Shown piece by piece: positions 1-64,000 of a stretch of 64,000 nucleotides of DNA. The stretch spans positions 3,782,001 through 3,846,000 of the forward strand of contig NZ_JAUSXO010000001.1 of NCBI RefSeq assembly GCF_030816075.1. Reading direction: 5' to 3'. How positions within the stretch are numbered: position 1 is the first letter of the stretch; the number at the start of each line of letters is the position of its first letter. The translations under genes and the position numbers were made by a program. The notes under the pieces are model-generated. The model was not told the origin of the DNA and searched no databases. It saw only the letters and a list, made by a program, of their open reading frames with translations. Origin of the DNA: Arthrobacter agilis (GTDB taxonomy: Bacteria; Actinomycetota; Actinomycetes; Actinomycetales; Micrococcaceae).

Positions 1-264
1 ACCGACGCGGAACTGCGGGTGGCGCAGGCTCAGCTCGTCGGCTGGCTCGAGGGCCTCTTCCACGGGATCCAGACCGCGCTCGCGGCCCAGCAGATGGCGA
101 ACCAGCAGCTCGCCGCCCGGCTCCAGCTGCGTGAACTGCCGCCCGGCACGGTGATCGCTCCCGGCGTGGTGGTCGGCGAGGACGGCGAGCCGAGGCGCAT
201 CCCGCCTGCACGACATGCCCAGGCGTCCCCCGCGGACACCCACGGGCCCGGCCAGTACCTCTAG
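1..264 (+). CDS. bpa: Bacterial proteasome activator Bpa, C-terminal part
   Basis: The frame is open from the first base, so the gene starts before the window and only about 87 residues are visible. The helical stretch QLVGWLEGLFHGIQTAL and the final residues GQYL match the Bpa family. In mycobacterial Bpa (Rv3780) the C-terminal GQYL docks into the 20S proteasome ring and opens its gate without ATP. A Pro/Gly-rich linker separates the helix from the GQYL tail, as is usual. The next gene starts 8 bases after the stop. The call is firm because of the tail. That the organism has a 20S proteasome is inferred, as no proteasome subunit lies in the window. Confidence 0.85.
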   Translation, partial: TDAELRVAQAQLVGWLEGLFHGIQTALAAQQMANQQLAARLQLRELPPGTVIAPGVVVGEDGEPRRIPPARHAQASPADTHGPGQYL

Positions 265-271
265 GGCGTCC

Positions 272-739
272 GTGGCGTTCTTCGCGGCGGCACGGCAGGG
301 GCGGAAGGACGACGCCGAGCTGGGCACCGGGGTGTGGCGGCGGGCGCATGACCGCTTCCGCCGCGGGCTCGACCGCTACCACCAGATCCTCGAGGGCATC
401 GACGACGACGACGTCTACAACGAGCTCGTGGGGATCGCCAACGACCTCAGCGCGATGCTCCCGCGCGTCCGGGAGCTCTGCGTGCGTGCCCAGAGCTCCT
501 CGCCGAGCACCGGACTCGACATCCCGGGCGCGCTCATGCAGGTGCACCGGGCACTGTCCCGCGCCGGCAACACGCTCGCGACGACGGCCGAGGCCGCCGC
601 GATGACGAGGCTCGACGGCGAACGGTGGGGCATCGCGTCCTCCGGTCTCGACAACGTACGGCGCCGCGCCCAGCTCGTGGCGGACGACGTCGAGGAGGCC
701 GAACGGGCCATGCCGGATGCCGGCCGGCAGGTCCCGTGA
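272..739 (+). CDS. Small helical protein of unknown function downstream of bpa
   Basis: A protein of about 155 residues that I do not recognise. I chose the GTG at 272 because it lies just after the bpa stop, has a weak AGGG 5 bases upstream, and the earlier in-frame ATG would overlap bpa with Arg/Pro-rich shadow sequence. The protein is soluble and charged, with no signal peptide or membrane segment. It is probably mostly alpha-helical, with an acidic run (residues IDDDDVYNEL) near residue 45. It is likely co-transcribed with bpa, which suggests but does not prove a link to proteasome activation. Confidence 0.6.
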   Translation: MAFFAAARQGRKDDAELGTGVWRRAHDRFRRGLDRYHQILEGIDDDDVYNELVGIANDLSAMLPRVRELCVRAQSSSPSTGLDIPGALMQVHRALSRAGNTLATTAEAAAMTRLDGERWGIASSGLDNVRRRAQLVADDVEEAERAMPDAGRQVP

Positions 740-772
740 TGCGCGGCACCACACCGGGATCGGGTGGGGGGA

Positions 773-2365
773 TCAGTAGAAGAGCAGTGTGCTCCCCGGG
801 TCGACGGAGATGTCCCACACCTCGACCTCCCGCCCGTCGCAGTCGCCCCGCGTACCTGTCGGCACGCCGCGGATGAACGGCGCCGCCCGGTTGTCGTCCA
901 CGTAGGGGTATCCGCGTTCGTTCAGGACGGTGAGGACGCGGCGCTCGATGGCGGGATCGCCGTCGGCGTAGCCCGACTGCTCCCGCTCGTAGGCGGTGAA
1001 GCCCTCCGGCCAGCGCAGCAGGATCGCGCGACCGTTGAAGGTGAAGAGCACGCACGCCTCCCCGTCCGCCGCCTCGATGCGGAAGGTGCCCAGCAGGGTG
1101 CCCGGCATGTCCTGCGGATCGCGGCCCGGCGGTGGCTCGACGCCCACGACGGCCGCGGGGTTCAGGGCCCCGGGAGCCTCACCACTCGTCTCGAGCGGCA
1201 GTTCTCCGGCCGGTAGGGCCCGGATGGCGTCGCGCAGCCCGTCCGGCAGGGGGACGGGTTCGCCCGTGATCGTCGTGGTCTCCGGCGCCCGGCGGTTCAC
1301 GAGGGTCAGCACGGAGCCCTCGCCCTCGATCGGCGCGAGGACGCCGCGTTCGGCGTGCTCGAGGAACATGAGCTGGTTGGGCGGGAAGAAGCTGCGGCTG
1401 TACGTGCGCTCGAGGGTGCTCCGACCCGTGACGTCGATCGTGAGGACCCGGCCCGTCTCCTCGCCCTTGATGATCTGCACCACGGAGGCGCTCCGCAGGA
1501 TCCGCACCTCCCCGTCGACGACCGTCGGCTGGATGTTCGAGGCGGCCACGACGGCCACCACGTCGGCGAGATCGTACAGGCGGGCCGTCTCCTCCGCCGG
1601 TCCCGCGGCCCGGCGGGGGAGAAGCGCCGTGGTGAGGGCCGCGATGACCAGCAGCAGGCACGCGGCGCCGACGATCAGCTGGATCCGCCGCGTCCGGGAC
1701 CTGCCGCCGTCGGCGTGGGGCCGGGCGGGCCGTTCCTCCTCCACCGGTACGGCAGGGGCGGGTTCGCGGGCTGCCGCCGCCGCGGGCCCGGGCGAGGGCG
1801 GCTCCCGGGCCGGGAGTGCGCGACGGCTGCGCCCGAGGTCCTCCTCGGCGACGGTGCGGGCCGGGTCGGCGTCGGCGAGGACGGCGGCGAGGGAGGCGGT
1901 GAGGGAGGCCGACGATCCCGCGGTGGCGGGCAGGTGGCGTGCGCAGGCGGTCTCGATGTCGTGCAACCGTCCGGGGTCCTCCCCCGAGGACCTCGCTGCG
2001 GCGTCGACGTCGAGGCCGTCCCAGTGGCAGAGGAGGAGGAACTCGCGCTCGGCGGGCGTGAGGGCGGCGAGGGCTGCCTGGAGGCCGGGCCCGGCCTGGA
2101 CCCGCGGAGGCAGGGACGGCGGGAGATAACGTTCGAGGACGGCCCGGGCCGCACCGACCAGGAGGATGCACGTGGACGCCGCGCCGTCGGACGTCGTCCC
2201 GGACTCCCCGCCCGGGGTGTCCCGAGTAGCCTCGACGGCCTCGACGGCCTCGACGGCGTCGAAGGCCGCCTGCGCGGCGAGCCGCACGGACCGGGACCGG
2301 CGGAACGCGTACCGGTAGGCGTCGTCATGGAGGGTGATCCGTTCCGGATCATCAGCCGCGCTCAT
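773..2365 (-). CDS. Membrane protein with sigma-factor-like N-terminal part and extracytoplasmic domain
   Basis: 530 residues, with a good Shine-Dalgarno (GGAGGT) before the ATG. Residues about 95-150 (ALTPAEREFLLLCHWDGLDV...) resemble region 4 of ECF sigma factors, although no region 2 is evident. A Pro/Ala-rich linker follows, then one membrane segment at about 229-250 (LIVGAACLLLVIAALTTALL). A large domain of about 270 residues would then lie outside the cell. The layout suggests a membrane-tethered protein carrying a sigma-4-like helix-turn-helix, perhaps a sensor. That role is inference. The gene stands alone, divergent from the aldo/keto reductase. The outer domain ends in STLLFY and I do not recognise it. 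Confidence 0.65.
   Translation of the reverse strand: MSAADDPERITLHDDAYRYAFRRSRSVRLAAQAAFDAVEAVEAVEATRDTPGGESGTTSDGAASTCILLVGAARAVLERYLPPSLPPRVQAGPGLQAALAALTPAEREFLLLCHWDGLDVDAAARSSGEDPGRLHDIETACARHLPATAGSSASLTASLAAVLADADPARTVAEEDLGRSRRALPAREPPSPGPAAAAAREPAPAVPVEEERPARPHADGGRSRTRRIQLIVGAACLLLVIAALTTALLPRRAAGPAEETARLYDLADVVAVVAASNIQPTVVDGEVRILRSASVVQIIKGEETGRVLTIDVTGRSTLERTYSRSFFPPNQLMFLEHAERGVLAPIEGEGSVLTLVNRRAPETTTITGEPVPLPDGLRDAIRALPAGELPLETSGEAPGALNPAAVVGVEPPPGRDPQDMPGTLLGTFRIEAADGEACVLFTFNGRAILLRWPEGFTAYEREQSGYADGDPAIERRVLTVLNERGYPYVDDNRAAPFIRGVPTGTRGDCDGREVEVWDISVDPGSTLLFY
2231..2257. repeat. Three tandem copies of a 9-bp unit
   Basis: CTCGACGGC is repeated three times without a break inside the N-terminal coding region of the membrane sigma-like gene. 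It encodes a short Val-Glu-Ala repeat. A fourth, degenerate copy follows. Copy number could vary without shifting the frame. Confidence 0.85.
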
Positions 2366-2460
2366 CCCATACCTCCGTCATCGCAGGCTGGTCCGCGTGG
2401 TGGGCTCCGGGGAGCGAATACCTCGCGGGCTGATAGTTGTCGGTGGAAACAGAAATAAAT

Positions 2461-2474
2461 GAACGGACCCGTTC
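2461..2474. promoter_or_regulatory. Perfect inverted repeat, candidate operator for the aldo/keto reductase
   Basis: GAACGG-AC-CCGTTC has perfect 6-bp arms and lies 12 bases before the ATG of the reductase. This is the kind of site a TetR-type repressor binds, and it sits where it would block transcription start or elongation. No TetR gene is in the window. There is no Shine-Dalgarno between the site and the ATG. Confidence 0.5.
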
Positions 2475-2486
2475 GTTCCCGCCTAT

Positions 2487-3326
2487 ATGACTACATCACC
2501 AAACCTTACGTTCAATGACGGCCTCACGATCCCTCAGCTCGGGTACGGCGTGTGGCAGGTCGAGGACAATGTGGCCGAGGACGTCGTGGGCAAGGCCTTC
2601 AAGGCCGGCTACCGTCACATTGACACCGCCAAGATCTACGGGAATGAAGCAGGCGTCGGCCGGGCGATCGCGTCGTCGGGCCTGAGCCACGACGAGATGT
2701 TCATCACCACGAAGCTGTGGAACGCTGACCAGGGCTACGAGAGCACGCTGAAGGCGTTCGACGAGTCCATGGAGCGCCTGGGCCTCGAGACGCTCGACCT
2801 CTACCTCATCCACTGGCTGCAGCCCAAGCAGGGCAAGTACGTGGACACGTGGAAGGCGTTCATCGAACTGCAGAAGCAGGGACGCGTGAAGAGCATCGGT
2901 GTCTCGAACTTCACCATCGAAGCGCTCACCGAGATCATCGACGCGACCGGCGTGGTCCCGGTCATCAACCAGGTGGAGACCCACCCGTACCTGAACCAGG
3001 CCGAGCTGCGTGCCTTCGAGGCGGAGAAGGGCATCCTGCACGAGTCGTGGTCGCCCATCGGCTCCGGCAAGGGACTGCTCGACGACGCCGTGCTGCAGGA
3101 CATCGCGCAGAAGCGCAACGCGACGCCCGCCCAGGTGGTCCTCGCCTGGCACCTCGCGCTCGGCAACGTGGTCATCCCCAAGTCCGTCACCGAGTCCCGC
3201 ATCATCGAGAACTGGGAGTCGCTCGACGTGAAGCTCGAGGACGAGGACATCGAGGCCATCAACGGCCTCGACAAGGGTGCCGCAGGCCGCATCGGCGCCG
3301 ATCCGGCAACCTCGGACTTCGCCTAG
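2487..3326 (+). CDS. Aldo/keto reductase
   Basis: 279 residues, the usual length for the family (2,5-diketo-D-gluconate reductase type). It is an NADPH-dependent cytosolic enzyme that reduces carbonyl groups. Family motifs are present in order: GYRHIDTAKIYGNE with the catalytic Asp and Tyr, then KLWN with the catalytic Lys, then YLIHW with the His. VSNF, QVETHPYLNQ and the C-terminal cofactor-binding stretch VVIPKSVTESRI follow. The physiological substrate cannot be told from sequence. It is monocistronic, preceded by a perfect inverted repeat (2461-2474) and followed by a strong terminator-like hairpin. Confidence 0.9.
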   Translation: MTTSPNLTFNDGLTIPQLGYGVWQVEDNVAEDVVGKAFKAGYRHIDTAKIYGNEAGVGRAIASSGLSHDEMFITTKLWNADQGYESTLKAFDESMERLGLETLDLYLIHWLQPKQGKYVDTWKAFIELQKQGRVKSIGVSNFTIEALTEIIDATGVVPVINQVETHPYLNQAELRAFEAEKGILHESWSPIGSGKGLLDDAVLQDIAQKRNATPAQVVLAWHLALGNVVIPKSVTESRIIENWESLDVKLEDEDIEAINGLDKGAAGRIGADPATSDFA

Positions 3327-3412
3327 CCCCTGCCGGCCCGTGCGCCGGTAGTTCCTCCCCGCGTCGCGGGGGTCGCACGGCGGCGGGGTTCCGCCGCAGC
3401 GCGACCGAAGAC

Positions 3413-3451
3413 GAGAAAAGCCGCCCGGCATCGCGCCGGGCGGCTCTTCTC
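3413..3451. terminator. Hairpin between the convergent reductase and fliW operon
   Basis: Arms of 17 bp (3413-3429 and 3435-3451) pair with one mismatch around a 5-base loop. AGAAAA precedes the left arm and TCTTCTC closes the right. It lies between converging genes, so it can serve both directions. No clean T-run is present. Confidence 0.65.
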
Positions 3452-3467
3452 GTTCCTGCCCGTGGCC

Positions 3468-3839
3468 TCAGGCGGCCTGGGCCAGCGCCGCCTTCAGCGG
3501 ATAATCCGCCCCGTCCAGGATCAGCTGGGCACAGCGCCCCGTCGAGGGATCCAGGACGATCGGCGCGGCGAGATTGACGGTGGTGCCCCCGGTTCCCGGG
3601 TTGGCGACGACGAACAGGTGCGCCTCCGGCACGTCGGAGCCGAGCACGTCGCGCTGCGCGTCGGAGAAGCGCGGGCTGTAGTGCGGCACATAGGTGGCGG
3701 CGTCCAGGAGGAACAGGCGGACGCCCGGCTCGTCGGCTGCGGTGAGCGTGAACAGCCCGTCCGCGCCCGGCACCTGCTCGAGGTCGAAGCGTGTGCGGGG
3801 CGCGAGGCCCGGGGGAGGGGTGACGAAGGCGGCCCTCAT
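3468..3839 (-). CDS. fliW: Flagellar assembly factor FliW
   Basis: 123 residues, slightly shorter than usual. In Bacillus, FliW binds flagellin and, when free, binds CsrA and relieves CsrA repression of flagellin translation. Family features include the central segment LFLLDAATYVPHYSP and the stretch LFVVANPGTGGTTVNLAAPIVLD, which matches the FliW pattern ending in N-hydrophobic-APIV. It is the last gene of the flgN-flgK-flgL-fliW operon and its start overlaps the flgL stop by 4 bases. Its partner csrA lies 33 kb away, at the other end of the flagellar locus, instead of next door as in Bacillus. Confidence 0.9.
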   Translation of the reverse strand: MRAAFVTPPPGLAPRTRFDLEQVPGADGLFTLTAADEPGVRLFLLDAATYVPHYSPRFSDAQRDVLGSDVPEAHLFVVANPGTGGTTVNLAAPIVLDPSTGRCAQLILDGADYPLKAALAQAA

Positions 3840-4711
3840 CGCAGGAAGTCCATCAGCGAGGGCTGCAGGACGCGGGCCGAGACGGCGAGCGCGCCCTGGT
3901 AGGCGGTCTCCTGCAGTTTGAGGTCCAGGATGATGGACGCGAGGTCGACGTCTTCCACGGCGGCGCGTTCTCCTTCGAGAGCCAGCGAGGCATCGGCGAC
4001 GACATCCTTGGCACCGAGCAGGCGTGCGTGGCGGGTGCCGATCTCACTGTGGTGGGCGGTGAGGTCCTGGATGCGCTGCTGCAGCGGTGCGAGGTGCACG
4101 GACACGTCCTTGCCGGCCCGCAGGTCCGCGGCGATGGTGTCCAGCAGGGCGAAGGCCGAGCCGGGTCCGCTCCCGAAGACGGCGGCGCCGTCGGCGTCGA
4201 CACGGATGGTCTCGTGCGAGCCGACCCGGCGCTCGACGGTCCCGCCCGGCGTGAACGTGAGATCCGGTGCGACGGCGGCGGGGGCGTCGGAGTTCCCGGC
4301 GAACAGGAAGCGGCCCCCATAGGTGGCATTGGCCTGGGCCATGAGCTCGGTGCGCAGCGACTCGATGTTCAGTGCCAGCGCCTCGCGGGCGGTCGGCGGC
4401 AGGGCCGAGTTGGAGCCCTGCAGCGTCAGGTCGTTCGCGGTGTCGAGGGCCCGCTTCGACATCGTCATCGCGTTGTCGAGCTGGGTCAGCCACCCTTCTC
4501 CGTCGGCGATGTTCCGGCCGTACTGCTGGTTGGCGCCGATCTCGGCGCGGACCCGGAGGGCCTCGGCCGCGGCGGCGGGGTCGTCCGACGGGCGGCCGAT
4601 GGCCTTCTGGCTGGACGCCTTCTCCTGCAGGTCCGCGAGGCGGGCGAGGTTCACCTGCAGGGAGCGCTGGGCTCCGTGCAGCATGGTCTGGTTGGTGACG
4701 CGGGTGATCAT
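3836..4711 (-). CDS. flgL: Flagellar hook-filament junction protein FlgL
   Basis: 291 residues. FlgL (HAP3) joins the hook to the filament. The N-terminal helix (RVTNQTMLHGAQRSLQVNL) and the C-terminal coiled-coil region, with DVDLASIILDLKLQETAYQGAL, are typical of the flagellin/FlgL D0-D1 fold. Its order after flgK and before fliW matches Gram-positive late-flagellar operons. The ATG lies 9 bases after the flgK stop. Confidence 0.93.
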   Translation of the reverse strand: MITRVTNQTMLHGAQRSLQVNLARLADLQEKASSQKAIGRPSDDPAAAAEALRVRAEIGANQQYGRNIADGEGWLTQLDNAMTMSKRALDTANDLTLQGSNSALPPTAREALALNIESLRTELMAQANATYGGRFLFAGNSDAPAAVAPDLTFTPGGTVERRVGSHETIRVDADGAAVFGSGPGSAFALLDTIAADLRAGKDVSVHLAPLQQRIQDLTAHHSEIGTRHARLLGAKDVVADASLALEGERAAVEDVDLASIILDLKLQETAYQGALAVSARVLQPSLMDFLR

Positions 4712-4720
4712 GATGCCTTC

Positions 4721-6106
4721 CTACCGTCCTACGATTCCCATGCGGTTGATCAGGACGTCGAGCATCTCGTCGACGGCCGTCATCACGCGCGCGGCGCCCT
4801 GGTAGGCGTGCTGGTACTCCAGCAGGTTGACCTGTTCCTCGTCCATGCTCACCGAGGTGGCGCCGAGCTGTTGCTGCAGCGCGGTGGTGGCCGACACCTC
4901 CGCGAGGGAGTTGCCCTGCAGTTCGGCGCGTGCTGCGGCGCCGAGGTCCGTGACGAAGGCGGACCACGCGGCGTCGGGGGATGCCGTGCCGGTGCCCAGT
5001 CCGGAGGTCGCGTCCGCCACCGAGCCGTCGAAGGCGCCCGCGCCGGCTGCGCCCGCCGCGATGTCCTCTCGGCGCGTCGGCACGACGGCGAGCGACGCGG
5101 CGGGGCGGTCGGGCTGGTAGGCGAAGAACTGTCCCTTGCCCGCGTCCGCATGGAGTGCATTCACCTGGTCGGCGAGCTTCACGGCGAAGGCGTCGTAGCC
5201 GGCGGCGGCCTGCGCGAGGGCACCGCCCGCGTCGGCGGGGGCGAGGAGGGAGAGCGTCGCTGCGAGCTCGCCGCTCTCCACGCCGGCGGAGGCGCCGGGC
5301 CGGTGCGTCCACTCGACCTGGACCGTGCCGGTGCCGTCGAGCTGGAGGGGACCGGTGACCTGCAGCGCGCGCGCGGTGGTGCCCGCGACGAGCGGGTTGC
5401 CGGCCAGCAGGACGTCAGCGGTTCCGTCCGCGTTGTCGCGGACGGTGGCCCCGGTCAGGCCGGCGAGCGTCGCCGTCAGCGTGGTGCGGCGGTCGACGAG
5501 CTCGTTGGCGGGGGCGCCGGAGGCGACACTGGAGCGGATCTGCCGGTTGAGGTCGGCGACCTGCGCTGCGGCGTCGTTGACCTCGGTGACGAGTCCGGCG
5601 GCCGAGGACCGGGTGGACTCCCACTGCGTCTGGACCTCGCGGTAGCCCGCCGCGATGCGGGAGGTGAGCTGCCCTGCCGAGGCGAGGAGCGCGGACGCCG
5701 GGGCGTCCTTGTCGGGCTGGTTCGACAGGCCCTGCCAGCCCGCCCAGAACTTCTGGAGGGAGTCGGAGACACCGTTGGTGCCGGGCTCCTTCAGTCCGTC
5801 CTCGAGCGCGGAGTACGCCTGGGCGCGCACGGCGGTGTAGCCGGCGGCGCCGGCCGTGATGCGGACCCGCGCCTCGAGGTGGGTGTCACCGAGGCGGGCG
5901 ATGCCCTGCGCGAGCACGCCCTCACCGGCACGGGTGCCGGTGCTGAAGAGCGTGGCCCGGACCGGCGCTGCCGCGGACGTCTCGAGCCGTTGGCGTGTGT
6001 ACCCCTGGGTGGTCGCGTTGGCGATGTTCTGCCCGGTCACGTCCAGGCCCGCGCGCGCGGCGGCGAGGCCGGAGTAGGCCGTGGTGAGTCCGCTGAAGGT
6101 GCTCAT
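4721..6106 (-). CDS. flgK: Flagellar hook-associated protein FlgK
   Basis: 461 residues from the ATG at 6106. An upstream in-frame ATG would add 24 residues overlapping flgN and lacks family similarity. FlgK (HAP1) forms the first hook-filament junction ring. The N-terminus STFSGLTTAYSGLAAARAGL, followed by DVTGQNIANATTQGYTRQR, is the standard axial-protein signature. The C-terminus (NLLEYQHAYQGAARVMTAVDEMLDVLINRMG) is the matching D0 helix. Second gene of the flgN operon. Confidence 0.95.
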   Translation of the reverse strand: MSTFSGLTTAYSGLAAARAGLDVTGQNIANATTQGYTRQRLETSAAAPVRATLFSTGTRAGEGVLAQGIARLGDTHLEARVRITAGAAGYTAVRAQAYSALEDGLKEPGTNGVSDSLQKFWAGWQGLSNQPDKDAPASALLASAGQLTSRIAAGYREVQTQWESTRSSAAGLVTEVNDAAAQVADLNRQIRSSVASGAPANELVDRRTTLTATLAGLTGATVRDNADGTADVLLAGNPLVAGTTARALQVTGPLQLDGTGTVQVEWTHRPGASAGVESGELAATLSLLAPADAGGALAQAAAGYDAFAVKLADQVNALHADAGKGQFFAYQPDRPAASLAVVPTRREDIAAGAAGAGAFDGSVADATSGLGTGTASPDAAWSAFVTDLGAAARAELQGNSLAEVSATTALQQQLGATSVSMDEEQVNLLEYQHAYQGAARVMTAVDEMLDVLINRMGIVGR

Positions 6107-6113
6107 TGTTCCG

Positions 6114-6599
6114 CTACAGATCCTTGTTGAGGAGGGTCGGTTGGCCGTGGCCCTGCAGGGCTGCACCGTCGGCGGCATAGGTGCCTGCTCCCGTGCCGAT
6201 GCCCGCGAGGGTCTCCTGGGTCGACCGGCTGGCCGCCTTCAGGAACTGCTGGTTGGTGTCGCGCAGCGCGGCGATCTGGGCGACCAGTGCCGTCATGGCC
6301 TGGAGGTGCGCGGAGAGCAGTTCCTGCCAGGGCCCGTCGGGGGCTGCCGCCGCCAGTTCGCGGAGGGAGGCGCCGTCGTCGATACCCCACGCGGTGGCCA
6401 CACCGGAGGCGTGCACGGCGCGGGCCAGGCCGGTCTCACGCAGCCGTTCGAGGACCTGCTCCACCTCCCGGGTGGCGTGGTGCAGCCAGCGGGTCTTGCC
6501 GGAGGTGAGCAGCAGCTGCTCCTCCTCGAGCTTGAAGACGAGGAGTTCGAGCAGTTCACGCTCCTGCCAGAGCAGGGCGGACAGATCCTGTGTGCTCAC
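6114..6599 (-). CDS. flgN: Flagellar export chaperone FlgN
   Basis: 161 residues, GTG start with a very strong Shine-Dalgarno (GGAGAGGAGGGG). FlgN is the cytosolic chaperone for FlgK and FlgL before export. The protein is helical, with the typical N-terminal layout (LLWQERELLELLVFKLEEEQ). It is directly followed by its clients flgK and flgL. First gene of the late operon, about 40 nt downstream of a sigma-28-like promoter. Confidence 0.85.
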   Translation of the reverse strand: MSTQDLSALLWQERELLELLVFKLEEEQLLLTSGKTRWLHHATREVEQVLERLRETGLARAVHASGVATAWGIDDGASLRELAAAAPDGPWQELLSAHLQAMTALVAQIAALRDTNQQFLKAASRSTQETLAGIGTGAGTYAADGAALQGHGQPTLLNKDL

Positions 6600-6645
6600 G
6601 GTGCCCCTCCTCTCCCGGTGCCACCGTCATGTGGAACCGGGAGAA

Positions 6646-6672
6646 CTATCGGCACCGGGTGCCCGGTTGTAA
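6646..6672 (-). promoter_or_regulatory. Sigma-28-like promoter of flgN-flgK-flgL-fliW
   Basis: Read on the minus strand: TTAC, 15 bases, GCCGATAG. This fits the FliA/SigD/WhiG consensus (TAAA-N15-GCCGATAA) and the other flagellar promoters here. The predicted start is near 6639, giving a leader of about 40 nt. Confidence 0.75.
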
Positions 6673-6705
6673 GCGATGCCGCGTGCGCCCTGCTCATCGG
6701 CGGCG

Positions 6706-8265
6706 TTACCGGGGGTCGTCCCCGTCGGCCCAGGCCTCGGTGTAGAACCGGGGGGAATGGGAGTCGAGCAGTTCGGCGTAGGTGTCGGGTTCCAGCGCCT
6801 GCGCCGAATGGTCCGGTACCTCCGGGGCGAAGGCGGACACGCCCAGCCCGGCCTCGTGGTCCTGCAGGGTGAGGCCGGCGGCCTCCAGGAGCGTGGGGTA
6901 CATGTTCAGCTGGTCCACGGCGGGGCGCAGCGTGCTGTTCCCGTCCTGGCCCGGGACCCGGATCCGGTTGAAGATGGTGCGGTTGGGGTGGTCGTCCAGC
7001 TGCTCGTGGAAGGCGTCACCGGCACTCATGTGCTTGAGGTGGTCGCCCATGATCACCACCGCGGTGTCGTCGAGGTAACCCTTCTCCTCCATGTACTCCA
7101 CGAATCCGGCCACCTGCGTCAGCGAACAGGAGAACACGGAGGTGACCTCGTTCTGCGTGTCCACGGGACAGTAGTCGAAGACGTGCACGGGCTCGTGGGT
7201 GTCCAGCGTCAGCAGGGAGAGGTTGAACGGTTGACCGGTCTGCTCCGCCTCGGCGTACAGCCGGTCGATCTCGTCCCGGGCGTGCGCCAGGAGGCGTTCG
7301 TCGCTCAGGCCCCAGTCGCTGCGGAAATTCGTCTCCGGTTCCCCGGCGGCCCGCCAGTCGGAGAGGTCCTTCACCTCGGAGTAGCCGTGCCCGGCCAGGA
7401 AGGTGCCCTTCGCGGCGAAGGAGGCGCTGGCGCCGCCCAGGAAGACGTTGGTGTAGCCGTTCTCTTCCAGGATGTCACCCAGGCAGGTGGAACCGCCCAA
7501 ATAGCTCTCGACGTCGTCGGCGGGCTCGGTGGACCCGCTGGAACTGCTGCCCGCGGTGGCTCCCGCGCCCTTCAGGGGGACGCCGCACTGCGTGCCGATC
7601 AGTCCGGCCATGGTCCACCCCCCGCCCTTGTACTGCTGGAGATCGTCCACGCCCCGCCAGCCGTCCGAGGCCTCGGTGGCATCCTCGAGGGGCGTGAACG
7701 CGTCCTTCTCGAAGAGCTCGTCGTCCGCCAGGGTCGCCTCGCCGGATTCGAGGTAGATCAGCACGAGGTTGCGCTTGTCCTCGGTGCCGGTGACCGTCGG
7801 CTCCGCGTAGTAGTCCGCGATGTCGTACTCGGAGTTCGTGGCCCTGATGTAGTCCCCGACACCCACGGCGGTGGCGAAGGCCGTGGTGCCGCCGACGACC
7901 ACGGCGGCGACCAGGGCGGTGGAGACGGTGCGCAGGACCCACTGCGAGCGGCGGGGGCGGACGACGTCGTCGTTCCGGCGCCTGCGGCGTCGGAGGTGCT
8001 GTCCCACGGCGATGCCCACGGTGATGAGCAGGGGCAGGACGCCGATGCCCAGGATGCCGGTCCAGACGATGGCGCCGCCCCCACCATCGGGGTCGACGGT
8101 GACGAGGTTCAGGAGCATCTGGCCCACGGAGATCTCGCCCCAGTAGGCGCGGATGCCGATGCCGGCGATGAGCAGCGCGAGCCCTGCCCAGATGAGGAGG
8201 TACACGAGAAGGTGCGCGCCGACGAGACCGACCCGTCGGGTGACGTGGGGAATCCGGCTGATCAT
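6706..8265 (-). CDS. LTA-synthase/OpgB-like membrane phosphoglycerol transferase (sulfatase fold)
   Basis: 519 residues. Three membrane segments (about 11-37, 63-88, 111-133) are followed by an extracytoplasmic alkaline-phosphatase/sulfatase-fold domain. NLVLIYLES (about 166-174) supplies a metal-binding Glu. The GWTMAGLIGTQCGVPL stretch (about 216-231) holds the candidate Thr nucleophile and the OpgB-type core. VVIMGDHLKHMS supplies the late Asp/His ligands. LtaS proper has five membrane segments, so this is a shorter relative. It probably transfers or releases phosphoglycerol-type groups at the envelope. Its substrate, and why it sits between flagellar operons, are unknown. Confidence 0.75.
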   Translation of the reverse strand: MISRIPHVTRRVGLVGAHLLVYLLIWAGLALLIAGIGIRAYWGEISVGQMLLNLVTVDPDGGGGAIVWTGILGIGVLPLLITVGIAVGQHLRRRRRRNDDVVRPRRSQWVLRTVSTALVAAVVVGGTTAFATAVGVGDYIRATNSEYDIADYYAEPTVTGTEDKRNLVLIYLESGEATLADDELFEKDAFTPLEDATEASDGWRGVDDLQQYKGGGWTMAGLIGTQCGVPLKGAGATAGSSSSGSTEPADDVESYLGGSTCLGDILEENGYTNVFLGGASASFAAKGTFLAGHGYSEVKDLSDWRAAGEPETNFRSDWGLSDERLLAHARDEIDRLYAEAEQTGQPFNLSLLTLDTHEPVHVFDYCPVDTQNEVTSVFSCSLTQVAGFVEYMEEKGYLDDTAVVIMGDHLKHMSAGDAFHEQLDDHPNRTIFNRIRVPGQDGNSTLRPAVDQLNMYPTLLEAAGLTLQDHEAGLGVSAFAPEVPDHSAQALEPDTYAELLDSHSPRFYTEAWADGDDPR

Positions 8266-8423
8266 GGCAACACCTCGCGTTCAGGATGCCGATGTTCGCC
8301 GAAGGCCCTTGACATCCAACCCGTCCTAGGGCTCGGAAAATACTGGTACTCCCACGCTACCCGTTCAGCGGAAGTTCATCCGCCTGTACCGGTCTGTACG
8401 CCGAGAATACTTTTCCCTGTCCG

Positions 8424-10658
8424 TCAGCCCCGCTGGACCACCAGGGGGCTGCCGTCGGGGTCCGTGGCCAGGGCGTGGGCGCTGATCCAGGGGGCCACGC
8501 CGGCGGCCGGAAGGGGCCGGGCGAAGTGGAAGCCCTGCGCGAGATCGCACCCGAGCGCCCGCAGTTCCGCCCGGGTCGCCTCGTTGTCCACTCCTTCGGC
8601 GACCACCCGCAGGTCCAGGCTGTGCGCCAGGTCGATGATGGAGCCTACGAGACCCTGCGCGCGCCGATCGGTCCGCATGGCCGTGATGAAGGACCGGTCG
8701 AGCTTGAGTTCGTCGGCGGGGAGATCGCGCAGGTACGCCAGGGAGCTGTACCCGGTGCCGAAGTCGTCGATGGAGATCTGGATGCCCTTCGCGCGAAGCC
8801 GCGCGAGGATCTTCGCCGTATGGGCCGGGTTCCTCATCAGCATGTCCTCGGTGATCTCGAGCATGAGGCACTCGGGCAGGGTCCCGCACTCCTCGAGGAG
8901 GAGGCGGATCTGCCGGGGGAGTCCGTCCTGGATGCACGAACCGGACAGGTTCACGGCGACGCTGATCTCCAGTCCCTCGGCCCTCCACCGGGCGGCCTGC
9001 TCCACGGCGTCCCTGAGCACGAGCGCGGAGATCGCCGGCATCAGGCCCGCCTCCTCCGCGAGGGGCAGGAACGACGTCGGCGGCAGCTGCCCGAGGAGGG
9101 GGTGGTTCCAGCGGATGAGGGCCTCGACGCTGGTCACGGCGCCGTCGGGCAGGTTCACCTTGGGCTGGTAGTTCAGCTCGAACTGGCCCTCGACGAGCGC
9201 CAGGCGCAGTTCCTCGAGGGTCTTCAGTTTCCGTGCGCCGCCGTCGTCGTCCATCGAGCTGTAGATGTGGTGCCCGCTCCGGTCCGACTTCGCCCGGAAC
9301 ATCGCGATGTCCGCCTTGCGCATCAGCAGGGTGACGTCGGTGCCGTTGTCCGGGGTGAGCGCGATGCCGATGCTGACGCTCACCTTCAGGGAGGCCGTGC
9401 CCACCTGGATCGGCTCGTCGAGTTCCGCTTCAAGCCGCCGGGCCACGATGAGGGCTTCCTCCCTCGACACGTCGTTCAGGAACACCGCGAACTCGTCACC
9501 GCCAAGGCGTGCCAGCAGATCACTGGACCGCACCTGCCGGGTGAAGCGCTCGCTGACCTGCACGAGGAGGGCGTCGCCGACGTCGTGTCCCAGCGCGTCG
9601 TTGACGTCCTTGAACCGGTCGAGGTCCATGAAAAGCAGGGCGCCGACGCGATTCCCGCCCACGCGTCGGGGAAGATCGGCGACCAGCCCCCGGCGGTTCG
9701 GAAGCCCTGTCAGCTCGTCCGTGGTCGCGAGGATCCCCAGCATGCGGTTCCGGAAGAGGAGAGGCGCAGCCGTCAGGAGCAGGGTGAGGGCGGCGAGCAC
9801 CTGGGCGACCAGCGGGATGGAGACCTGGCAGCCGATGATCAGGACGGCGAGCGCCGACACCGTGGACACCATCAGCGTGGTGAGGGCGGGCAGGCCACGG
9901 TCACGGTGGCGGACCGACGGATCGGACCGGGCGACGCCGTCGACCCACACCGCGATCCCCACGAGCCCCACGATCCAACCGGCGTCGGTGACCGTGCCGA
10001 CCGCGTAGTCCGCCATGCCCAGCGCATAGGCGATGTCCGCGGCGGAGAAGAGGATCAGGCCGGCGATGAGCAGTGGCCAGCGCGGTCCCAGATCGAGCCC
10101 ACGGGAGGCCAGCAGGCCGCCCACGGTGGTGACGAGCAGGAGATCGAGCAGGGGGTAGATGACAGCGAGGACCACTTCGAGCGTGGTGCCGCCGGTCGCC
10201 CCGGAGCGCAGGACCGGCGCGAGGATCACGGCCATGAGGGAGGCGGCAGCCAATGCCCCCACGAGGCTGTCCAGCAGCAGCGGCCAGGCCACGCCCTTCA
10301 GCTTCCGTACCGTCACGGCGAGGGCGCCGATCATGAACGGATAGAACAGGAGGTACGCCACATCCGCGACCGAGACGACGGCGAGGGACTCCTCCCCGTT
10401 CGCCGCCACGAGATAGTAGAGGTCCCCGGCGGTGTAGACGGCGACGGCGGCGGCACCGAACAGGATCTGCCACTGGGACCAGCGTGTCCGCCGAAGTGCG
10501 CTGACGCACACGGCGACGGCACCGAGTTCCACGACCATGCCGAGCCATGCGCCGAACAGGTTGAACCGGGCGGGGTCGCCGAGCAGGAGGACGGCGATGT
10601 ACAGCGGTAGCGCCATGACGGTCACGATGACCAGGACGCGGGAGACATCCGCCCGCAT
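8424..10658 (-). CDS. Membrane GGDEF-EAL protein (c-di-GMP turnover)
   Basis: About 744 residues from the ATG at 10658; an ATG at 10715 would add 19 polar residues. Around nine membrane segments fill the first 300 residues. Next come a GGDEF domain (LARLGGDEFAVFL) and an EAL domain (SVEALIRWNHP, then EITEDMLM, then DDFGTGYSSLAYL, ending in AEGVDNEATRAELRALGCDLAQGF). Core motifs of both domains are intact, so it may both make and degrade cyclic di-GMP. Cyclic di-GMP commonly controls motility, which fits its place between the flgN operon and fliC. It has no visible sigma-28-like promoter. The signal sensed by the membrane part is unknown. Confidence 0.9.
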   Translation of the reverse strand: MRADVSRVLVIVTVMALPLYIAVLLLGDPARFNLFGAWLGMVVELGAVAVCVSALRRTRWSQWQILFGAAAVAVYTAGDLYYLVAANGEESLAVVSVADVAYLLFYPFMIGALAVTVRKLKGVAWPLLLDSLVGALAAASLMAVILAPVLRSGATGGTTLEVVLAVIYPLLDLLLVTTVGGLLASRGLDLGPRWPLLIAGLILFSAADIAYALGMADYAVGTVTDAGWIVGLVGIAVWVDGVARSDPSVRHRDRGLPALTTLMVSTVSALAVLIIGCQVSIPLVAQVLAALTLLLTAAPLLFRNRMLGILATTDELTGLPNRRGLVADLPRRVGGNRVGALLFMDLDRFKDVNDALGHDVGDALLVQVSERFTRQVRSSDLLARLGGDEFAVFLNDVSREEALIVARRLEAELDEPIQVGTASLKVSVSIGIALTPDNGTDVTLLMRKADIAMFRAKSDRSGHHIYSSMDDDGGARKLKTLEELRLALVEGQFELNYQPKVNLPDGAVTSVEALIRWNHPLLGQLPPTSFLPLAEEAGLMPAISALVLRDAVEQAARWRAEGLEISVAVNLSGSCIQDGLPRQIRLLLEECGTLPECLMLEITEDMLMRNPAHTAKILARLRAKGIQISIDDFGTGYSSLAYLRDLPADELKLDRSFITAMRTDRRAQGLVGSIIDLAHSLDLRVVAEGVDNEATRAELRALGCDLAQGFHFARPLPAAGVAPWISAHALATDPDGSPLVVQRG

Positions 10659-10872
10659 CGCACCAGCCCTGCCGGCCACACGGGCATCAGCACCCACCCT
10701 GCACATCCTTCGCATCGACGATCAGGAACCTGACCATCGACGAGCTTAGGGCGGTGGCGCGGGCGCAAACCCGGATTCGGCCTGTTGCGCTCCAACTTGC
10801 TGTCAAACCTTGGGCTACCTTGCGCCTATTCAGATCCCAGGGGCGACGTCGGAAAAAGTTTGCGCCGAGTTC

Positions 10873-10899
10873 TAACGTTCTCCCGCATGCCTCCGATAG
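10873..10899 (+). promoter_or_regulatory. Sigma-28-like promoter of fliC
   Basis: TAAC, 15 bases, TCCGATAG. The box lies 61-87 bases before the fliC ATG. The predicted start is near 10906, giving a leader of about 54 nt. The same box recurs before flgB and fliM. Confidence 0.8.
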
Positions 10900-10910
10900 C
10901 TACGGTTGCA

Positions 10911-10951
10911 GGCCCATGGATGGGCCGGCGATAGCAGCCCTTTCACGGAGG
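10911..10951 (+). promoter_or_regulatory. fliC leader: GGA hairpin plus GGA in the Shine-Dalgarno, candidate CsrA site pair
   Basis: GGCCC (10911-10915) pairs with GGGCC (10922-10926), leaving loop ATGGAT, which shows ANGGA. The Shine-Dalgarno ACGGAGG (10945-10951) holds a second GGA about 29 bases on. CsrA dimers bind two such sites and block ribosome entry, as shown for Bacillus hag. Binding here is a prediction. Confidence 0.6.
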
Positions 10952-10959
10952 AATACATC

Positions 10960-11835
10960 ATGGGTTTCCAGATCAACACCAACACCGCGGCCAACACCGC
11001 ATACCGCAACCTCTCCAGCACCCAGGGCGACATGTCCAAGTCGCTCGAGAAGCTGTCCAGCGGTCTCCGCATCAACCGTGCAGCCGATGACGCTGCCGGC
11101 CTGTCCATCTCCGAGGGCCTGCGTTCGCAGATCAGCGGGCTTGGGGTTGCAGCCCGCAACGCCCAGGACGGCATCAGCGTTGTCCAGACCGCTGAAGGTG
11201 CACTGACCGAGGTCCACAGCATCCTGCAGCGCGTCCGCGACCTGGCTGTTCAATCGGGCAACGACTCGAACAACACGGAGGCGCGCATCGCGATCCAGAC
11301 CGAGGTCACCGCACTCGCGGACGAACTCACCCGGATCGGCAGCTCGACGAACTTCAATGGCATCGACCTCCTCGCCGCGGACAAGTCCCTGACGTTCCAG
11401 GTCGGCGCCGGTGACAAAGCATCAAACGATCAGGTCAGTGTCAAGCTGACTAACGTCACGACGATCGCGAATGCTATCGGCGGCACCCCGGGCGCCGCTG
11501 ATGCTAACGGCACTCCTGGCGCGAGGACAGGTGGGTTGAAGTTTGACTCAGCTGGCGAGGCGCTTAAGTCGATCACAGCGATCGATGCGCAGATTGAGAA
11601 GGTGTCGCAGGCTCGCTCGGAGCTCGGTGCCGTGCAGAACCGCTTCGAGTCGGCGATCAACAGCATCAACGTCTCGCAGGAGAACCTCTCGGCGGCCAAG
11701 TCCCGCATCACCGACACCGACATGGCGAAGGAGATGGCGGACTTCACCCGTTCGAACATCCTCTCGCAGGCCGGCACCGCGATGCTGGCGCAGGCCAACC
11801 AGATGAACCAGGGTGTCCTTCAGCTCCTCCGCTAA
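10960..11835 (+). CDS. fliC: Flagellin
   Basis: 291 residues from the ATG at 10960, 8 bases after GGAGG. It is the filament subunit. It has an N-terminal D0/D1 (INTNTAANTAYRNL, then LSSGLRINRAADDAAGL) and a C-terminal D1/D0 (ENLSAAKSRITDTDMAKEM, ending ANQMNQGVLQLLR). Only about 70 residues lie between these, so outer domains D2/D3 are missing and the filament should be smooth. The middle part (about 11410-11600) uses AT-ending codons (AAA, TCA, GAT, ACT, GCT) much more than its flanks. It has its own sigma-28-like promoter and a leader with candidate CsrA sites. Confidence 0.97.
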   Translation: MGFQINTNTAANTAYRNLSSTQGDMSKSLEKLSSGLRINRAADDAAGLSISEGLRSQISGLGVAARNAQDGISVVQTAEGALTEVHSILQRVRDLAVQSGNDSNNTEARIAIQTEVTALADELTRIGSSTNFNGIDLLAADKSLTFQVGAGDKASNDQVSVKLTNVTTIANAIGGTPGAADANGTPGARTGGLKFDSAGEALKSITAIDAQIEKVSQARSELGAVQNRFESAINSINVSQENLSAAKSRITDTDMAKEMADFTRSNILSQAGTAMLAQANQMNQGVLQLLR

Positions 11836-11862
11836 GCGGTGAGTATGTAGGCGAAAGGTGCA

Positions 11863-11903
11863 CGGTGGCGGGACTGATCCTGGACCGAGAGGTCCCCCCA
11901 CCG
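11863..11903 (+). terminator. Imperfect stem-loop after fliC
   Basis: CGGTGGCGGGA (11863-11873) pairs with TCCCCCCACCG (11893-11903) with one mismatch. It lies 28 bases after the fliC stop. It has no T-run, so termination or mRNA stabilisation are both possible. Confidence 0.4.
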
Positions 11904-11977
11904 CGCATTCGCCAGATAGCAGTCCTGACAGACCATTAGATCGACCGGCAGTACATCCAGCCCCGAGAGGTAGACCC

Positions 11978-13351
11978 ATGGCGTTCTCCATCGACGGCAT
12001 CGCCAGCGGGCTGGACACCACGAACATGATCAACCAGCTCATGCAGCTGGAAGCACGCCCTCAGACGCTGCTCAAGGCGAAGGCAACCTCGACGCAGGGC
12101 TTCATCACGGTCCTGCAGCAACTGAACACCCGTTTGAGTTCCCTGACCGAGCTCGCGACGAAGACCGCCAAGCCCCAGGCGCTCGATCTCTACAAGGCCG
12201 CCTCCACGAGTGACACCGTCACCGCCACGGCGACCTCGTCCGCCGGCGCCGGCACCCTCGACTTCACCGTGAAGCAGCTCGCCTCCTCACAGTCCTCCGT
12301 CACGGGCGTGATGACGGCGTTCTCGCCGGGACCCACCACCCTGACCCTGCGTGCGGCGGACGGCACCACCACCGAGGTGGCGACCACCGGCACCCTCGAC
12401 GACGTCGTCGCCCAGGTGAACAAGGCCGACGTCGGCATCACGGCCACGAAGGTCAGCGCCGGGAAGGACGCCGACGGCGTCGCCCAGTACCGGCTGCAGT
12501 TCACCGCGAAGGAATCGGGCACCGAACACGGCTTCTCCGTGTTCCGCGGCACTGCCGCCGACGTCACCGCAGGGACCGCGACCAACCTCTTCACCGAGAC
12601 CGGCGCCGCCACCGTCCGCACTGCCCGGAACGCCGAGGTGGTCCTCTGGGGTGGCACGGCGGCCGAGCAGACCGTCACGTCGTCGTCGAACACCTTCGCC
12701 GACATCCTCCCCGGTGTCTCCGTCACGGTCAGCAAGACCACCACCGAACCCGTGTCCGTGACCGTCTCCCGTGACGCCGAAGCCACCTCGGCGAAGGCGA
12801 AGGAACTGGTGGAGGCGCTGCGCAGCGTCTTTTCCTTCGTGGACACCAACACCAAGGTCACGCCGGGCGCGACGGCCAGTGCTGCCCCCATCTCGGGCCG
12901 ATTCACGGGTGACAGTGCCGTCCGGGGCATCGCCCAGTCCGTGCTCACCGCGGCGACGGCGCCCATCAACGGGCGGTCGACGTCGGAGCTCGGCATCACG
13001 CTGACCCGCTCCGGAACCGTGGAATTCGACGCCGAGAAGTTCGCCAAAGCACTCGCCGCCAACCCGGACCAGGTGAAGGACGCCCTCACGCAGCTGTCCG
13101 TCCGCGTAGCCGATGCAGGGAAGGCGGCCTCGGACAAGTACGACGGCGAACTCACGAGCCGGATCAAGAGCCAGGAGTCGACGGTCCGCAACCTCAATGA
13201 CCAGGTGTCCGGCTGGGACCAGCGGCTCGAGAAGCGCCGGGCGACCCTTGAACGCACATACTCGGCGCTCGAGGTCCAACTGTCACAACTCCAATCGCAG
13301 GGCGACTGGCTGTCATCCCAGCTGGCCGGCCTGCCCACCACCGGAAGCTAG
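11978..13351 (+). CDS. fliD: Flagellar cap protein FliD
   Basis: 457 residues from the ATG at 11978 (GAGAGG 7 bases upstream). An earlier in-frame start adds 40 Pro-rich residues and is unlikely. FliD (HAP2) caps the filament and helps flagellin fold into place. The N-terminus FSIDGIASGLDTTNMINQLM matches the family, and the C-terminal coiled coil ends YSALEVQLSQLQSQ. It is followed at once by fliS. I see no clear sigma-28-like box between fliC and fliD, so it may be read through from fliC. Confidence 0.93.
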   Translation: MAFSIDGIASGLDTTNMINQLMQLEARPQTLLKAKATSTQGFITVLQQLNTRLSSLTELATKTAKPQALDLYKAASTSDTVTATATSSAGAGTLDFTVKQLASSQSSVTGVMTAFSPGPTTLTLRAADGTTTEVATTGTLDDVVAQVNKADVGITATKVSAGKDADGVAQYRLQFTAKESGTEHGFSVFRGTAADVTAGTATNLFTETGAATVRTARNAEVVLWGGTAAEQTVTSSSNTFADILPGVSVTVSKTTTEPVSVTVSRDAEATSAKAKELVEALRSVFSFVDTNTKVTPGATASAAPISGRFTGDSAVRGIAQSVLTAATAPINGRSTSELGITLTRSGTVEFDAEKFAKALAANPDQVKDALTQLSVRVADAGKAASDKYDGELTSRIKSQESTVRNLNDQVSGWDQRLEKRRATLERTYSALEVQLSQLQSQGDWLSSQLAGLPTTGS

Positions 13352-13356
13352 TCAAG

Positions 13357-13803
13357 ATGCTGCAGATGAACGGATACCAGGCCAAGCGCTCGCAGTACGT
13401 GCAGGACGCCGTCCTGTCCGCAACGCCGGCGGGGCTGCTGACCATGCTCTACGACCGGCTGCTGCTCGACCTCGCCCGGGCCGGTGCCGCCCAGGAGGCG
13501 GGGGACTGGGGCACGGCCTCGTCGAACCTGCTGCACGCACAGGACATCGTCGGCGAGCTCATGTCCTCGCTCCGCACCGACGTGTGGGACGGAGCGGAGG
13601 GCCTGATGTCCCTCTACACCTACGTACGCCAGACGCTCCTCGAGGCCAACACCCGGCGGGACCGCACCAGGACCGCGGAATGCGCCGAGATCCTGGAGCC
13701 CCTGCGTCAGGCATGGCACGAGGCCGCTCGCACGGGCCAGCCGGCGCCAGTGGCCCAGAACCAGGACGCGCCACGCTCACTCGGAGTCCTCGGCGTTGGC
13801 TGA
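13357..13803 (+). CDS. fliS: Flagellin export chaperone FliS
   Basis: 148 residues. FliS binds the C-terminal D0 helix of flagellin in the cytosol and keeps it unfolded for export. The N-terminus NGYQAKRSQYVQDAVLSATP and the LLTMLYDRLLLDLARA helix are typical. The C-terminal tail is longer and Pro-rich. The ATG lies 5 bases after the fliD stop, giving the usual fliD-fliS pair. Confidence 0.92.
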   Translation: MLQMNGYQAKRSQYVQDAVLSATPAGLLTMLYDRLLLDLARAGAAQEAGDWGTASSNLLHAQDIVGELMSSLRTDVWDGAEGLMSLYTYVRQTLLEANTRRDRTRTAECAEILEPLRQAWHEAARTGQPAPVAQNQDAPRSLGVLGVG

Positions 13804-14269
13804 CGATCCCAGAACCGATGCGGCCACCGGAGGAGAATCCGGCCAGCACTCCGCCCTCACGGCCTGGACCTCCGCCCTCGATGCGCTGGAGAGGATCCTC
13901 GACACTCTCGAAGCTGCCGCGGACACCGCTGGCGACACCACCTCGGAGTCCACCGCTGATTCCGCAGCCGATACCTCCGCTGATTCCGCAGCTGCGCCCA
14001 CCGCCGGTACCGCTGAAGCGACCGCAGGTGACCCGGAGTTCCTGCGCCGCACCGCCGCCTCCGTGGACTGGACACCGCCGCAGGTCGACGGTCCCATCCC
14101 CGCGTCGCTCGTGCCGCGGGCCCGGCGCATCCGCGAGCGCCAGCAGGCCGTGCTCACCCGGCTGACCGGCGACGCCGAGACCCTGCGCCGCCATCAGAGC
14201 GCCATCGGCTCGGTCCGGGCGGCGACGGCCCCGCTGCAGTCGTCCATCTACCTCGACGTCACGGGCTGA
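13796..14269 (+). CDS. Unknown protein in the fliT position
   Basis: 157 residues from a TTG at 13796 that overlaps the fliS stop. Residues about 20-40 are helical (LTAWTSALDALERILDTLEA). A low-complexity Asp/Ser/Thr/Ala stretch follows, made by a repeated DNA unit (TCCGCTGATTCCGCAG occurs twice near 13975). The C-terminal half is charged and helical, with a run of Arg. Its place after fliD-fliS is where fliT is often found, so a FliT-like chaperone is possible, but I see no convincing FliT motif. It ends the fliD transcript, just upstream of the flgB promoter. Confidence 0.6.
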   Translation: MADDPRTDAATGGESGQHSALTAWTSALDALERILDTLEAAADTAGDTTSESTADSAADTSADSAAAPTAGTAEATAGDPEFLRRTAASVDWTPPQVDGPIPASLVPRARRIRERQQAVLTRLTGDAETLRRHQSAIGSVRAATAPLQSSIYLDVTG

Positions 14270-14289
14270 AAGTTCTTCGTCCGAGCTCC

Positions 14290-14317
14290 TAACAGGTGGC
14301 CTGCTGCCATCCGATAG
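14290..14317 (+). promoter_or_regulatory. Sigma-28-like promoter of the flgB-to-flgE operon
   Basis: TAAC, 16 bases, TCCGATAG, 77 bases before the flgB GTG. It is identical in both boxes to the fliC and fliM promoters, with a spacer one base longer. Confidence 0.75.
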
Positions 14318-14322
14318 TCGCC

Positions 14323-14383
14323 GGTGAGCACGGATCGCTCACCCTCAGGCCATGGATCGGCCGCTCGACCTTGTTGGAAGAGG
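14323..14383 (+). promoter_or_regulatory. flgB leader: GGA hairpin plus GGA in the Shine-Dalgarno, candidate CsrA site pair
   Basis: GGTGAGC (14323-14329) pairs perfectly with GCTCACC (14337-14343). The loop ACGGATC shows ANGGA. A second GGA (14376-14378) lies in the GGAAGAGG Shine-Dalgarno before the GTG. The hairpin begins at the predicted transcript start. The layout parallels the fliC leader. CsrA binding is a prediction. Confidence 0.5.
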
Positions 14384-14393
14384 TTCTGCAGTC

Positions 14394-14735
14394 GTGCTCG
14401 ATTCCGTGTCCTCGCTCGCCATGCGCAGCGCCCTCGATGGGCTCGCCCTGCGCCAGCGCGTCACCGCGAACAACATCGCGAACGTCAACACCCCCGGCTT
14501 CCACGCCCAGCGTGTCAGCTTCGAGGACGCCCTGGCCCGCTCGGTGTCGCTGGGCGACGGCAGCGCGCAGGCCACCACGGAGACATCCCTCGAACCGACC
14601 CGGCTGAACGGCAGCAACGTCAACCTGGATACCGAGACGCTCTCGAACATCGACACCGTGCTGCGCTTCCAGTTCGCCGCGCGTGCCGTCGAGGGGCCCT
14701 TCACCAGCATCCGCACCGCCCTCAGGACGTCCTGA
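14394..14735 (+). CDS. flgB: Flagellar proximal rod protein FlgB
   Basis: 113 residues from the GTG at 14394, chosen because of the GGAAGAGG 11 bases upstream and because the family starts near this residue. An ATG at 14352 would add 14 residues. FlgB forms part of the proximal rod. The signature ANNIANVNTPGF is clear. Start and stop overlap with flgC (TGATG), the first of many tight overlaps that tie this operon together. Confidence 0.93.
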   Translation: MLDSVSSLAMRSALDGLALRQRVTANNIANVNTPGFHAQRVSFEDALARSVSLGDGSAQATTETSLEPTRLNGSNVNLDTETLSNIDTVLRFQFAARAVEGPFTSIRTALRTS

Positions 14736-15127
14736 TGACCTTCGACGCGATCGGCATCTCCGGCACCGGCCTCACCCTGCACCGCAAATGGCTCGACGCC
14801 GTCGCAGACAACATGGCCAACGCCAACACGGTCACCTCCACCGACGGCGCCGCGTTCCAGCAGCGCTACATCACGGCGCGTGCCGACGAGAACGGTCAGG
14901 GCGCCTACGTGGCCGGGGCCGAGTTCGGCAGCGCCGAGGGCCGCCTGGTGCACGAACCCGACCACCCCCTCGCGGACGAGGACGGCTACGTCCGCTACCC
15001 CGACATCGACATGAGCGCGCAGATGGGGCAGCTCATCATGGCGCAGCGCGGCTACCAGGCCAACGCCGCCGTCGTCGACCGCGCGAAGGCCACCTACGAG
15101 GCCGCCCTCCAGATTGGACGTTCCTGA
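14735..15127 (+). CDS. flgC: Flagellar proximal rod protein FlgC
   Basis: 130 residues. A rod protein, with the N-terminal D0 motif (GISGTGLTLHRKWLDAVADN, MANANT) and the C-terminal motif (MAQRGYQANAAVVDRAKATY, ending ALQIGRS). Its start overlaps the flgB stop by one base and its stop overlaps fliE by one base. Standard flgB-flgC-fliE order. Confidence 0.95.
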   Translation: MTFDAIGISGTGLTLHRKWLDAVADNMANANTVTSTDGAAFQQRYITARADENGQGAYVAGAEFGSAEGRLVHEPDHPLADEDGYVRYPDIDMSAQMGQLIMAQRGYQANAAVVDRAKATYEAALQIGRS

Positions 15128-15435
15128 TGCCTGTTCCCGCGATCGGCGCGGTCCAGCCCGCCGCCACCACCTACCTGCCGTCCGTCGGCACGGAACCGGT
15201 GTCCGGCGCCGGCGGGCAGGGCTTCGCCACGTCGCTCACCTCCGCCGTGGACAACGTGAGGTCCCTGCAGTCGACGTCCAACGAGCTCGCCGTGCAGGCC
15301 GTCACCGGCGACCTGACCGACATCCACAACGCCACCCTCGCCTCCACCCGTGCCCAGGTGACGCTCGAGCTCGTCGCGGCCGTCCGGAACAAGGGTGTTG
15401 ACGCCTTCAACGAGATCATGAGGATGCAGGCCTGA
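15127..15435 (+). CDS. fliE: Flagellar hook-basal body complex protein FliE
   Basis: 102 residues, the family length. FliE links the MS ring to the rod. The conserved C-terminus is present (LELVAAVRNKGVDAFNEIMR). It overlaps flgC and fliF by single bases (TGATG), pointing to translational coupling. Confidence 0.93.
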   Translation: MPVPAIGAVQPAATTYLPSVGTEPVSGAGGQGFATSLTSAVDNVRSLQSTSNELAVQAVTGDLTDIHNATLASTRAQVTLELVAAVRNKGVDAFNEIMRMQA

Positions 15436-17075
15436 TGCCCACCCCCCTGTCCGCCACCGCGACCCGCCTCGGCGACGCCGTGAAGAGCTTCACCATCGCC
15501 CAGCGCACCATCGCCATCATCGGCGTCGCCATGCTCGTGCTCGGCGGGATCGCGCTCACGTCCTGGCTGTCCAAGCCCTCCTACACGCCCCTGTTCTCCG
15601 GGCTCAGCGGCGAGGACGCCAGCACCATCGTGGACCAGCTGCAGACCGACGGCGTGCCGTACGAGCTGACGCAGGGCGGTGGCACCATCCTCGTCCCCGA
15701 GGGCGTCGTGTACGACCAGCGGATCAAGGCGGCCTCGGCCGGCCTCCCGTCGTCGTCCACCGGAGGCTACTCGCTGCTCGACGACATGGGCGTCACGTCG
15801 TCCGAGTTCCAGCAGTCCACCACCTACAAGCGTGCCCTGGAGGGCGAGCTCGCCGCCACGGTGTCCGCGATCGACGGCGTCAAGGCCGCCACCGTGCGCC
15901 TCGCCATCCCCGAGGACACGGTGTTCGTCGCGGAGCAGGGCAAGCCGACCGCCTCCGTGTTCGTCGAGACGAACCCCGGCGCCACGCTCTCGAGCGACCA
16001 AGTGCAGGCCATCACCCACCTGACGTCCGCCTCCATCGACCGCATGGACGCCGCGGACGTCGCCGTGATCGACGCCGAGGGCCACGTGCTCTCCGCCGTC
16101 GGCGTCGGCGCCACCGGGGGAGCGGACCAGCAGGCCTCCGACTACGAGCAGCGCATTCAGGCCTCCGTTCAGTCGATGCTGGACCGCGTGGTCGGAGCCG
16201 GCAACGCCACCGTCGCCGTGGCCGCGGACATGAAGCTCGAGAGCGCAGAACGCGTCGAGGAGAGCTTCACGACGCCCGAGAACGCGCCCGCCCTCAACGA
16301 ATCCACCACCACCGAGGCCTACGAGGGGGCCGGTGGGGGCAATGCCGGCATCCTCGGACCGGACAACATCGCCGTCCCGGAGGACGGCGCGAACGGTGAC
16401 GGCACGTTCAACTCGGAGACCAGCACGCGCAACAACGCCGTGAACAAGACCACCGAGTCCACCACCGTGCCGGCCGGCGGCATCAACCGCCAGACCATCT
16501 CCGTCGCGGTGAACCAGGGCGCCACCGCCAACATGGACGTCACGGCGCTGACTGCCCTCGTCTCCAGCGCAGCGGGCGTCGATGCCGCCCGCGGCGACGT
16601 GGTGACGGTCGAGGAACTGCCGTTCAACGAGGCAGGCGCGGACGCCGCAGCAGAGGCCCTCGCCGAGGCGGAGGAGGCGCAGGCGGCGCAGCAGCGGGCG
16701 GACCTCATCCGCACGCTGTCGATCGTCGCGGCCATCCTCGTGGTCGTCATCGTCGCGCTCATCGTGTACGCCCGCCGCTCACGCCGCCAGCGGCGCGAGC
16801 CCCTCGACCTCGGCGAGCTGCAGGGCGTCTACCCGGCCCTTCCGGGCCCCGGGACACCGGCCCTCGATCCGGCCGTCGCGCTCCTCACCCCGCTGGAACC
16901 GGCCCCGAACACCACCACGATCGACGTCGCTGCAGTGCAGAGTGCCCTGCAGGCGGGGTCGGCGGAATCCGATCTGGACCGCATGCGCGCCGACATCGAC
17001 GCCCTCGCCACGCAGGACCCGGCGAAGACCGCCGAGTTCCTGCGCAGCATGATGGATGACAGGCAGAGCGTATGA
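15435..17075 (+). CDS. fliF: Flagellar MS-ring protein FliF
   Basis: 546 residues. FliF forms the MS ring in the cytoplasmic membrane. One membrane segment lies near the N-terminus (about residues 27-46) and a second at about 430-450 (TLSIVAAILVVVIVALIVYA). The two ring-building domains lie between (PLFSGLSGEDASTIVDQL; GGYSLLDDMGVTSSEFQQ; KRALEGELAATVSAIDGV). The C-terminal cytosolic tail binds FliG. It overlaps fliG by 4 bases (ATGA). Confidence 0.96.
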   Translation: MPTPLSATATRLGDAVKSFTIAQRTIAIIGVAMLVLGGIALTSWLSKPSYTPLFSGLSGEDASTIVDQLQTDGVPYELTQGGGTILVPEGVVYDQRIKAASAGLPSSSTGGYSLLDDMGVTSSEFQQSTTYKRALEGELAATVSAIDGVKAATVRLAIPEDTVFVAEQGKPTASVFVETNPGATLSSDQVQAITHLTSASIDRMDAADVAVIDAEGHVLSAVGVGATGGADQQASDYEQRIQASVQSMLDRVVGAGNATVAVAADMKLESAERVEESFTTPENAPALNESTTTEAYEGAGGGNAGILGPDNIAVPEDGANGDGTFNSETSTRNNAVNKTTESTTVPAGGINRQTISVAVNQGATANMDVTALTALVSSAAGVDAARGDVVTVEELPFNEAGADAAAEALAEAEEAQAAQQRADLIRTLSIVAAILVVVIVALIVYARRSRRQRREPLDLGELQGVYPALPGPGTPALDPAVALLTPLEPAPNTTTIDVAAVQSALQAGSAESDLDRMRADIDALATQDPAKTAEFLRSMMDDRQSV

Positions 17076-18088
17076 GTGCCGTACGGGCGGTCACCGGTAC
17101 CCAGAAGGCCGCGATGGTCCTCATGCAGCTCGACCAGGACCGCGCCGCCGAGATCCTCCGGCAGTTGTCCGAGGCGGAGGCCGAGGAGATCGTCGCGGAG
17201 ATCGTGCGCCTGCGCCGCGTCGAACCGGCCGCGGCCGAGGAGGCGCTCGCGGAGTTCCACGAACTAACCACGAGCGGACGGCGCCGCACCCGCGGCGGCA
17301 TGGAGGTGGCCGTCGGGCTCCTCGAGTCCTCCTTCGGCGCCGAACGCGCCGCCGGCGTCGTGGGACGCCTGGCCTCGACCGTGGCGGGCAAGTCCTTCGA
17401 GTTCCTCGACACCGTGGAGCCCGGCCAGATCCAGACGGTCCTCGAGCACGAGCTGCCTCAGACCATCGCCCTCGTCCTCGCCCACCTGAAGCCCGAGCGG
17501 GCCTCCACGGTCCTCGCCGGGCTCGCCCCCGAGACCCGGACCGACGTCGCGCAGTGCATCGCGACCATGGGAGCGGCGACGCCGGAGGCGGTGTCCGTCG
17601 TCGCCGAGACCATCAAGATCAGGGCCGGCGCCGTCGCCGCACCCGACCGTGGGGCGTCCAGGATCGGTGGCATCCAGCCCCTCGTCGACATCATCAACCG
17701 TGCGGATGTCAGCACCGAGCGTGAACTGCTCGACGGGCTCGAGAGCCGCGATCCGGCGCTCGCCGAAGAGGTGCGTGCCCGCATGCTGACGTTCGCGGAC
17801 ATCGTCAACTTCGAGCGCCGCGACGTCCAGCAGGTGCTGCGCGGTATCGACTCCGCCGTCCTCGCACTCGCCATGAAGGGCGCCGCCGAAGCCGTGATCA
17901 CCGTGATCCGTGCGAACGTCTCCGAGCGCAACAGGGAGATCCTCGACGACGAGATCCGGGGCATGGGGCCCGTACGGATGTCGCAGGTGGAGGAGGCCCG
18001 CGCCGAGGTGGTGCGCGCCATCCGCGATCTCGAGGCGCAGGGCACCATCACCATCATGCGCGGGGAGGAGGACGAGATTGTCGACTGA
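17072..18088 (+). CDS. fliG: Flagellar motor switch protein FliG
   Basis: 338 residues, full length. FliG is the rotor protein that meets the MotA stator. The start TGTQKAAMVLMQLDQDRAAEI matches the N-terminal domain. The C-terminal domain has the charged torque helix (RRDVQQVLRGIDSAVLALAM) and RGMGPVRMSQVEEAR. The stop overlaps fliH by 11 bases. Confidence 0.95.
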   Translation: MSAVRAVTGTQKAAMVLMQLDQDRAAEILRQLSEAEAEEIVAEIVRLRRVEPAAAEEALAEFHELTTSGRRRTRGGMEVAVGLLESSFGAERAAGVVGRLASTVAGKSFEFLDTVEPGQIQTVLEHELPQTIALVLAHLKPERASTVLAGLAPETRTDVAQCIATMGAATPEAVSVVAETIKIRAGAVAAPDRGASRIGGIQPLVDIINRADVSTERELLDGLESRDPALAEEVRARMLTFADIVNFERRDVQQVLRGIDSAVLALAMKGAAEAVITVIRANVSERNREILDDEIRGMGPVRMSQVEEARAEVVRAIRDLEAQGTITIMRGEEDEIVD

Positions 18089-18680
18089 CGCACTCACCCC
18101 GATCTCCTTCCCGCGCCTCGGTCCCGGCTCCGGCCGGGCCGCCCACGACACCGCCCTCGCCCAGGGGCATGCCGCCGGGTACGCCGACGGGCTGGTCCTC
18201 GCACGTGCCGAACTCGCCGAGCACCGCGCACGGCTCGACGCCGAGCACGCCGCCGCCCGCGCCCGCGCGGACGCGCTCCTTGCGCAGCAGCTCGGAGTGC
18301 TCGAGACCGCCGCACGCGCTCTCGAGGCGCGGACCGCGCCGGTCCTCGACCAGGCCCGCTCGCGCATCCTCGACGCCGCCTTCTCCATCACGGAGGCCCT
18401 GCTCGGGCGTGCACTGGAGGACGCACCCTCCTCGGCGCGGGCCGCCGTCGTGCGGGCCCTCACCGCAGCGGACGGCGAGGAGGTCCGTGCGGTCCGGCTG
18501 CATCCGGCCGACCTCGACGTGCTGGGACCCGACGCGGTCCCCGCCGGCGTCGCCCTCGTCGCAGATGCCACCCTGCACCGCGGCGACGCCGTCGCCGACT
18601 GCCCGAACGGCTTCGTCGACGCACGCCTCGGGGTGGCGCTGGCACGCGTCCGCGCCGCACTGACGGAGGGTGCGGCATGA
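18078..18680 (+). CDS. fliH: Flagellar export regulator FliH
   Basis: 200 residues from a TTG at 18078, which gives MSTDALTP and overlaps fliG. FliH regulates the FliI ATPase and docks it at the export gate. There is a GHAAGYADG segment (the G-x3-G repeat style common in FliH), then a long Ala/Arg-rich coiled coil (residues about 45-110). The C-terminal domain has RLHPADLDVLGPD and GDAVADCPNGFVDARL. Similarity is low, as usual for FliH, but gene order makes the call secure. Confidence 0.85.
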   Translation: MSTDALTPISFPRLGPGSGRAAHDTALAQGHAAGYADGLVLARAELAEHRARLDAEHAAARARADALLAQQLGVLETAARALEARTAPVLDQARSRILDAAFSITEALLGRALEDAPSSARAAVVRALTAADGEEVRAVRLHPADLDVLGPDAVPAGVALVADATLHRGDAVADCPNGFVDARLGVALARVRAALTEGAA

Positions 18681-19993
18681 CACTCACCTTCGACGAGACC
18701 ATCCGGCTCGCCAGCACTGCCGCAGCGCCCCAGCGCGTGGGCCGCGTGGCCTCCGTCGTCGGGCTCGGCGTGGACGTCGTGGGCCTCGACTGCGCGATCG
18801 GCGACCTCGTGACCATCGGCGACGATTCACCCGTGGACGCCGAGGTGGTCGCCGCGTCGCTGACCGGGCTGCGCTGCATGCCCTACGCCCACCTCGTCGG
18901 CATCCAGGCCGGTGCACCCGTCCGTGCGCAGGGACGGCCCCTCCTCGTGCCGGCCGGCCCGGGGCTCCTCGGCCGCGTGCTCGACGGCGTCGGACGCCCC
19001 ATCGACGGTCGTGGTCCCCTCACCGACGTCTCCTGGGTGTCCCTCGAGAACACGCCGCCCGCGGCCCTCGAGCGCACCCGCATCACCGAACCCCTGCAAC
19101 TCGGTGTCCGCGTCATGGACACGCTCACCACGGTGGGCCGCGGCCAGCGCATGGGCCTCTTCGCGGGCTCCGGCGTCGGCAAGTCCTCGCTGCTGTCGAT
19201 GATCGCGCGCGGGACGGACGCCGCGGTCTCGGTGATCGCCCTCGTGGGGGAGCGGGGCCGCGAGGTCCGCGAGTTCCTCGAGGACGACCTCGGGCCCGAG
19301 GGCCTCGCGCGGTCCATCGTGGTGGTCTCCACCTCCGACGAGCCCGCGCTCCTACGCCTGCGTGCCGCGTTCGTCGCCACGCGGATTGCCGAGTCGTTCC
19401 GCGACCGCGGGGCTGACGTCATGCTCATGATGGACTCGCTGACCCGCGTGGCGATGGCGCAGCGCGAGATCGGCCTCAGCGTCGGCGAGCCCCCCGCGAC
19501 GCGCGGGTACCCGCCGTCCACCTTCGCGCTCCTCGCCCAGCTCCTCGAACGGGCAGGCACCGGAGCCACGGGGTCCGTGACCGGCATGTACACGGTGCTG
19601 GTCGACGGCGACGACCACAACGAGCCGGTCGCCGACGCCGCGCGCTCCATCCTCGACGGCCACGTGGTGCTCGACCGCAAGCTCGCGGTCGCCGGGCACT
19701 TCCCGTCGATCGACCCGCTCGCGTCCATCTCGCGGGTGGCCTCCCGTGTCACCAGCCGCGACCAGGCGGGGATCGCCGCCGTACTCCGCCGAGCCCTGGC
19801 CGCGCGGAAGGCCGCACAGGACCTCATCGACGTCGGCGCCTACTCCCGCGGCTCCAATCCGCTCGTGGACGCCGCGATGGATCATGAGGCCGCCGTGAAC
19901 GCGTTCCTGCAGCAGCGCATGGACGAGCAGACCCCGTTCGACGACGCCTGGAACCGGCTCGCCCACCTCACAGCATCGATGGGAATCTCCTGA
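18677..19993 (+). CDS. fliI: Flagellum-specific ATPase FliI
   Basis: 438 residues. FliI is the F1-beta-like ATPase of the flagellar type III export system. The P-loop GSGVGKSS lies at about residues 162-169. The Walker B region (DVMLMMDSLTRVAMAQREIG) and GEPPATRGYPPSTFALL are typical. The ATG overlaps the fliH stop (ATGA) and the stop overlaps fliJ by one base. Confidence 0.97.
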   Translation: MTLTFDETIRLASTAAAPQRVGRVASVVGLGVDVVGLDCAIGDLVTIGDDSPVDAEVVAASLTGLRCMPYAHLVGIQAGAPVRAQGRPLLVPAGPGLLGRVLDGVGRPIDGRGPLTDVSWVSLENTPPAALERTRITEPLQLGVRVMDTLTTVGRGQRMGLFAGSGVGKSSLLSMIARGTDAAVSVIALVGERGREVREFLEDDLGPEGLARSIVVVSTSDEPALLRLRAAFVATRIAESFRDRGADVMLMMDSLTRVAMAQREIGLSVGEPPATRGYPPSTFALLAQLLERAGTGATGSVTGMYTVLVDGDDHNEPVADAARSILDGHVVLDRKLAVAGHFPSIDPLASISRVASRVTSRDQAGIAAVLRRALAARKAAQDLIDVGAYSRGSNPLVDAAMDHEAAVNAFLQQRMDEQTPFDDAWNRLAHLTASMGIS

Positions 19994-20427
19994 TGGCACG
20001 ACAGTTCCCCCTCGCAGGCCTGCTCCGGCTGAAGCAGCTACGCGAGGACGAAGCCGCCGGCAGGCTCGCCGACGCCAACGAGCGCCTGCGGGTATCGAGG
20101 GCCCGGACCCATGGCGTCAGCGAGGCCCTCGAGGGTACCGACCTCGATCCGGCAGGGTCGGCGTCGCTGTACGCGGTGGCCGCGGCCCGCGCATCTGCCC
20201 GCAGCATGCTCGCCGACCTGCACGCGCTCGAGGGCCGGCTGCAGGCCGAGCGGGAGCGTGCCCAGGTCACCTACCGGGGTGCCCGGGCCGACACGAAGGG
20301 CCTCGAGAAGCTCGAGGCACGGCACAGCGAGGGCGAGGCGAGCGCACTGCTCGGCGCCGAACAGCGGGTCCTCGACGAGATCGCCGCGGCCGGAAGACTC
20401 CAGCACACAGGGAAGGACCGGGCATGA
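19993..20427 (+). CDS. fliJ: Flagellar export protein FliJ
   Basis: 144 residues, almost entirely alpha-helical coiled coil. FliJ fits into the FliI ring and couples export to the gate. It starts FPLAGLLRLKQLREDEAAG, in the style of FliJ. Sequence similarity is weak in this family, so the call leans on its place directly after fliI. It overlaps the next gene by 4 bases. Confidence 0.85.
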   Translation: MARQFPLAGLLRLKQLREDEAAGRLADANERLRVSRARTHGVSEALEGTDLDPAGSASLYAVAAARASARSMLADLHALEGRLQAERERAQVTYRGARADTKGLEKLEARHSEGEASALLGAEQRVLDEIAAAGRLQHTGKDRA

Positions 20428-21176
20428 CCATGACCGACGCGGTGGGCCGCATCCAGCAGATCCAGTCCACCCTCACCATGCTCGCCGCACCGGCACGGTC
20501 CACGGCCGGCATCACCCCGCCGGTCGGTTCGAAGATCACGGGCTCCTCGACGGGGGCCGGTTCCACCGCCGCCCCGGCCGCGACGGCCGATCTCTTCGCC
20601 GACGCTCTCGCGGGTGCCACTGCACCTGCCGCAACGGACTCCTCCGCCACGGTCACCGGCGCCACCCCCGTTCCCGTGCCGGCCTCGGGCGACGCCGCAC
20701 GGCTCATCGAGGCGGCGCGTTCCTACGAGGGCATCCCGTACGTGTGGGGCGGAACGGACCCGGCCACGGGGCTGGACTGCTCGGGCTTCGTGCAGCGCGC
20801 CTACGCGGACATCGGCATCCAGCTGCCGCGCGTCACCTGGGACCAGATGAATGCCGGAACGCACGTCCCGTCGCTCGCCGAGGCGCAGCCCGGGGACCTG
20901 ATGTTCAGCCACGACGGCGGGCACGTGTCCATGTACCTCGGGGGAGGCAAGGCCATCGACGCCCCCCAGCCGGGGCAGACCGTCGCCGTCCGCGACATGT
21001 GGGAGACGGACGCGAACATCACCACCATCCGTCGTATCCTGCCCGCGGCCCCTGCAGGGGCGGCGTCCATGGCGCCCGCCGCCATGGCGTCCTCCGTGTC
21101 GACGTCGAGCGCCTCGGGATCCGCCGATGCGGCCTACGCGGCGCAGGCCGCCTTCCTCGCGAGCATGGCCCGATGA
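20424..21176 (+). CDS. NlpC/P60 peptidoglycan hydrolase in the flagellar operon
   Basis: 250 residues. A C40 cysteine peptidase domain spans about residues 90-200. The catalytic Cys119 lies in LDCSGF and the catalytic His167 in GGHVSMYLGGG. YEGIPYVWGG, RVTWDQM and QPGDLMF are also typical. Such enzymes cut D-Glu-meso-DAP-type bonds in cell-wall peptides. No signal peptide is visible; the N-terminal 90 residues are Thr/Ala-rich, so it may leave through the flagellar export channel. It overlaps fliJ and fliK by 4 bases each. It sits where FlgJ-like wall hydrolase activity would be needed to let the rod pass through the wall, so it is a likely functional substitute. Confidence 0.88.
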   Translation: MTMTDAVGRIQQIQSTLTMLAAPARSTAGITPPVGSKITGSSTGAGSTAAPAATADLFADALAGATAPAATDSSATVTGATPVPVPASGDAARLIEAARSYEGIPYVWGGTDPATGLDCSGFVQRAYADIGIQLPRVTWDQMNAGTHVPSLAEAQPGDLMFSHDGGHVSMYLGGGKAIDAPQPGQTVAVRDMWETDANITTIRRILPAAPAGAASMAPAAMASSVSTSSASGSADAAYAAQAAFLASMAR

Positions 21177-22765
21177 GCCTCGTCCAGGGTTCTCCCGCCA
21201 CGGCCGCTCCGCGCGACACCCTGCGTGCCGTCCGACCGGCCGCCGGGAATCGCGACGGCTCCGAGGTGTCGTCGCTGTCGGCATCCCGGTCCACGTCCCG
21301 GTCGGCATCGTCCTTCGGCGAGGCGTACCGTCGGCATGCGGAGCGCCTGGACCGGCCCATGACCCGGACCGCCGACGACGCCCGCTCCGGTGGGCCCGCT
21401 GGAACACCTGCAGGACTCGGGGGATCGACGGGCCCGATACGCCGTGAGGCGGAGCCAGTCCCGTCGTCGGCGATCAGGTCCGACTCCCGCCGCGGCCCAC
21501 GGCAGTCCTCGGCCGCGGAAGGTGCCGTGACGGCATCGGATCCGGCGGCACATGCGGCACGCCAGGCCTCCGCGGACCCGCAGGCACCGTCCGGTGACGT
21601 CCCGACGGCCCTAGGGGTCAAGGCCGGCATCACGGCAGAACACGTCACGGTCGAAACGGCCGCCCCCGTGGAGCCGACGGCGGATACGGACCCTGCCGAT
21701 GCCTCCGATCCTGCCGGCGCCGCCGGCGCCGGCGTGCCGGCCTCCCCGCTGACGACCCCGGCTGCCACGCCGACGGTGGCCGCCCCGAGCGCGCCGACGG
21801 CCGCTGCAGATGGGTCACCGGTCACCTCCACGGCGACCGCGACGCCCGTCCCGGAGATCCGGTCGGGCGCGGTCCCTCCGACGTCGGGGCCGACCGGGCC
21901 GGCATCGGCACACCCCGCGGCAGGAGCCCTGGCCCCGGAGGCGCAGGGCGTGGCGGCGGGTCCGCTCCCGGGAGCCGGAGCCGTTGCCGTTGCCCCGGGG
22001 ACTCCCGTGCCGGTAGCGGCAGATGCCGGTGGAGTGCCGTCCACCGCGCCCACCCCCGCGGGTGCAGGCGCTGCCAGCGCCCACTCCCTCCCGGTGGGCA
22101 TTCACCCTGTCACCGATGCGGCGGGACAGGCAGCAGCCGGAGGGACGGAAGCCGGAGGGACGGACGCAGGACGGACTGACGCAGGACAGACTGCGGAGCC
22201 CGGCACGCCCGCCGCCGCACCGCAAGCGGGGACCACCGAGCAGGCCGGCGCTCCCCAGCTTCCTCCGGCCGCCCGCGCCGAGCTGCCCCTGCAGCAGACG
22301 CCGTCCGTCGTCGTCGCACCGGCGGACGCCCCCGCGCCCGCACGCCACGCCGCGCCCCTGCCCCGGCAGCTCGGCGGGCCCGCCTTCGCGCTCGCACAGG
22401 CGGCGGCCGGCGCACCGGGCGGGACGAGCACCATCACCGTCACCGTCGCGCCGGACGATCTCGGGCCCATCACCATCCGCGCGAGCCTGTCGCCGGACGG
22501 AGCCAGGATCGAGTTCTTCTCGGCCACCGACGGCGGGCGGGAGGCCCTGAAGCAGGCGCTGCCAGACCTGCGCCGGGAGGCGTCGTCGTCGGGCCTGTCC
22601 GCGTCGCTCGATCTCGGCACCGGCACCCCCGACGATCCTCGGGACGGAGCGCGGGACCACGGCCCACGGCACGCCCGGACAGCAGAGGTACGCCCGGCAC
22701 CGGCTCCACCCACCTGGGCAGCCCGCCCGGCGGCGGGCACCTCGACCCTCGACCTCTTCGCCTGA
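21173..22765 (+). CDS. fliK: Flagellar hook-length control protein FliK
   Basis: 530 residues from the ATG at 21173 (overlaps the previous stop, ATGA). FliK is the ruler that sets hook length and switches export specificity. The first 400 residues are low-complexity Ala/Pro/Gly/Thr sequence, as expected for a ruler. The C-terminal Flg_hook domain lies at about 415-490 (ITVTVAPDDLGPITIRASLS, then ALKQALPDLRREASSSGL). The length of the disordered part probably scales with hook length. Confidence 0.9.
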   Translation: MSLVQGSPATAAPRDTLRAVRPAAGNRDGSEVSSLSASRSTSRSASSFGEAYRRHAERLDRPMTRTADDARSGGPAGTPAGLGGSTGPIRREAEPVPSSAIRSDSRRGPRQSSAAEGAVTASDPAAHAARQASADPQAPSGDVPTALGVKAGITAEHVTVETAAPVEPTADTDPADASDPAGAAGAGVPASPLTTPAATPTVAAPSAPTAAADGSPVTSTATATPVPEIRSGAVPPTSGPTGPASAHPAAGALAPEAQGVAAGPLPGAGAVAVAPGTPVPVAADAGGVPSTAPTPAGAGAASAHSLPVGIHPVTDAAGQAAAGGTEAGGTDAGRTDAGQTAEPGTPAAAPQAGTTEQAGAPQLPPAARAELPLQQTPSVVVAPADAPAPARHAAPLPRQLGGPAFALAQAAAGAPGGTSTITVTVAPDDLGPITIRASLSPDGARIEFFSATDGGREALKQALPDLRREASSSGLSASLDLGTGTPDDPRDGARDHGPRHARTAEVRPAPAPPTWAARPAAGTSTLDLFA

Positions 22766-22781
22766 ACCCGGAAGGACAGCC

Positions 22782-23213
22782 ATGCCCATAGATCCGGTCG
22801 CGTCCGCGACCTTCGCCCCCACCACGACACCCGCTGCCGGAACCCGGAAGCAGGCCATGGACTCCGAGGTCTTCATGTCACTGCTCGTGAGCCAGCTGCG
22901 CAACCAGGACCCGAGTGCCCCGATGGACACCAACCAGATGATCTCCCAGACCACGCAGCTGGCCATGATGGAGAAGATCACGCAGATGACCGGCCTCAGC
23001 GAGGAGAACTTCCACCTCCAGATGCGGTCCTCGGCGGCCGCGCTCATCGGTAACGAGGTCTCCTACACGGGGACCGACGGCGTCGAGGCCCGTGGCCTGG
23101 CCACCGCCGTCTCCTACAGCGGCCCCGTCCCCACCGTCACCATCGGCGGCAGGAGCATCGCGCTCGACCTCGTGTCCGGTGTCGGCGCCCTGCCGGCTCC
23201 GGCCGCTCCCTGA
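22782..23213 (+). CDS. flgD: Flagellar hook assembly scaffold FlgD
   Basis: 143 residues, short for the family. FlgD caps the growing hook. The conserved N-terminal segment is present (FMSLLVSQLRNQDPSAPMDT, then NQMISQTTQLAMMEKI). The larger C-terminal Tudor/Ig-like part of proteobacterial FlgD is reduced to about 60 residues, as in many Gram-positives. 16 bases separate it from fliK. Confidence 0.92.
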   Translation: MPIDPVASATFAPTTTPAAGTRKQAMDSEVFMSLLVSQLRNQDPSAPMDTNQMISQTTQLAMMEKITQMTGLSEENFHLQMRSSAAALIGNEVSYTGTDGVEARGLATAVSYSGPVPTVTIGGRSIALDLVSGVGALPAPAAP

Positions 23214-23260
23214 TCCACGCACCCTTCCGCTCCGCCCCTTCCGCACCGAAAGGCACCACC

Positions 23261-24433
23261 ATGCTTCGCTCGCTCTACTCCGGCATCTCGGGGCTCCGCT
23301 CCCACCAGACCATGCTCGACGTCACCGGCAACAACATCGCCAACGTCAACACCACGGGCTTCAAGGCGTCCGCCACCCAGTTCCAGGACACCCTGTCCCA
23401 GTTGACACAGGGTGCGGGCGCACCCCAGGAAGCCTTCGGCGGCACCAACCCGGCCCAGGTGGGCCTCGGCGTGCAGGTGGCGGGCATCGTCACCAACTTC
23501 TCCCAGGGCTCGGCCCAGGCCACCGGCCGTGCCACGGACATGATGATCTCCGGAGACGGGTTCTTCATCACGCGCCTCGGCGGCGAGACCCTCTACACCC
23601 GGGCGGGCGCCTTCACCCCCGACGCCGAGGGCCGCCTCGTGACCCCGGACGGCTCCCTCGTCCAGGGCTGGCCCGCCGTCAACGGCGTCGTCCAGCAGGG
23701 TGGCGCGGTCGGCGACCTGCGCATGCCCAAGGGGGCGGTCTCCCCGGCCCAGGCGACGACGACGGCACGGGTCACGGGCAACCTGCCCTCCGACGCGGCC
23801 GTCGGCACGCAGATCCTGCAGGAGAAGGAGGTCTACGGCGCGGACGGGACGGCCCGCGACCTCACGCTCACCTTCACCCGCTCGGCCACGGGCTGGACGG
23901 TCGCCGGTCAGGACGCGAACGGTGCGGCAGGCAGCACGGAACTCCTGCTGCCGAACGGCCAGGCCGCCGCGGGCTCCTCGGTCACGGTGGGCGGCATCGC
24001 CGTCGACCTCTCCGCCGTCACCGGCTTCGCGCAGCTCAAGACCGTCTCCATCTCGGAGCGGGACGGCCGCACCGCCGGCACCCTCGAGTCCTTCACGGTC
24101 GGCGCCGACGGCACCCTGGTGGGGGCGTTCAGCAACGGCAGCCGCCAGCCGCTGGGCCGCGTGGCGCTCGCCGGCTTCGTGAACCCCGCCGGCCTGGAGA
24201 AGGCCGGAGCCTCGTCCTACCGCGCGACGGCGAACTCGGGTGCGGCGGAGATCGGCGCTGCCGGCGCCAACGGCCTCGGGTCGCTCGACGCGGGCACGCT
24301 CGAGATGTCCAATGTGGACCTCTCGCAGGAGTTCACCAACCTGATCGTGGCGCAGCGCGGCTTCCAGGCGAACGCCCGCATCATCACCACCTCCGACGAG
24401 GTGCTGCAGGAACTCGCGAACCTGAAGCGCTAG
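23261..24433 (+). CDS. flgE: Flagellar hook protein FlgE
   Basis: 390 residues. The hook subunit, or a closely related FlgE/F/G-type axial protein. The N-terminus MLRSLYSGISGLRSHQTMLD and the NIANVNTTGFKAS motif, and the C-terminus (MSNVDLSQEFTNLIVAQRGF, QANARIITTSDEVLQEL), are classic. FlgE fits best because it follows flgD and has a long middle domain. It ends the flgB operon. No flgF or flgG gene is present in the window. Confidence 0.92.
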   Translation: MLRSLYSGISGLRSHQTMLDVTGNNIANVNTTGFKASATQFQDTLSQLTQGAGAPQEAFGGTNPAQVGLGVQVAGIVTNFSQGSAQATGRATDMMISGDGFFITRLGGETLYTRAGAFTPDAEGRLVTPDGSLVQGWPAVNGVVQQGGAVGDLRMPKGAVSPAQATTTARVTGNLPSDAAVGTQILQEKEVYGADGTARDLTLTFTRSATGWTVAGQDANGAAGSTELLLPNGQAAAGSSVTVGGIAVDLSAVTGFAQLKTVSISERDGRTAGTLESFTVGADGTLVGAFSNGSRQPLGRVALAGFVNPAGLEKAGASSYRATANSGAAEIGAAGANGLGSLDAGTLEMSNVDLSQEFTNLIVAQRGFQANARIITTSDEVLQELANLKR

Positions 24434-24441
24434 GCGTAGGT

Positions 24442-24464
24442 GCCGGCCGGGCGGACCGGCCGGC
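24442..24464. terminator. Hairpin between converging flgE and map
   Basis: GCCGGCCGG and CCGGCCGGC form a perfect 9-bp stem around a 5-base loop. It sits 9 bases after the flgE stop. No T-run follows. Confidence 0.5.
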
Positions 24465-24508
24465 GCCACCGCTCGAGGGAACGGTCCGGCCGGCCAGGGT
24501 GGAGCTCC

Positions 24509-25282
24509 CTACCGGCTGGGCAGGGTGAGGATCTCGGCGCCGTCCTCGGTGATGGCGATGGTGTGCTCGGTGTGCGCCGTCCGGCAACCCGTGGCACTGC
24601 GGAGCGTCCACCCGTCGGCATCCGTGACGAGCGCGGCGGTGTCCACCATGACCCACGGCTCCAGCGCCAGCAGCAGCCCGGGGCGCAGCTCGTAGCCGCG
24701 ACCGGCCCGTCCGGTGTTCGGGATGTGCGGGTCCTGGTGCATCGTCGACCCGACGCCGTGACCTCCGAAGTCGGTGTTGATCGGGTATCCCGCCTCGCGG
24801 AGGACCGAGCCGATCGCGTGGGAGAGGTCGCCGATGCGGGCGCCCGGCCGCGCGGCGGCGATCCCGGCAGCGAGCGCACGTTCCGTCGCGGCGATCATCG
24901 CGGTGCCGGCCGGGTCAGCGGACCCGCCCACGAGGAAGCTGATGGCGGAGTCCGCGACCACCCCGCCCAGGGACACGGCGAGATCGAGGGACAGCAGGTC
25001 GCCGTCGGCCAGGGCGTAGTCGAACGGCAGTCCGTGGAGGACGGCGTCGTTGACGGACGTGCAGATGTAGTGCCCGAACGGACCGCGTCCGAAGGAGGGC
25101 GCGTAGTCGACGTAGCAGGACTGGGCGCCGGCCTCGACGATCATCTCCTGGGCCCACCGGTCGATGTCCAGCAGGTTGGTCCCCGTGGTGGCGCGGCCCT
25201 TGAGCGTCTGCAGGATGTCGGCCACCAGGGCGCCCGTGGCTCTCGCCCGGCCCACTTCGGCGGGGCTCAGGATCTCGATCAT
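24509..25282 (-). CDS. map: Type I methionine aminopeptidase
   Basis: 257 residues. It removes the N-terminal Met from new proteins. All five metal ligands are visible: HGLP region His with LSLDLAV and VVADSAISF (two Asp), GHGVGSTMHQDPH (His), LLALEPWVMVD (Glu) and TEHTIAITEDG (Glu). It interrupts the flagellar locus on the opposite strand and is divergent from an XRE regulator. A house-keeping map is expected elsewhere near the ribosomal genes, so this is probably a second copy. Why it lies here is unknown. Confidence 0.9.
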   Translation of the reverse strand: MIEILSPAEVGRARATGALVADILQTLKGRATTGTNLLDIDRWAQEMIVEAGAQSCYVDYAPSFGRGPFGHYICTSVNDAVLHGLPFDYALADGDLLSLDLAVSLGGVVADSAISFLVGGSADPAGTAMIAATERALAAGIAAARPGARIGDLSHAIGSVLREAGYPINTDFGGHGVGSTMHQDPHIPNTGRAGRGYELRPGLLLALEPWVMVDTAALVTDADGWTLRSATGCRTAHTEHTIAITEDGAEILTLPSR

Positions 25283-25310
25283 GCGTTGCCTACTCTCCGA
25301 AGGACCAATA

Positions 25311-25343
25311 ACTATCCCGGTAATAGTATCCCAGGACTAGACT
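25311..25343. promoter_or_regulatory. Inverted repeat and leaderless -10 between map and the XRE regulator
   Basis: ACTAT (25311-25315) and ATAGT (25323-25327) are inverted around 7 bases, and TATCCC occurs twice. TAGACT (25338-25343) lies 7 bases before the regulator ATG, which has no Shine-Dalgarno. A shared operator for autoregulation is plausible. Confidence 0.5.
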
Positions 25344-25350
25344 CTGTCTC

Positions 25351-25647
25351 ATGGTCAGATTGCCACTCACCCCCGCGGACGTCGAGCGCGGACAGCGCCT
25401 CGGCACCCTGCTGCGTCGCGCCAGGGGAGAGCGCCCGATGCTCGAGACCGCCCTGGACGCCGGCGTCTCACCGGAGACGCTCCGGAAGATCGAATCGGGC
25501 CGGGTCGCCACCCCTGCCTTCCCGACCATCGCGGCCATCGCCGCCGTCGTCGGACTCTCCCTCGACGACGTGTGGGCCGAGATCAACAGGCCGGGCGCCG
25601 AGACGGCCGGCTCCGCGTCCGGGACGGGTCAGCGGCTCGCTTCGTAA
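25351..25647 (+). CDS. XRE-family helix-turn-helix regulator
   Basis: 98 residues. A Cro/C1-type DNA-binding domain covers about residues 12-70 (LGTLLRRARGERPMLETALD, then SPETLRKIESGRVATP). The short C-terminal tail is disordered. It has no sensor domain. Divergent from map across 68 bases with an inverted repeat, so it probably controls map and itself. The transcript appears leaderless. Confidence 0.85.
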   Translation: MVRLPLTPADVERGQRLGTLLRRARGERPMLETALDAGVSPETLRKIESGRVATPAFPTIAAIAAVVGLSLDDVWAEINRPGAETAGSASGTGQRLAS

Positions 25648-25745
25648 CACCGCCCGCGGACTATCCCTGGAGATCGGGGACCCGCCCGCGCACCGCAGCC
25701 GCCCGTCCACGCTCGTCACCGACACCCCCGACACCTCCGACGTGC

Positions 25746-25772
25746 TTACGAAGCCGCGGCGGGTGCCGACAG
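25746..25772 (+). promoter_or_regulatory. Sigma-28-like promoter of flbD-motA-motB
   Basis: TTAC, 15 bases, GCCGACAG. It differs from the flgN promoter boxes by one base in the -10 (T to C) and lies 48 bases before the flbD ATG. The rest of the 172-base gap after the XRE gene shows nothing else I can name, apart from a small GC hairpin (25785-25798). Confidence 0.55.
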
Positions 25773-25819
25773 TGGAGGGAAGAGGCCCCGTCCGGGGCGT
25801 CCCGACCCCAGGATGTCCG

Positions 25820-26146
25820 ATGATCGTGGTGACCCGGCTCAACGAGAGCCAGTTCGCGGTGAACCCTGACCTCATCGAGCGCATCCACGAGAACCCGGAC
25901 ACCACGCTCGTGATGGTCGACGGCGCCAAGTACATCGTCACCGAGTCGCTCGGTGAAGTGGTCGACCTGATCGCCGACTACCGGGCGCGGATCATCTCGC
26001 TCGCCCGGTTCATGCCCGGCCCGGCCGACGAGGACCCGGCGGGCCCGCGTCCGCTCGGCATCGTCCGTGATGCAGGAGATGACGCCGGGTCCTCCGACGC
26101 GACCGATGCCGGCGCTCCCGTCCCGCTCCGACCAAGGAACACGTAA
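25820..26146 (+). CDS. flbD: FlbD-family flagellar protein
   Basis: 108 residues from the ATG at 25820, with AGGA 7 bases upstream. The first 65 residues match the small Gram-positive FlbD family (IVVTRLNESQFAVNPDLIER, then TLVMVDGAKYIVTES). Its molecular role is not well established; it is found next to motA/motB in Bacillus-type clusters. An Asp/Pro-rich tail of about 40 residues is extra. Its stop overlaps the motA start (TAATG). Confidence 0.85.
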   Translation: MIVVTRLNESQFAVNPDLIERIHENPDTTLVMVDGAKYIVTESLGEVVDLIADYRARIISLARFMPGPADEDPAGPRPLGIVRDAGDDAGSSDATDAGAPVPLRPRNT

Positions 26147-27000
26147 TGGATCCCGCAACACTCGTCGGCATTCTCCTCGCCTTCGGGGCGCTCTACGCGA
26201 TGATCACCCTCGAGGGTGCGCACGTCCAGTCCCTCCTCCTGCCCGCGCCCATGATCCTGGTGTTCGCCGCGACGATCGCCGTCGGCATCGCCGGTGGCAC
26301 CCTCAAGGATTTTCTGGTCGCCGTGAAGGCCGTCCCACCTGCTGTCATGGGCAGGAGCACCCCGCCCCAGGACACCATCGACAGCGTGGTGGTCCTCGCG
26401 GAGAAGGCCCGGAGCGAGGGGCTGCTGGCTCTCGAGGAGGAGGCCAACACCGTCTCCGACCCGTTCCTCCGCGGCGCCCTGCAGAACATCGCCGACGGCA
26501 CCGACGGCGAGGAATTGCGCGAGATCCTTGAGGACGAGATCGACTCCGCGTCGGCGACCCACCGCACCGCATCCAAATTCTTCATGAGCCTCGGCGGCTA
26601 CGCCCCGACCGTGGGCATCGTCGGAACGGTGGTGTCCCTGACCCACGTGCTCGAGAATCTCTCCAAGCCTGACGAACTGGGCCACATGATCGCCGCGGCG
26701 TTCGTGGCGACGCTCTGGGGCCTGCTCTCGGCGAACTTCCTCTGGCTCCCCATCGGCACACGCATCAAGCGCCTCGGCGAGATGGAGACCGCCCGCATGA
26801 CCCTCCTCATGGAGGGTGTCCTCGCCGTCCAGGCCGGGAGCCAGCCACGGCTGCTCGGCGAACGGCTGAAGGCCATGGTGCCGCAGCACGCCCAGGGCAA
26901 GGGCAAGGACGGCAAAGACGGCAAAGACGGCAAGGGCGGCGGAAAGGGCGCGAAGGGATCGGACGAGACGATCACCGCGCAGGGCAAGGCCGCAGCGTGA
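26146..27000 (+). CDS. motA: Flagellar motor stator protein MotA
   Basis: 284 residues. MotA forms the stator channel with MotB and pushes on FliG. Four membrane segments are visible: two near the N-terminus (about 3-50) and two at about 150-210 (YAPTVGIVGTVVSLTHVLEN; IAAAFVATLWGLLSANFLWL). The cytosolic loop between them carries the charged residues that meet FliG. The Lys/Gly/Asp-rich C-terminal tail (KGKDGKDGKDGKGGGKG) is unusual. It overlaps motB by 4 bases. Confidence 0.95.
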   Translation: MDPATLVGILLAFGALYAMITLEGAHVQSLLLPAPMILVFAATIAVGIAGGTLKDFLVAVKAVPPAVMGRSTPPQDTIDSVVVLAEKARSEGLLALEEEANTVSDPFLRGALQNIADGTDGEELREILEDEIDSASATHRTASKFFMSLGGYAPTVGIVGTVVSLTHVLENLSKPDELGHMIAAAFVATLWGLLSANFLWLPIGTRIKRLGEMETARMTLLMEGVLAVQAGSQPRLLGERLKAMVPQHAQGKGKDGKDGKDGKGGGKGAKGSDETITAQGKAAA

Positions 27001-27914
27001 GCAGACGCCCCCACCGGAAGCGGCACGGCGAGGAGCACGGCGAGGAGCACCCGGACGAGCGCTGGATGGCGTCCTACATGGACATGGTCACCGTGCTGAT
27101 GTGCATGTTCATCGTCCTGTACGCCATGTCCACGGTGGACCAGCAGAAGTTCGAGCAGCTGCGCACCTCCCTGGCCACGGGCTTCGGTGCCGTCGAGACG
27201 GCGACCGTGGACACCGCCGAGGGCACCATCGTCCCCGCCGAGCATGCCAACGACGAGGGCGAGTCCTTCGCCGGGGGAGCTGCGCTCACGGACGCGGAGA
27301 CGCAGAAGCAGGAACCGGGAGCGGCCGACGTCGCCGCACCCACGCCGTCGCCCTCGCCGTCCGCGGGCGGTGACGCCGCCGAGCCCGCCACGGACCGCGA
27401 GCGTGCCACCGCGGAGGTCGAGAACCTGCGTGCCCTGCAGGAGCGGATCGACGCGGAGCTGCGCGGACGCGACCTCGCCGACGCCGTCCGCTACGTCATC
27501 GACGAGCGCGGCCTCACCATCCGCCTCGTCGGGTCCGAGACGTTCTTCCTCCCCGACAGTGCGCAGCTCACCGACCAGACACTCCGCGTGCTCGAGGGGG
27601 TGGGGCCCATCCTGGCGTCCATCCCCAACGAGGTGGGCGTCGAAGGGCACACCGCCCGCCTGCCAGACTCCGTCCCGCGTCCGCTGGACTGGGAGCTGTC
27701 CACCGAGCGGGCCGTCAACGTGGTGCGGCACCTCATCGACACGGGCGGCGTCCCGGCACCCCGGCTCTCGGCCATCGGGTACGGCGAGTCGCGTCCCCTC
27801 GCTCCCGGGACCACGGCGGCGGAGCTCGAACTGAACCGGCGCGTGGACATCGTGGTGCACTCCGACCAGCCGGAGAGCGTGCGCGCCCTGATCCCGGAGA
27901 TCGCCGCCGGCTGA
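26997..27914 (+). CDS. motB: Flagellar motor stator protein MotB
   Basis: 305 residues, GTG start. MotB anchors the stator to peptidoglycan and carries the ion-binding Asp, here in SYMDMVTVLMCMFIVLYAMS (membrane segment at about 28-46). A Thr/Ala/Pro-rich linker follows. The OmpA-like domain covers about residues 175-300 (VEGHTARLP, ELSTERAVNVVRHL, RLSAIGYGESRPL, ELNRRVDIVVH). The coupling ion cannot be told safely from sequence. Confidence 0.94.
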   Translation: MSRRPHRKRHGEEHGEEHPDERWMASYMDMVTVLMCMFIVLYAMSTVDQQKFEQLRTSLATGFGAVETATVDTAEGTIVPAEHANDEGESFAGGAALTDAETQKQEPGAADVAAPTPSPSPSAGGDAAEPATDRERATAEVENLRALQERIDAELRGRDLADAVRYVIDERGLTIRLVGSETFFLPDSAQLTDQTLRVLEGVGPILASIPNEVGVEGHTARLPDSVPRPLDWELSTERAVNVVRHLIDTGGVPAPRLSAIGYGESRPLAPGTTAAELELNRRVDIVVHSDQPESVRALIPEIAAG

Positions 27915-27931
27915 CCGCGCGCGCGGATCAC

Positions 27932-27958
27932 TAACACCCCGTGCCCGGCGTCCGATAG
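27932..27958 (+). promoter_or_regulatory. Sigma-28-like promoter of fliM-to-csrA operon
   Basis: TAAC, 15 bases, TCCGATAG. The -10 ends only 8 bases before the fliM GTG, so the predicted transcript starts at or within a few bases of the start codon. Confidence 0.75.
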
Positions 27959-27966
27959 TCGATGGC

Positions 27967-28878
27967 GTGACGGTCCAGGAACAACTCTCCTTTGGCGTGC
28001 CCTCGGCAACGCCCCGGGCGGTGGATGTCTATGACTTCCGCCGGCCCACCACGCTCGCGCGTGAACACTCCCGTGTGCTCGAACTCGGATTCGAGACACT
28101 CGCCCGCCAGTGGGGTACGCAGCTGACAGCGAAGATCCGCGCGATCGCGCAGGTGACCAGCGAACAGCTCCTCCTGCAGACGTACAACGAGTACGCGGCC
28201 TCCCTGCCACCCACGACGGCGATGGTGCTGTGCGCGGTCACCGGCCACGCGAGCAAGGCGGTCATCCAGTTCCCCGCATCGGCGGGACTGTACTGGGTGG
28301 ACTCGATGCTCGGCGGCCACGGCGCGGTTCCCCTCGAGGAGCGGAAGTTCACGCAGATCGAGCAGGCCCTGATCCGCCGCCTCATGGACGACGCCCTCGA
28401 AGGGCTGCACTACTCCCTCGGGTCCGTCCTGTCCCACCAGCTGAGCATCGACTCGATCCAGTACAACGCCCAGTTCGCCCAGGCGGCCTCGACCACCGAA
28501 CTCATGATCGTCGGGGTCTTCGAGATCCGCGTGGGTGACCGCGTCAGCCGGGCGACCATCGCCATCCCGGCGCACCTCCTGCTCGCACAGCTCGGCGACG
28601 CGAACCCGACGGCCACGAGCGAGGACGCCCGCGAGCTGATCGAACTGCAGGTGACACACGTGCCCGTCGACGTGTCGGTGCAGCTCGCCGCCCTGCCCGT
28701 CCTGCCGTCCCGCATCCTCGACCTCGCCGTCGGGGACGTGCTGAAGCTGCCGCACCCGCAGCACCGACCCTTCGAGCTCGCCGTCAGCGGACAGCGGCTC
28801 GGCGAGGCAGCCCTGGGCCAGAACGGCTCACGCCTGGCCTGCGTAGTAGTGACCACCGAGGAGAACACCGCACCATGA
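27967..28878 (+). CDS. fliM: Flagellar motor switch protein FliM
   Basis: 303 residues, GTG start. FliM is the C-ring protein that binds CheY-P and FliG. It starts with the short QEQLSFG segment in the place of the CheY-binding helix, then YDFRRPTTLAREHSRVLEL, the usual FliM domain start. The middle domain is CheC-like and the C-terminus is a SpoA domain (DVSVQLAALPVLPSRILDL, then DVLKLPHP). There is no Shine-Dalgarno, and the sigma-28-like -10 ends 8 bases upstream, so it is probably translated from a leaderless mRNA. It overlaps fliN by 4 bases. Confidence 0.94.
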   Translation: MTVQEQLSFGVPSATPRAVDVYDFRRPTTLAREHSRVLELGFETLARQWGTQLTAKIRAIAQVTSEQLLLQTYNEYAASLPPTTAMVLCAVTGHASKAVIQFPASAGLYWVDSMLGGHGAVPLEERKFTQIEQALIRRLMDDALEGLHYSLGSVLSHQLSIDSIQYNAQFAQAASTTELMIVGVFEIRVGDRVSRATIAIPAHLLLAQLGDANPTATSEDARELIELQVTHVPVDVSVQLAALPVLPSRILDLAVGDVLKLPHPQHRPFELAVSGQRLGEAALGQNGSRLACVVVTTEENTAP

Positions 28879-29580
28879 ACACCACCACCGCCGAGCACCA
28901 GGCCGCCACGTCCCTCGCAGCGAGATTGCCGCTTCCCGGTCCGCTCACGGCCGAGCCCTGCAACGCCGCCGAGGTGCCGTCCCGCGAGTGCCTCGACCGC
29001 CGTCGTCGCCTCCTTCGTGGGGGCCTTCTCCGCGGACCTCGCCGTCGTCCTGATCGACGCGCAGCCCCTCGCCGTCGCCGCCGGCACGTCGTCACCGCTG
29101 GTCTCCCCGGCCGACGTGCTCGTGCCCGCCCTCGAAGCCGCCTCGAACTCCCTCGGCGACGGCGTGCTCGGCGTCCCGGCCGTGCAGGACGCGCTGCCCC
29201 TATTCCGCGACGCCGAGACCTCCGTCTTCCGCCTCGCCGGCCCGTCCGGCACGGTCGGCTGGTTCGCCGTGCGGCTGCGCGGGGCCCGGCCCGGTGCGGC
29301 TCCGCGCCGCTCGTCGGCACCCGCCGGGGCCGCCAACCTCGGCCGCATCAGCAACGTCGAGATGGCCATGACCGTCGAGATCGGACGGACCCGCATGTCC
29401 GTCCGCGACGTGCTGGACCTCGAGCCGGGCGCCGTCATCGAACTCGACCGGTCCGCCGGCGCTCCCGCGGACGTCCTGCTCAACGGGCGCCTCGTCGCGC
29501 ACGGCGAGGTCGTCGTCGTGGACCAGGACTACGCCGTGCGCATCACCCAGATCCTCGACGTCGCGGACGGCACCCTCTAG
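28875..29580 (+). pseudogene. fliN: Flagellar motor switch protein FliN, reading frame broken by one base
   Basis: The ATG at 28875 overlaps the fliM stop. The first frame (MNTTTAEHQAATSLAARL...) is lost near residue 36. The family sequence continues in the next frame as STAVVASFVGAFSADLAVVL. Dropping one C from the CCC at 28981-28983 joins the two into a 234-residue protein with no other change. The C-terminal SpoA domain is intact (NVEMAMTVEIGRTRMSVRDV, then GRLVAHGEVVVVDQDYAVRI) and needed for the C-ring. A GTG at 29017 could restart translation but would lose part of the N-terminal domain. A sequencing error is more likely than a true loss, because everything around it is intact. Confidence 0.85.
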
Positions 29581-30131
29581 TGGACGTGGTGGTCCTCGCG
29601 CTGCGCGTGCTGCTGTCCCTCGGCGTGGTCCTCGCGCTGCTCTTCGTGCTGCACCGGAAGGTCTCGAGGATCAACGGCAACCGTGCCGGAGCGGGCCTCG
29701 TGTCCGTCGTGGCCCGCCAGGGCATCGGCGCGAAGGCCTCGGTGGTCGTGCTCGACGCCGAGGGGACCCGCTTCTACCTCGGGGTCACCGAGCAGTCGGT
29801 GTCGGTCCTCCACTCATCGGCCGCCCCGCGCGCACTGCAGGCGGTCCCGGGTTCCGACGACGCTGCAGGACGCACGGCCCCCGCCGTCGCCGGGCCGGCG
29901 GAGACGTCCGACGCCCGCTTCGCGGCCTCGCTGAAGCTGGCCGGCGGGGCGGTCGACACCCTGCCGGCGGCCGATGTCGCTCCGGCGCCGGCCACCGCGT
30001 CTCCGACGAGCCGCCGCGCGGCCCGGGCCACGGAGTCGGCGCGTCCCGGAGCGCCGCTCAACGGCTCGATCCTCTCGCCCGCCACCTGGAAGCAGACCGC
30101 AGCGTTCCTGCGCCAGGGACGGGCGGGGTGA
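29580..30131 (+). CDS. fliO: Flagellar export gate protein FliO
   Basis: 183 residues from a GTG that overlaps the fliN stop (TAGTG). FliO helps FliP assemble in the membrane. One N-terminal membrane segment (VVVLALRVLLSLGVVLALLF) is followed by a small cytosolic domain (GIGAKASVVVLDAEGTRFYL, GVTEQSVSVL) and a disordered tail. Sequence is weakly conserved but size, topology and order before fliP agree. Confidence 0.88.
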   Translation: MDVVVLALRVLLSLGVVLALLFVLHRKVSRINGNRAGAGLVSVVARQGIGAKASVVVLDAEGTRFYLGVTEQSVSVLHSSAAPRALQAVPGSDDAAGRTAPAVAGPAETSDARFAASLKLAGGAVDTLPAADVAPAPATASPTSRRAARATESARPGAPLNGSILSPATWKQTAAFLRQGRAG

Positions 30132-31000
30132 CCGCGGCCGCACTCCTCCCGGCGCGCCCCGCCCGCCGCTCCCGCGCCCTCGCCGTGGTGGCCGCCTTCG
30201 TGCTGGCCGTCGTCGTCGTCCTCCTCGGAGCGGCTGCGGGGCACGCCGGCGAGCTGGACCCGACCGTCCCGGCACCCACGGCGCCGTCCGCCCCCGCCGA
30301 CCCCACGGCCCCCACCCCGCCCGGGAGCGACGACGGCCTGTCGGTCGAGATCAACGGCGTGGACGGGGCACCGAGCTCGGCGGTCCTCACACTCATCGGC
30401 ATCACCCTGCTCTCGGTGGCGCCGGCGCTGCTGCTGATGATGACGTCCTTCACCAAGATCTTCGTGGTCCTGGCGATGACCCGGAACGCCCTCTCGCTGC
30501 CGTCCATCCCGCCCAACCAGGTGCTCGCCGGGCTGGCCCTGTTCCTGTCGCTGTTCATCATGGCGCCGGTCCTGACCGAGATCAACGACCTCGCCGTGCA
30601 GCCCTACCTCGACGGCGCGACGACGTTCTCGCAGGCACTGGCCGACGGCGCTGGGCCGCTGCAGACGTTCATGATGGGCCACACCCGTGAGGAGGACCTC
30701 GCGCTCATGACCCGCGCGGCCGGACAACCGAACCCGCAGGACGCCGCGAGCGTGCCGCTGACCACGCTCATCCCGGCGTTCATGATCTCCGAACTCCGGG
30801 CCGCGTTCATCATCGGATTCGTCATCTTCGTGCCGTTCCTCGTGATCGACCTCGTGGTGTCCGCCGCGCTCATGTCCATGGGCATGATGATGCTCCCGCC
30901 GGTCATGATCTCGCTGCCCTTCAAGATCCTGCTGTTCGTCCTCGTGGACGGGTGGGGCCTGATCATCACCTCGCTCATCAACAGCTACCAGGGCGGTTGA
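30128..31000 (+). CDS. fliP: Flagellar export gate protein FliP
   Basis: 290 residues, GTG start overlapping fliO. FliP forms the core of the export channel. A signal-peptide-like N-terminus (ALAVVAAFVLAVVVVLLGAA) leads into a Pro-rich stretch. Then come the membrane core (LLLMMTSFTKIFVVLAMTRN, IPPNQVLAGLALFLSLFIM) and the C-terminal pair (LIPAFMISELRAAFIIGFVI, then MMMLPPVMISLPFKILLFV). All hallmark motifs are present. Confidence 0.97.
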   Translation: MTAAALLPARPARRSRALAVVAAFVLAVVVVLLGAAAGHAGELDPTVPAPTAPSAPADPTAPTPPGSDDGLSVEINGVDGAPSSAVLTLIGITLLSVAPALLLMMTSFTKIFVVLAMTRNALSLPSIPPNQVLAGLALFLSLFIMAPVLTEINDLAVQPYLDGATTFSQALADGAGPLQTFMMGHTREEDLALMTRAAGQPNPQDAASVPLTTLIPAFMISELRAAFIIGFVIFVPFLVIDLVVSAALMSMGMMMLPPVMISLPFKILLFVLVDGWGLIITSLINSYQGG

Positions 31001-31001
31001 C

Positions 31002-31277
31002 GTGGATACCAACGCCGTCCTCGACATCGGCCTCGCCGGCATCTGGGCCGCCGCGAAACTCTCCGCGCCCGTCCTCCTGACGGCCCTCGTGGTGGGATTC
31101 GCCATCTCGCTGCTGCAGTCCATCACCCAGATCCAGGAGGTCACGCTCTCGTTCGTGCCGAAGGCCGCCGCCGTGTGCGTCGCCCTGCTGATCTGCGGCC
31201 ATTGGATGATCGCCGAGATGATCTCGTTCACCCACGAGATGTTCGAGCGCATCCCGGGCCTGCTCGGGGGCGGCTGA
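31002..31277 (+). CDS. fliQ: Flagellar export gate protein FliQ
   Basis: 91 residues, GTG start. Two membrane helices form a hairpin that packs around the FliP/FliR core. LLTALVVGFAISLLQSITQI and EVTLSFVPKAAAV are family motifs. One base separates it from fliP and one from fliR. Confidence 0.95.
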   Translation: MDTNAVLDIGLAGIWAAAKLSAPVLLTALVVGFAISLLQSITQIQEVTLSFVPKAAAVCVALLICGHWMIAEMISFTHEMFERIPGLLGGG

Positions 31278-31278
31278 C

Positions 31279-32037
31279 ATGGACATCGAGCTCGACCAGG
31301 CCCGCATCGAGGCGATGATGCTCGCCGGCGTGAGGATCGTCGCGTTCCTCGTGATCGCCCCGCCCTTCTCCTACAAGGGCATCCCGGCGCGCATCAAGGC
31401 GATGCTCGCCGTCGGGCTCGCCCTCGTGGTGTCCCCGCGGGTCACCGAGGGCTACGCCACGGGCGGTACGGGACAGTACGTCGGCGCGCTCGTCCTCGAA
31501 CTCGTGATCGGTGCGGCCCTGGGGTTCCTCGTGCTCGTGATCTTCTCCGCCATCCAGTCCGCCGGCGCCCTGATCGACCTCTTCGGCGGCTTCTCGCTGG
31601 CGCAGGGCTTCGACCCGCAGTCCATGGTCAACGGCGCCCAGTTCGCGCGCCTGTTCCAGCTCACCGCCCTGACGCTGCTGTTCACCTCCGACGGCTACCA
31701 GCTCATCATCGGCGGCCTGATGCGGACGTTCAACGCCCTGCCGCTCGGCGGCGCACTCGACCTCGCCGAGCCCGCCGAGGCCCTCACCGGCGCCGTCACC
31801 GGGCTCTTCCTCGCCTCCGTCCAGATCGCCGGCCCGCTCATCGTGGTCCTCTTCCTGGCCGACGTCGGCCTCGGGCTGCTGACGCGGGTCGCCCCGGCTC
31901 TGAACGCCTTCGCGCTCGGCTTCCCGCTCAAGATCTTCATCACGCTCAGCCTCGGCGGCGTGGTGTTCGTGGCCCTGCCCCGCGTCGTCGCGACCCTCAC
32001 CGACGAGGCCGCAGCGGCCCTGATGGGGGTGGGCTGA
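31279..32037 (+). CDS. fliR: Flagellar export gate protein FliR
   Basis: 252 residues with about six membrane segments. It completes the FliPQR gate. Typical stretches are PPFSYKGIPARIKAMLAVGL, the GFDPQSMVNGAQFARLFQL region and DVGLGLLTRVAPALNAF. A 2-base gap leads to flhB. Confidence 0.95.
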   Translation: MDIELDQARIEAMMLAGVRIVAFLVIAPPFSYKGIPARIKAMLAVGLALVVSPRVTEGYATGGTGQYVGALVLELVIGAALGFLVLVIFSAIQSAGALIDLFGGFSLAQGFDPQSMVNGAQFARLFQLTALTLLFTSDGYQLIIGGLMRTFNALPLGGALDLAEPAEALTGAVTGLFLASVQIAGPLIVVLFLADVGLGLLTRVAPALNAFALGFPLKIFITLSLGGVVFVALPRVVATLTDEAAAALMGVG

Positions 32038-32039
32038 CG

Positions 32040-33143
32040 ATGGCGGAGGATTCCGGCGAGCGGACCGAGCAGGCCACCGACAAGCGGATGAAGGACGTCC
32101 GCTCCAAGGGCCAGCTCGCCAAGTCCGAGGACTTCACGGCCTGGATCGGCGTCGGCGCCGCAGCGCTCATGCTGCCGTCCCTCATCGCGCGGTCCTCGGA
32201 TGTCGCCACGGAGCAGCTCGTGCGCGTCACGGACACCATCGCGAACCCCGACCCCGCGGCGGCCCTCGACGCCCTCGCCGACGGCGGCGCCTCTCTCGCC
32301 ACCATCCTGGGGCCGTTCCTCGGCGTGCTACTCGTGGCCGTGCTCGGCACCGCCGCACTGCAGGGCGGCATCCACGTGAAGAAGTTCTCGGGCAAGTTCG
32401 AGCAGTTCAACATCGTCACGGGCCTGAAGCGGATCCTCGGCGGCCAGGCACTGTGGCAGGGCGCGAAGGCGCTCCTGAAGACCGGGGTGGTCGCCCTGGT
32501 GCTCGTCGTCGTCGTGCAGAACCTCATGCCGGCCCTCATGGCGGCCGGGGGGCTCTCCGTCGCCTCGCTCCTGTCCACCGCCGGGGAAGGGACGGCCGCC
32601 CTGCTGCAGGCCGCCGTCGTCGCGGGCCTCGCCCTCGCGGCGCTCGATGTCCTCGTGGTGATGCGCCGCAACCGCAAGAAGACGCGCATGACCAAGAAAG
32701 AGGTCAAGGACGAGAACAAGAACTCCGACGGCGACCCCCTCATCAAGTCGCAGCGGCGCTCCCGCCAGCTCGCCATGAGCCGCAACCGTATGATCGCCGC
32801 GGTGGGCGGGGCCGACGTCGTGCTCGTCAATCCGACGCACGTCGCGGTCGCCCTCAAGTACGAGCCGGGCCGGTCCGCGCCGCGCGTCGTCGCGAAGGGC
32901 GCAGGTGTGATCGCCACGAAGATCCGCGAGGAGGCCGAGAAGAAGCACGTGCCGATGGTGGCGGACATCCCGCTCGCACGCGCCCTGCACGCGGCGTGCG
33001 ACCTCGGCCAGGAGATCCCGTTCGAGAACTACGACCAGGTGGCCCGCATCCTGGCGTTCGTCATGTCCCTGAAGACCAGGGGGGCCGCCCGCGGCGTCCA
33101 TACCCTGCCCGCCCGACCCGCAGCCGCCGGAGGCCTCCGATAA
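32040..33143 (+). CDS. flhB: Flagellar export switch protein FlhB
   Basis: 367 residues. FlhB switches export from hook to filament substrates. Four membrane segments lie in the N-terminal 210 residues. The cytosolic part has the NPTH self-cleavage site at about residues 264-267 (VLVNPTHVAVALKYE). The start SGERTEQATDKRMKDVRSKG is typical. The stop overlaps flhA by one base. Confidence 0.97.
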   Translation: MAEDSGERTEQATDKRMKDVRSKGQLAKSEDFTAWIGVGAAALMLPSLIARSSDVATEQLVRVTDTIANPDPAAALDALADGGASLATILGPFLGVLLVAVLGTAALQGGIHVKKFSGKFEQFNIVTGLKRILGGQALWQGAKALLKTGVVALVLVVVVQNLMPALMAAGGLSVASLLSTAGEGTAALLQAAVVAGLALAALDVLVVMRRNRKKTRMTKKEVKDENKNSDGDPLIKSQRRSRQLAMSRNRMIAAVGGADVVLVNPTHVAVALKYEPGRSAPRVVAKGAGVIATKIREEAEKKHVPMVADIPLARALHAACDLGQEIPFENYDQVARILAFVMSLKTRGAARGVHTLPARPAAAGGLR

Positions 33144-35191
33144 TGCGTTCTTCCCTGCCCAAGTTCCTGGTGCCCGTCGGGGTCGTCGGCATCATCCTGC
33201 TCCTCGTGGTGCCGGTGCCGTCGGTGCTGCTGGATGTGCTGATCATCGTGAACATCCTGCTGGCGCTCGTGATCCTGCTGAACACCATGTTCGTGCGCAA
33301 GCCCCTGGACTTCTCGGTGTTCCCGTCCCTGCTGCTCGTCGCGACGCTGTTCCGCCTCGGCCTCAACGTCGCCTCCACCCGGCTGGTGCTCGGTGAGGGC
33401 TATGCGGGCGAGGTCATCGCCGCGTTCGGGCACGTCGCCGTCGGCGGGTCGATCATCATCGGCGCCGTCGTCTTCCTGATCCTCGTCGTCATCCAGTTCG
33501 TCGTGGTCACCAAGGGCGCCGAGCGCGTCGCCGAGGTGGGAGCGCGCTTCACCCTGGACGCCATGCCGGGCAAGCAGATGGCCATCGACGCCGACCTCAA
33601 CGCCGGGTTGATCACCGACACCCATGCCCGCGAGCGCCGGGCGGAGGTCTCCGCGGAGGCCGACTTCTACGGGGCCATGGACGGCGCGTCGAAGTTCGTG
33701 AAGGGCGACGCCATCGCCGGCATCATCATCATCATCATCAACATCGTGGGCGGCATCGCGATCGGCATGCTGCAGGACGGCCTGCCCATCTCCGAAGCCC
33801 TCACCACCTACGGGCTGCTCACCATCGGCGACGGCCTCGTCACCCAGATCCCGGCGCTGCTCATGGCGGTCTCCACCGGCATGATCGTGACCCGCTCGAA
33901 CGCCGAGGCGGACATGGGCTCGACGGCGGCGCAGCAGCTCGGCCAGTCACAGAACGCCCTGCGCATCGCCGGAGCGGCGGCGATCGTCATGGCGCTGATC
34001 CCCGGCATGCCGAAGCTGCCGTTCATCGTGGTGGGCGCGGGGCTCATCGTGATCGCGCAGCGGATCAGGAAGTCCGACGCCGAGGCCAGGACGGCGGCCG
34101 CCGCGCTCGAGGCCGATGCCGCCGTACCCTCGACCGACAGCACGGACGACCTGCTCGAGCAGATGCGCGTCCACGCCCTCGAGGTGCTGCTCGCCCCGGA
34201 CCTGGTGGACGTCGTCACCGGCGCCCCCGACGACCTCCTCGGACGCGTCCGCGCACTCCGCCGGAAGATCGCCCTCGAACTCGGTGTCGTGGTCCCTCCC
34301 GTCCGCACACGGGACAGCATCGACCTGCCGCCGGCCACCTACGTCATCAAGATCGCCGGCGTCGAGGCCGGGCGGGGCGAGGCTCCGCGCGGCAAGGTCC
34401 TCGCCCTGGGCGACCACCTCGCCCACCTGCCCGGCACCGCGGTCGTCGAACCCGTGTTCGGCCTCGCGGGCAAGTGGGTGCCGTCCGAGCTCCGCCACAA
34501 CGCCGAGCTCTCCGGCGCCACGGTCATCGACCGCGTGTCGGTGCTGGTGACCCACCTCTCCGCGGTCATCACCGCGAACGCCGCCCGCCTCCTGACCCGC
34601 GAGGACGTCCGCGTCCTCACCGACGGCGTGCGGCAGGTGAACCCGTCCGCCGTCGAGGAACTCGTGCCCGGTCTGCTGTCGCTGGCCGAGGTGCAGCGCG
34701 TGCTGCAGGGCCTGCTGTCGGAGCAGGTACCCATCAACGACCTCGCGCGCATCTACGAGGCCCTGACGCTGAAGGCGAAGTCGTCGTCGGACCCGGAGGG
34801 CCTCGTCGAGGCGGCCCGGCTGGCTCTCGGACCCGCCGTGACGCAGCAGTACCTCGACGGCAGCCTGCTGCGCGTCATCATGATCGACCCGCTGCTCGAA
34901 CAGTCCATGCTCGAGGGCCTCCGCCCGTCCGACCAGGGCACGCAGATCCTCCTCGACCCTGCCCGGACCGAGGCCGTCCTCGCCTCCATCCGCTCCACGG
35001 CGGGAGACATCGAGGCCTCCGGGCAGAGCGCCGTGCTCGTCTGCGCGCCGGCGCTGCGGCCCGCGCTGAAGCGGCTCGTCGGGCCGCAGGCCGCAGGACT
35101 GCCCGTGCTGTCCTACCAGGAGGTCACCAGTGCGAACGTGGCCATCGAGACCGTAGGAGTGGTGCGTGGCACAGCAGCTGTTTCATCTTGA
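33143..35191 (+). CDS. flhA: Flagellar export protein FlhA
   Basis: 682 residues from the ATG at 33143, overlapping flhB by one base. FlhA is the export-gate component that receives substrates. The N-terminal half has about seven membrane segments (MFVRKPLDFSVFPSLLLVAT, FRLGLNVASTRLVL) and the conserved loop (RFTLDAMPGKQMAIDADLNA, GLITDTHARERR). The C-terminal cytosolic ring covers about residues 345-680, ending in VLSYQEVTSANVAIETVGVV. The final 26 bases overlap the flhF-like gene. Confidence 0.97.
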   Translation: MRSSLPKFLVPVGVVGIILLLVVPVPSVLLDVLIIVNILLALVILLNTMFVRKPLDFSVFPSLLLVATLFRLGLNVASTRLVLGEGYAGEVIAAFGHVAVGGSIIIGAVVFLILVVIQFVVVTKGAERVAEVGARFTLDAMPGKQMAIDADLNAGLITDTHARERRAEVSAEADFYGAMDGASKFVKGDAIAGIIIIIINIVGGIAIGMLQDGLPISEALTTYGLLTIGDGLVTQIPALLMAVSTGMIVTRSNAEADMGSTAAQQLGQSQNALRIAGAAAIVMALIPGMPKLPFIVVGAGLIVIAQRIRKSDAEARTAAAALEADAAVPSTDSTDDLLEQMRVHALEVLLAPDLVDVVTGAPDDLLGRVRALRRKIALELGVVVPPVRTRDSIDLPPATYVIKIAGVEAGRGEAPRGKVLALGDHLAHLPGTAVVEPVFGLAGKWVPSELRHNAELSGATVIDRVSVLVTHLSAVITANAARLLTREDVRVLTDGVRQVNPSAVEELVPGLLSLAEVQRVLQGLLSEQVPINDLARIYEALTLKAKSSSDPEGLVEAARLALGPAVTQQYLDGSLLRVIMIDPLLEQSMLEGLRPSDQGTQILLDPARTEAVLASIRSTAGDIEASGQSAVLVCAPALRPALKRLVGPQAAGLPVLSYQEVTSANVAIETVGVVRGTAAVSS

Positions 35192-36386
35192 GGGTTCCTC
35201 CCTCGAGGAACTGAAGGCGCAGGCCGCCGCCCTGTACGGGCCGCGCGCGCTCATCGTCTCCGCCGAACTCGTGACGGTCGGCGGGATCCGCGGCGTCTTC
35301 GCGCGCAAGCACTACGAGATCCTCGTGGAAGTGCCGCAGCAGGACGACGCCCCGGCCGCCGAGCGTCCACGCGGGCGGCGCAGCGCCGCAGCGCAGCCCT
35401 CCGGCATCCACGCGCTCCTGGAACAGGCCGAACTCGACGAGGTGCGCCTCACCGGGACCGGCAGTGCAGGCACCGGCAGCCGTCCCGGACCGCAGGGGGA
35501 GCCGGCGCCCGTCGCCGTCTCCACCGACTCGGGCCTCTTCGCCGCGCTCATGGACAACCTGACCTTCGCGACCGACCCGGCGCCGTCCCCCACGGGCCCG
35601 GTCCCGGCACCGGCCGTCCCGGCGGGAGATCAGCACGCCCGTCCGGCGGCGCGCCCTTCCCGGGCGGCAGCGGAGCCCGACGCGGGTGCCGCCGCGGCCG
35701 GCAGTGCGGTCGGGGGTCCGGGCAGTGCCGGGGCCGACGACGCGCCCGCTGTCGTCCCGCATCTCGCCGCGGCGCCGGGCGACCCCGCGATGCTGCCCGA
35801 TCTGGGCGGACACGCCATCAGCCGGTCTGCCGTACGGATACCCGTCCCCGCCGTCCTCCGGGACCCCGGCGATCTCGTGACCGTCATCGGGTCACCCGCC
35901 GCGAGCTGGGAGGTCGTCCAGGCGATGGCCACGGCCTTCGGCGGGGGAGCCCCCGCCGCGGTCGCGGTCGCGGGGGAGACCACGGGCTGGCTGCGACCGG
36001 ACGCCCGCAGGATCGGGGACCACCTCGACGCCAACGCCGCCCGCGCCGCAGGAGTGGACGGCGGGCATCCGGTGTTCCTCGCGCTGTGGTCCGGTGATCC
36101 CGTGGAGGATGCCCGCCTGCTGCTCGCCCTGCGCCCGGACCAGGTGTGGCTCGCGGTCGACGCCGGGCGCAAGGAGGCGGACACCGCCGCCTGGGCCGGG
36201 GCGCTGCGCAGGAGCATGGAGCGCGCCGGGCTCGAGCCGGCGGGCCTCGCCGTCGTCGGACAGGGGGCGACGTCGACGCCCGACACCGTCCTCGCACTGG
36301 GACTGCCGGTGGGCTGGCAGGACGGGCGGCCGGGACGCACCAGGCCCGGCGGTCGCCGACGAGCCCGGCCGGCCGGGATAGAGTGA
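35166..36386 (+). CDS. FlhF-like protein with degenerate GTPase domain
   Basis: 406 residues, GTG start inside the end of flhA. The first 58 residues match the FlhF N-terminal domain (LEGSSLEELKAQAAALYGPR, ALIVSAELVTVGGIRGVFAR). A disordered Pro/Ala/Gly-rich stretch follows. The C-terminal 170 residues sit where the SRP-type GTPase should be, but the P-loop reads GSPAASWEVV and so lacks the Lys and Ser/Thr that bind GTP phosphate. No later G motifs are clear. FlhF normally sets where flagella form. This one is probably a non-catalytic scaffold. Its place after flhA is the normal flhF place. No flhG follows. Confidence 0.7.
   Translation: MAQQLFHLEGSSLEELKAQAAALYGPRALIVSAELVTVGGIRGVFARKHYEILVEVPQQDDAPAAERPRGRRSAAAQPSGIHALLEQAELDEVRLTGTGSAGTGSRPGPQGEPAPVAVSTDSGLFAALMDNLTFATDPAPSPTGPVPAPAVPAGDQHARPAARPSRAAAEPDAGAAAAGSAVGGPGSAGADDAPAVVPHLAAAPGDPAMLPDLGGHAISRSAVRIPVPAVLRDPGDLVTVIGSPAASWEVVQAMATAFGGGAPAAVAVAGETTGWLRPDARRIGDHLDANAARAAGVDGGHPVFLALWSGDPVEDARLLLALRPDQVWLAVDAGRKEADTAAWAGALRRSMERAGLEPAGLAVVGQGATSTPDTVLALGLPVGWQDGRPGRTRPGGRRRARPAGIE
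36379..36384 (+). promoter_or_regulatory. Leaderless -10 box of csrA
   Basis: TAGAGT lies 6 bases before the csrA ATG and inside the end of the flhF-like gene. It matches the TAnnnT-N6-RTG pattern seen before many genes here, so csrA may have its own promoter as well as read-through. Confidence 0.5.
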
Positions 36387-36390
36387 CACG

Positions 36391-36666
36391 ATGCTTGTTC
36401 TAACGCGAAAGGTCGGGGAGCAGATCCTGATCGGCGACGACATCGTCATCACGGTGCTCGATTCCCGCGGCGACGGCATCCGCATCGGGATCGACGCGCC
36501 GCGGGGCGTGAAGATCCAGCGCGAGGAGGTCCTGCGTGCCGTCACGGAGGCGAACCTCGCCGCCGCGGCCGCCGACGCCGCGGGTGCCGACGCCCTGAAG
36601 GCCCTGCTGCAGTCCGGAGCGGTGGTCAGTACCGACGGCGGCCAGGACGACCCGCCCGGCGTCTAA
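36391..36666 (+). CDS. csrA: Carbon storage regulator CsrA
   Basis: 91 residues. CsrA is a dimeric RNA-binding protein that binds GGA motifs in mRNA leaders and blocks translation. The core MLVLTRKVGEQILIGDDIVI and GIDAPRGVKIQREEV is fully conserved, including the RNA-contacting Arg in LTRK and Arg in IQRE. It has a longer Ala/Asp-rich tail. It closes the fliM operon, while its antagonist fliW closes the flgN operon. fliC and flgB leaders carry candidate sites. CsrA is not common in actinobacteria and here travels with flagella. Confidence 0.95.
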   Translation: MLVLTRKVGEQILIGDDIVITVLDSRGDGIRIGIDAPRGVKIQREEVLRAVTEANLAAAAADAAGADALKALLQSGAVVSTDGGQDDPPGV

Positions 36667-36777
36667 CAGACTCTCCGGGGCGTGGCGAGGATCGCTGTCG
36701 GCCCATTTCGCCGTTGCCGCCGAAAATCCACGGATCTAGCCTGACACCACCTGTTCACATCGACACGGAGGTGCCTC

Positions 36778-37020
36778 ATGGCTACTGGAGAAACCGGATT
36801 CGACGACGTCTCGTTCGACCTCATCTCCCTGCAGTACCACTCCCTGAAGGCCGGTCACGATTACGGCCAGTACGTGCGCGACGCCCGCAACGCCGGCCGT
36901 GACGACATCGCCGACTTCTTCGAGCAGGTCATGGCCCAGGATTCCGAGCGGGCCGCGAAGTGCCACGCGTTCCTGGGGGAGCTGACCGGGTCCTCGGAGT
37001 CCGGTCCGGCGATGGGCTGA
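36778..37020 (+). CDS. Small conserved helical protein
   Basis: 80 residues with an excellent Shine-Dalgarno (ACGGAGGT). I recall similar small actinobacterial proteins, but they have no assigned function. Two helices are likely (FDLISLQYHSLKAGHDYGQY and DIADFFEQVMAQDSERAAKC), an arrangement resembling ferritin-like or DUF2383-type helix pairs. A TAGCCT box (about 36736-36741) could be its -10. It is monocistronic and ends at a strong hairpin. Confidence 0.7.
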   Translation: MATGETGFDDVSFDLISLQYHSLKAGHDYGQYVRDARNAGRDDIADFFEQVMAQDSERAAKCHAFLGELTGSSESGPAMG

Positions 37021-37041
37021 CCGGGGCCCGACCCCGAGCCC

Positions 37042-37085
37042 GCAGCTGTGGCGGGTGTGCGGCCCGCCGGACCCGCCACAGCTGC
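37042..37085 (+). terminator. Long perfect hairpin after the small helical gene
   Basis: Arms of 15 bp (37042-37056 and 37071-37085) pair perfectly around a 14-base loop, 22 bases after the stop codon. No T-run follows. Confidence 0.55.
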
Positions 37086-37115
37086 CCGGCACGGCGCGAG
37101 CGACAGCGGCGCACG

Positions 37116-37144
37116 AAAAAACCCCGGCGGCGTACCGTCCGGGG
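37116..37144 (-). terminator. Intrinsic terminator of tRNA-Thr
   Basis: On the minus strand a CCCCGG-type stem (37122-37144) with a 4-base TACG loop is followed directly by six T. It lies 10 bases beyond the tRNA 3' end. Confidence 0.9.
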
Positions 37145-37154
37145 CTTCGAAAAG

Positions 37155-37227
37155 AGCCTCCTGCCAGAGTCGAACTGGCGACCTTCTCATTACGAGTGAG
37201 ACGCTCTACCGACTGAGCTAAGGAGGC
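37155..37227 (-). tRNA. tRNA-Thr (anticodon CGT)
   Basis: 73 nt cloverleaf on the minus strand. The acceptor stem is GCCTCCT/AGGAGGC with a T discriminator. The D-arm is GCTCAGTCGGTAGAGC. The anticodon stem TCTCA/TGAGA encloses loop CTCGTAA, so the anticodon is CGT (Thr, codon ACG). The T-arm is GCCAG-TTCGACT-CTGGC. CCA is not encoded. A sigma-70-type promoter and a terminator flank it, so it is a single-gene unit. Confidence 0.97.
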
Positions 37228-37231
37228 AATG

Positions 37232-37249
37232 CTTCCCGGATCCGGGAAG
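37232..37249. promoter_or_regulatory. 18-bp perfect palindrome in the tRNA-Thr leader
   Basis: CTTCCCGGATCCGGGAAG is self-complementary over 18 bases and ends 5 bases before the mature tRNA. In the precursor RNA it would fold into a hairpin next to the RNase P site. It could also be an operator. Confidence 0.6.
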
Positions 37250-37277
37250 TACCCGGGGCCGATCCACAAGCCACAAC

Positions 37278-37305
37278 TTTATAGGAGTGCCCGGCCCGCG
37301 GTCAA
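37278..37305 (-). promoter_or_regulatory. Sigma-70-type promoter of tRNA-Thr
   Basis: On the minus strand TTGACC, 16 bases, TATAAA. The predicted start is near 37271, giving a 5' leader of about 44 nt. The rest of the gap up to 37445 shows nothing else I can name. Confidence 0.8.
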
Positions 37306-37445
37306 AATGGCCGCGCAGGGCGGGAATTCGCGTCCTGTTCACCCCGATGCCGCCTCGCGTAGGCGGCAGCGTCAGCAGGACCGGGAACCCTGAGGGGACC
37401 CGAGGCCCGCACCGGAGCGGATCCGGCAGCACAGGGGGACGCCGC

Positions 37446-38186
37446 GTGGCCCACGACCGCACATTCTCGCTCGCCGTGATCGACATGGCGGGGACCACGG
37501 TGGACGACGGCGCCCTGCAGGAGGAGGCCCTCACCTGTGCGCTCGGCGCGCAGGGGGTGCACGAGGGCACGGCCGCCTTCGACGCCATGACCGCCTCCGC
37601 CCGCCGCGCGATGGGCACCCCCAGGGAGCTCGTCTTCCGCCGCCTCTTCGACGACGCCGCTACGGCCGCCGACGCGAACCGCACCTTCGAGGCGGCGTAC
37701 GACACCCTGCTCGCCCGGTACGGCGTGCAGCCCGTCCCCGGCGCCGAGGAGGCCATCCTTGCCCTGCGCGATGCGGGTCTGAGGATCTGCCTCGCCACCG
37801 GCGCCGGCCGCCACACCCAGAACATGATCCTGGACTCGCTCGGCTGGATGGGCCTTGCCGACCTCAGCCTCTGCCCCTCCGACGCGGGCCGGGGCCGCCC
37901 GTACCCGGACATCATCCTCACCGCGGTCCTCGCCCTCGACATCGAGGACGTCCGCTCGGTCCTGGTGGCGGGGGACACCACATCGGACGTCCTCGCGGGT
38001 CGGCGGGCGGGTGCGGGGGCGGTCGTCGGGGTCCTGACGGGTGTGTATGCGGAGGCCGAGCTGCGGCTCGCCGGGGCGGACGTCGTGCTGCCCTCCATGT
38101 GCCACCTGCCGCAGTGGCTCCCGTCAGGGGCCGGCACCGATCAGCAGCGTGTACCGTCCGCGGGGACCGTCCCGTCGATGAAGTAG
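37446..38186 (+). CDS. HAD-superfamily phosphonatase-like hydrolase
   Basis: 246 residues from the GTG at 37446 (GGGGGAC 6 bases upstream). The HAD motif I is VIDMAGTTVDDG, with the AGTT variant typical of phosphonatase-like enzymes. A small cap domain follows. Motif II Thr lies in ICLATGAGRH, and motif IV in VLVAGDTTSDVLAGRRAG. True phosphonoacetaldehyde hydrolase needs a Schiff-base Lys in its cap, which I do not see, so the substrate is open. No phosphonate genes are nearby. The last 46 bases overlap the end of the opposite-strand hydrolase. Confidence 0.8.
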   Translation: MAHDRTFSLAVIDMAGTTVDDGALQEEALTCALGAQGVHEGTAAFDAMTASARRAMGTPRELVFRRLFDDAATAADANRTFEAAYDTLLARYGVQPVPGAEEAILALRDAGLRICLATGAGRHTQNMILDSLGWMGLADLSLCPSDAGRGRPYPDIILTAVLALDIEDVRSVLVAGDTTSDVLAGRRAGAGAVVGVLTGVYAEAELRLAGADVVLPSMCHLPQWLPSGAGTDQQRVPSAGTVPSMK

Positions 38187-39718
38187 GAGTCGACGAGGTC
38201 CAGGATGCAGTCGTTGGAGCGCCCGTAGGCGGTGTGCCCCTCGCCCTGCCAGGTCACGTGCACGCCGGACTCGAGCTGCTCGGCCAGGGCCGTCGACCAT
38301 GCGTACGGGGTGGCCGGGTCGCCGGTGGTGCCGATCACGACGATGGGGTCCGCGCCCGCCGCCCGCAGGGGAGCCGGGCCGAGGACCGGTGGGTACTTCC
38401 ACGGCGCGCACGTGATGCCGCCGTATGCGAGGAACCGTCCGAAGGTCGGTGATGCGGCGATGAGTTCCTGCTCGTCCGCGCGCATCTGCGTCGGATCGCT
38501 CGTCATGGGGTAGTCGAGGCAGTTCACCGCCTGGAAGGCCGCCGTCGCATTGGAGGCGTACGTCCCGTCCGGCTGACGCTCGGCGGCGAGGTCCGCGAGG
38601 TACAGCATGCTGGTCGGGTCACCGCCGAGGGCCTCGGTGACCGCCTGCGTGAGCGTGGGCCAGTTGCCGTTGTCGTAGAGCGGCAGGATGAAGCCCTGCA
38701 CGAAGGTGGAGATCGGCACGAGGCGGCCGTCCTTCGCCGTCAGGGGTTCCCGCTCGACGGCGGCGAACAGGTCCTGGATCTGGCGCACGCCGTCGTCGGC
38801 GCTGCCCGTGTACGGGCAGTCGGCCCCCTGCTGGCAGGCCGTCACGTACGCCCTGAGCGCTCGCTCGAATCCGCCCGCCTGCCCGAGGGTGATGTTCTCG
38901 TTGCTCAGGGACGGGTCGATCGCGCCGTCGAGCACGAGACGGCCCACCCGCCCGGGGAACAGGTCCGCATAGGTCGCCCCGAGCTGGGTGCCGTACGAGA
39001 AACCGAGGTAGTTGAGCTTCTGATCGCTGACGAGCGCGCGCAGGATGTCCATGTCGCGCGCCGCGGACGCGGTGTCCACGAACCCGAGCAGTTCGCCGGT
39101 GCGGTCGGCGCAGGCGTCCGCGTACTCCTGGGCGTCCGCGACCATCAGCGCCAGCATCTGGTCCTCGGAGGCGTCGGCCGGAAAGGTCTCCTGCCGGGCC
39201 TCGTCCTGCTCGGCGTCCGTGAGGCACTTCACCGCACTGGAGCGGTTGACCCCGCGGGGGTCGAAGCCGAGGATGTCGTAGTCCTCGCGCAGCCGCTCGC
39301 TCGTGACGTAGTCGAGGGAGTCCTTCACGATGTTCACGCCGGAGCCCCCGGGCCCGCCGGGGTTCACGAGGATGGTGCCCTGCGCCTCGCCCGTGGCGCT
39401 GGACCGGATGGCCGCGATGTCGATGCTGCTGCGGCCGGGATCGCTGTAGTCCAGTGGCACCTCGATCGTGGCGCACGAGAACGACCCCTCGCAGTCCTCC
39501 CAGTGCACCTCCTGCGTGTAGAAGCCGCGGAGGTCTCCGGGCACCTCGCCGATGGCCGCCGGATCAGCGGTCTCCACGCCGGTCGCGGGAGCGTCGGCGT
39601 CCCCGGGGGAGAACAGCGTGCACCCGGACAGGCCGAGCACGACGGCGGCGGCCGCGGCGAGGACGCTCAGGGGGCGACGGCGCGGCGCCGGGCCGGGGGA
39701 GAGCGTTCCAGGGGTCAT
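38141..39718 (-). CDS. Secreted lipoprotein alpha/beta-hydrolase (tripeptidyl-aminopeptidase-like)
   Basis: 525 residues. The N-terminus has an Arg-rich start, a hydrophobic stretch and the lipobox LSGC (Cys at about 33), so it is a membrane-anchored lipoprotein outside the cell. The alpha/beta-hydrolase fold shows the oxyanion NPGGPGGSG, DPRGVNRS, and the nucleophile elbow GFSYGTQLG. The C-terminal TAP-like domain has VVIGTTGDPATPY with the Asp, and GEGHTAYG with the His. These enzymes release short peptides from the N-terminus. Third gene of tmk-holB-hydrolase; its start overlaps holB by 4 bases. Confidence 0.88.
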   Translation of the reverse strand: MTPGTLSPGPAPRRRPLSVLAAAAAVVLGLSGCTLFSPGDADAPATGVETADPAAIGEVPGDLRGFYTQEVHWEDCEGSFSCATIEVPLDYSDPGRSSIDIAAIRSSATGEAQGTILVNPGGPGGSGVNIVKDSLDYVTSERLREDYDILGFDPRGVNRSSAVKCLTDAEQDEARQETFPADASEDQMLALMVADAQEYADACADRTGELLGFVDTASAARDMDILRALVSDQKLNYLGFSYGTQLGATYADLFPGRVGRLVLDGAIDPSLSNENITLGQAGGFERALRAYVTACQQGADCPYTGSADDGVRQIQDLFAAVEREPLTAKDGRLVPISTFVQGFILPLYDNGNWPTLTQAVTEALGGDPTSMLYLADLAAERQPDGTYASNATAAFQAVNCLDYPMTSDPTQMRADEQELIAASPTFGRFLAYGGITCAPWKYPPVLGPAPLRAAGADPIVVIGTTGDPATPYAWSTALAEQLESGVHVTWQGEGHTAYGRSNDCILDLVDSYFIDGTVPADGTRC

Positions 39719-40908
39719 CGGTCGAGGTCCTTCCGGGACAGCAGGCTGACGGTCATCGCTTCGATGGCGAGGAGGGGCGACACATTGGTGCTCACGAGCC
39801 GCGTACGGACCTCGTTGATGGCCTCGAGCCGCAGCAGGGTGTCCTCGGCGCTCTCGCGGCGCGCGAACTCCTCGAGCTCGGGCCGCAGCGGTTCGTTCAC
39901 GAGCGGCTGCCCCGTGGACACCTGCAGCATGAGGACATCCCGGTAGAAGGAGATGAGGTCCGTCAGCGCGCGGTCGAAGTAGTCGTTCTTGGTGCGCTTC
40001 GCACGGCGTGTCTGGTCCTCCTCGAGGCGTTTGATCTGCGCGCGCAGGGACGGCGGCAGGGTCCCCGTCTCGGGGGCGCCGAGCGTGGCCAGCAGGGCGG
40101 CCCGCTCCTCGGCGTCGCGCTGCTCGAAGGAGCTCTGCGCCTCCGCCTCCGCGAGCTTCACGAGGTCGGCGGCTGCACGCATGGCGCCGGCCACGGAGCG
40201 CAGGGTCAGCGGGAGCCGGACGATCTGGTTGCGCCGCTCACGGGCGCCGTCGTCGGTCGCGAGGCGCTTCGCGACGCCGATGTGGCTCTGCGCGGCCCGG
40301 GCGGCCGCCTCGGCCGTGGCCGGATCGATGCCGTCGCGGGCCACGAGCAGATCGGCGACGTCCTGCACGGGGGGCAGCCGGAGGCCCACGGACCGGCAGC
40401 GCGACCGGATGGTGACGAGCACGTCGCCGGGGCTGGGCGCGCAGAGCAGCCAGATGGTGCGCGGCGGCGGCTCCTCGATGGCCTTGAGCAGCACGTTGGT
40501 GCTGCGCTCCTGCATGCGGTCGGCGTCCTCGACGATGATGATCCGCCACCGGCCCGTCGACGGTTTGTCCTGCGCCTTGCGGACGAGTTCACGGGCCTCG
40601 TCGATGCTGATGGTCACCTTCTCCGTGGTGACGTTGGTGAGGTCCGCGTGGGTCCCGGAGAGCACGGTGCGGCAGGCCTTGCACACGCCGCACCCGCGCT
40701 CGGTGAGGGCTTCCCGCTCGCAGAGCAGCGCCGCGGCGAACGCCCGGGCGGCGTTGGAGCGTCCCGAGCCGGGCGGGCCGGTGAAGAGCCAGGCGTGCGT
40801 GGGGGCACCGGACTCCGCGGCGCGGCGCAACTGCTCCACCACCTGCTCCTGGCCGCGCAGCTCGGCCCACACGCCCGTGGTCGGCAGGGTGTGCGGGACG
40901 GCGCTCAC
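39715..40908 (-). CDS. holB: DNA polymerase III subunit delta'
   Basis: 397 residues. A clamp-loader subunit of the replicative polymerase. The P-loop reads GPPGSGRS, with Arg for Lys, as expected because delta' does not hydrolyse ATP. The zinc module is CGVCKACRTVLSG with an upstream Cys. The sensor region DADRMQERSTNVLLKAIEEP follows. The gene overlaps tmk by 4 bases, the usual actinobacterial tmk-holB pair. Confidence 0.94.
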   Translation of the reverse strand: MSAVPHTLPTTGVWAELRGQEQVVEQLRRAAESGAPTHAWLFTGPPGSGRSNAARAFAAALLCEREALTERGCGVCKACRTVLSGTHADLTNVTTEKVTISIDEARELVRKAQDKPSTGRWRIIIVEDADRMQERSTNVLLKAIEEPPPRTIWLLCAPSPGDVLVTIRSRCRSVGLRLPPVQDVADLLVARDGIDPATAEAAARAAQSHIGVAKRLATDDGARERRNQIVRLPLTLRSVAGAMRAAADLVKLAEAEAQSSFEQRDAEERAALLATLGAPETGTLPPSLRAQIKRLEEDQTRRAKRTKNDYFDRALTDLISFYRDVLMLQVSTGQPLVNEPLRPELEEFARRESAEDTLLRLEAINEVRTRLVSTNVSPLLAIEAMTVSLLSRKDLDR

Positions 40909-41552
40909 GCGGACACCCGGGGCAGGGCCCCGAGGATCGCCGCGTGCAGTTCCTCGGGTGCGCCGGACGCGTTCAGCACGAGGTACCGCTCCGGGGCGAG
41001 GCGCGCGAGGTCCAGGAAGGCGGCCCGGATGCTGGCGTGGAAGCCGTCGGGTTCGGACTCGAGGCGGTCCTCGGGAGCGGCGCCGGCGGTGCGCCGGCTG
41101 CGGCCCTCCGCCGGGTCGACGTCGAGCAGGACGGTGAGGTCCGGGCGGAGGCCCTCGGTGGCCCAGAGGTTCACGTCGAGGACGGGAGCCGTCCCGAGGC
41201 CGCGGCCGGCCCCCTGGTAGGCGACGGAGGAATCGATGTAGCGGTCGCAGACGACGACGTCGCCGCGCCGCAGGGCGGGCAGGATCACCTGGTGGACGTG
41301 TGCTGCGCGTGAGGCGGCGAACATGAGGGCCTCAGTCCGCGCGTCGATCTCGCCGTGGCCGTGCTCGAGGACGAGGGAGCGCAGCGCCTCGCCGATCGGG
41401 GTGCCGCCCGGTTCCCGCGTCCGGACCACCGTGTGGCCGTCGGCCTCGAGGGCCCGGCAGAGCAGCGTCGCCTGGGTGGACTTGCCGGCACCGTCGCCGC
41501 CTTCGAGGGCGACGAAGAGCCCGGGGAGTCCGTGCGGGAGGTGAGAGGTCAC
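40905..41552 (-). CDS. tmk: Thymidylate kinase
   Basis: 215 residues, GTG start. It converts dTMP to dTDP. The P-loop is ALEGGDGAGKSTQ, the dTMP-binding motif is TREPGGTPIGE and the DRY motif is VVCDRYIDSSVAYQGAGRGLG. The start codon is preceded by TAGGCT and 6 bases, with no Shine-Dalgarno, so the mRNA is probably leaderless. Divergent from the PLP enzyme. Confidence 0.96.
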   Translation of the reverse strand: MTSHLPHGLPGLFVALEGGDGAGKSTQATLLCRALEADGHTVVRTREPGGTPIGEALRSLVLEHGHGEIDARTEALMFAASRAAHVHQVILPALRRGDVVVCDRYIDSSVAYQGAGRGLGTAPVLDVNLWATEGLRPDLTVLLDVDPAEGRSRRTAGAAPEDRLESEPDGFHASIRAAFLDLARLAPERYLVLNASGAPEELHAAILGALPRVSA

Positions 41553-41558
41553 AGGTTC

Positions 41559-41627
41559 AGCCTACCGAGTGGCGGCGACCTTTGGCCCGGTAACAGTTGC
41601 AGGCGGGATCGGCCACGGCGCTAGGCT
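41559..41627. promoter_or_regulatory. Divergent leaderless -10 boxes of tmk and the PLP enzyme
   Basis: TAGGCT on the minus strand (41564-41559) lies 6 bases before the tmk GTG. An identical TAGGCT on the plus strand (41622-41627) lies 6 bases before the ATG at 41634. Confidence 0.6.
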
Positions 41628-41633
41628 CGGCCC

Positions 41634-42860
41634 ATGGCATCCCTGCGCTCCGACCTGGCCCCCGACACCCTCACCGTCGCGGCGGGGCGCCCTCCCCGCG
41701 AGCACGACGCCCCCGTCAACGCGCCGATCGTCCTCACGACGACCTACCACGAGACACGCGCCCCCCAGCCGGGCGACCGCATCTACGCGCGCGGCTCCAA
41801 CCCCACCTGGGACCCGTTCGAGGAGGCGCTCGGCGCCCTCGAAGGGGCGGAGCTGCCGGCGCTCGTCTTCTCCTCGGGCCTCGGGGCCGCGGCGGCCGCC
41901 CTCTCACTCGTCCCCGGCGGGGGAGCGGTCCTCATGCCGCGCCACGCCTACGCCGGCTCGCTCGGCCTCGCCGCCGATCTCGCCGCCCAGGGCCGCTTCG
42001 AGCTGCGCGTCGTCGACGTCGCGGACACCGCCGCCGTCCTCGCGGAACTGGCCGCGCTCGCGGGGCGGTTCGACGCCGGCCAGGTGATGCTGTGGCTCGA
42101 GAGCCCCACGAACCCGATGCTCGAGGTCGCCGAACTCACCGTCCTGACCGATGCCGCCCACGCGGCCGGCGCCGTCGTCGTCGCCGACAACACGTTCAAC
42201 ACGCCCATCGTGCACCGACCCCTGGAGGCCGGCGTCGACGTCGTCCTGCATTCCGTCACCAAGTGGCTGGCCGGCCACTCCGACGTCGTGCTCGGGGCGC
42301 TCGTGACGTCCGACGCCGCGCTGCGCGAGCGCCTCCTGGCCCACCGGACGCTGCACGGCGCGATCGCGGGACCGTTCGAGGTCTGGCTCGCGCTCCGGGG
42401 GCTGCGCACGCTCGCGCTGCGCATGGAGCGGAGCCAGGGCACCGCCCTGGCGCTCGCCTACCGCCTCGCCGAGCATCCCGCCGTCCGCCGCGTGCGGTAC
42501 CCGGGCCTCCCATCGGATCCGGGCCACGAGCGTGCGGCGTCGCAGTTCAACGGCTTCGGCGGGATCGTGAGCATCGAGCTCGACGACGTCGCCACCGCGG
42601 ACGCGCTCGTCGCGGCCGTCCGCCTGTGGCTCCCCGCCACCTCCCTCGGGGGCGTCGAGTCGCTGGTCGAGCGACGACGGCGCCAGCCCGCCGAACCGCT
42701 CACCGTGCCCGAGGCGCTCGTGCGCCTGTCCGTCGGCATCGAGAATCCCGACGACCTCTGGGAGGACCTCGACCAGGCCCTCCGCCGGGCCGCCGGCGGG
42801 GAGGTCCTCCCGGAGCTCACCGCCTCCCGTGCATCCCGCGAGGCGGGCCAGCTAAGCTGA
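41634..42860 (+). CDS. PLP-dependent trans-sulfuration enzyme (cystathionine gamma-synthase-like)
   Basis: 408 residues. The family makes or breaks cystathionine and related thioethers using pyridoxal phosphate. RIYARGSNPTWDPFEEALGA matches the YSRxxNPT motif. The PLP Asp lies in VVVADNTFNTPI and the PLP Lys in HSVTKWLAGHSDVVLG. LRLSVGIENPDDL is the C-terminal signature. Synthase, lyase or O-acetylhomoserine sulfhydrylase activity cannot be separated from sequence alone. Confidence 0.88.
   Translation: MASLRSDLAPDTLTVAAGRPPREHDAPVNAPIVLTTTYHETRAPQPGDRIYARGSNPTWDPFEEALGALEGAELPALVFSSGLGAAAAALSLVPGGGAVLMPRHAYAGSLGLAADLAAQGRFELRVVDVADTAAVLAELAALAGRFDAGQVMLWLESPTNPMLEVAELTVLTDAAHAAGAVVVADNTFNTPIVHRPLEAGVDVVLHSVTKWLAGHSDVVLGALVTSDAALRERLLAHRTLHGAIAGPFEVWLALRGLRTLALRMERSQGTALALAYRLAEHPAVRRVRYPGLPSDPGHERAASQFNGFGGIVSIELDDVATADALVAAVRLWLPATSLGGVESLVERRRRQPAEPLTVPEALVRLSVGIENPDDLWEDLDQALRRAAGGEVLPELTASRASREAGQLS
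42853..42858 (+). promoter_or_regulatory. Leaderless -10 box of the DUF2516 gene
   Basis: TAAGCT lies 6 bases before the GTG at 42865 and overlaps the stop of the upstream gene. Confidence 0.5.
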
Positions 42861-42864
42861 ACCC

Positions 42865-43194
42865 GTGGCTCTCGTTTACGCAACCCAGTACTACCTCTAC
42901 CTCGCGCTCGGCCTGGTCGCGCTCGGTATCGAGGTGTGGGCCTTCACCGACTGCGTGCGGCGCCCCGGGACGGCCTTCGAGGCCGCCTTCAAGCGGACCA
43001 AGGGTTTCTGGCTCGCCCTCACGGGCGGCGCCGTCGTCGTCGGCCTGCTGTCCACGCTGAGCAGCCAGGGCGGCTTCAACCTCTTCCAGCTCGTCGCCAT
43101 CATCGCGGCGTGCGTGTACCTCGCCGACGTCAAGCCGGCCGTCAGCCAGACCACCGGTCGCGGCGGCAACTACGGACCGTACGGCCCCTGGTAG
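42865..43194 (+). CDS. DUF2516 family membrane protein
   Basis: 109 residues, GTG start. Three membrane segments (about 5-25, 45-65, 70-88). The LGLVALGIEVWAFTDCVRRP stretch and a C-terminus ending GNYGPYGPW are typical of this actinobacterial family, whose function is unknown. It starts 4 bases after the PLP enzyme stop but appears to have its own leaderless promoter. Confidence 0.85.
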   Translation: MALVYATQYYLYLALGLVALGIEVWAFTDCVRRPGTAFEAAFKRTKGFWLALTGGAVVVGLLSTLSSQGGFNLFQLVAIIAACVYLADVKPAVSQTTGRGGNYGPYGPW

Positions 43195-43215
43195 GCCGGT
43201 CGTCCGGCCGGGGCG

Positions 43216-44016
43216 TCAGCCCGGCCGCACGGCGTCCCACGCCACGGTGACCTCGCCGAGCCGCCACCGGGACGGACCGTCCAGCAACGGCCAGCCGTCC
43301 GCCTTCATCGCCGCGCACGTCGCCATCCAGCGCTGCCGGTTGCCGAAGGACGCGAGTGCCGCGGCGTCGAGCCAGGCCTTGTCCAGGGCCCGGAGGTACG
43401 CGTGGACGCGTTCGCTGGGGACGTTGCGGTGGATCAGCGCCTTCGGCAGCCGCTCCGCGACGTCGGAGGGCAGCCCGAAGGCCCCGAAGCGCAGCGAGAT
43501 GCTCAGTGACACCGGGCCCTCGCGGTCGAGGGTCGCCCACGTGGCGCGGCGTCCGATCTCGTCGCACGTCCCGTCGATGAACATCCCTCCGGGTGCCAGG
43601 CGGGCACGCACCTCGTCCCAGTAGGCGGCGTACTCGTCCTCGTCGTACTGCCGCAGCACGTTGAAGGCGCGCACGACGACTGGCCGCCGGCCGTCCAGCG
43701 GCAGTTCGAAGCCGCCCTGCCGGAAGCAGAGGCCCGGGCGGGCGAGCGGCTCCGCGGCGGCCACCCGGGCGGGGTCGATCTCGATGCCGACCACCTCGAC
43801 GTCGTCGCGCAGGGCGCGCAGGCGGGTGAACAGCTCGACGGCGGTGACCGGGGCCGCCCCGTAGCCGAGGTCGACGACGAGCGGGTCCGCGGCGCGGCGG
43901 AGGCGATGCCCCTGGGGGCCGGCCAGCCAGCGGTCCATGCGCCGGAGGCGGTTGGGGTTGGTGGTGCCGCGGGTGATGGTCCCGAGGGGTTTCGGGGGAC
44001 GGGGACGCGAAGGCAC
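43216..44016 (-). CDS. Class I SAM-dependent methyltransferase
   Basis: 266 residues, GTG start. The SAM-binding motif I is VVDLGYGAAPVTAVEL and motif II is VEVVGIEIDPARVAAAEPLA. LPLDGRRPVVVRAFNVLRQY and MFIDGTCDEIGRRATW follow. The substrate cannot be read from the sequence. It is monocistronic and faces the DUF2516 gene tail to tail. Confidence 0.8.
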   Translation of the reverse strand: MPSRPRPPKPLGTITRGTTNPNRLRRMDRWLAGPQGHRLRRAADPLVVDLGYGAAPVTAVELFTRLRALRDDVEVVGIEIDPARVAAAEPLARPGLCFRQGGFELPLDGRRPVVVRAFNVLRQYDEDEYAAYWDEVRARLAPGGMFIDGTCDEIGRRATWATLDREGPVSLSISLRFGAFGLPSDVAERLPKALIHRNVPSERVHAYLRALDKAWLDAAALASFGNRQRWMATCAAMKADGWPLLDGPSRWRLGEVTVAWDAVRPG

Positions 44017-44022
44017 CCGTCA

Positions 44023-44028
44023 AGGGTA
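44023..44028 (-). promoter_or_regulatory. Leaderless -10 box of the methyltransferase
   Basis: On the minus strand TACCCT lies 6 bases before the GTG. No Shine-Dalgarno fits between. Confidence 0.45.
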
Positions 44029-44178
44029 GGGCACCGCCGGCAGGTTGCCGCGCCGCGCGGCCGCCCCCACAGGGGCCCTTCGCCCAGTCCACGCCGTTGC
44101 AGCGGGCCGGCGCGTGACCATCGTCATACGACGCCTGCGGCATGACCGCCGGCAGTGCGATACGGCAGACTGGAACCC

Positions 44179-44925
44179 ATGACCTACACACTGATCCTGC
44201 TGCGCCACGGGCAGAGCGAATGGAACGAGAAGAACCTCTTCACCGGCTGGGTGGACGTCGCACTCACGGAGAAGGGCCGCGAGGAGGCCACCCGCGGCGG
44301 ACACCTGCTGGTCGAGGCCGGCATCCTTCCCGACATCGTCTACACGTCACGGCAGAAGCGCGCCATCATCACCGCGAATCTCGCCCTCGAGGCCGCCGAC
44401 CGCAGCTGGATCGACGTCAAGCGCAACTGGCGGCTCAACGAGCGCCACTACGGTGCGCTCCAGGGCAAGGACAAGGCCCAGACCCTCGCGGAGTTCGGCG
44501 AGGAGCAGTTCATGGAATGGCGCCGGTCCTACGACACCCCGCCGCCGCCGCTCGACGACGCCAGCGAGTACTCGCAGGCGAACGATCCGCGCTACGCGGA
44601 CCTCGGCGACGACGTCCCCCGCACCGAGTGCCTCAAGGACGTCCTCGACCGCTTCCTGCCCTACTGGGAGTCCGACATCACGGCGGACATCAGGGCCGGC
44701 AGGACCGTCCTGATCGCCGCGCACGGCAACTCGCTGCGCGCCCTCGTGAAGCACCTCGACGGCATCAGCGACAAGGACATCGCCTCGCTGAACATCCCCA
44801 CGGGCATCCCGCTCGTGTACGAACTGGACGAGGACCTCAAGCCGGTCAAGGCCGGCGGCACCTACCTCGACGCCGACGCTGCGGCAGCCGCCATCGAGGC
44901 GGTCGCGAACCAGGGCAAGCACTGA
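44179..44925 (+). CDS. gpmA: 2,3-bisphosphoglycerate-dependent phosphoglycerate mutase
   Basis: 248 residues from the ATG at 44179. A glycolytic enzyme that interconverts 3- and 2-phosphoglycerate. The phospho-His motif [20 protein letters not shown] is complete, and [20 protein letters not shown] supplies the second His. [15 protein letters not shown] is typical. Next to phoU/senX3-regX3, as in mycobacteria and corynebacteria. Confidence 0.97.
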
Positions 44926-44956
44926 CCCCTGCACTCTCTGACCCCTGCATTCGCAG

Positions 44957-44992
44957 GAACGACGGCGGCCCCTCGCAGGGCCGCCGTCGTTC
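44957..44992. terminator. Strong hairpin between converging gpmA and phoU
   Basis: Perfect 15-bp arms (44957-44971 and 44978-44992) around a 6-base loop. A smaller REP-like stem (CCTGC/GCAGG) precedes it. No long T-run; probably a bidirectional terminator. Confidence 0.7.
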
Positions 44993-45018
44993 TGTCGTAC
45001 AGTCGCTTCGGGTGGGCG

Positions 45019-45678
45019 TCAGTTCAGCGGTGCGCTGGGCTGCCATTCGCCGGTGACGAGGTAGGTGACCTTGCGGGCCACCGAGACGCCGTGGTCCGCG
45101 AAGCGCTCGTAGTAGCGGCTGGCGAGGGTGACATCGACGGTGGTCGGTGCGGTCTCGTTCCAGTCCTCGGCGGCGACGGTCCTGAACACGCTGGCGTGCA
45201 GTTCGTTCACCCGGCTGTTGGCGGCGTTGATCTCGTTGCTCAGGTCGAGGTTGCGCGTCTCGAGGAGCTCCGTGACCTTCGCGGCGATCTGCACGTCGAG
45301 CTCGGCGAACTCGTCGAAGGTGGCCCGGATGCCCTCGGGGATGACGTTCGCGGGGAAGCGCAGGCGGGCGAGCTGGGCCACGTGGCGGGCGAGGTCCCCC
45401 ATCCGTTCGAGGGAGGCGCTCATCCGCAGCGCGCCGACGATCATGCGCAGGTCGGATGCCACGGGCCCCTGCAGGGCGAGGATGTCGATCGCCCGTTCGT
45501 CGAGGGAGTTCTGGAGGAAGTCGATGCGCGCGTCGGCGGCGATGACTTCCTGTGCGAGCTCGGTGTCGGCTCCCTGGAAGGCCGTGTTGGCCTTCTGGAT
45601 CGCCTCGGACACGAGCTGCGAGATCTCGATCAGCTCCTCGCCGATCTGATGTAGCTCGGCCTGAAAAACCTTACGCAC
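45019..45678 (-). CDS. phoU: Phosphate-signalling regulator PhoU
   Basis: 219 residues, GTG start with AAGGA 7 bases upstream. PhoU forms two three-helix bundles and damps the SenX3/RegX3 phosphate response. The repeats show VIAADARIDFLQNSLDERAI and ARHVAQLARLRFP. Divergent from senX3 across 164 bases that hold a phosphate-box-like repeat, the standard actinobacterial arrangement. Confidence 0.95.
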   Translation of the reverse strand: MRKVFQAELHQIGEELIEISQLVSEAIQKANTAFQGADTELAQEVIAADARIDFLQNSLDERAIDILALQGPVASDLRMIVGALRMSASLERMGDLARHVAQLARLRFPANVIPEGIRATFDEFAELDVQIAAKVTELLETRNLDLSNEINAANSRVNELHASVFRTVAAEDWNETAPTTVDVTLASRYYERFADHGVSVARKVTYLVTGEWQPSAPLN

Positions 45679-45743
45679 GTAGGCGTCCTTCCCATTCTGT
45701 GTCGTCCAACGGTGCAGTCTCCCGACGAGCGTTCCAGCCGGCG

Positions 45744-45782
45744 ATGAACGGTTGCCCCGCTTTGTGTGAACGTTAGTTGAAC
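45744..45782. promoter_or_regulatory. Pho-box-like direct repeats between phoU and senX3
   Basis: GTGAAC (45766-45771) and TTGAAC (45777-45782) start 11 bases apart. ATGAAC (45744-45749) starts two 11-base steps earlier. On the other strand they read GTTCA, as in the PhoP/RegX3 11-bp repeat units. Confidence 0.6.
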
Positions 45783-45830
45783 CACTGAGCTATTGCCACC
45801 GGATCGGCCGGGACCGGAAATCGCAACGCA

Positions 45831-45836
45831 TAAGCT
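45831..45836 (+). promoter_or_regulatory. Leaderless -10 box of senX3
   Basis: TAAGCT lies 6 bases before GTG 45843, which supports that GTG over the ATG at 45837 as the true start. Confidence 0.55.
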
Positions 45837-45842
45837 ATGACC

Positions 45843-47079
45843 GTGGACCCCCTTCTCCTGACGCTCGTGGCCGGGCTGGTCGGCCTTGCCCTCGGCGTGA
45901 GCGGCATGGCGGCGTTCCGTGCGAGTGAGGCGCAGCGGCTCCGGCTCCTCTACGAGGACGAGCCCTCCCTGCCCGACGGCGCCCGCCGAGGTCCTGTCGA
46001 TCATCGGCCGCGCGTATGTCATCGTGGACGCGATCGACGGCGTCGTGCGCGCCAGCCCCGCGGCCTACGCCTTCGGGCTCGTGCGGGGCCACACCGTGGT
46101 CCATTCAGAACTCCTGGAGCTCACCGCCCGCGTCCGGCGCGATGGGGTGATCGAGCAGCAGCAGCTCGAGCTCCCCCGGGGGCCCCTCGGCCAGGGCATG
46201 ATCGTGGTCCAGGTCCGCGTGGCGGCCCTGGGCGCCGAGTACATCCTGATCCTGGCGGACGACCGCACCGAGATCACCCGCAGCGAGGAGATCCGCAACG
46301 ACTTCGTCGCGAACGTGTCCCACGAGCTGAAGACGCCCGTGGGCGCCATCTCCCTCCTCGCCGAGGCGATCGACGACGCCGCCGAGGACGAGGTGGCGGT
46401 GCGCCGGTTCGCGCAGCGCATGCACAAGGAGTCGGGGCGCCTCTCGGCGCTCGTGCAGGACATCATCGAGCTCTCCCGCCTGCAGGGCGCCGACGTGGTG
46501 CGCCGCGGCAAGGCCGTGGACCTGAACTCGGTCATCGCCGAGGCCGTGGACCGCAACAAGCTGCCCGCCGAGAGCAAGCAGATCGACATCGTCGTCGGCG
46601 GCTCGGCTCCCACCCCCGTGTACGGCGACCGCGACCTGCTCATGACGGCGTTCCGCAACCTCATCGACAACGCCATCCGCTACTCGCCCGAGGGCACCCG
46701 TGTGGGGGTGGGCGTCCGGTCGCGGGAGGGACTCGTGCAGGTCTCGGTCACGGACCAGGGCCCGGGGATCACCCCGGAGGAACAGGAGCGCATCTTCGAG
46801 CGGTTCTACCGGATCGACGCCGCCCGCTCCCGCCAGACCGGCGGCACGGGCCTCGGCCTCAGCATCGTCAAGCACGTGGTCTCGAACCACGGCGGTGAGG
46901 TGACCGTGTGGTCGCAGACCGGGCAGGGCAGCACGTTCACGGTCCGCCTGCCCGAGATGGAGGGGTCCACCGAGGACGACGCATCGGCCGGATCGGACGG
47001 CGCGGTGGTGCAGGGCGCCGACAGGAAGTCGGCGAGGAAGGGCAGCACCGCTGCCCACGAGCAGGGAGTCACGGCTTGA
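45843..47079 (+). pseudogene. senX3: Sensor histidine kinase SenX3, reading frame broken by one base
   Basis: I place the start at GTG 45843. The first 45 residues form a membrane helix (LLLTLVAGLVGLALGVSGMA). The frame then shifts near 45982. Dropping one C from the CCC at 45982-45984 joins DEPSLPDGA to AEVLSIIGRAYVIVDAIDG and gives about 411 residues. Downstream are a PAS-like domain, the phospho-His box (NVSHELKTPVGAISLLAEAI), the N box (FRNLIDNAIRYSPEG) and the G boxes (VTDQGPGITPEEQERIFERF; GGTGLGLSIVKHV). The kinase senses phosphate starvation with PhoU and phosphorylates RegX3. All later motifs are intact, so a sequence error is likelier than a dead gene. Confidence 0.88.
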
Positions 47080-47756
47080 GCCGCATCATGATCGTCGAGG
47101 ACGAGGAATCGTTCAGCGACCCGCTGTCCTACCTCCTGGGCAAGGAGGGGTACGAGGTGTCCGTCGTGGACAACGGCCTCGACGCCATCACGGAGTTCGA
47201 CCGCTCGGGAGCGGACCTCGTGCTGCTGGACCTCCAGCTGCCCGGGCTCTCCGGCACCGAGGTGTGCCGCCAGCTCCGCCAGCGCTCCAGCGTGCCGGTC
47301 ATCATGCTGACGGCCAAGGACGCGGAGATCGACAAGGTGGTGGGCCTCGAACTCGGTGCCGACGACTACGTGACCAAGCCGTACTCGTCCCGCGAACTCG
47401 TGGCACGCGTGCGTGCGGTGCTCCGGCGGCAGGGCGACCCCGAGGAGCTGATCTCCAACACCATCCAGGCCGGACCGGTCCGGATGGACATCGAGCGCCA
47501 CGTGGTGAGCGTCGACGGCGAGCAGGTGGCACTGCCGCTCAAGGAGTTCGAGCTGCTCGAGATGCTGCTCCGGAACTCCGGCAGGGTCCTGACGCGCGGC
47601 CAGCTGATCGACCGGGTGTGGGGATCGGACTACGTGGGGGACACCAAGACCCTCGACGTCCATGTGAAGCGGCTCCGCGGCAAGGTGGAGCCCGACCCGT
47701 CCAACCCGCGCTACCTCGTCACCGTCCGAGGCCTCGGCTACAAGTACGAGCCCTGA
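47076..47756 (+). CDS. regX3: Phosphate-response regulator RegX3
   Basis: 226 residues from the TTG at 47076, which overlaps the senX3 stop and gives the family start MSRIMIVEDEESFSDPLSYL. The receiver domain has the phospho-acceptor Asp52 in LVLLDLQLPG, then MLTAKD and DDYVTKPYS. The C-terminal OmpR-type winged helix has LKEFELLEMLLRNSGRVLTR and KTLDVHVKRLRGKVE. It activates phosphate-starvation genes. Possible autoregulation through the repeats at 45744-45782. Confidence 0.96.
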   Translation: MSRIMIVEDEESFSDPLSYLLGKEGYEVSVVDNGLDAITEFDRSGADLVLLDLQLPGLSGTEVCRQLRQRSSVPVIMLTAKDAEIDKVVGLELGADDYVTKPYSSRELVARVRAVLRRQGDPEELISNTIQAGPVRMDIERHVVSVDGEQVALPLKEFELLEMLLRNSGRVLTRGQLIDRVWGSDYVGDTKTLDVHVKRLRGKVEPDPSNPRYLVTVRGLGYKYEP

Positions 47757-47781
47757 GCGGCGCCGGGACGGTCCCGGACAC

Positions 47782-47820
47782 ACGACTGCCCGCCTCCGGA
47801 TCCCGGAGGCGGGCAGTCGT
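47782..47820. terminator. 18-bp perfect hairpin between regX3 and the lipoprotein gene
   Basis: Perfect 18-bp arms (47782-47799 and 47803-47820) flank a 3-base loop. It lies between converging genes. No T-run on either side, so it may act as a Rho-independent-like pause or mRNA end. Confidence 0.7.
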
Positions 47821-47835
47821 CTACGTGGGGCGGGG

Positions 47836-48366
47836 CTACTCGCCCTCGGCGGCTTCCTCGGTCGCGGCGGGCTCGCTCGGACGCGGGGTGTACCCGCCCG
47901 GGACGTACTCGCGGTACTCCTCGAGCGTCCCGTCGAGGACCGGCACCTCGAAGACGGCCTGCTCGCCCTCGACGTCGAACTCGACGTCGATCAGGGAGCC
48001 CGGGATGTCGTCGAGGCCCTCGAGGGTGGCGTCGTCCGAGGACTCCTCCTCGAACCTGAACTGGCCCTGGCCCTCGATCGTCACGTCGGTGGACGCTCCG
48101 CCGGCGCGGATGGAGAGGCTCACGGGGTCGTCGCTCGTGTTGAACACGGTGCCGACGAGGCGCCCGGCCGTCTCGTCGTCGCGGCCGACGATCAGGATGT
48201 TGCGCAGGAGCACCGGGCCGAGGTCCTTGACGATGCCGTCGGACGCGGCGTATCGCGTCGTCGTCGACTGCTCGGCGGTGAAGCTGCAGCCGGAGACGCC
48301 CAGCATCAGCAGTACGGCGCCGGCAGCAACGGACTGCTGCACGCGGTTCTTCGGTGCACTATTCAC
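47836..48366 (-). CDS. Putative lipoprotein of unknown function
   Basis: 176 residues from the GTG at 48366 (AGGAG 9 bases upstream). An upstream ATG would add 49 residues that overlap the promoter region and do not look coding. The signal peptide has a lipobox (VLLMLGVSGC). The mature part is acidic and beta-rich (VFNTSDDPVSLSIRAGG; VFEVPVLDGTLEEYREYVPG), similar in style to actinobacterial lipoproteins with copper- or DUF461/PCu(A)C-like beta folds. I see no copper ligands. Function unknown. Confidence 0.75.
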   Translation of the reverse strand: MNSAPKNRVQQSVAAGAVLLMLGVSGCSFTAEQSTTTRYAASDGIVKDLGPVLLRNILIVGRDDETAGRLVGTVFNTSDDPVSLSIRAGGASTDVTIEGQGQFRFEEESSDDATLEGLDDIPGSLIDVEFDVEGEQAVFEVPVLDGTLEEYREYVPGGYTPRPSEPAATEEAAEGE

Positions 48367-48591
48367 AGCACAGACTCCTGGGGGTTCTACAGGTGGGACG
48401 GGTGGATAATCCGGAGCGGACCTACTCAACAGACTATCGGCAACGCCGTCGAATCGTGGTGTCGGTTTCGTGGCCCACCCGCAGCCCGGATCACCAAAAA
48501 CTCCGGTCGTCAAGGGGCGAACTATAGTTCTTTCCGCTTGTTTCGGCCGTCTGACCTGCGAAAACGCGGCATCGGCGTGTCGTTACCGTGA

Positions 48592-48597
48592 TAAACT
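48592..48597 (+). promoter_or_regulatory. -10 box of carD
   Basis: TAAACT lies 26 bases before the carD ATG. A GGGGAAAG Shine-Dalgarno follows. The 257-base gap between the lipoprotein gene and carD holds promoters for both genes; I see nothing else in it. Confidence 0.5.
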
Positions 48598-48623
48598 GAT
48601 GGCCGGGAAAGGGGAAAGTCCAC

Positions 48624-49106
48624 ATGGTTTTTGAGGTCGGCGAAACAGTTGTTTACCCTCACCACGGCGCAGCGAAGATCGAGGAGATCAAGATGCGCGT
48701 CATCAAGGGCGAAGAGAAGATGTATCTCAAGCTCAAGGTGGCACAGGGTGATCTGACGATAGAAGTACCAGCAGAGAACGTTGACCTCGTAGGGGTCCGC
48801 GACGTGGTGGGCAAGGAAGGCCTCGAGCACGTGTTCGACGTCCTGCGGGCCGAGTTCACGGAAGAGCCGACCAACTGGTCGCGCCGCTACAAGGCGAACC
48901 TCGAGAAGCTCGCCTCCGGCGACGTCATCAAGGTCGCCGAGGTGGTCCGGGACCTGTGGCGCCGCGACCACGACCGCGGACTGTCGGCCGGTGAGAAGAG
49001 GATGCTCGCGAAAGCGCGCCAGATCCTCATCTCCGAGCTCGCACTCGCGGAGAAGACCGACGAAGAGAAGGCAGCAAGCGTTCTCGACGACGTCCTCGCC
49101 TCCTAG
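48624..49106 (+). CDS. carD: RNA polymerase-binding transcription factor CarD
   Basis: 160 residues, the family length. CarD binds the RNA polymerase beta subunit and stabilises open promoter complexes, mainly at rRNA promoters. The N-terminal interaction domain is [20 protein letters not shown]. The DNA-binding C-terminal half has [16 protein letters not shown], including the Trp that wedges the bubble. A textbook terminator follows. Upstream of ispD-ispF-cysS as in mycobacteria. Confidence 0.97.
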
Positions 49107-49123
49107 GAGACGGGCCGGCGCGG

Positions 49124-49150
49124 AAGAGGGACCTTCGGGTCCCTCTTTTT
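49124..49150 (+). terminator. Intrinsic terminator of carD
   Basis: AGAGGGACC and GGTCCCTCT form a 9-bp stem with a TTCG tetraloop, followed by four more T. It lies 18 bases after the carD stop. Confidence 0.95.
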
Positions 49151-49163
49151 CGTGGTCCTGACA

Positions 49164-49169
49164 TAGGGT
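49164..49169 (+). promoter_or_regulatory. Leaderless -10 box of ispD
   Basis: TAGGGT lies 6 bases before the ispD GTG. No Shine-Dalgarno is present. Confidence 0.5.
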
Positions 49170-49175
49170 GACGGG

Positions 49176-49916
49176 GTGTCCGAGAAGAAGCATCCCCTCC
49201 CCGCCGGGGTGGGCGTCGTGGTCGTGGCCGCAGGGTCCGGGCAGCGCCTGGGCCAGGGCATCCCCAAGGCCCGTGTCCTGTGCGGTGGGCGCACCCTCCT
49301 CCAACGCTCCCTCGACGCCGTGATCGCATCCGGTGTCGCCACGCATGTCGTCGTGGTCCTGCCGCAGGACGACGCCGTCCTCGCCGCCGTGGTCTCCGAC
49401 GCCGCACGGCGTACCGGCGGCCCGGCCATCGTCGCCGTGACCGGTGGCACCACGCGGACGGCCTCCGTCCGCGCCGGCCTCGATGCGCTCCCTCCCCCGA
49501 CCGCCGTCGTCCTCGTCCACGACGCCGCCCGGGCCCTCACCCCGCCGGACGTGTTCCGGCGCGTCGCGGAGGCCGTCGCCGCAGGCGCCCCGGCCGTGAT
49601 CCCGGTGCTGCCGGTCGTGGACACGGTCAAGGTGGTGGACGGCGACGTCGTCACTGCGACGCCGGACCGTGGGGGCCTGCGGGCCGTGCAGACCCCGCAG
49701 GGCTTCGACGCGGCGGCACTGCGGGCGGCACACGCGGCAGGCGGTCCGGCCGATCCGGCGGTCACCGACGACGCCATGCTGATGGAGGCGCACGGCGCCA
49801 CCGTGCGGGTCGTCGAGGGCGACCCCCTCGCCTTCAAGATCACCACGCCCCTGGACCTCGTCGTCGCCGAGGCGGTCCTCGCGCGGGATCCCGCCGCCTC
49901 CCGCATCGCCGGCTGA
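49176..49916 (+). CDS. ispD: 2-C-methyl-D-erythritol 4-phosphate cytidylyltransferase
   Basis: 246 residues, GTG start. Third step of the non-mevalonate isoprenoid pathway: it couples CTP to methylerythritol phosphate. The nucleotide-binding loop AAGSGQRLGQGIPKA is near-canonical. VTGGTTRTASVRAGLDAL, VLVHDAARALTPP and AVQTPQGFDAAAL are family motifs. It is followed by ispF after 36 bases. Confidence 0.95.
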   Translation: MSEKKHPLPAGVGVVVVAAGSGQRLGQGIPKARVLCGGRTLLQRSLDAVIASGVATHVVVVLPQDDAVLAAVVSDAARRTGGPAIVAVTGGTTRTASVRAGLDALPPPTAVVLVHDAARALTPPDVFRRVAEAVAAGAPAVIPVLPVVDTVKVVDGDVVTATPDRGGLRAVQTPQGFDAAALRAAHAAGGPADPAVTDDAMLMEAHGATVRVVEGDPLAFKITTPLDLVVAEAVLARDPAASRIAG

Positions 49917-49952
49917 TTCGGCCGCCGACCCCTACCAGCACCAGGAGCAGCC

Positions 49953-50486
49953 GTGTACCTGAGCGAACACACCCACCTTCCCCGCACGGGCATCGGCGTG
50001 GACGTCCACGCCTACGCGCCGGCCGACGCGCCGGCGCCCCTCTGGCTCGCGGGCCTGCTGTGGGAGGGGGAGCGGGGCCTGTCGGGGCACTCAGACGGCG
50101 ACGCGGTCGCCCATGCCGCGGCCGACGCCCTGTTCTCCGCCGCCGGTGTCGGCGACCTCGGCACGCACTTCGGCACCGACCGCCCCGAGTACGCGGGCGC
50201 CTCCGGGCATGCGCTCCTCGGTGCGGCCGCGTCGATCGTCCGCGAGGCGGGGTTCGACATCGGCAACATCGCGGTCCAGCTCATCGGCAACCGCCCGAAG
50301 TTCGGTCCCCGCCGCGCCGAGGCGGAGGCCGTCCTGTCCGACGCCGCGCAGGCACCCGTGAGCATCTCCGCCACCACCACGGACGGACTGGGCCTGACCG
50401 GCAGGGGAGAGGGCATCGCGGCCATCGCGACCGCCGTCGTCGTGCGCTCCCGCGAGCAGGCGACGCCCGGGGGCCCGCAGGGCTGA
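49953..50486 (+). CDS. ispF: 2-C-methyl-D-erythritol 2,4-cyclodiphosphate synthase
   Basis: 177 residues, GTG start with AGGAG upstream. It forms the cyclodiphosphate in the same isoprenoid pathway. The zinc ligands lie in [11 protein letters not shown] (Asp, His) and [11 protein letters not shown] (His). [18 protein letters not shown] and [19 protein letters not shown] are conserved. The first 10 residues and the tail are longer than average. Confidence 0.96.
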
Positions 50487-50500
50487 GCCGACCCGCCGGG

Positions 50501-50506
50501 TAATCT
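50501..50506 (+). promoter_or_regulatory. Leaderless -10 box of cysS
   Basis: TAATCT lies 6 bases before the cysS GTG, in the 26-base gap after ispF. Confidence 0.5.
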
Positions 50507-50512
50507 GGACCG

Positions 50513-51979
50513 GTGAGCCTGCGATTCTATGACACCGCCCGCGCCGAGGTGCGCCCCTTCGAACCCCTCGAACCGGGCAGGGCGAGTCTCTACTACTGCG
50601 GTGCCACGGTGCAGGGCATGCCGCACGTCGGCCACGTCCGCTCCGCGATCGCGTTCGACCAGCTGACGCGGTGGCTCGAAGCGCGGGGTCTCCGCGTCAC
50701 GGTGGTGCGGAACGTCACGGACATCGACGACAAGATCCTCGCCAAGTCCGCCGACTCGTTCAGCGACGGAGCGTCCCTTGACGACCCGACGGTGGTGCCC
50801 GAGGAGCAGTGGTGGGCCCTCGCCTACCGCTTCGAGCGCGCCTTCGACAGCGCCTACACCGCCCTCGGGGTCCGGCCCCCCACCTACGAGCCACGGGCCA
50901 CCGGGCACATCCCCGAGATGCACGCCCTCATCCAGCGGCTGATCGAGCGCGGCCACGCCTATCCGGCGCCGGATGGCTCCGGCGACGTCTACTTCGACGT
51001 CCGGTCCTGGCCCGCCTACGGCAGCCTCACGCGCCAGGACATCGACGACATGCAGGCCGCGCCCGACGCCGACCCGCGCGGCAAGCGGGACCCACGCGAT
51101 TTCGCGCTGTGGAAGGGCTCGAAGGACACCGACCCCGCGAGCGCGTCCTGGTCGAGCCCGTGGGGCACCGGACGGCCCGGCTGGCACCTCGAGTGCTCCA
51201 GCATGGTCACCAAGTACCTCGGCACGGAGTTCGACATCCACGGTGGGGGTCTCGACCTGCGCTTCCCGCACCACGAGAACGAGATGGCACAGTCGCAGGC
51301 CGCAGGCCACGCGTTCGCCCGGTTCTGGATGCACAACGGCATGGTCACGTACGGCGGCGAGAAGATGTCGAAGTCGATCGGCAACACCGTCAGCCCCCAG
51401 GAGATGATCGACGCGGCCGGGCCCCGGGTGGTGCGCTACTACCTCGGCCAGGCCCACTACCGGTCCGTCCTCGACTACCGCGGGACGTCGCTGCAGGAGG
51501 CGGCGTCCGCGGTGGCGCGGATCGACGGGTTCATCGCGAAGGCCTCCTCGCGCGTCGGTGCCCCGGCCCGCGGTGCCGTCCGCGCCGCCGATCTCCCGGC
51601 GGCCTTCGCGGAGGCCATGGACGACGACCTCAACGTCCCCCAGGCCCTCGCGGTCCTCCACACCACGGTGCGCGGCGGCAACACGGCGCTGGCCGCGGGC
51701 GACGACGACGCCACCCGGGCGGCTCTCGCCGCCGTCGTCGCCATGACCGCCGTGCTCGGTCTCGACGACGCCGGGGACGCCGTCGCCGGTACGGCCGCGG
51801 ATGCGGCCGCCACCCGCGCCCTCGAGGCGCTGGTGGGGGATCGGATCGCCGAACGGGGCGACGCCCGGACCGCGCGCGACTGGGCGCGGGCGGACGCCAT
51901 CCGCGATGCGCTGGCCGCCGCCGGGATCGTCCTCGAGGACGCCGCCGACGGCGTCCGGTGGTCCCTCTCGGGCGACTGA
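50513..51979 (+). CDS. cysS: Cysteinyl-tRNA synthetase
   Basis: 488 residues, GTG start. It charges tRNA-Cys. The HIGH-type motif lies in [14 protein letters not shown]. The zinc-binding Cys and His are in YYCGATVQG and GWHLECSSM plus HHENEMAQS. The KMSKS loop reads [11 protein letters not shown]. The C-terminal helical domain is full. Order ispF-cysS-rlmB is standard in actinobacteria. Confidence 0.97.
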
Positions 51980-52059
51980 CCGGCCCGGTCGGCGTCCTGC
52001 GCCGGGCCGCCGGCGCGGCCGGACGGACGCCCGTGCCGGTCCACCCCGTCGGGTCCGCG

Positions 52060-52065
52060 TAAACT
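52060..52065 (+). promoter_or_regulatory. -10 box of rlmB
   Basis: TAAACT lies 36 bases before the rlmB ATG. AAAGGTG near 52088 is a weak Shine-Dalgarno. A TATATA run (52083-52088) is closer but would leave almost no leader. Confidence 0.4.
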
Positions 52066-52101
52066 GGAGGCGATTCTTCCTCTATATAAAGGTGTTCTCC
52101 C

Positions 52102-53082
52102 ATGGCCAGTCACGGACGTCCAGGCGCGGTTCGCAAAACGAAAAAGGGCCCCACCATCGGCACCGGCGGACATGGGCGCAAGTCGCTCGAGGGCAAGGGC
52201 CCCACGCCCAAGGCGGAGGACCGCCCGTACCACAAGGCGTACAAGAACAAGGAGCTGGCGGAGCGTTCGGCCGCCAAGCGCGACGGCAAGGGCGCTGGCA
52301 CCGGTCGTACCCGGGGCAAGGCGGCCGAGGAGGTCGTCACCGGCCGCAACTCCGTCGTGGAGGCGCTGCGGGCGGGCATCCCCGCGAAGGCCCTCCACGT
52401 CGCCATCCGCATCGAGGTGGACGACCGCGTCCGCGAGTCGCTGAAGATGGCCGCCGAGCGCGGCATCCCCGTGATGGAGACCGGCAAGCCGGAGCTGGAC
52501 CGCATGACCGACGGCGCCGTGCACCAGGGGCTCATGCTGCAGATCCCGCCGTACGAGTACGCCGACGCGCTGGACCTCGTGGACGAGACCATCGAACGTT
52601 TCCGGCGCGGGCACATCGGCAACGCCCCGCTCTTCGTGGCGCTGGACGGCATCACCGATCCCCGCAACCTCGGGGCCATCATCCGCTCCGCGTCGGCCTT
52701 CAGCAGCCACGGCGTCATCGTGCCCGAGCGTCGCTCGGTCGGCGTGACGGCGTCCGCCTGGAAGACCAGCGCGGGTGCCGCGGTGCGCGTACCCGTGGCC
52801 CGTGTGGGCAACCTCAATGCCGCGCTGAAGTCCTTCAAGGAGAAGGGCATCTTCGTCCTCGGGCTGGACGGCGACGGTGACGTCTCACTGCCGGAGCTGT
52901 CGCTCGGCCGCGATCCCATCTGCATCGTCGTCGGCTCGGAGGGCAAGGGGCTCTCCCGGCTCGTCCGCGAGAACTGCGACCAGATCGTGTCCATCCCCAT
53001 CGACTCCGCCATGGAGTCGCTGAACGCGTCGATGGCGGTGGGAATCACGCTCTACGAGGTGTCCCGCCAGCGCTCCGCCTGA
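52102..53082 (+). CDS. rlmB: 23S rRNA (guanosine-2'-O)-methyltransferase RlmB
   Basis: 326 residues. A SpoU-type methyltransferase that modifies Gm2251 of 23S rRNA. A basic, disordered N-terminal extension of about 80 residues comes first. The substrate-binding domain starts VVTGRNSVVEALRAGIPAKA. The trefoil-knot motifs are ALDGITDPRNLGAIIRSASA (motif 1), CIVVGSEGKGLSRLVRENCD (motif 2) and IPIDSAMESLNASMAVGITL (motif 3). Confidence 0.96.
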   Translation: MASHGRPGAVRKTKKGPTIGTGGHGRKSLEGKGPTPKAEDRPYHKAYKNKELAERSAAKRDGKGAGTGRTRGKAAEEVVTGRNSVVEALRAGIPAKALHVAIRIEVDDRVRESLKMAAERGIPVMETGKPELDRMTDGAVHQGLMLQIPPYEYADALDLVDETIERFRRGHIGNAPLFVALDGITDPRNLGAIIRSASAFSSHGVIVPERRSVGVTASAWKTSAGAAVRVPVARVGNLNAALKSFKEKGIFVLGLDGDGDVSLPELSLGRDPICIVVGSEGKGLSRLVRENCDQIVSIPIDSAMESLNASMAVGITLYEVSRQRSA

Positions 53083-53090
53083 CCCCGGGC

Positions 53091-55187
<2,097 letters not shown>

Positions 55188-55251
55188 CCCCCCCCTTGGC
55201 TCCCTGCACCCGCTGACCCCCGGGCGGGAGCCGCCGTCGTTCCCGCTTTTC

Positions 55252-55287
55252 CCCGCGCCACGCCGCCGATCAGCGGCGTGGCGCGGG
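55252..55287. terminator. 15-bp perfect hairpin after glgX
   Basis: Arms 55252-55266 and 55273-55287 pair perfectly around a 6-base loop. A related repeat that resembles the gpmA 3' end lies between the glgX stop and this hairpin. Confidence 0.6.
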
Positions 55288-55366
55288 CAACACGGGCCGA
55301 GTCTGCTGAAACCCGGGAACGACGACGAGTCGCCGGAGCGACGCACGCAGGGGACCCGGGAACGAC

Positions 55367-55396
55367 GAAGCCCGGGACCGCAGGGTCCCGGGCTTC
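55367..55396. terminator. 13-bp perfect hairpin at the glgP 3' end
   Basis: GAAGCCCGGGACC and its complement pair around a 4-base loop, 22 bases beyond the glgP stop. It probably ends glgP and may end glgX read-through. Confidence 0.65.
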
Positions 55397-55418
55397 GGTC
55401 TGGGTGTCGGGCAGCCGA

Positions 55419-58031
55419 TCAGGCGTTGACGATGAGTCCCAGCTCGGCCTTCGTGGCCAGCGTCGCGTGCTTCGGGAGCACCCGCACGGTGTAGCCGAAG
55501 GACCCGGAGTGGTCGATCCGGACGCCGCCCGTGAACAGGTAGCGTCCGCTGCCCAGGTTCTCGGAGACGTCGAGATCCTCGACCGTGACGTCGCTCAGCT
55601 CGTCGCTGTCGAGGGCGCGGCCGTAGGCCACCTCGACGGTGACGTCGTCGGGGTCGAGGCCACCGAGCGACACGTACGCGTTGACGGTCAGCGAGTCACC
55701 GATCTGCGGGTTCTCCGAGACGCCCGTGGAGTCCACGTGTTCCACCTGGACGGCCGGCCAGTTGCCCTGGACCCGGGACCGCCACGCGGCGGTCCGCTTC
55801 GCGAGGGCGAAGGAATCGGCGGCGGCCTCCTGCCCGGAACGCCAGGCGGGACGGTACAGCTTCTCGACGTAGTCCTGCAGCATGCGCTCGGCGGACACCG
55901 CCGGGCCGAGTGTGGCCATGGTGTGCTTGATCATCGCGATCCACTGGTGCGGGACGCCGTCGCGCGAGGGCTCCGACGGCCCGGCCGCTCCCGCACCCTC
56001 GGCGGGGACGAGCGAGTAGAAGCGCGGGCCCACCTGGGTCTCGAGGAGGTCGTACAGGGCTGCGGCCTCGATGTCGTCGCGCTCGTCGGCCGAGGCGCCG
56101 TTGTTGGCCGTCGGGATCGCCCAGCCGTTGTCGCCGTCGTACATCTCGTCCCACCAGCCATCGAGGACGGACAGGTTCAGGCCGCCGTTGATCGCGGCCT
56201 TCATGCCCGACGTGCCGCAGGCCTCGAGGGGCCGCAGCGGGTTGTTCAGCCAGACGTCGCAGCCCGGGAAGAGCGTGCGGGCCATGGCGATGTCGTAGTT
56301 GGGCAGGAAGACGATGCGGTGGCGTACCTCGGGATCGTCCGTGAACCGGACCAGGTCCTGGATCATGCGCTTGCCCTGCTCGTCGGCGGGGTGCGACTTG
56401 CCGGCGATCACGAGCTGGATGGGGTGCTCCGGGTGCAGCAGCAGCGCCTTGAGGCGGGCGGGGTTGCGCAGCATGAGCGTGAGGCGCTTGTACGTCGGGA
56501 CGCGGCGGGCGAAGCCGATCGTCAGGACGTCAGGGTCCAGCACGGAGTCGGTCCACGCGAGTTCGGCGTCGGCCGCCCCGCGCTTCTTCCAGGAGGAGCG
56601 CAGCCGCTGGCGTACGTCGTCGACCAGGTTGGAGCGCAGGCGGCGGCGCAGCGCCCAGATGTCCGTGTCGGGCACGTCGTAGACCTTGGCCCACTGGGGG
56701 TCGAGGACGGACTCGGCGCCGAAGTGCTCGAGGGCGAAGTCCGCGATCTGCGGATCCACCCAGCTCGGGACGTGCACGCCGTTCGTCACGGAGGTGATGG
56801 GGACCTCGCGGGTGTCGAACCCCGGCCAGAGCCCGGAGAACATGCCGCGGGAGACCTCGCCGTGCAGTTTCGCGACGCCGTTGGCGCGCTGCGCGAGACG
56901 CAGGCCCATGACGGCCATGTTGAACTTCGTCGGGTCGCCGTCCGCGTAGTTCTCGGCCCCGAGCGCGAGGACGCGGTCCGTGGGCACGGCCGGCGCAAGG
57001 CCCGCGTGGAAGAAGTGCTCGATCTGGGAGCGCTCGAAGCGGTCGATCCCGGCCGGTACCGGGGTGTGGGTGGTGAACACCGTCGACGCCCGTCCCGCCG
57101 TGAGCGCCTCCTCCCAGCTCATGGGCGACTCGTTGGAGGGGTCCATGAGCTCACGGATGCGCTCGATGCCGAGGAAGCCGGCGTGTCCCTCGTTGGTGTG
57201 GAACACCTCCGGCGCGGGTGTGCCGGTGAGGCGCTGGAAGATGCGCAGGGCCTTGACCCCGCCCATGCCGAGGAGCAGTTCCTGCTGGAGGCGCTGGTCC
57301 CCGCCGCCGCCGTAGAGGCGGTCGGTGACGTTGCGTGCCGCATCGTCGTTCGCGGCCACGTTCGAGTCCAGGAGCAGGAGGGGGACACGGCCGACGTCGG
57401 CGCGCCAGATGTGCGCCGACAGCTGCCGGCCGTTGGGCAGGGGCAGCACCACCATCGCGGCGGAGCCGTCCTCCTCGCGGAGCAGGGTCAGCGGCAGGCC
57501 GTCGGGGTCGAGGACGGGGTAGGTCTCCTGCTGCCAGGCATCGCGGGAGAGCGACTGCTTGAAGTACCCGGCCTGGTAGAGCAGGCCGACGCCGATCAGG
57601 GGGACGCCGAGATCGGACGCGGACTTGAGGTGGTCGCCGGCCAGGATGCCGAGGCCACCGGAGTACTGGGGCAGGACGGCGCTGATGCCGTACTCGGGGG
57701 AGAAGTAGGCGATGCTGCGGGGCGCGTCCTCGCCGAGGCCCTGGTACCAGCGCGGTTCCGTCAGGTAGCTGTCGAGGTCGGCGCCGAGCTCCTGGATGCG
57801 CTGCACCAGTTTCTCGTCGGCGGCGAGCTGCTGAAGCTTCTCGCGCGTCACGGACCCGAGGAAGGACACGGGATCGTGGTCGCTCGCCTCCCAGGCTGCG
57901 GGGTCTATCTCCTCGAACAGGCGCGAGGTGGGCAGATGCCACGACCAGCGCAGATTGCTGGCGAGCTTGCCCAGCGGTGCGATGTTCTCGGGGAGGACGG
58001 TTCGGACGGTAAATCTGCGGATGGCCTTCAC
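55419..58031 (-). CDS. glgP: Alpha-glucan (glycogen) phosphorylase
   Basis: 870 residues from the GTG at 58031, which fits the family start (VKAIRRFTVRTVLPENIAPL). Upstream in-frame sequence to 58142 is promoter. It releases glucose-1-phosphate (or maltose-chain variants in this subfamily) from alpha-1,4-glucan. An N-terminal DUF3417-type domain precedes the core. The PLP-Lys region is EACGTSGMKAAINGGLNL. VFHTNEGHAGFLGIERIREL and SVTNGVHVPSWVDPQ are typical. The -10 TAGCGT lies 7 bases before the GTG. Confidence 0.95.
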   Translation of the reverse strand: MKAIRRFTVRTVLPENIAPLGKLASNLRWSWHLPTSRLFEEIDPAAWEASDHDPVSFLGSVTREKLQQLAADEKLVQRIQELGADLDSYLTEPRWYQGLGEDAPRSIAYFSPEYGISAVLPQYSGGLGILAGDHLKSASDLGVPLIGVGLLYQAGYFKQSLSRDAWQQETYPVLDPDGLPLTLLREEDGSAAMVVLPLPNGRQLSAHIWRADVGRVPLLLLDSNVAANDDAARNVTDRLYGGGGDQRLQQELLLGMGGVKALRIFQRLTGTPAPEVFHTNEGHAGFLGIERIRELMDPSNESPMSWEEALTAGRASTVFTTHTPVPAGIDRFERSQIEHFFHAGLAPAVPTDRVLALGAENYADGDPTKFNMAVMGLRLAQRANGVAKLHGEVSRGMFSGLWPGFDTREVPITSVTNGVHVPSWVDPQIADFALEHFGAESVLDPQWAKVYDVPDTDIWALRRRLRSNLVDDVRQRLRSSWKKRGAADAELAWTDSVLDPDVLTIGFARRVPTYKRLTLMLRNPARLKALLLHPEHPIQLVIAGKSHPADEQGKRMIQDLVRFTDDPEVRHRIVFLPNYDIAMARTLFPGCDVWLNNPLRPLEACGTSGMKAAINGGLNLSVLDGWWDEMYDGDNGWAIPTANNGASADERDDIEAAALYDLLETQVGPRFYSLVPAEGAGAAGPSEPSRDGVPHQWIAMIKHTMATLGPAVSAERMLQDYVEKLYRPAWRSGQEAAADSFALAKRTAAWRSRVQGNWPAVQVEHVDSTGVSENPQIGDSLTVNAYVSLGGLDPDDVTVEVAYGRALDSDELSDVTVEDLDVSENLGSGRYLFTGGVRIDHSGSFGYTVRVLPKHATLATKAELGLIVNA

Positions 58032-58038
58032 CCCGATT

Positions 58039-58155
58039 ACGCTAGCGCACTTGCCCCACCCTGGGGAGCGGATGCGTAAACGCTTGCTTAATACGGGAGG
58101 GTCGCTGACATTACGCCAAGCCCCCTTAGCAATTCGGGCCATTACTCGCTAACGT
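58039..58155. promoter_or_regulatory. Divergent leaderless -10 boxes of glgP and glgE
   Basis: TAGCGT on the minus strand (58044-58039) lies 7 bases before the glgP GTG. TAACGT on the plus strand (58150-58155) lies 7 bases before the glgE GTG. A TTAGCA 18 bases further up could be the glgE -35. Confidence 0.6.
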
Positions 58156-58162
58156 CGTACGG

Positions 58163-60201
<2,039 letters not shown>

Positions 60202-60202
<1 letters not shown>

Positions 60203-61968
60203 TGCCCAACCCCTTCCAGCTCAACGCACCTGGACTGGCCCACGACCCCCACTGGTACCGCAAGGCGGTCTTCTACGAGGTCCTGGTCCGTGGTTTCGCC
60301 GATGCGAACGGGGACGGCTCCGGTGATCTCTCCGGCCTGATCGAGAAGATGGACTACCTCCAGTGGCTCGGCGTGGACTGCCTGTGGCTGCCGCCGTTCT
60401 TCAAGTCGCCCCTGCGCGACGGCGGCTACGACATCTCGGACTACTACGACGTCCTCGACGAGTTCGGTTCCCTCGGGGACTTCAAGAGGCTTGTCGCCGA
60501 GGCCCACGCCCGCGGCGTCCGGGTCATCATCGACCTGCCCATGAACCACACCTCGGACCAGCACCACTGGTTCCAGGAGTCACGCCGGGATCCCGAGGGC
60601 CCCTACGGCGACTTCTACGTCTGGAGCGACACCGACGAGAAGTACGAGGACGCGCGCATCATCTTCGTGGACACCGAGGAGTCGAACTGGACGTTCGACC
60701 CGGTGCGCCGCCAGTTCTTCTGGCACCGCTTCTTCAGCCACCAGCCGGATCTCAACTTCGAGAACCCCAAGGTGCAGGAGGCCATCTTCGACGTCGTGCG
60801 GTTCTGGCTGGACCAGGGTATCGACGGCTTCCGCGCCGACGCCATCCCCTACCTCTTCGAGGAGGAGGGCACCAACTGCGAGAACCTGCCGCAGACGCAC
60901 GAGTTCCTCAAGCGGCTCCGTGCCATGGTGGACGAGAACTACCCGGGCCGCGTCATCATCGCCGAGGCGAACCAGATGCCGGACGAGGTGGTGGAGTACT
61001 TCGGCAGCGAGGACGAGCCCGAGTGCCACATGTCCTTCCACTTCCCGATCATGCCGCGGCTGTTCTACGCCCTGCGGGACCAGAAGGCAGCCCCGATCAT
61101 CGAGACGATGGCCGAGACCCCGGACATCCCCGTCGGCGCCCAGTGGGGTACGTTCCTCCGCAACCACGACGAGCTGACGCTCGAGATGGTCACCAACGAG
61201 GAGCGGGAGGCGATGCTCGGCTGGTACGCGCCGGATCCGCGCATGCGCGCCAACGTCGGTATCCGCCGTCGGCTGTCCCCGCTGCTGGACAACTCCCGCG
61301 CGGAGGTGGAGCTGATCCACGCCCTGCTGCTGTCCCTGCCCGGCAGCCCGTTCCTCTACTACGGTGACGAGATCGGTATGGGCGACAACATCTGGCTCGA
61401 GGACCGCGACGCGTCGCGGACCCCGATGCAGTGGAACCCGGACCGCAACGCCGGCTTCTCCCCGGTGGACCCGGGCAAGCTGTACCTGCCGGTCGTGCAG
61501 TCGCTCGTCTACCACTTCAACCACGTGAACGTGGAAGCGCAGATGGCGACGTCGAGCTCGCTGCTGCACTGGGTCCGCCAGATGCTCGCCGTGCGCAAGA
61601 CCCACCCCGCCTTCGGACTGGGCGGCTACCGCAACGTCCCGGTGGAGTCGGAGTCCGTCCTGGCCTTCCTCCGCGAGATCGGTGAGGGCAACGTCGAGGG
61701 CGAGCCCGCCGAGTCGGTGCTGTGCGTCTTCAACCTCTCGCAGCACCCCGTCGCGGCGAAGATGCGCCTTCCGCAGTTCGCGGGCCGCGGACTGCGTGAC
61801 CTGTTCGGCGGCGCGATCTTCCCGGCGTTCGGGGAGGACGGTGAGATCTCGCTGACGCTCGGCAGCCACGACTTCTTCTGGCTCCGCGTCCGCTCGGCGA
61901 ACTCCAACGCGTCATCGCCCCTCACCGAGGCGATGCCCGTCATCTCCATGTCGGAGGCGGTCAGGTAG
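60202..61968 (+). CDS. treS: Trehalose synthase (maltose alpha-D-glucosyltransferase)
   Basis: 588 residues, GTG start overlapping the glgE stop. It interconverts trehalose and maltose. GH13 motifs: IIDLPMNHTSDQHHWF, DGFRADAIPYLFEEEGTNCE (nucleophile Asp), VIIAEANQMPDEVVEYF (Glu) and FLRNHDELTLEMV (Asp). Family length. The stop overlaps mak by one base. Confidence 0.96.
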
Positions 61969-63389
61969 TGGCAGCCCATACGCCCTTCATCCCCGAGATC
62001 CTCACCGAATGGCTCCCGGCGCAGCGCTGGTTCCCCGTGAAGGGGGAGACGGTCGACCTGACGGTCGTCGGCGGGACCGTCCTCGAGGACCCGGCCGGCG
62101 ACGCCGGCTTCGAGGTGCACTTCCTGGCCGTGACCTCCGGGAAGCGCACCGATGTCGTCAGCGTGCCCATCAGCTACCGTTCCGGACCGCTCGACGACGC
62201 CGCAGCCGGCCTCATCGGCCAGGTGGACCACCCGGAGCTCGGTGCGCGCTGGGCGTACGACGCCACCCATGACGCGGACTTCGTGCGCCTCTGGGTGGAC
62301 TTCATCCTGTCGCGGCGGTCCACGCCCGACGGCCGGCTCGCCGGCGTCGTCGTCAAGGCGCCCGCCGGCCAGGAGCCTGGCACCGAGCAGCCCGTGAAGG
62401 TGCTGCAGGGTGAGCAGTCCAACACCTCCGTGGTCTACGGGTCCGGACCGGGATCGATGATCGTGAAATTCTTCCGGGTGCTCGCAGCCGGCGAGAGCCC
62501 TGACGTGCAGATCAGCGCCGAGCTCACCGCCGGCGGGTCCACCGACACGCCCGACACCTTCGGCTGGGTCACGGGGACCTGGCAGGTACCCGACGGCGAA
62601 CCCGGCCAGCACGTGACGGGCCACGTCAGCGTGCTGCGGGACTTCGTCGAGGGCAGCACCGATGCCTGGCGCACCGCGTCGGCCGCCGCCTCGAGTGCCG
62701 CTGATTTCACGGCGGCGGCGCGCGGCCTCGGCCGGGCGGTGGCACGCATCCACCAGCAGCTCGACGGCGCCTTCGGCAGCCGGACGGCCACCGAGGTGGA
62801 GGAGAAGGAGTTCAAGGACGCCCTCGCACAGCGCATCCGCTGGGCATGGGAGGAGGCCGGCGACGTCGTCGGTCCCCTCGACGGCGAGGTCGAGCGCATC
62901 ATCCGCGAGATCCAGGCCGTCGAGGGCATCCCCCCGCTGCAGCGGATCCATGCGGACCTCCACCTCGGCCAGGTGCTCCAGGCACCCGACGGCGCCTGGC
63001 TCATCATCGACTTCGAGGGGGAGCCACTCCGGCCCACCGCCGAGCGGAGCGTGCCCGACGTGACCGTGCGCGACGTCGTCGGCATGGTCCGTTCGCTCGA
63101 ATACGCGGCCGCGTCCCGCGGCGCCGCTCCGCTCGGTTCCCCCGACGCCGCCGCGACCGAGCAGTGGTCCGACGCCGCACGCGGTGCCTTCCTCGAGGGG
63201 TACGCGGAGGAGATCGGTGCCCCCGTGGACACCGCCGGCCCGCTGTTCCGTGCCCTCTGGCTCGACAAGGCCCTGTACGAAGTCGTCTACGAGATCCGCA
63301 ACAGGCCCGACTGGGTCGAGATGCCCGCACGGGACGTCCGTCGCGCCCTGGGCGCACAGTCCGGTGCCGACGCAACGAAAGCAGCTGAC
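61968..63389 (+). CDS. mak: Maltokinase, open into glgB
   Basis: About 474 residues up to the putative glgB ATG. Mak makes maltose-1-phosphate from maltose and ATP for GlgE. The N-terminal cap domain starts PFIPEILTEWLPAQRWFPVK. The kinase core has RIHADLHLGQVLQ (catalytic Asp) and LIIDFEGEPLRP (metal Asp). The family C-terminus LDKALYEVVYEIRNRPDWV ends near 63318. No stop codon follows: the frame runs on in phase through the glgB ATG. The 3' end given here is therefore a choice, and a Mak-GlgB fusion is possible. GTG start, overlapping treS. Confidence 0.88.
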
Positions 63390-64000
63390 ATGAACACTCC
63401 GAAGAACACCGGCCCGGACAAGGGTGCGGGCCAGACGAATCTCGTCGCCAAGGCGGCCAAGACCGTCGCCGGGACAGCGAAGGGCCGCAGCGGACAAGGC
63501 CATCAGCGCCGCCGCGGAGGTCGCGGACAAGGCCCGCGAGGTGGGCTCCGGCCCGACCGAGGCGCCGCGGGCCGAGGCCGGCACCGCCGACCTCACGCCC
63601 GCCCCTGTCGAGCAGTCCGTCCTGCAGCAGGTGTCGGAGGGCGTGTACCACCAGCCCCACGCGGTGCTGGGCGCCCACCTCGACAGCGACGACGTCGTCA
63701 CCGTCCGGACGCTGCGCCGTCTCGCGCGGTCCGTCGTGGTCGTCACCGGGTCCGGCCGTACGGAGCTCCGGCACGAGCACAACGGCATCTGGGTCGGCGC
63801 CCTCGCGGCGGAGAACCCGGGCCACGTCCCCGACTACCGGCTCGAGGTGACGTACGAGGGCGACCCGATCACCGTCGACGACCCGTACCGGTTCCTGCCG
63901 ACACTCGGCGAGATCGACATGCACCTGATCGGTGAGGGCCGGCACGAGACCCTGTGGACCGCCCTCGGGGCGCACGTCCGCCACTACTCGTCCGTCCTCG
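63390..64000 (+). pseudogene. glgB: 1,4-alpha-glucan branching enzyme GlgB, N-terminal part, frame broken by one base and cut by window end
   Basis: The N-terminal 30 residues (NTPKNTGPDKGAGQTNLVAK) share a frame with mak. The family sequence continues in another frame. Dropping one G from the GGG at 63482-63484 joins TVAGTAKA to AADKAISAAAEVADKAREVG and opens the frame to the window end. The GlgB N-terminal module follows (VSEGVYHQPHAVLGAHLDSD, then YRLEVTYEGDPITVDDPYRF, then LPTLGEIDMHLIGEG). GlgB adds alpha-1,6 branches to the glucan made by GlgE. The catalytic barrel lies beyond the window. Confidence 0.85.

Follow-up and report, generated by a model that had tools for sequence, protein, structure and literature searches.

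A conserved two-site leader of the flagellin gene fliC in Micrococcaceae, a predicted CsrA target under FliW control

The flagellar locus and the fliC leader

The window analysed here, that is, the whole stretch of 64,000 nucleotides of Arthrobacter agilis DNA, carries a flagellar locus that includes fliC (10960..11835, plus strand), which codes for a flagellin of 291 aa (PF00669, 4e-47; PF00700, 2e-28), and, downstream on the same strand, fliD (11858..13351; PF07195, 4e-32; PF02465, 5e-18), which codes for the filament cap, and fliS (13357..13803; PF02561, 1e-30), which codes for the flagellin export chaperone. A gene for a GGDEF-EAL protein (8424-10715, minus strand) is divergent from fliC, the upstream region being common to both. 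A preliminary description of this DNA had also placed csrA and fliW in the locus, and Pfam confirms both assignments. fliW (3468..3839, minus strand; PF02623, E 2e-16), which follows flgL (3836-4711, named by reading), codes for a predicted CsrA antagonist and flagellin-binding protein. csrA (36391..36666, plus strand; PF02599, E 9e-24), the single match in the 3.86-Mb genome, codes for a protein with L4, R44, V51 and N55, and comes after flhA and one ORF with no Pfam match, at 32.9 kb from fliW.

The fliC leader contains two predicted CsrA-type sites on the plus strand. The upstream one is a hairpin (10911..10926) formed by GGCCC (10911-10915) and GGGCC (10922-10926) around the loop ATGGAT (10916-10921), an ANGGAN hexaloop, and the second one, TCACGGAGGA (10943..10952), lies over the Shine-Dalgarno and includes ACGGA (10945-10949). 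The two GGA triplets are 29 nt apart and the fliC ATG is at 10960, so that the two-site layout of the preliminary description is borne out. Transcription would depend on a predicted sigma-28-like promoter (10873..10898, plus strand), recognised as a sequence pattern composed of TAAC (10873-10876), a 16-nt spacer and CCGATA (10893-10898), and, judging only from this pattern, would start near 10905. A loose pattern of this type (TAAC/TTAC-N13-19-CCGATA) was matched in 109 of 109 Micrococcaceae fliC leaders, and a simple sigma-70 scan detected no promoter. The best match of the genome to a FliA/WhiG-like sigma factor (G000:C1:1114728-1115357, L321; a 304-aa frame, E 4e-36, below the NCBIfam cut-off) is found outside the flagellar locus. 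In one relative (G133), what appears by reading to be the C-terminus of a sigma factor lies directly upstream of fliC (L113).

Within the 64-kb window, the fliC leader is the sole place where a hairpin with an ANGGAN hexaloop and a stem of 4 bp or more precedes ANGGA and a start codon, an arrangement expected by chance at a mean of 0.1 (ten simulated windows). ANGGAN hairpins of at least 5 bp are not rare by themselves (3 in the window against 1.0 expected), and some ANGGA is present near the start of 11 of 26 window genes, fliC among them. At the Rfam gathering score no described leader RNA was matched in the window, where only a tRNA reaches threshold, and a search of the genome itself with a covariance model of the leader returned, besides the fliC leader, just one further match (E 1.85, part-length).

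A small ORF after csrA (36778-37020, 80 aa, no Pfam match, with an AYGGAGGT Shine-Dalgarno) was considered as a second CsrA target, since it shows ACGGAGG at the Shine-Dalgarno and ACGGAT 35 nt upstream, and was rejected. Homologues were matched in 17 of the 38 genus genomes searched, mostly with 86-99% identity, several of them in genomes without csrA and flagellin. In all 16 genomes with a readable start AYGGAGG is kept, including 7 without csrA, and the upstream ACGGAT occurs only in the window and in G305. Because this ORF keeps such a Shine-Dalgarno in relatives without csrA, AYGGAGG at that position is not diagnostic by itself.

Conservation of the leader and its match with csrA

Both sites (CCANGGANGG and TCAYGGAGGA) were found in 125 of 125 leaders from 122 csrA-containing Micrococcaceae genomes (the leaders of G029, G335 and G362 were left out), with a spacing between the two GGAs of 28-38 nt. 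Six hexaloop variants are present among these leaders, ATGGAT (43), ACGGAC (35), ACGGAT (29), ATGGAC (9), ACGGAA (5) and AAGGAT (4), so that position 1 (A) and positions 3-5 (GGA) are constant and the variation is confined to positions 2 and 6, in agreement with the ANGGAN recognition rule of RsmE (PMC7652899).

Covariation was measured in an alignment of 98 distinct leaders, taken from the first 109 after leaving out 11 identical ones. The seven-pair stem has 89.9% standard pairs (73.3 in shuffled alignments), 113 cells changed on both sides (43.3 shuffled) and a covariation score of 0.389 (0.118 shuffled), and none of these three values was reached in 500 shuffles. GGTCC/GGACC occurs as a natural variant of the GGCCC/GGGCC stem. 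Slid controls, in which the relatedness of the sequences is kept, reach at most 54.7% pairs, 37 cells and a score of 0.101. Two of the five stem covariation measures were no higher than in the shuffles, namely the pairs with changes on both sides (4 against 4.0) and the further pair types (13 against 13.4). RNAalifold, run without a supplied structure, returned exactly the 10911-10926 hairpin, with a small covariation term (-0.64). In ensemble folding, the loop-closing pairs exceed a probability of 0.5 in 122 of 125 leaders folded alone and in 103 of 125 folded with 30 nt of coding sequence, the corresponding means for the window being 0.97 and 0.35. The two-site leader is confirmed as a real feature, with support well beyond what a single sequence can provide.

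The presence of the leader was compared with that of csrA in 395 Micrococcaceae genomes, related species whose counts do not represent independent events. fliC was found in 127 and csrA in 125 of them: 124 have both, three (G029, G102 and G133) have fliC only, one (G022) has csrA only and 267 have neither. The csrA match of G022 (E 2e-4; G022:C2:46405-46554, L309) has an internal stop codon and a broken frame, and this degraded gene, in a genome with no detectable flagellin, is apparently a fossil of a lost flagellum. The covariance model, searched over the same genomes with the stricter filters of Infernal, gave 128 matches in 125 genomes, 127 of them at a fliC start. Conservation of the hairpin in relatives that keep csrA, a point raised in the preliminary description, was checked in this way: the leader was matched in all 124 genomes that carry both fliC and csrA, a recovery that for most leaders follows by construction, as they had built the model, and in none of the three fliC genomes without detectable csrA. 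Sixteen leaders (L114-L129) and those of G335 and G362 were recovered even though they had not been used to build the model, several of them being nearly identical to rows that had. The absence of matches elsewhere than at fliC is not by construction, and the 268 genomes without fliC gave a single, marginal match (E 0.0097) in G065, where fliC and csrA are both missing. The model finds full leaders, so that CsrA targets with a single site or of a different build are missed by it.

The two flagellated relatives G102 and G133 lack csrA, FliW, the ANGGAN hairpin and TCAYGGAGGA, and keep CCGATA. G133 has no ANGGA within 100 nt before the fliC start, and G102 has AAGGA in an ordinary Shine-Dalgarno, which is compatible with the loose ANGGA rule. 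Both belong to one genus, so their losses count as a single event, and their flagellar genes may be of different origin. FliW (PF02623) was sought in 73 family genomes, which include 64 of the 127 with fliC, and was found in 62 of these 64, being missing from G102 and G133. The third fliC-only genome, G029, has a weak fliC match, FliW and no csrA match, and is 82% complete. A possible second csrA loss, in G590, carries little weight: both sites are absent from this genome, yet FliW is present, the contig is short and the flagellin divergent.

A predicted partner switch and alternative explanations

As judged by sequence comparison, the fliC leader is very probably a two-site CsrA target under a partner switch of the Hag-FliW-CsrA type. 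Since its sites are kept together with csrA and altered in two relatives lacking it, flagellin is probably held back as in Bacillus. The mechanism is taken from that described in B. subtilis (PMC6529632, PMC7652899), from which we infer CsrA binding, repression, relief by FliW and binding of flagellin to FliW. One CsrA dimer would place one of its RNA-binding surfaces on the ANGGAN hexaloop and the other on the Shine-Dalgarno ACGGA, and this bridging of loop and Shine-Dalgarno would block ribosomes. Free FliW would bind CsrA beside its RNA surface, via V51/N55, and release the message, whereas cytoplasmic flagellin would titrate FliW; export of flagellin would then free FliW to remove CsrA, so that flagellin would be translated only while it can be exported.

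Comparative support for this partner switch comes from the two sites, the stem covariation, the invariant recognition bases, the match with csrA and the conserved CsrA residues, and also from one flagellated lineage in which the hairpin site, csrA and FliW are all missing. The preliminary description had predicted a FliW-CsrA switch, a prediction that gains support from the covarying stem, the invariant A.GGA core and the key CsrA residues. L4, R6, R44 and N55 are invariant in 20 of 20 CsrAs hand-picked for spread (that of the window, 11 others of Micrococcaceae and 8 from elsewhere in the phylum); at position 51 there is V in 13 of them, including that of the window, I in 5, M in 1 and L in 1. 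V51 and N55 of C. jejuni CsrA bind FliW, and N55 is needed for FliW binding in both B. subtilis and C. jejuni, the B. subtilis N55D change preventing it (PMC7829508).

It is unlikely that CsrA represses fliC with its activity set by the CsrA level, a divergent FliW being a flagellin chaperone only. The family FliW scores are weak (E 8e-13 to 1e-24 in 62 matches) in comparison with those elsewhere in the phylum (E 5e-23 to 2e-42 in 51 matches, except G709 with 3e-8). In all 49 Micrococcaceae genomes with both genes on one contig, fliW and csrA are separated by 26 kb or more, whereas 42 of 48 other phylum genomes have them no more than 800 bp apart (nearest csrA copy taken). Both observations would suit a FliW that is not an antagonist. 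However, all 20 CsrAs have N55 and 18 of them have V or I at position 51, and FliW, so widely kept in the fliC-containing genomes tested (62 of 64), is missing where csrA and the hairpin site are missing too; G029, which has FliW and no csrA match, is just 82% complete.

The other two alternatives dispense with CsrA. An RNA switch that sequesters the start codon, with AGGCCCATG, close to the 5' end, base-paired to the start-codon sequence CATGGGTTT, corresponds to the minimum-energy fold of 10906-10985 (26 nt of coding sequence included), which involves the 5' stem arm, and the local hairpin of the window becomes the less populated state once 30 nt of coding sequence are added. This pairing, although preferred by single-sequence folding, was rejected because it does not covary: its score equals that of the shuffles (0.107 against 0.105, with 182 of 500 reaching it), and the C and A loop variants break one of its pairs in 57 of 98 leaders. 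Such a switch, which explains neither the invariant GGA nor the match with csrA, is highly improbable. Equally improbable is a hairpin acting as a mere 5' stabiliser next to an ordinary Shine-Dalgarno, the resemblance to CsrA sites being incidental. It is true that AYGGAGG Shine-Dalgarnos exist without csrA, as in the small ORF at 36778 in csrA-less relatives, and that ANGGA is common near window starts (11 of 26 genes, fliC included), but a stabiliser would not hold the A.GGA. loop constant while the stem changes, nor would it vanish from both csrA-less flagellated family genomes whose leaders were read (G102 and G133).

A more tentative extension of the partner switch, which we consider somewhat doubtful, is that CsrA in Micrococcaceae may be a repressor of the flagellin message only, not a global regulator, and that, with no FlgM to be recognised, an uncoupled CsrA-FliW pair may be the sole checkpoint of filament assembly. 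It is suggested by the co-occurrence of csrA and fliC (124 genomes), the absence of both from 267 of 395, the degraded csrA of G022, the position of 127 of 128 model matches at fliC (the other being marginal) and the FlgM result: a FlgM-family protein scored over the cut-off in none of 38 Micrococcaceae genomes tested (with a sub-threshold match in G051) and in 13 of 42 other phylum genomes. This agrees with the literature, in which FlgM is reported missing from Kineococcus radiotolerans and from three further actinobacteria with flagella (PMC2587704) and from later-branching actinobacterial classes (PMC10746217), and makes CsrA-FliW the only filament checkpoint recognised here. The data also hint that fliC is the main CsrA target in Micrococcaceae.

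Known systems and wider distribution

The arrangement resembles the Hag-FliW-CsrA system of B. subtilis in having a flagellin mRNA with two CsrA-type sites, one of them over the Shine-Dalgarno, together with FliW and a CsrA with N55. In the hag leader these sites are BS1 (A51-A55) and BS2 (C75-G82), as quoted in PMC8523840. Unlike in B. subtilis, where translational coupling of fliW and csrA is at least partly responsible for the FliW:CsrA ratio (PMC6529632), fliW and csrA are here separated by 26 kb or more and the coupling, a feature of the B. subtilis locus that we do not take as defining, is missing, so that in Micrococcaceae the ratio must be set otherwise. Two further differences from hag are that no FlgM scores over the cut-off in the 38 family genomes and that the hairpin at the upstream site covaries and has a strict ANGGAN hexaloop. 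The arrangement is also similar to the FliC-FliW-CsrA system of C. difficile, in which FliW counters the repression of flagellin by CsrA and two leader sites have been predicted (PMC8523840), and to FliW-CsrA of C. jejuni, whose FliW-binding CsrA residues correspond to V51/N55 (PMC7829508); those two organisms belong to other phyla and have been studied by experiment, whereas the evidence presented here is comparative.

The idea that CsrA controls flagellin in actinobacteria is not wholly new. It was proposed in 2008 for Kineococcus radiotolerans, also with an actinobacterial flagellin gene and a site overlapping the Shine-Dalgarno, where csrA lies in the motility island and the region matches the Shine-Dalgarno-overlapping BS2 at 9 of 12 bases (PMC2587704). 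That proposal, in the available portion of the paper, names the Shine-Dalgarno site and no upstream hairpin, and the term FliW is absent from the text. Actinobacteria were listed in 2015 among the possible FliW users (PMC4682653). The remark of the preliminary description that no demonstrated actinobacterial case was known to its author holds insofar as none was found in the open literature, including the accessible text of PMC10746217, PMC9019756 and PMC8306008 (subscription papers fell mostly outside the search), and needs to be qualified by the 2008 prediction for Kineococcus (PMC2587704). The covarying upstream site, the match with csrA presence, the joint absence in one lineage, the fliW-csrA split and the hints of fliC as the main target are new. 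In Actinoplanes missouriensis all flagellar genes are transcribed at once, and post-transcriptional control could matter, "although this remains unknown" (review, PMC8306008). The conserved two-site leader offers a concrete and testable checkpoint for actinobacteria without FlgM, as well as an exceptionally clear example of a CsrA that appears to be tied to one message.

In a sample of 396 genomes of the phylum, FliC was found in 54, that of the window included, and among the 53 others csrA is present in 52 and FliW in 51. Leaders were taken one per genome (G413, G453, G522 and G582 were left out), some with uncertain starts, all of which were counted. ANGGA is present at the Shine-Dalgarno in 43 of these 49 leaders, and 17 have a strict ANGGAN hexaloop hairpin with a stem of 4 bp or more, located 20-62 nt ahead of the start, in every case together with the Shine-Dalgarno site; most phylum leaders thus lack the hairpin by this test, which in 200 shuffles gave a mean of 0.28 and a maximum of 3.

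A pattern search over a named collection of 84,980 species gave at least 121 matches in at least 120 stretches. Among the 121 matches listed, 79 are directly before a flagellin ORF and 42 elsewhere, so that the two-site pattern is tied to flagellin strongly, although not exclusively. The flagellin-linked matches listed come from what we take, from their names, to be Micrococcaceae, Microbacteriaceae, Cellulomonas and its relatives, Intrasporangiaceae, Kineococcus, Quadrisphaera and Planosporangium, and the two-site flagellin leader looks old. Among the matches listed, it is also found in one Armatimonadetes and one Acidobacteria metagenome bin (L199 and L250), where contamination is possible. 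Two Cryobacterium stretches (L234 and L279) have a flagellin-type leader, with hairpin and Shine-Dalgarno, that is followed by no flagellin frame, and may be decayed flagellin copies whose leaders have survived. An element of Rhodanobacter and Dyella (L182, L190, L226, L238 and L293) shows two ANGGAN hexaloop hairpins close together in 4 of 5 cases, of the types GCGGCC-ATGGAT-GGCCGC and GCGTTC-ATGGAG-GAACGC, the perfect hairpins being further apart in L190. No Rfam match covers this element, save a sub-threshold sX13 on the other strand of L238, and it may represent a CsrA/RsmA-binding RNA or a repeat family.
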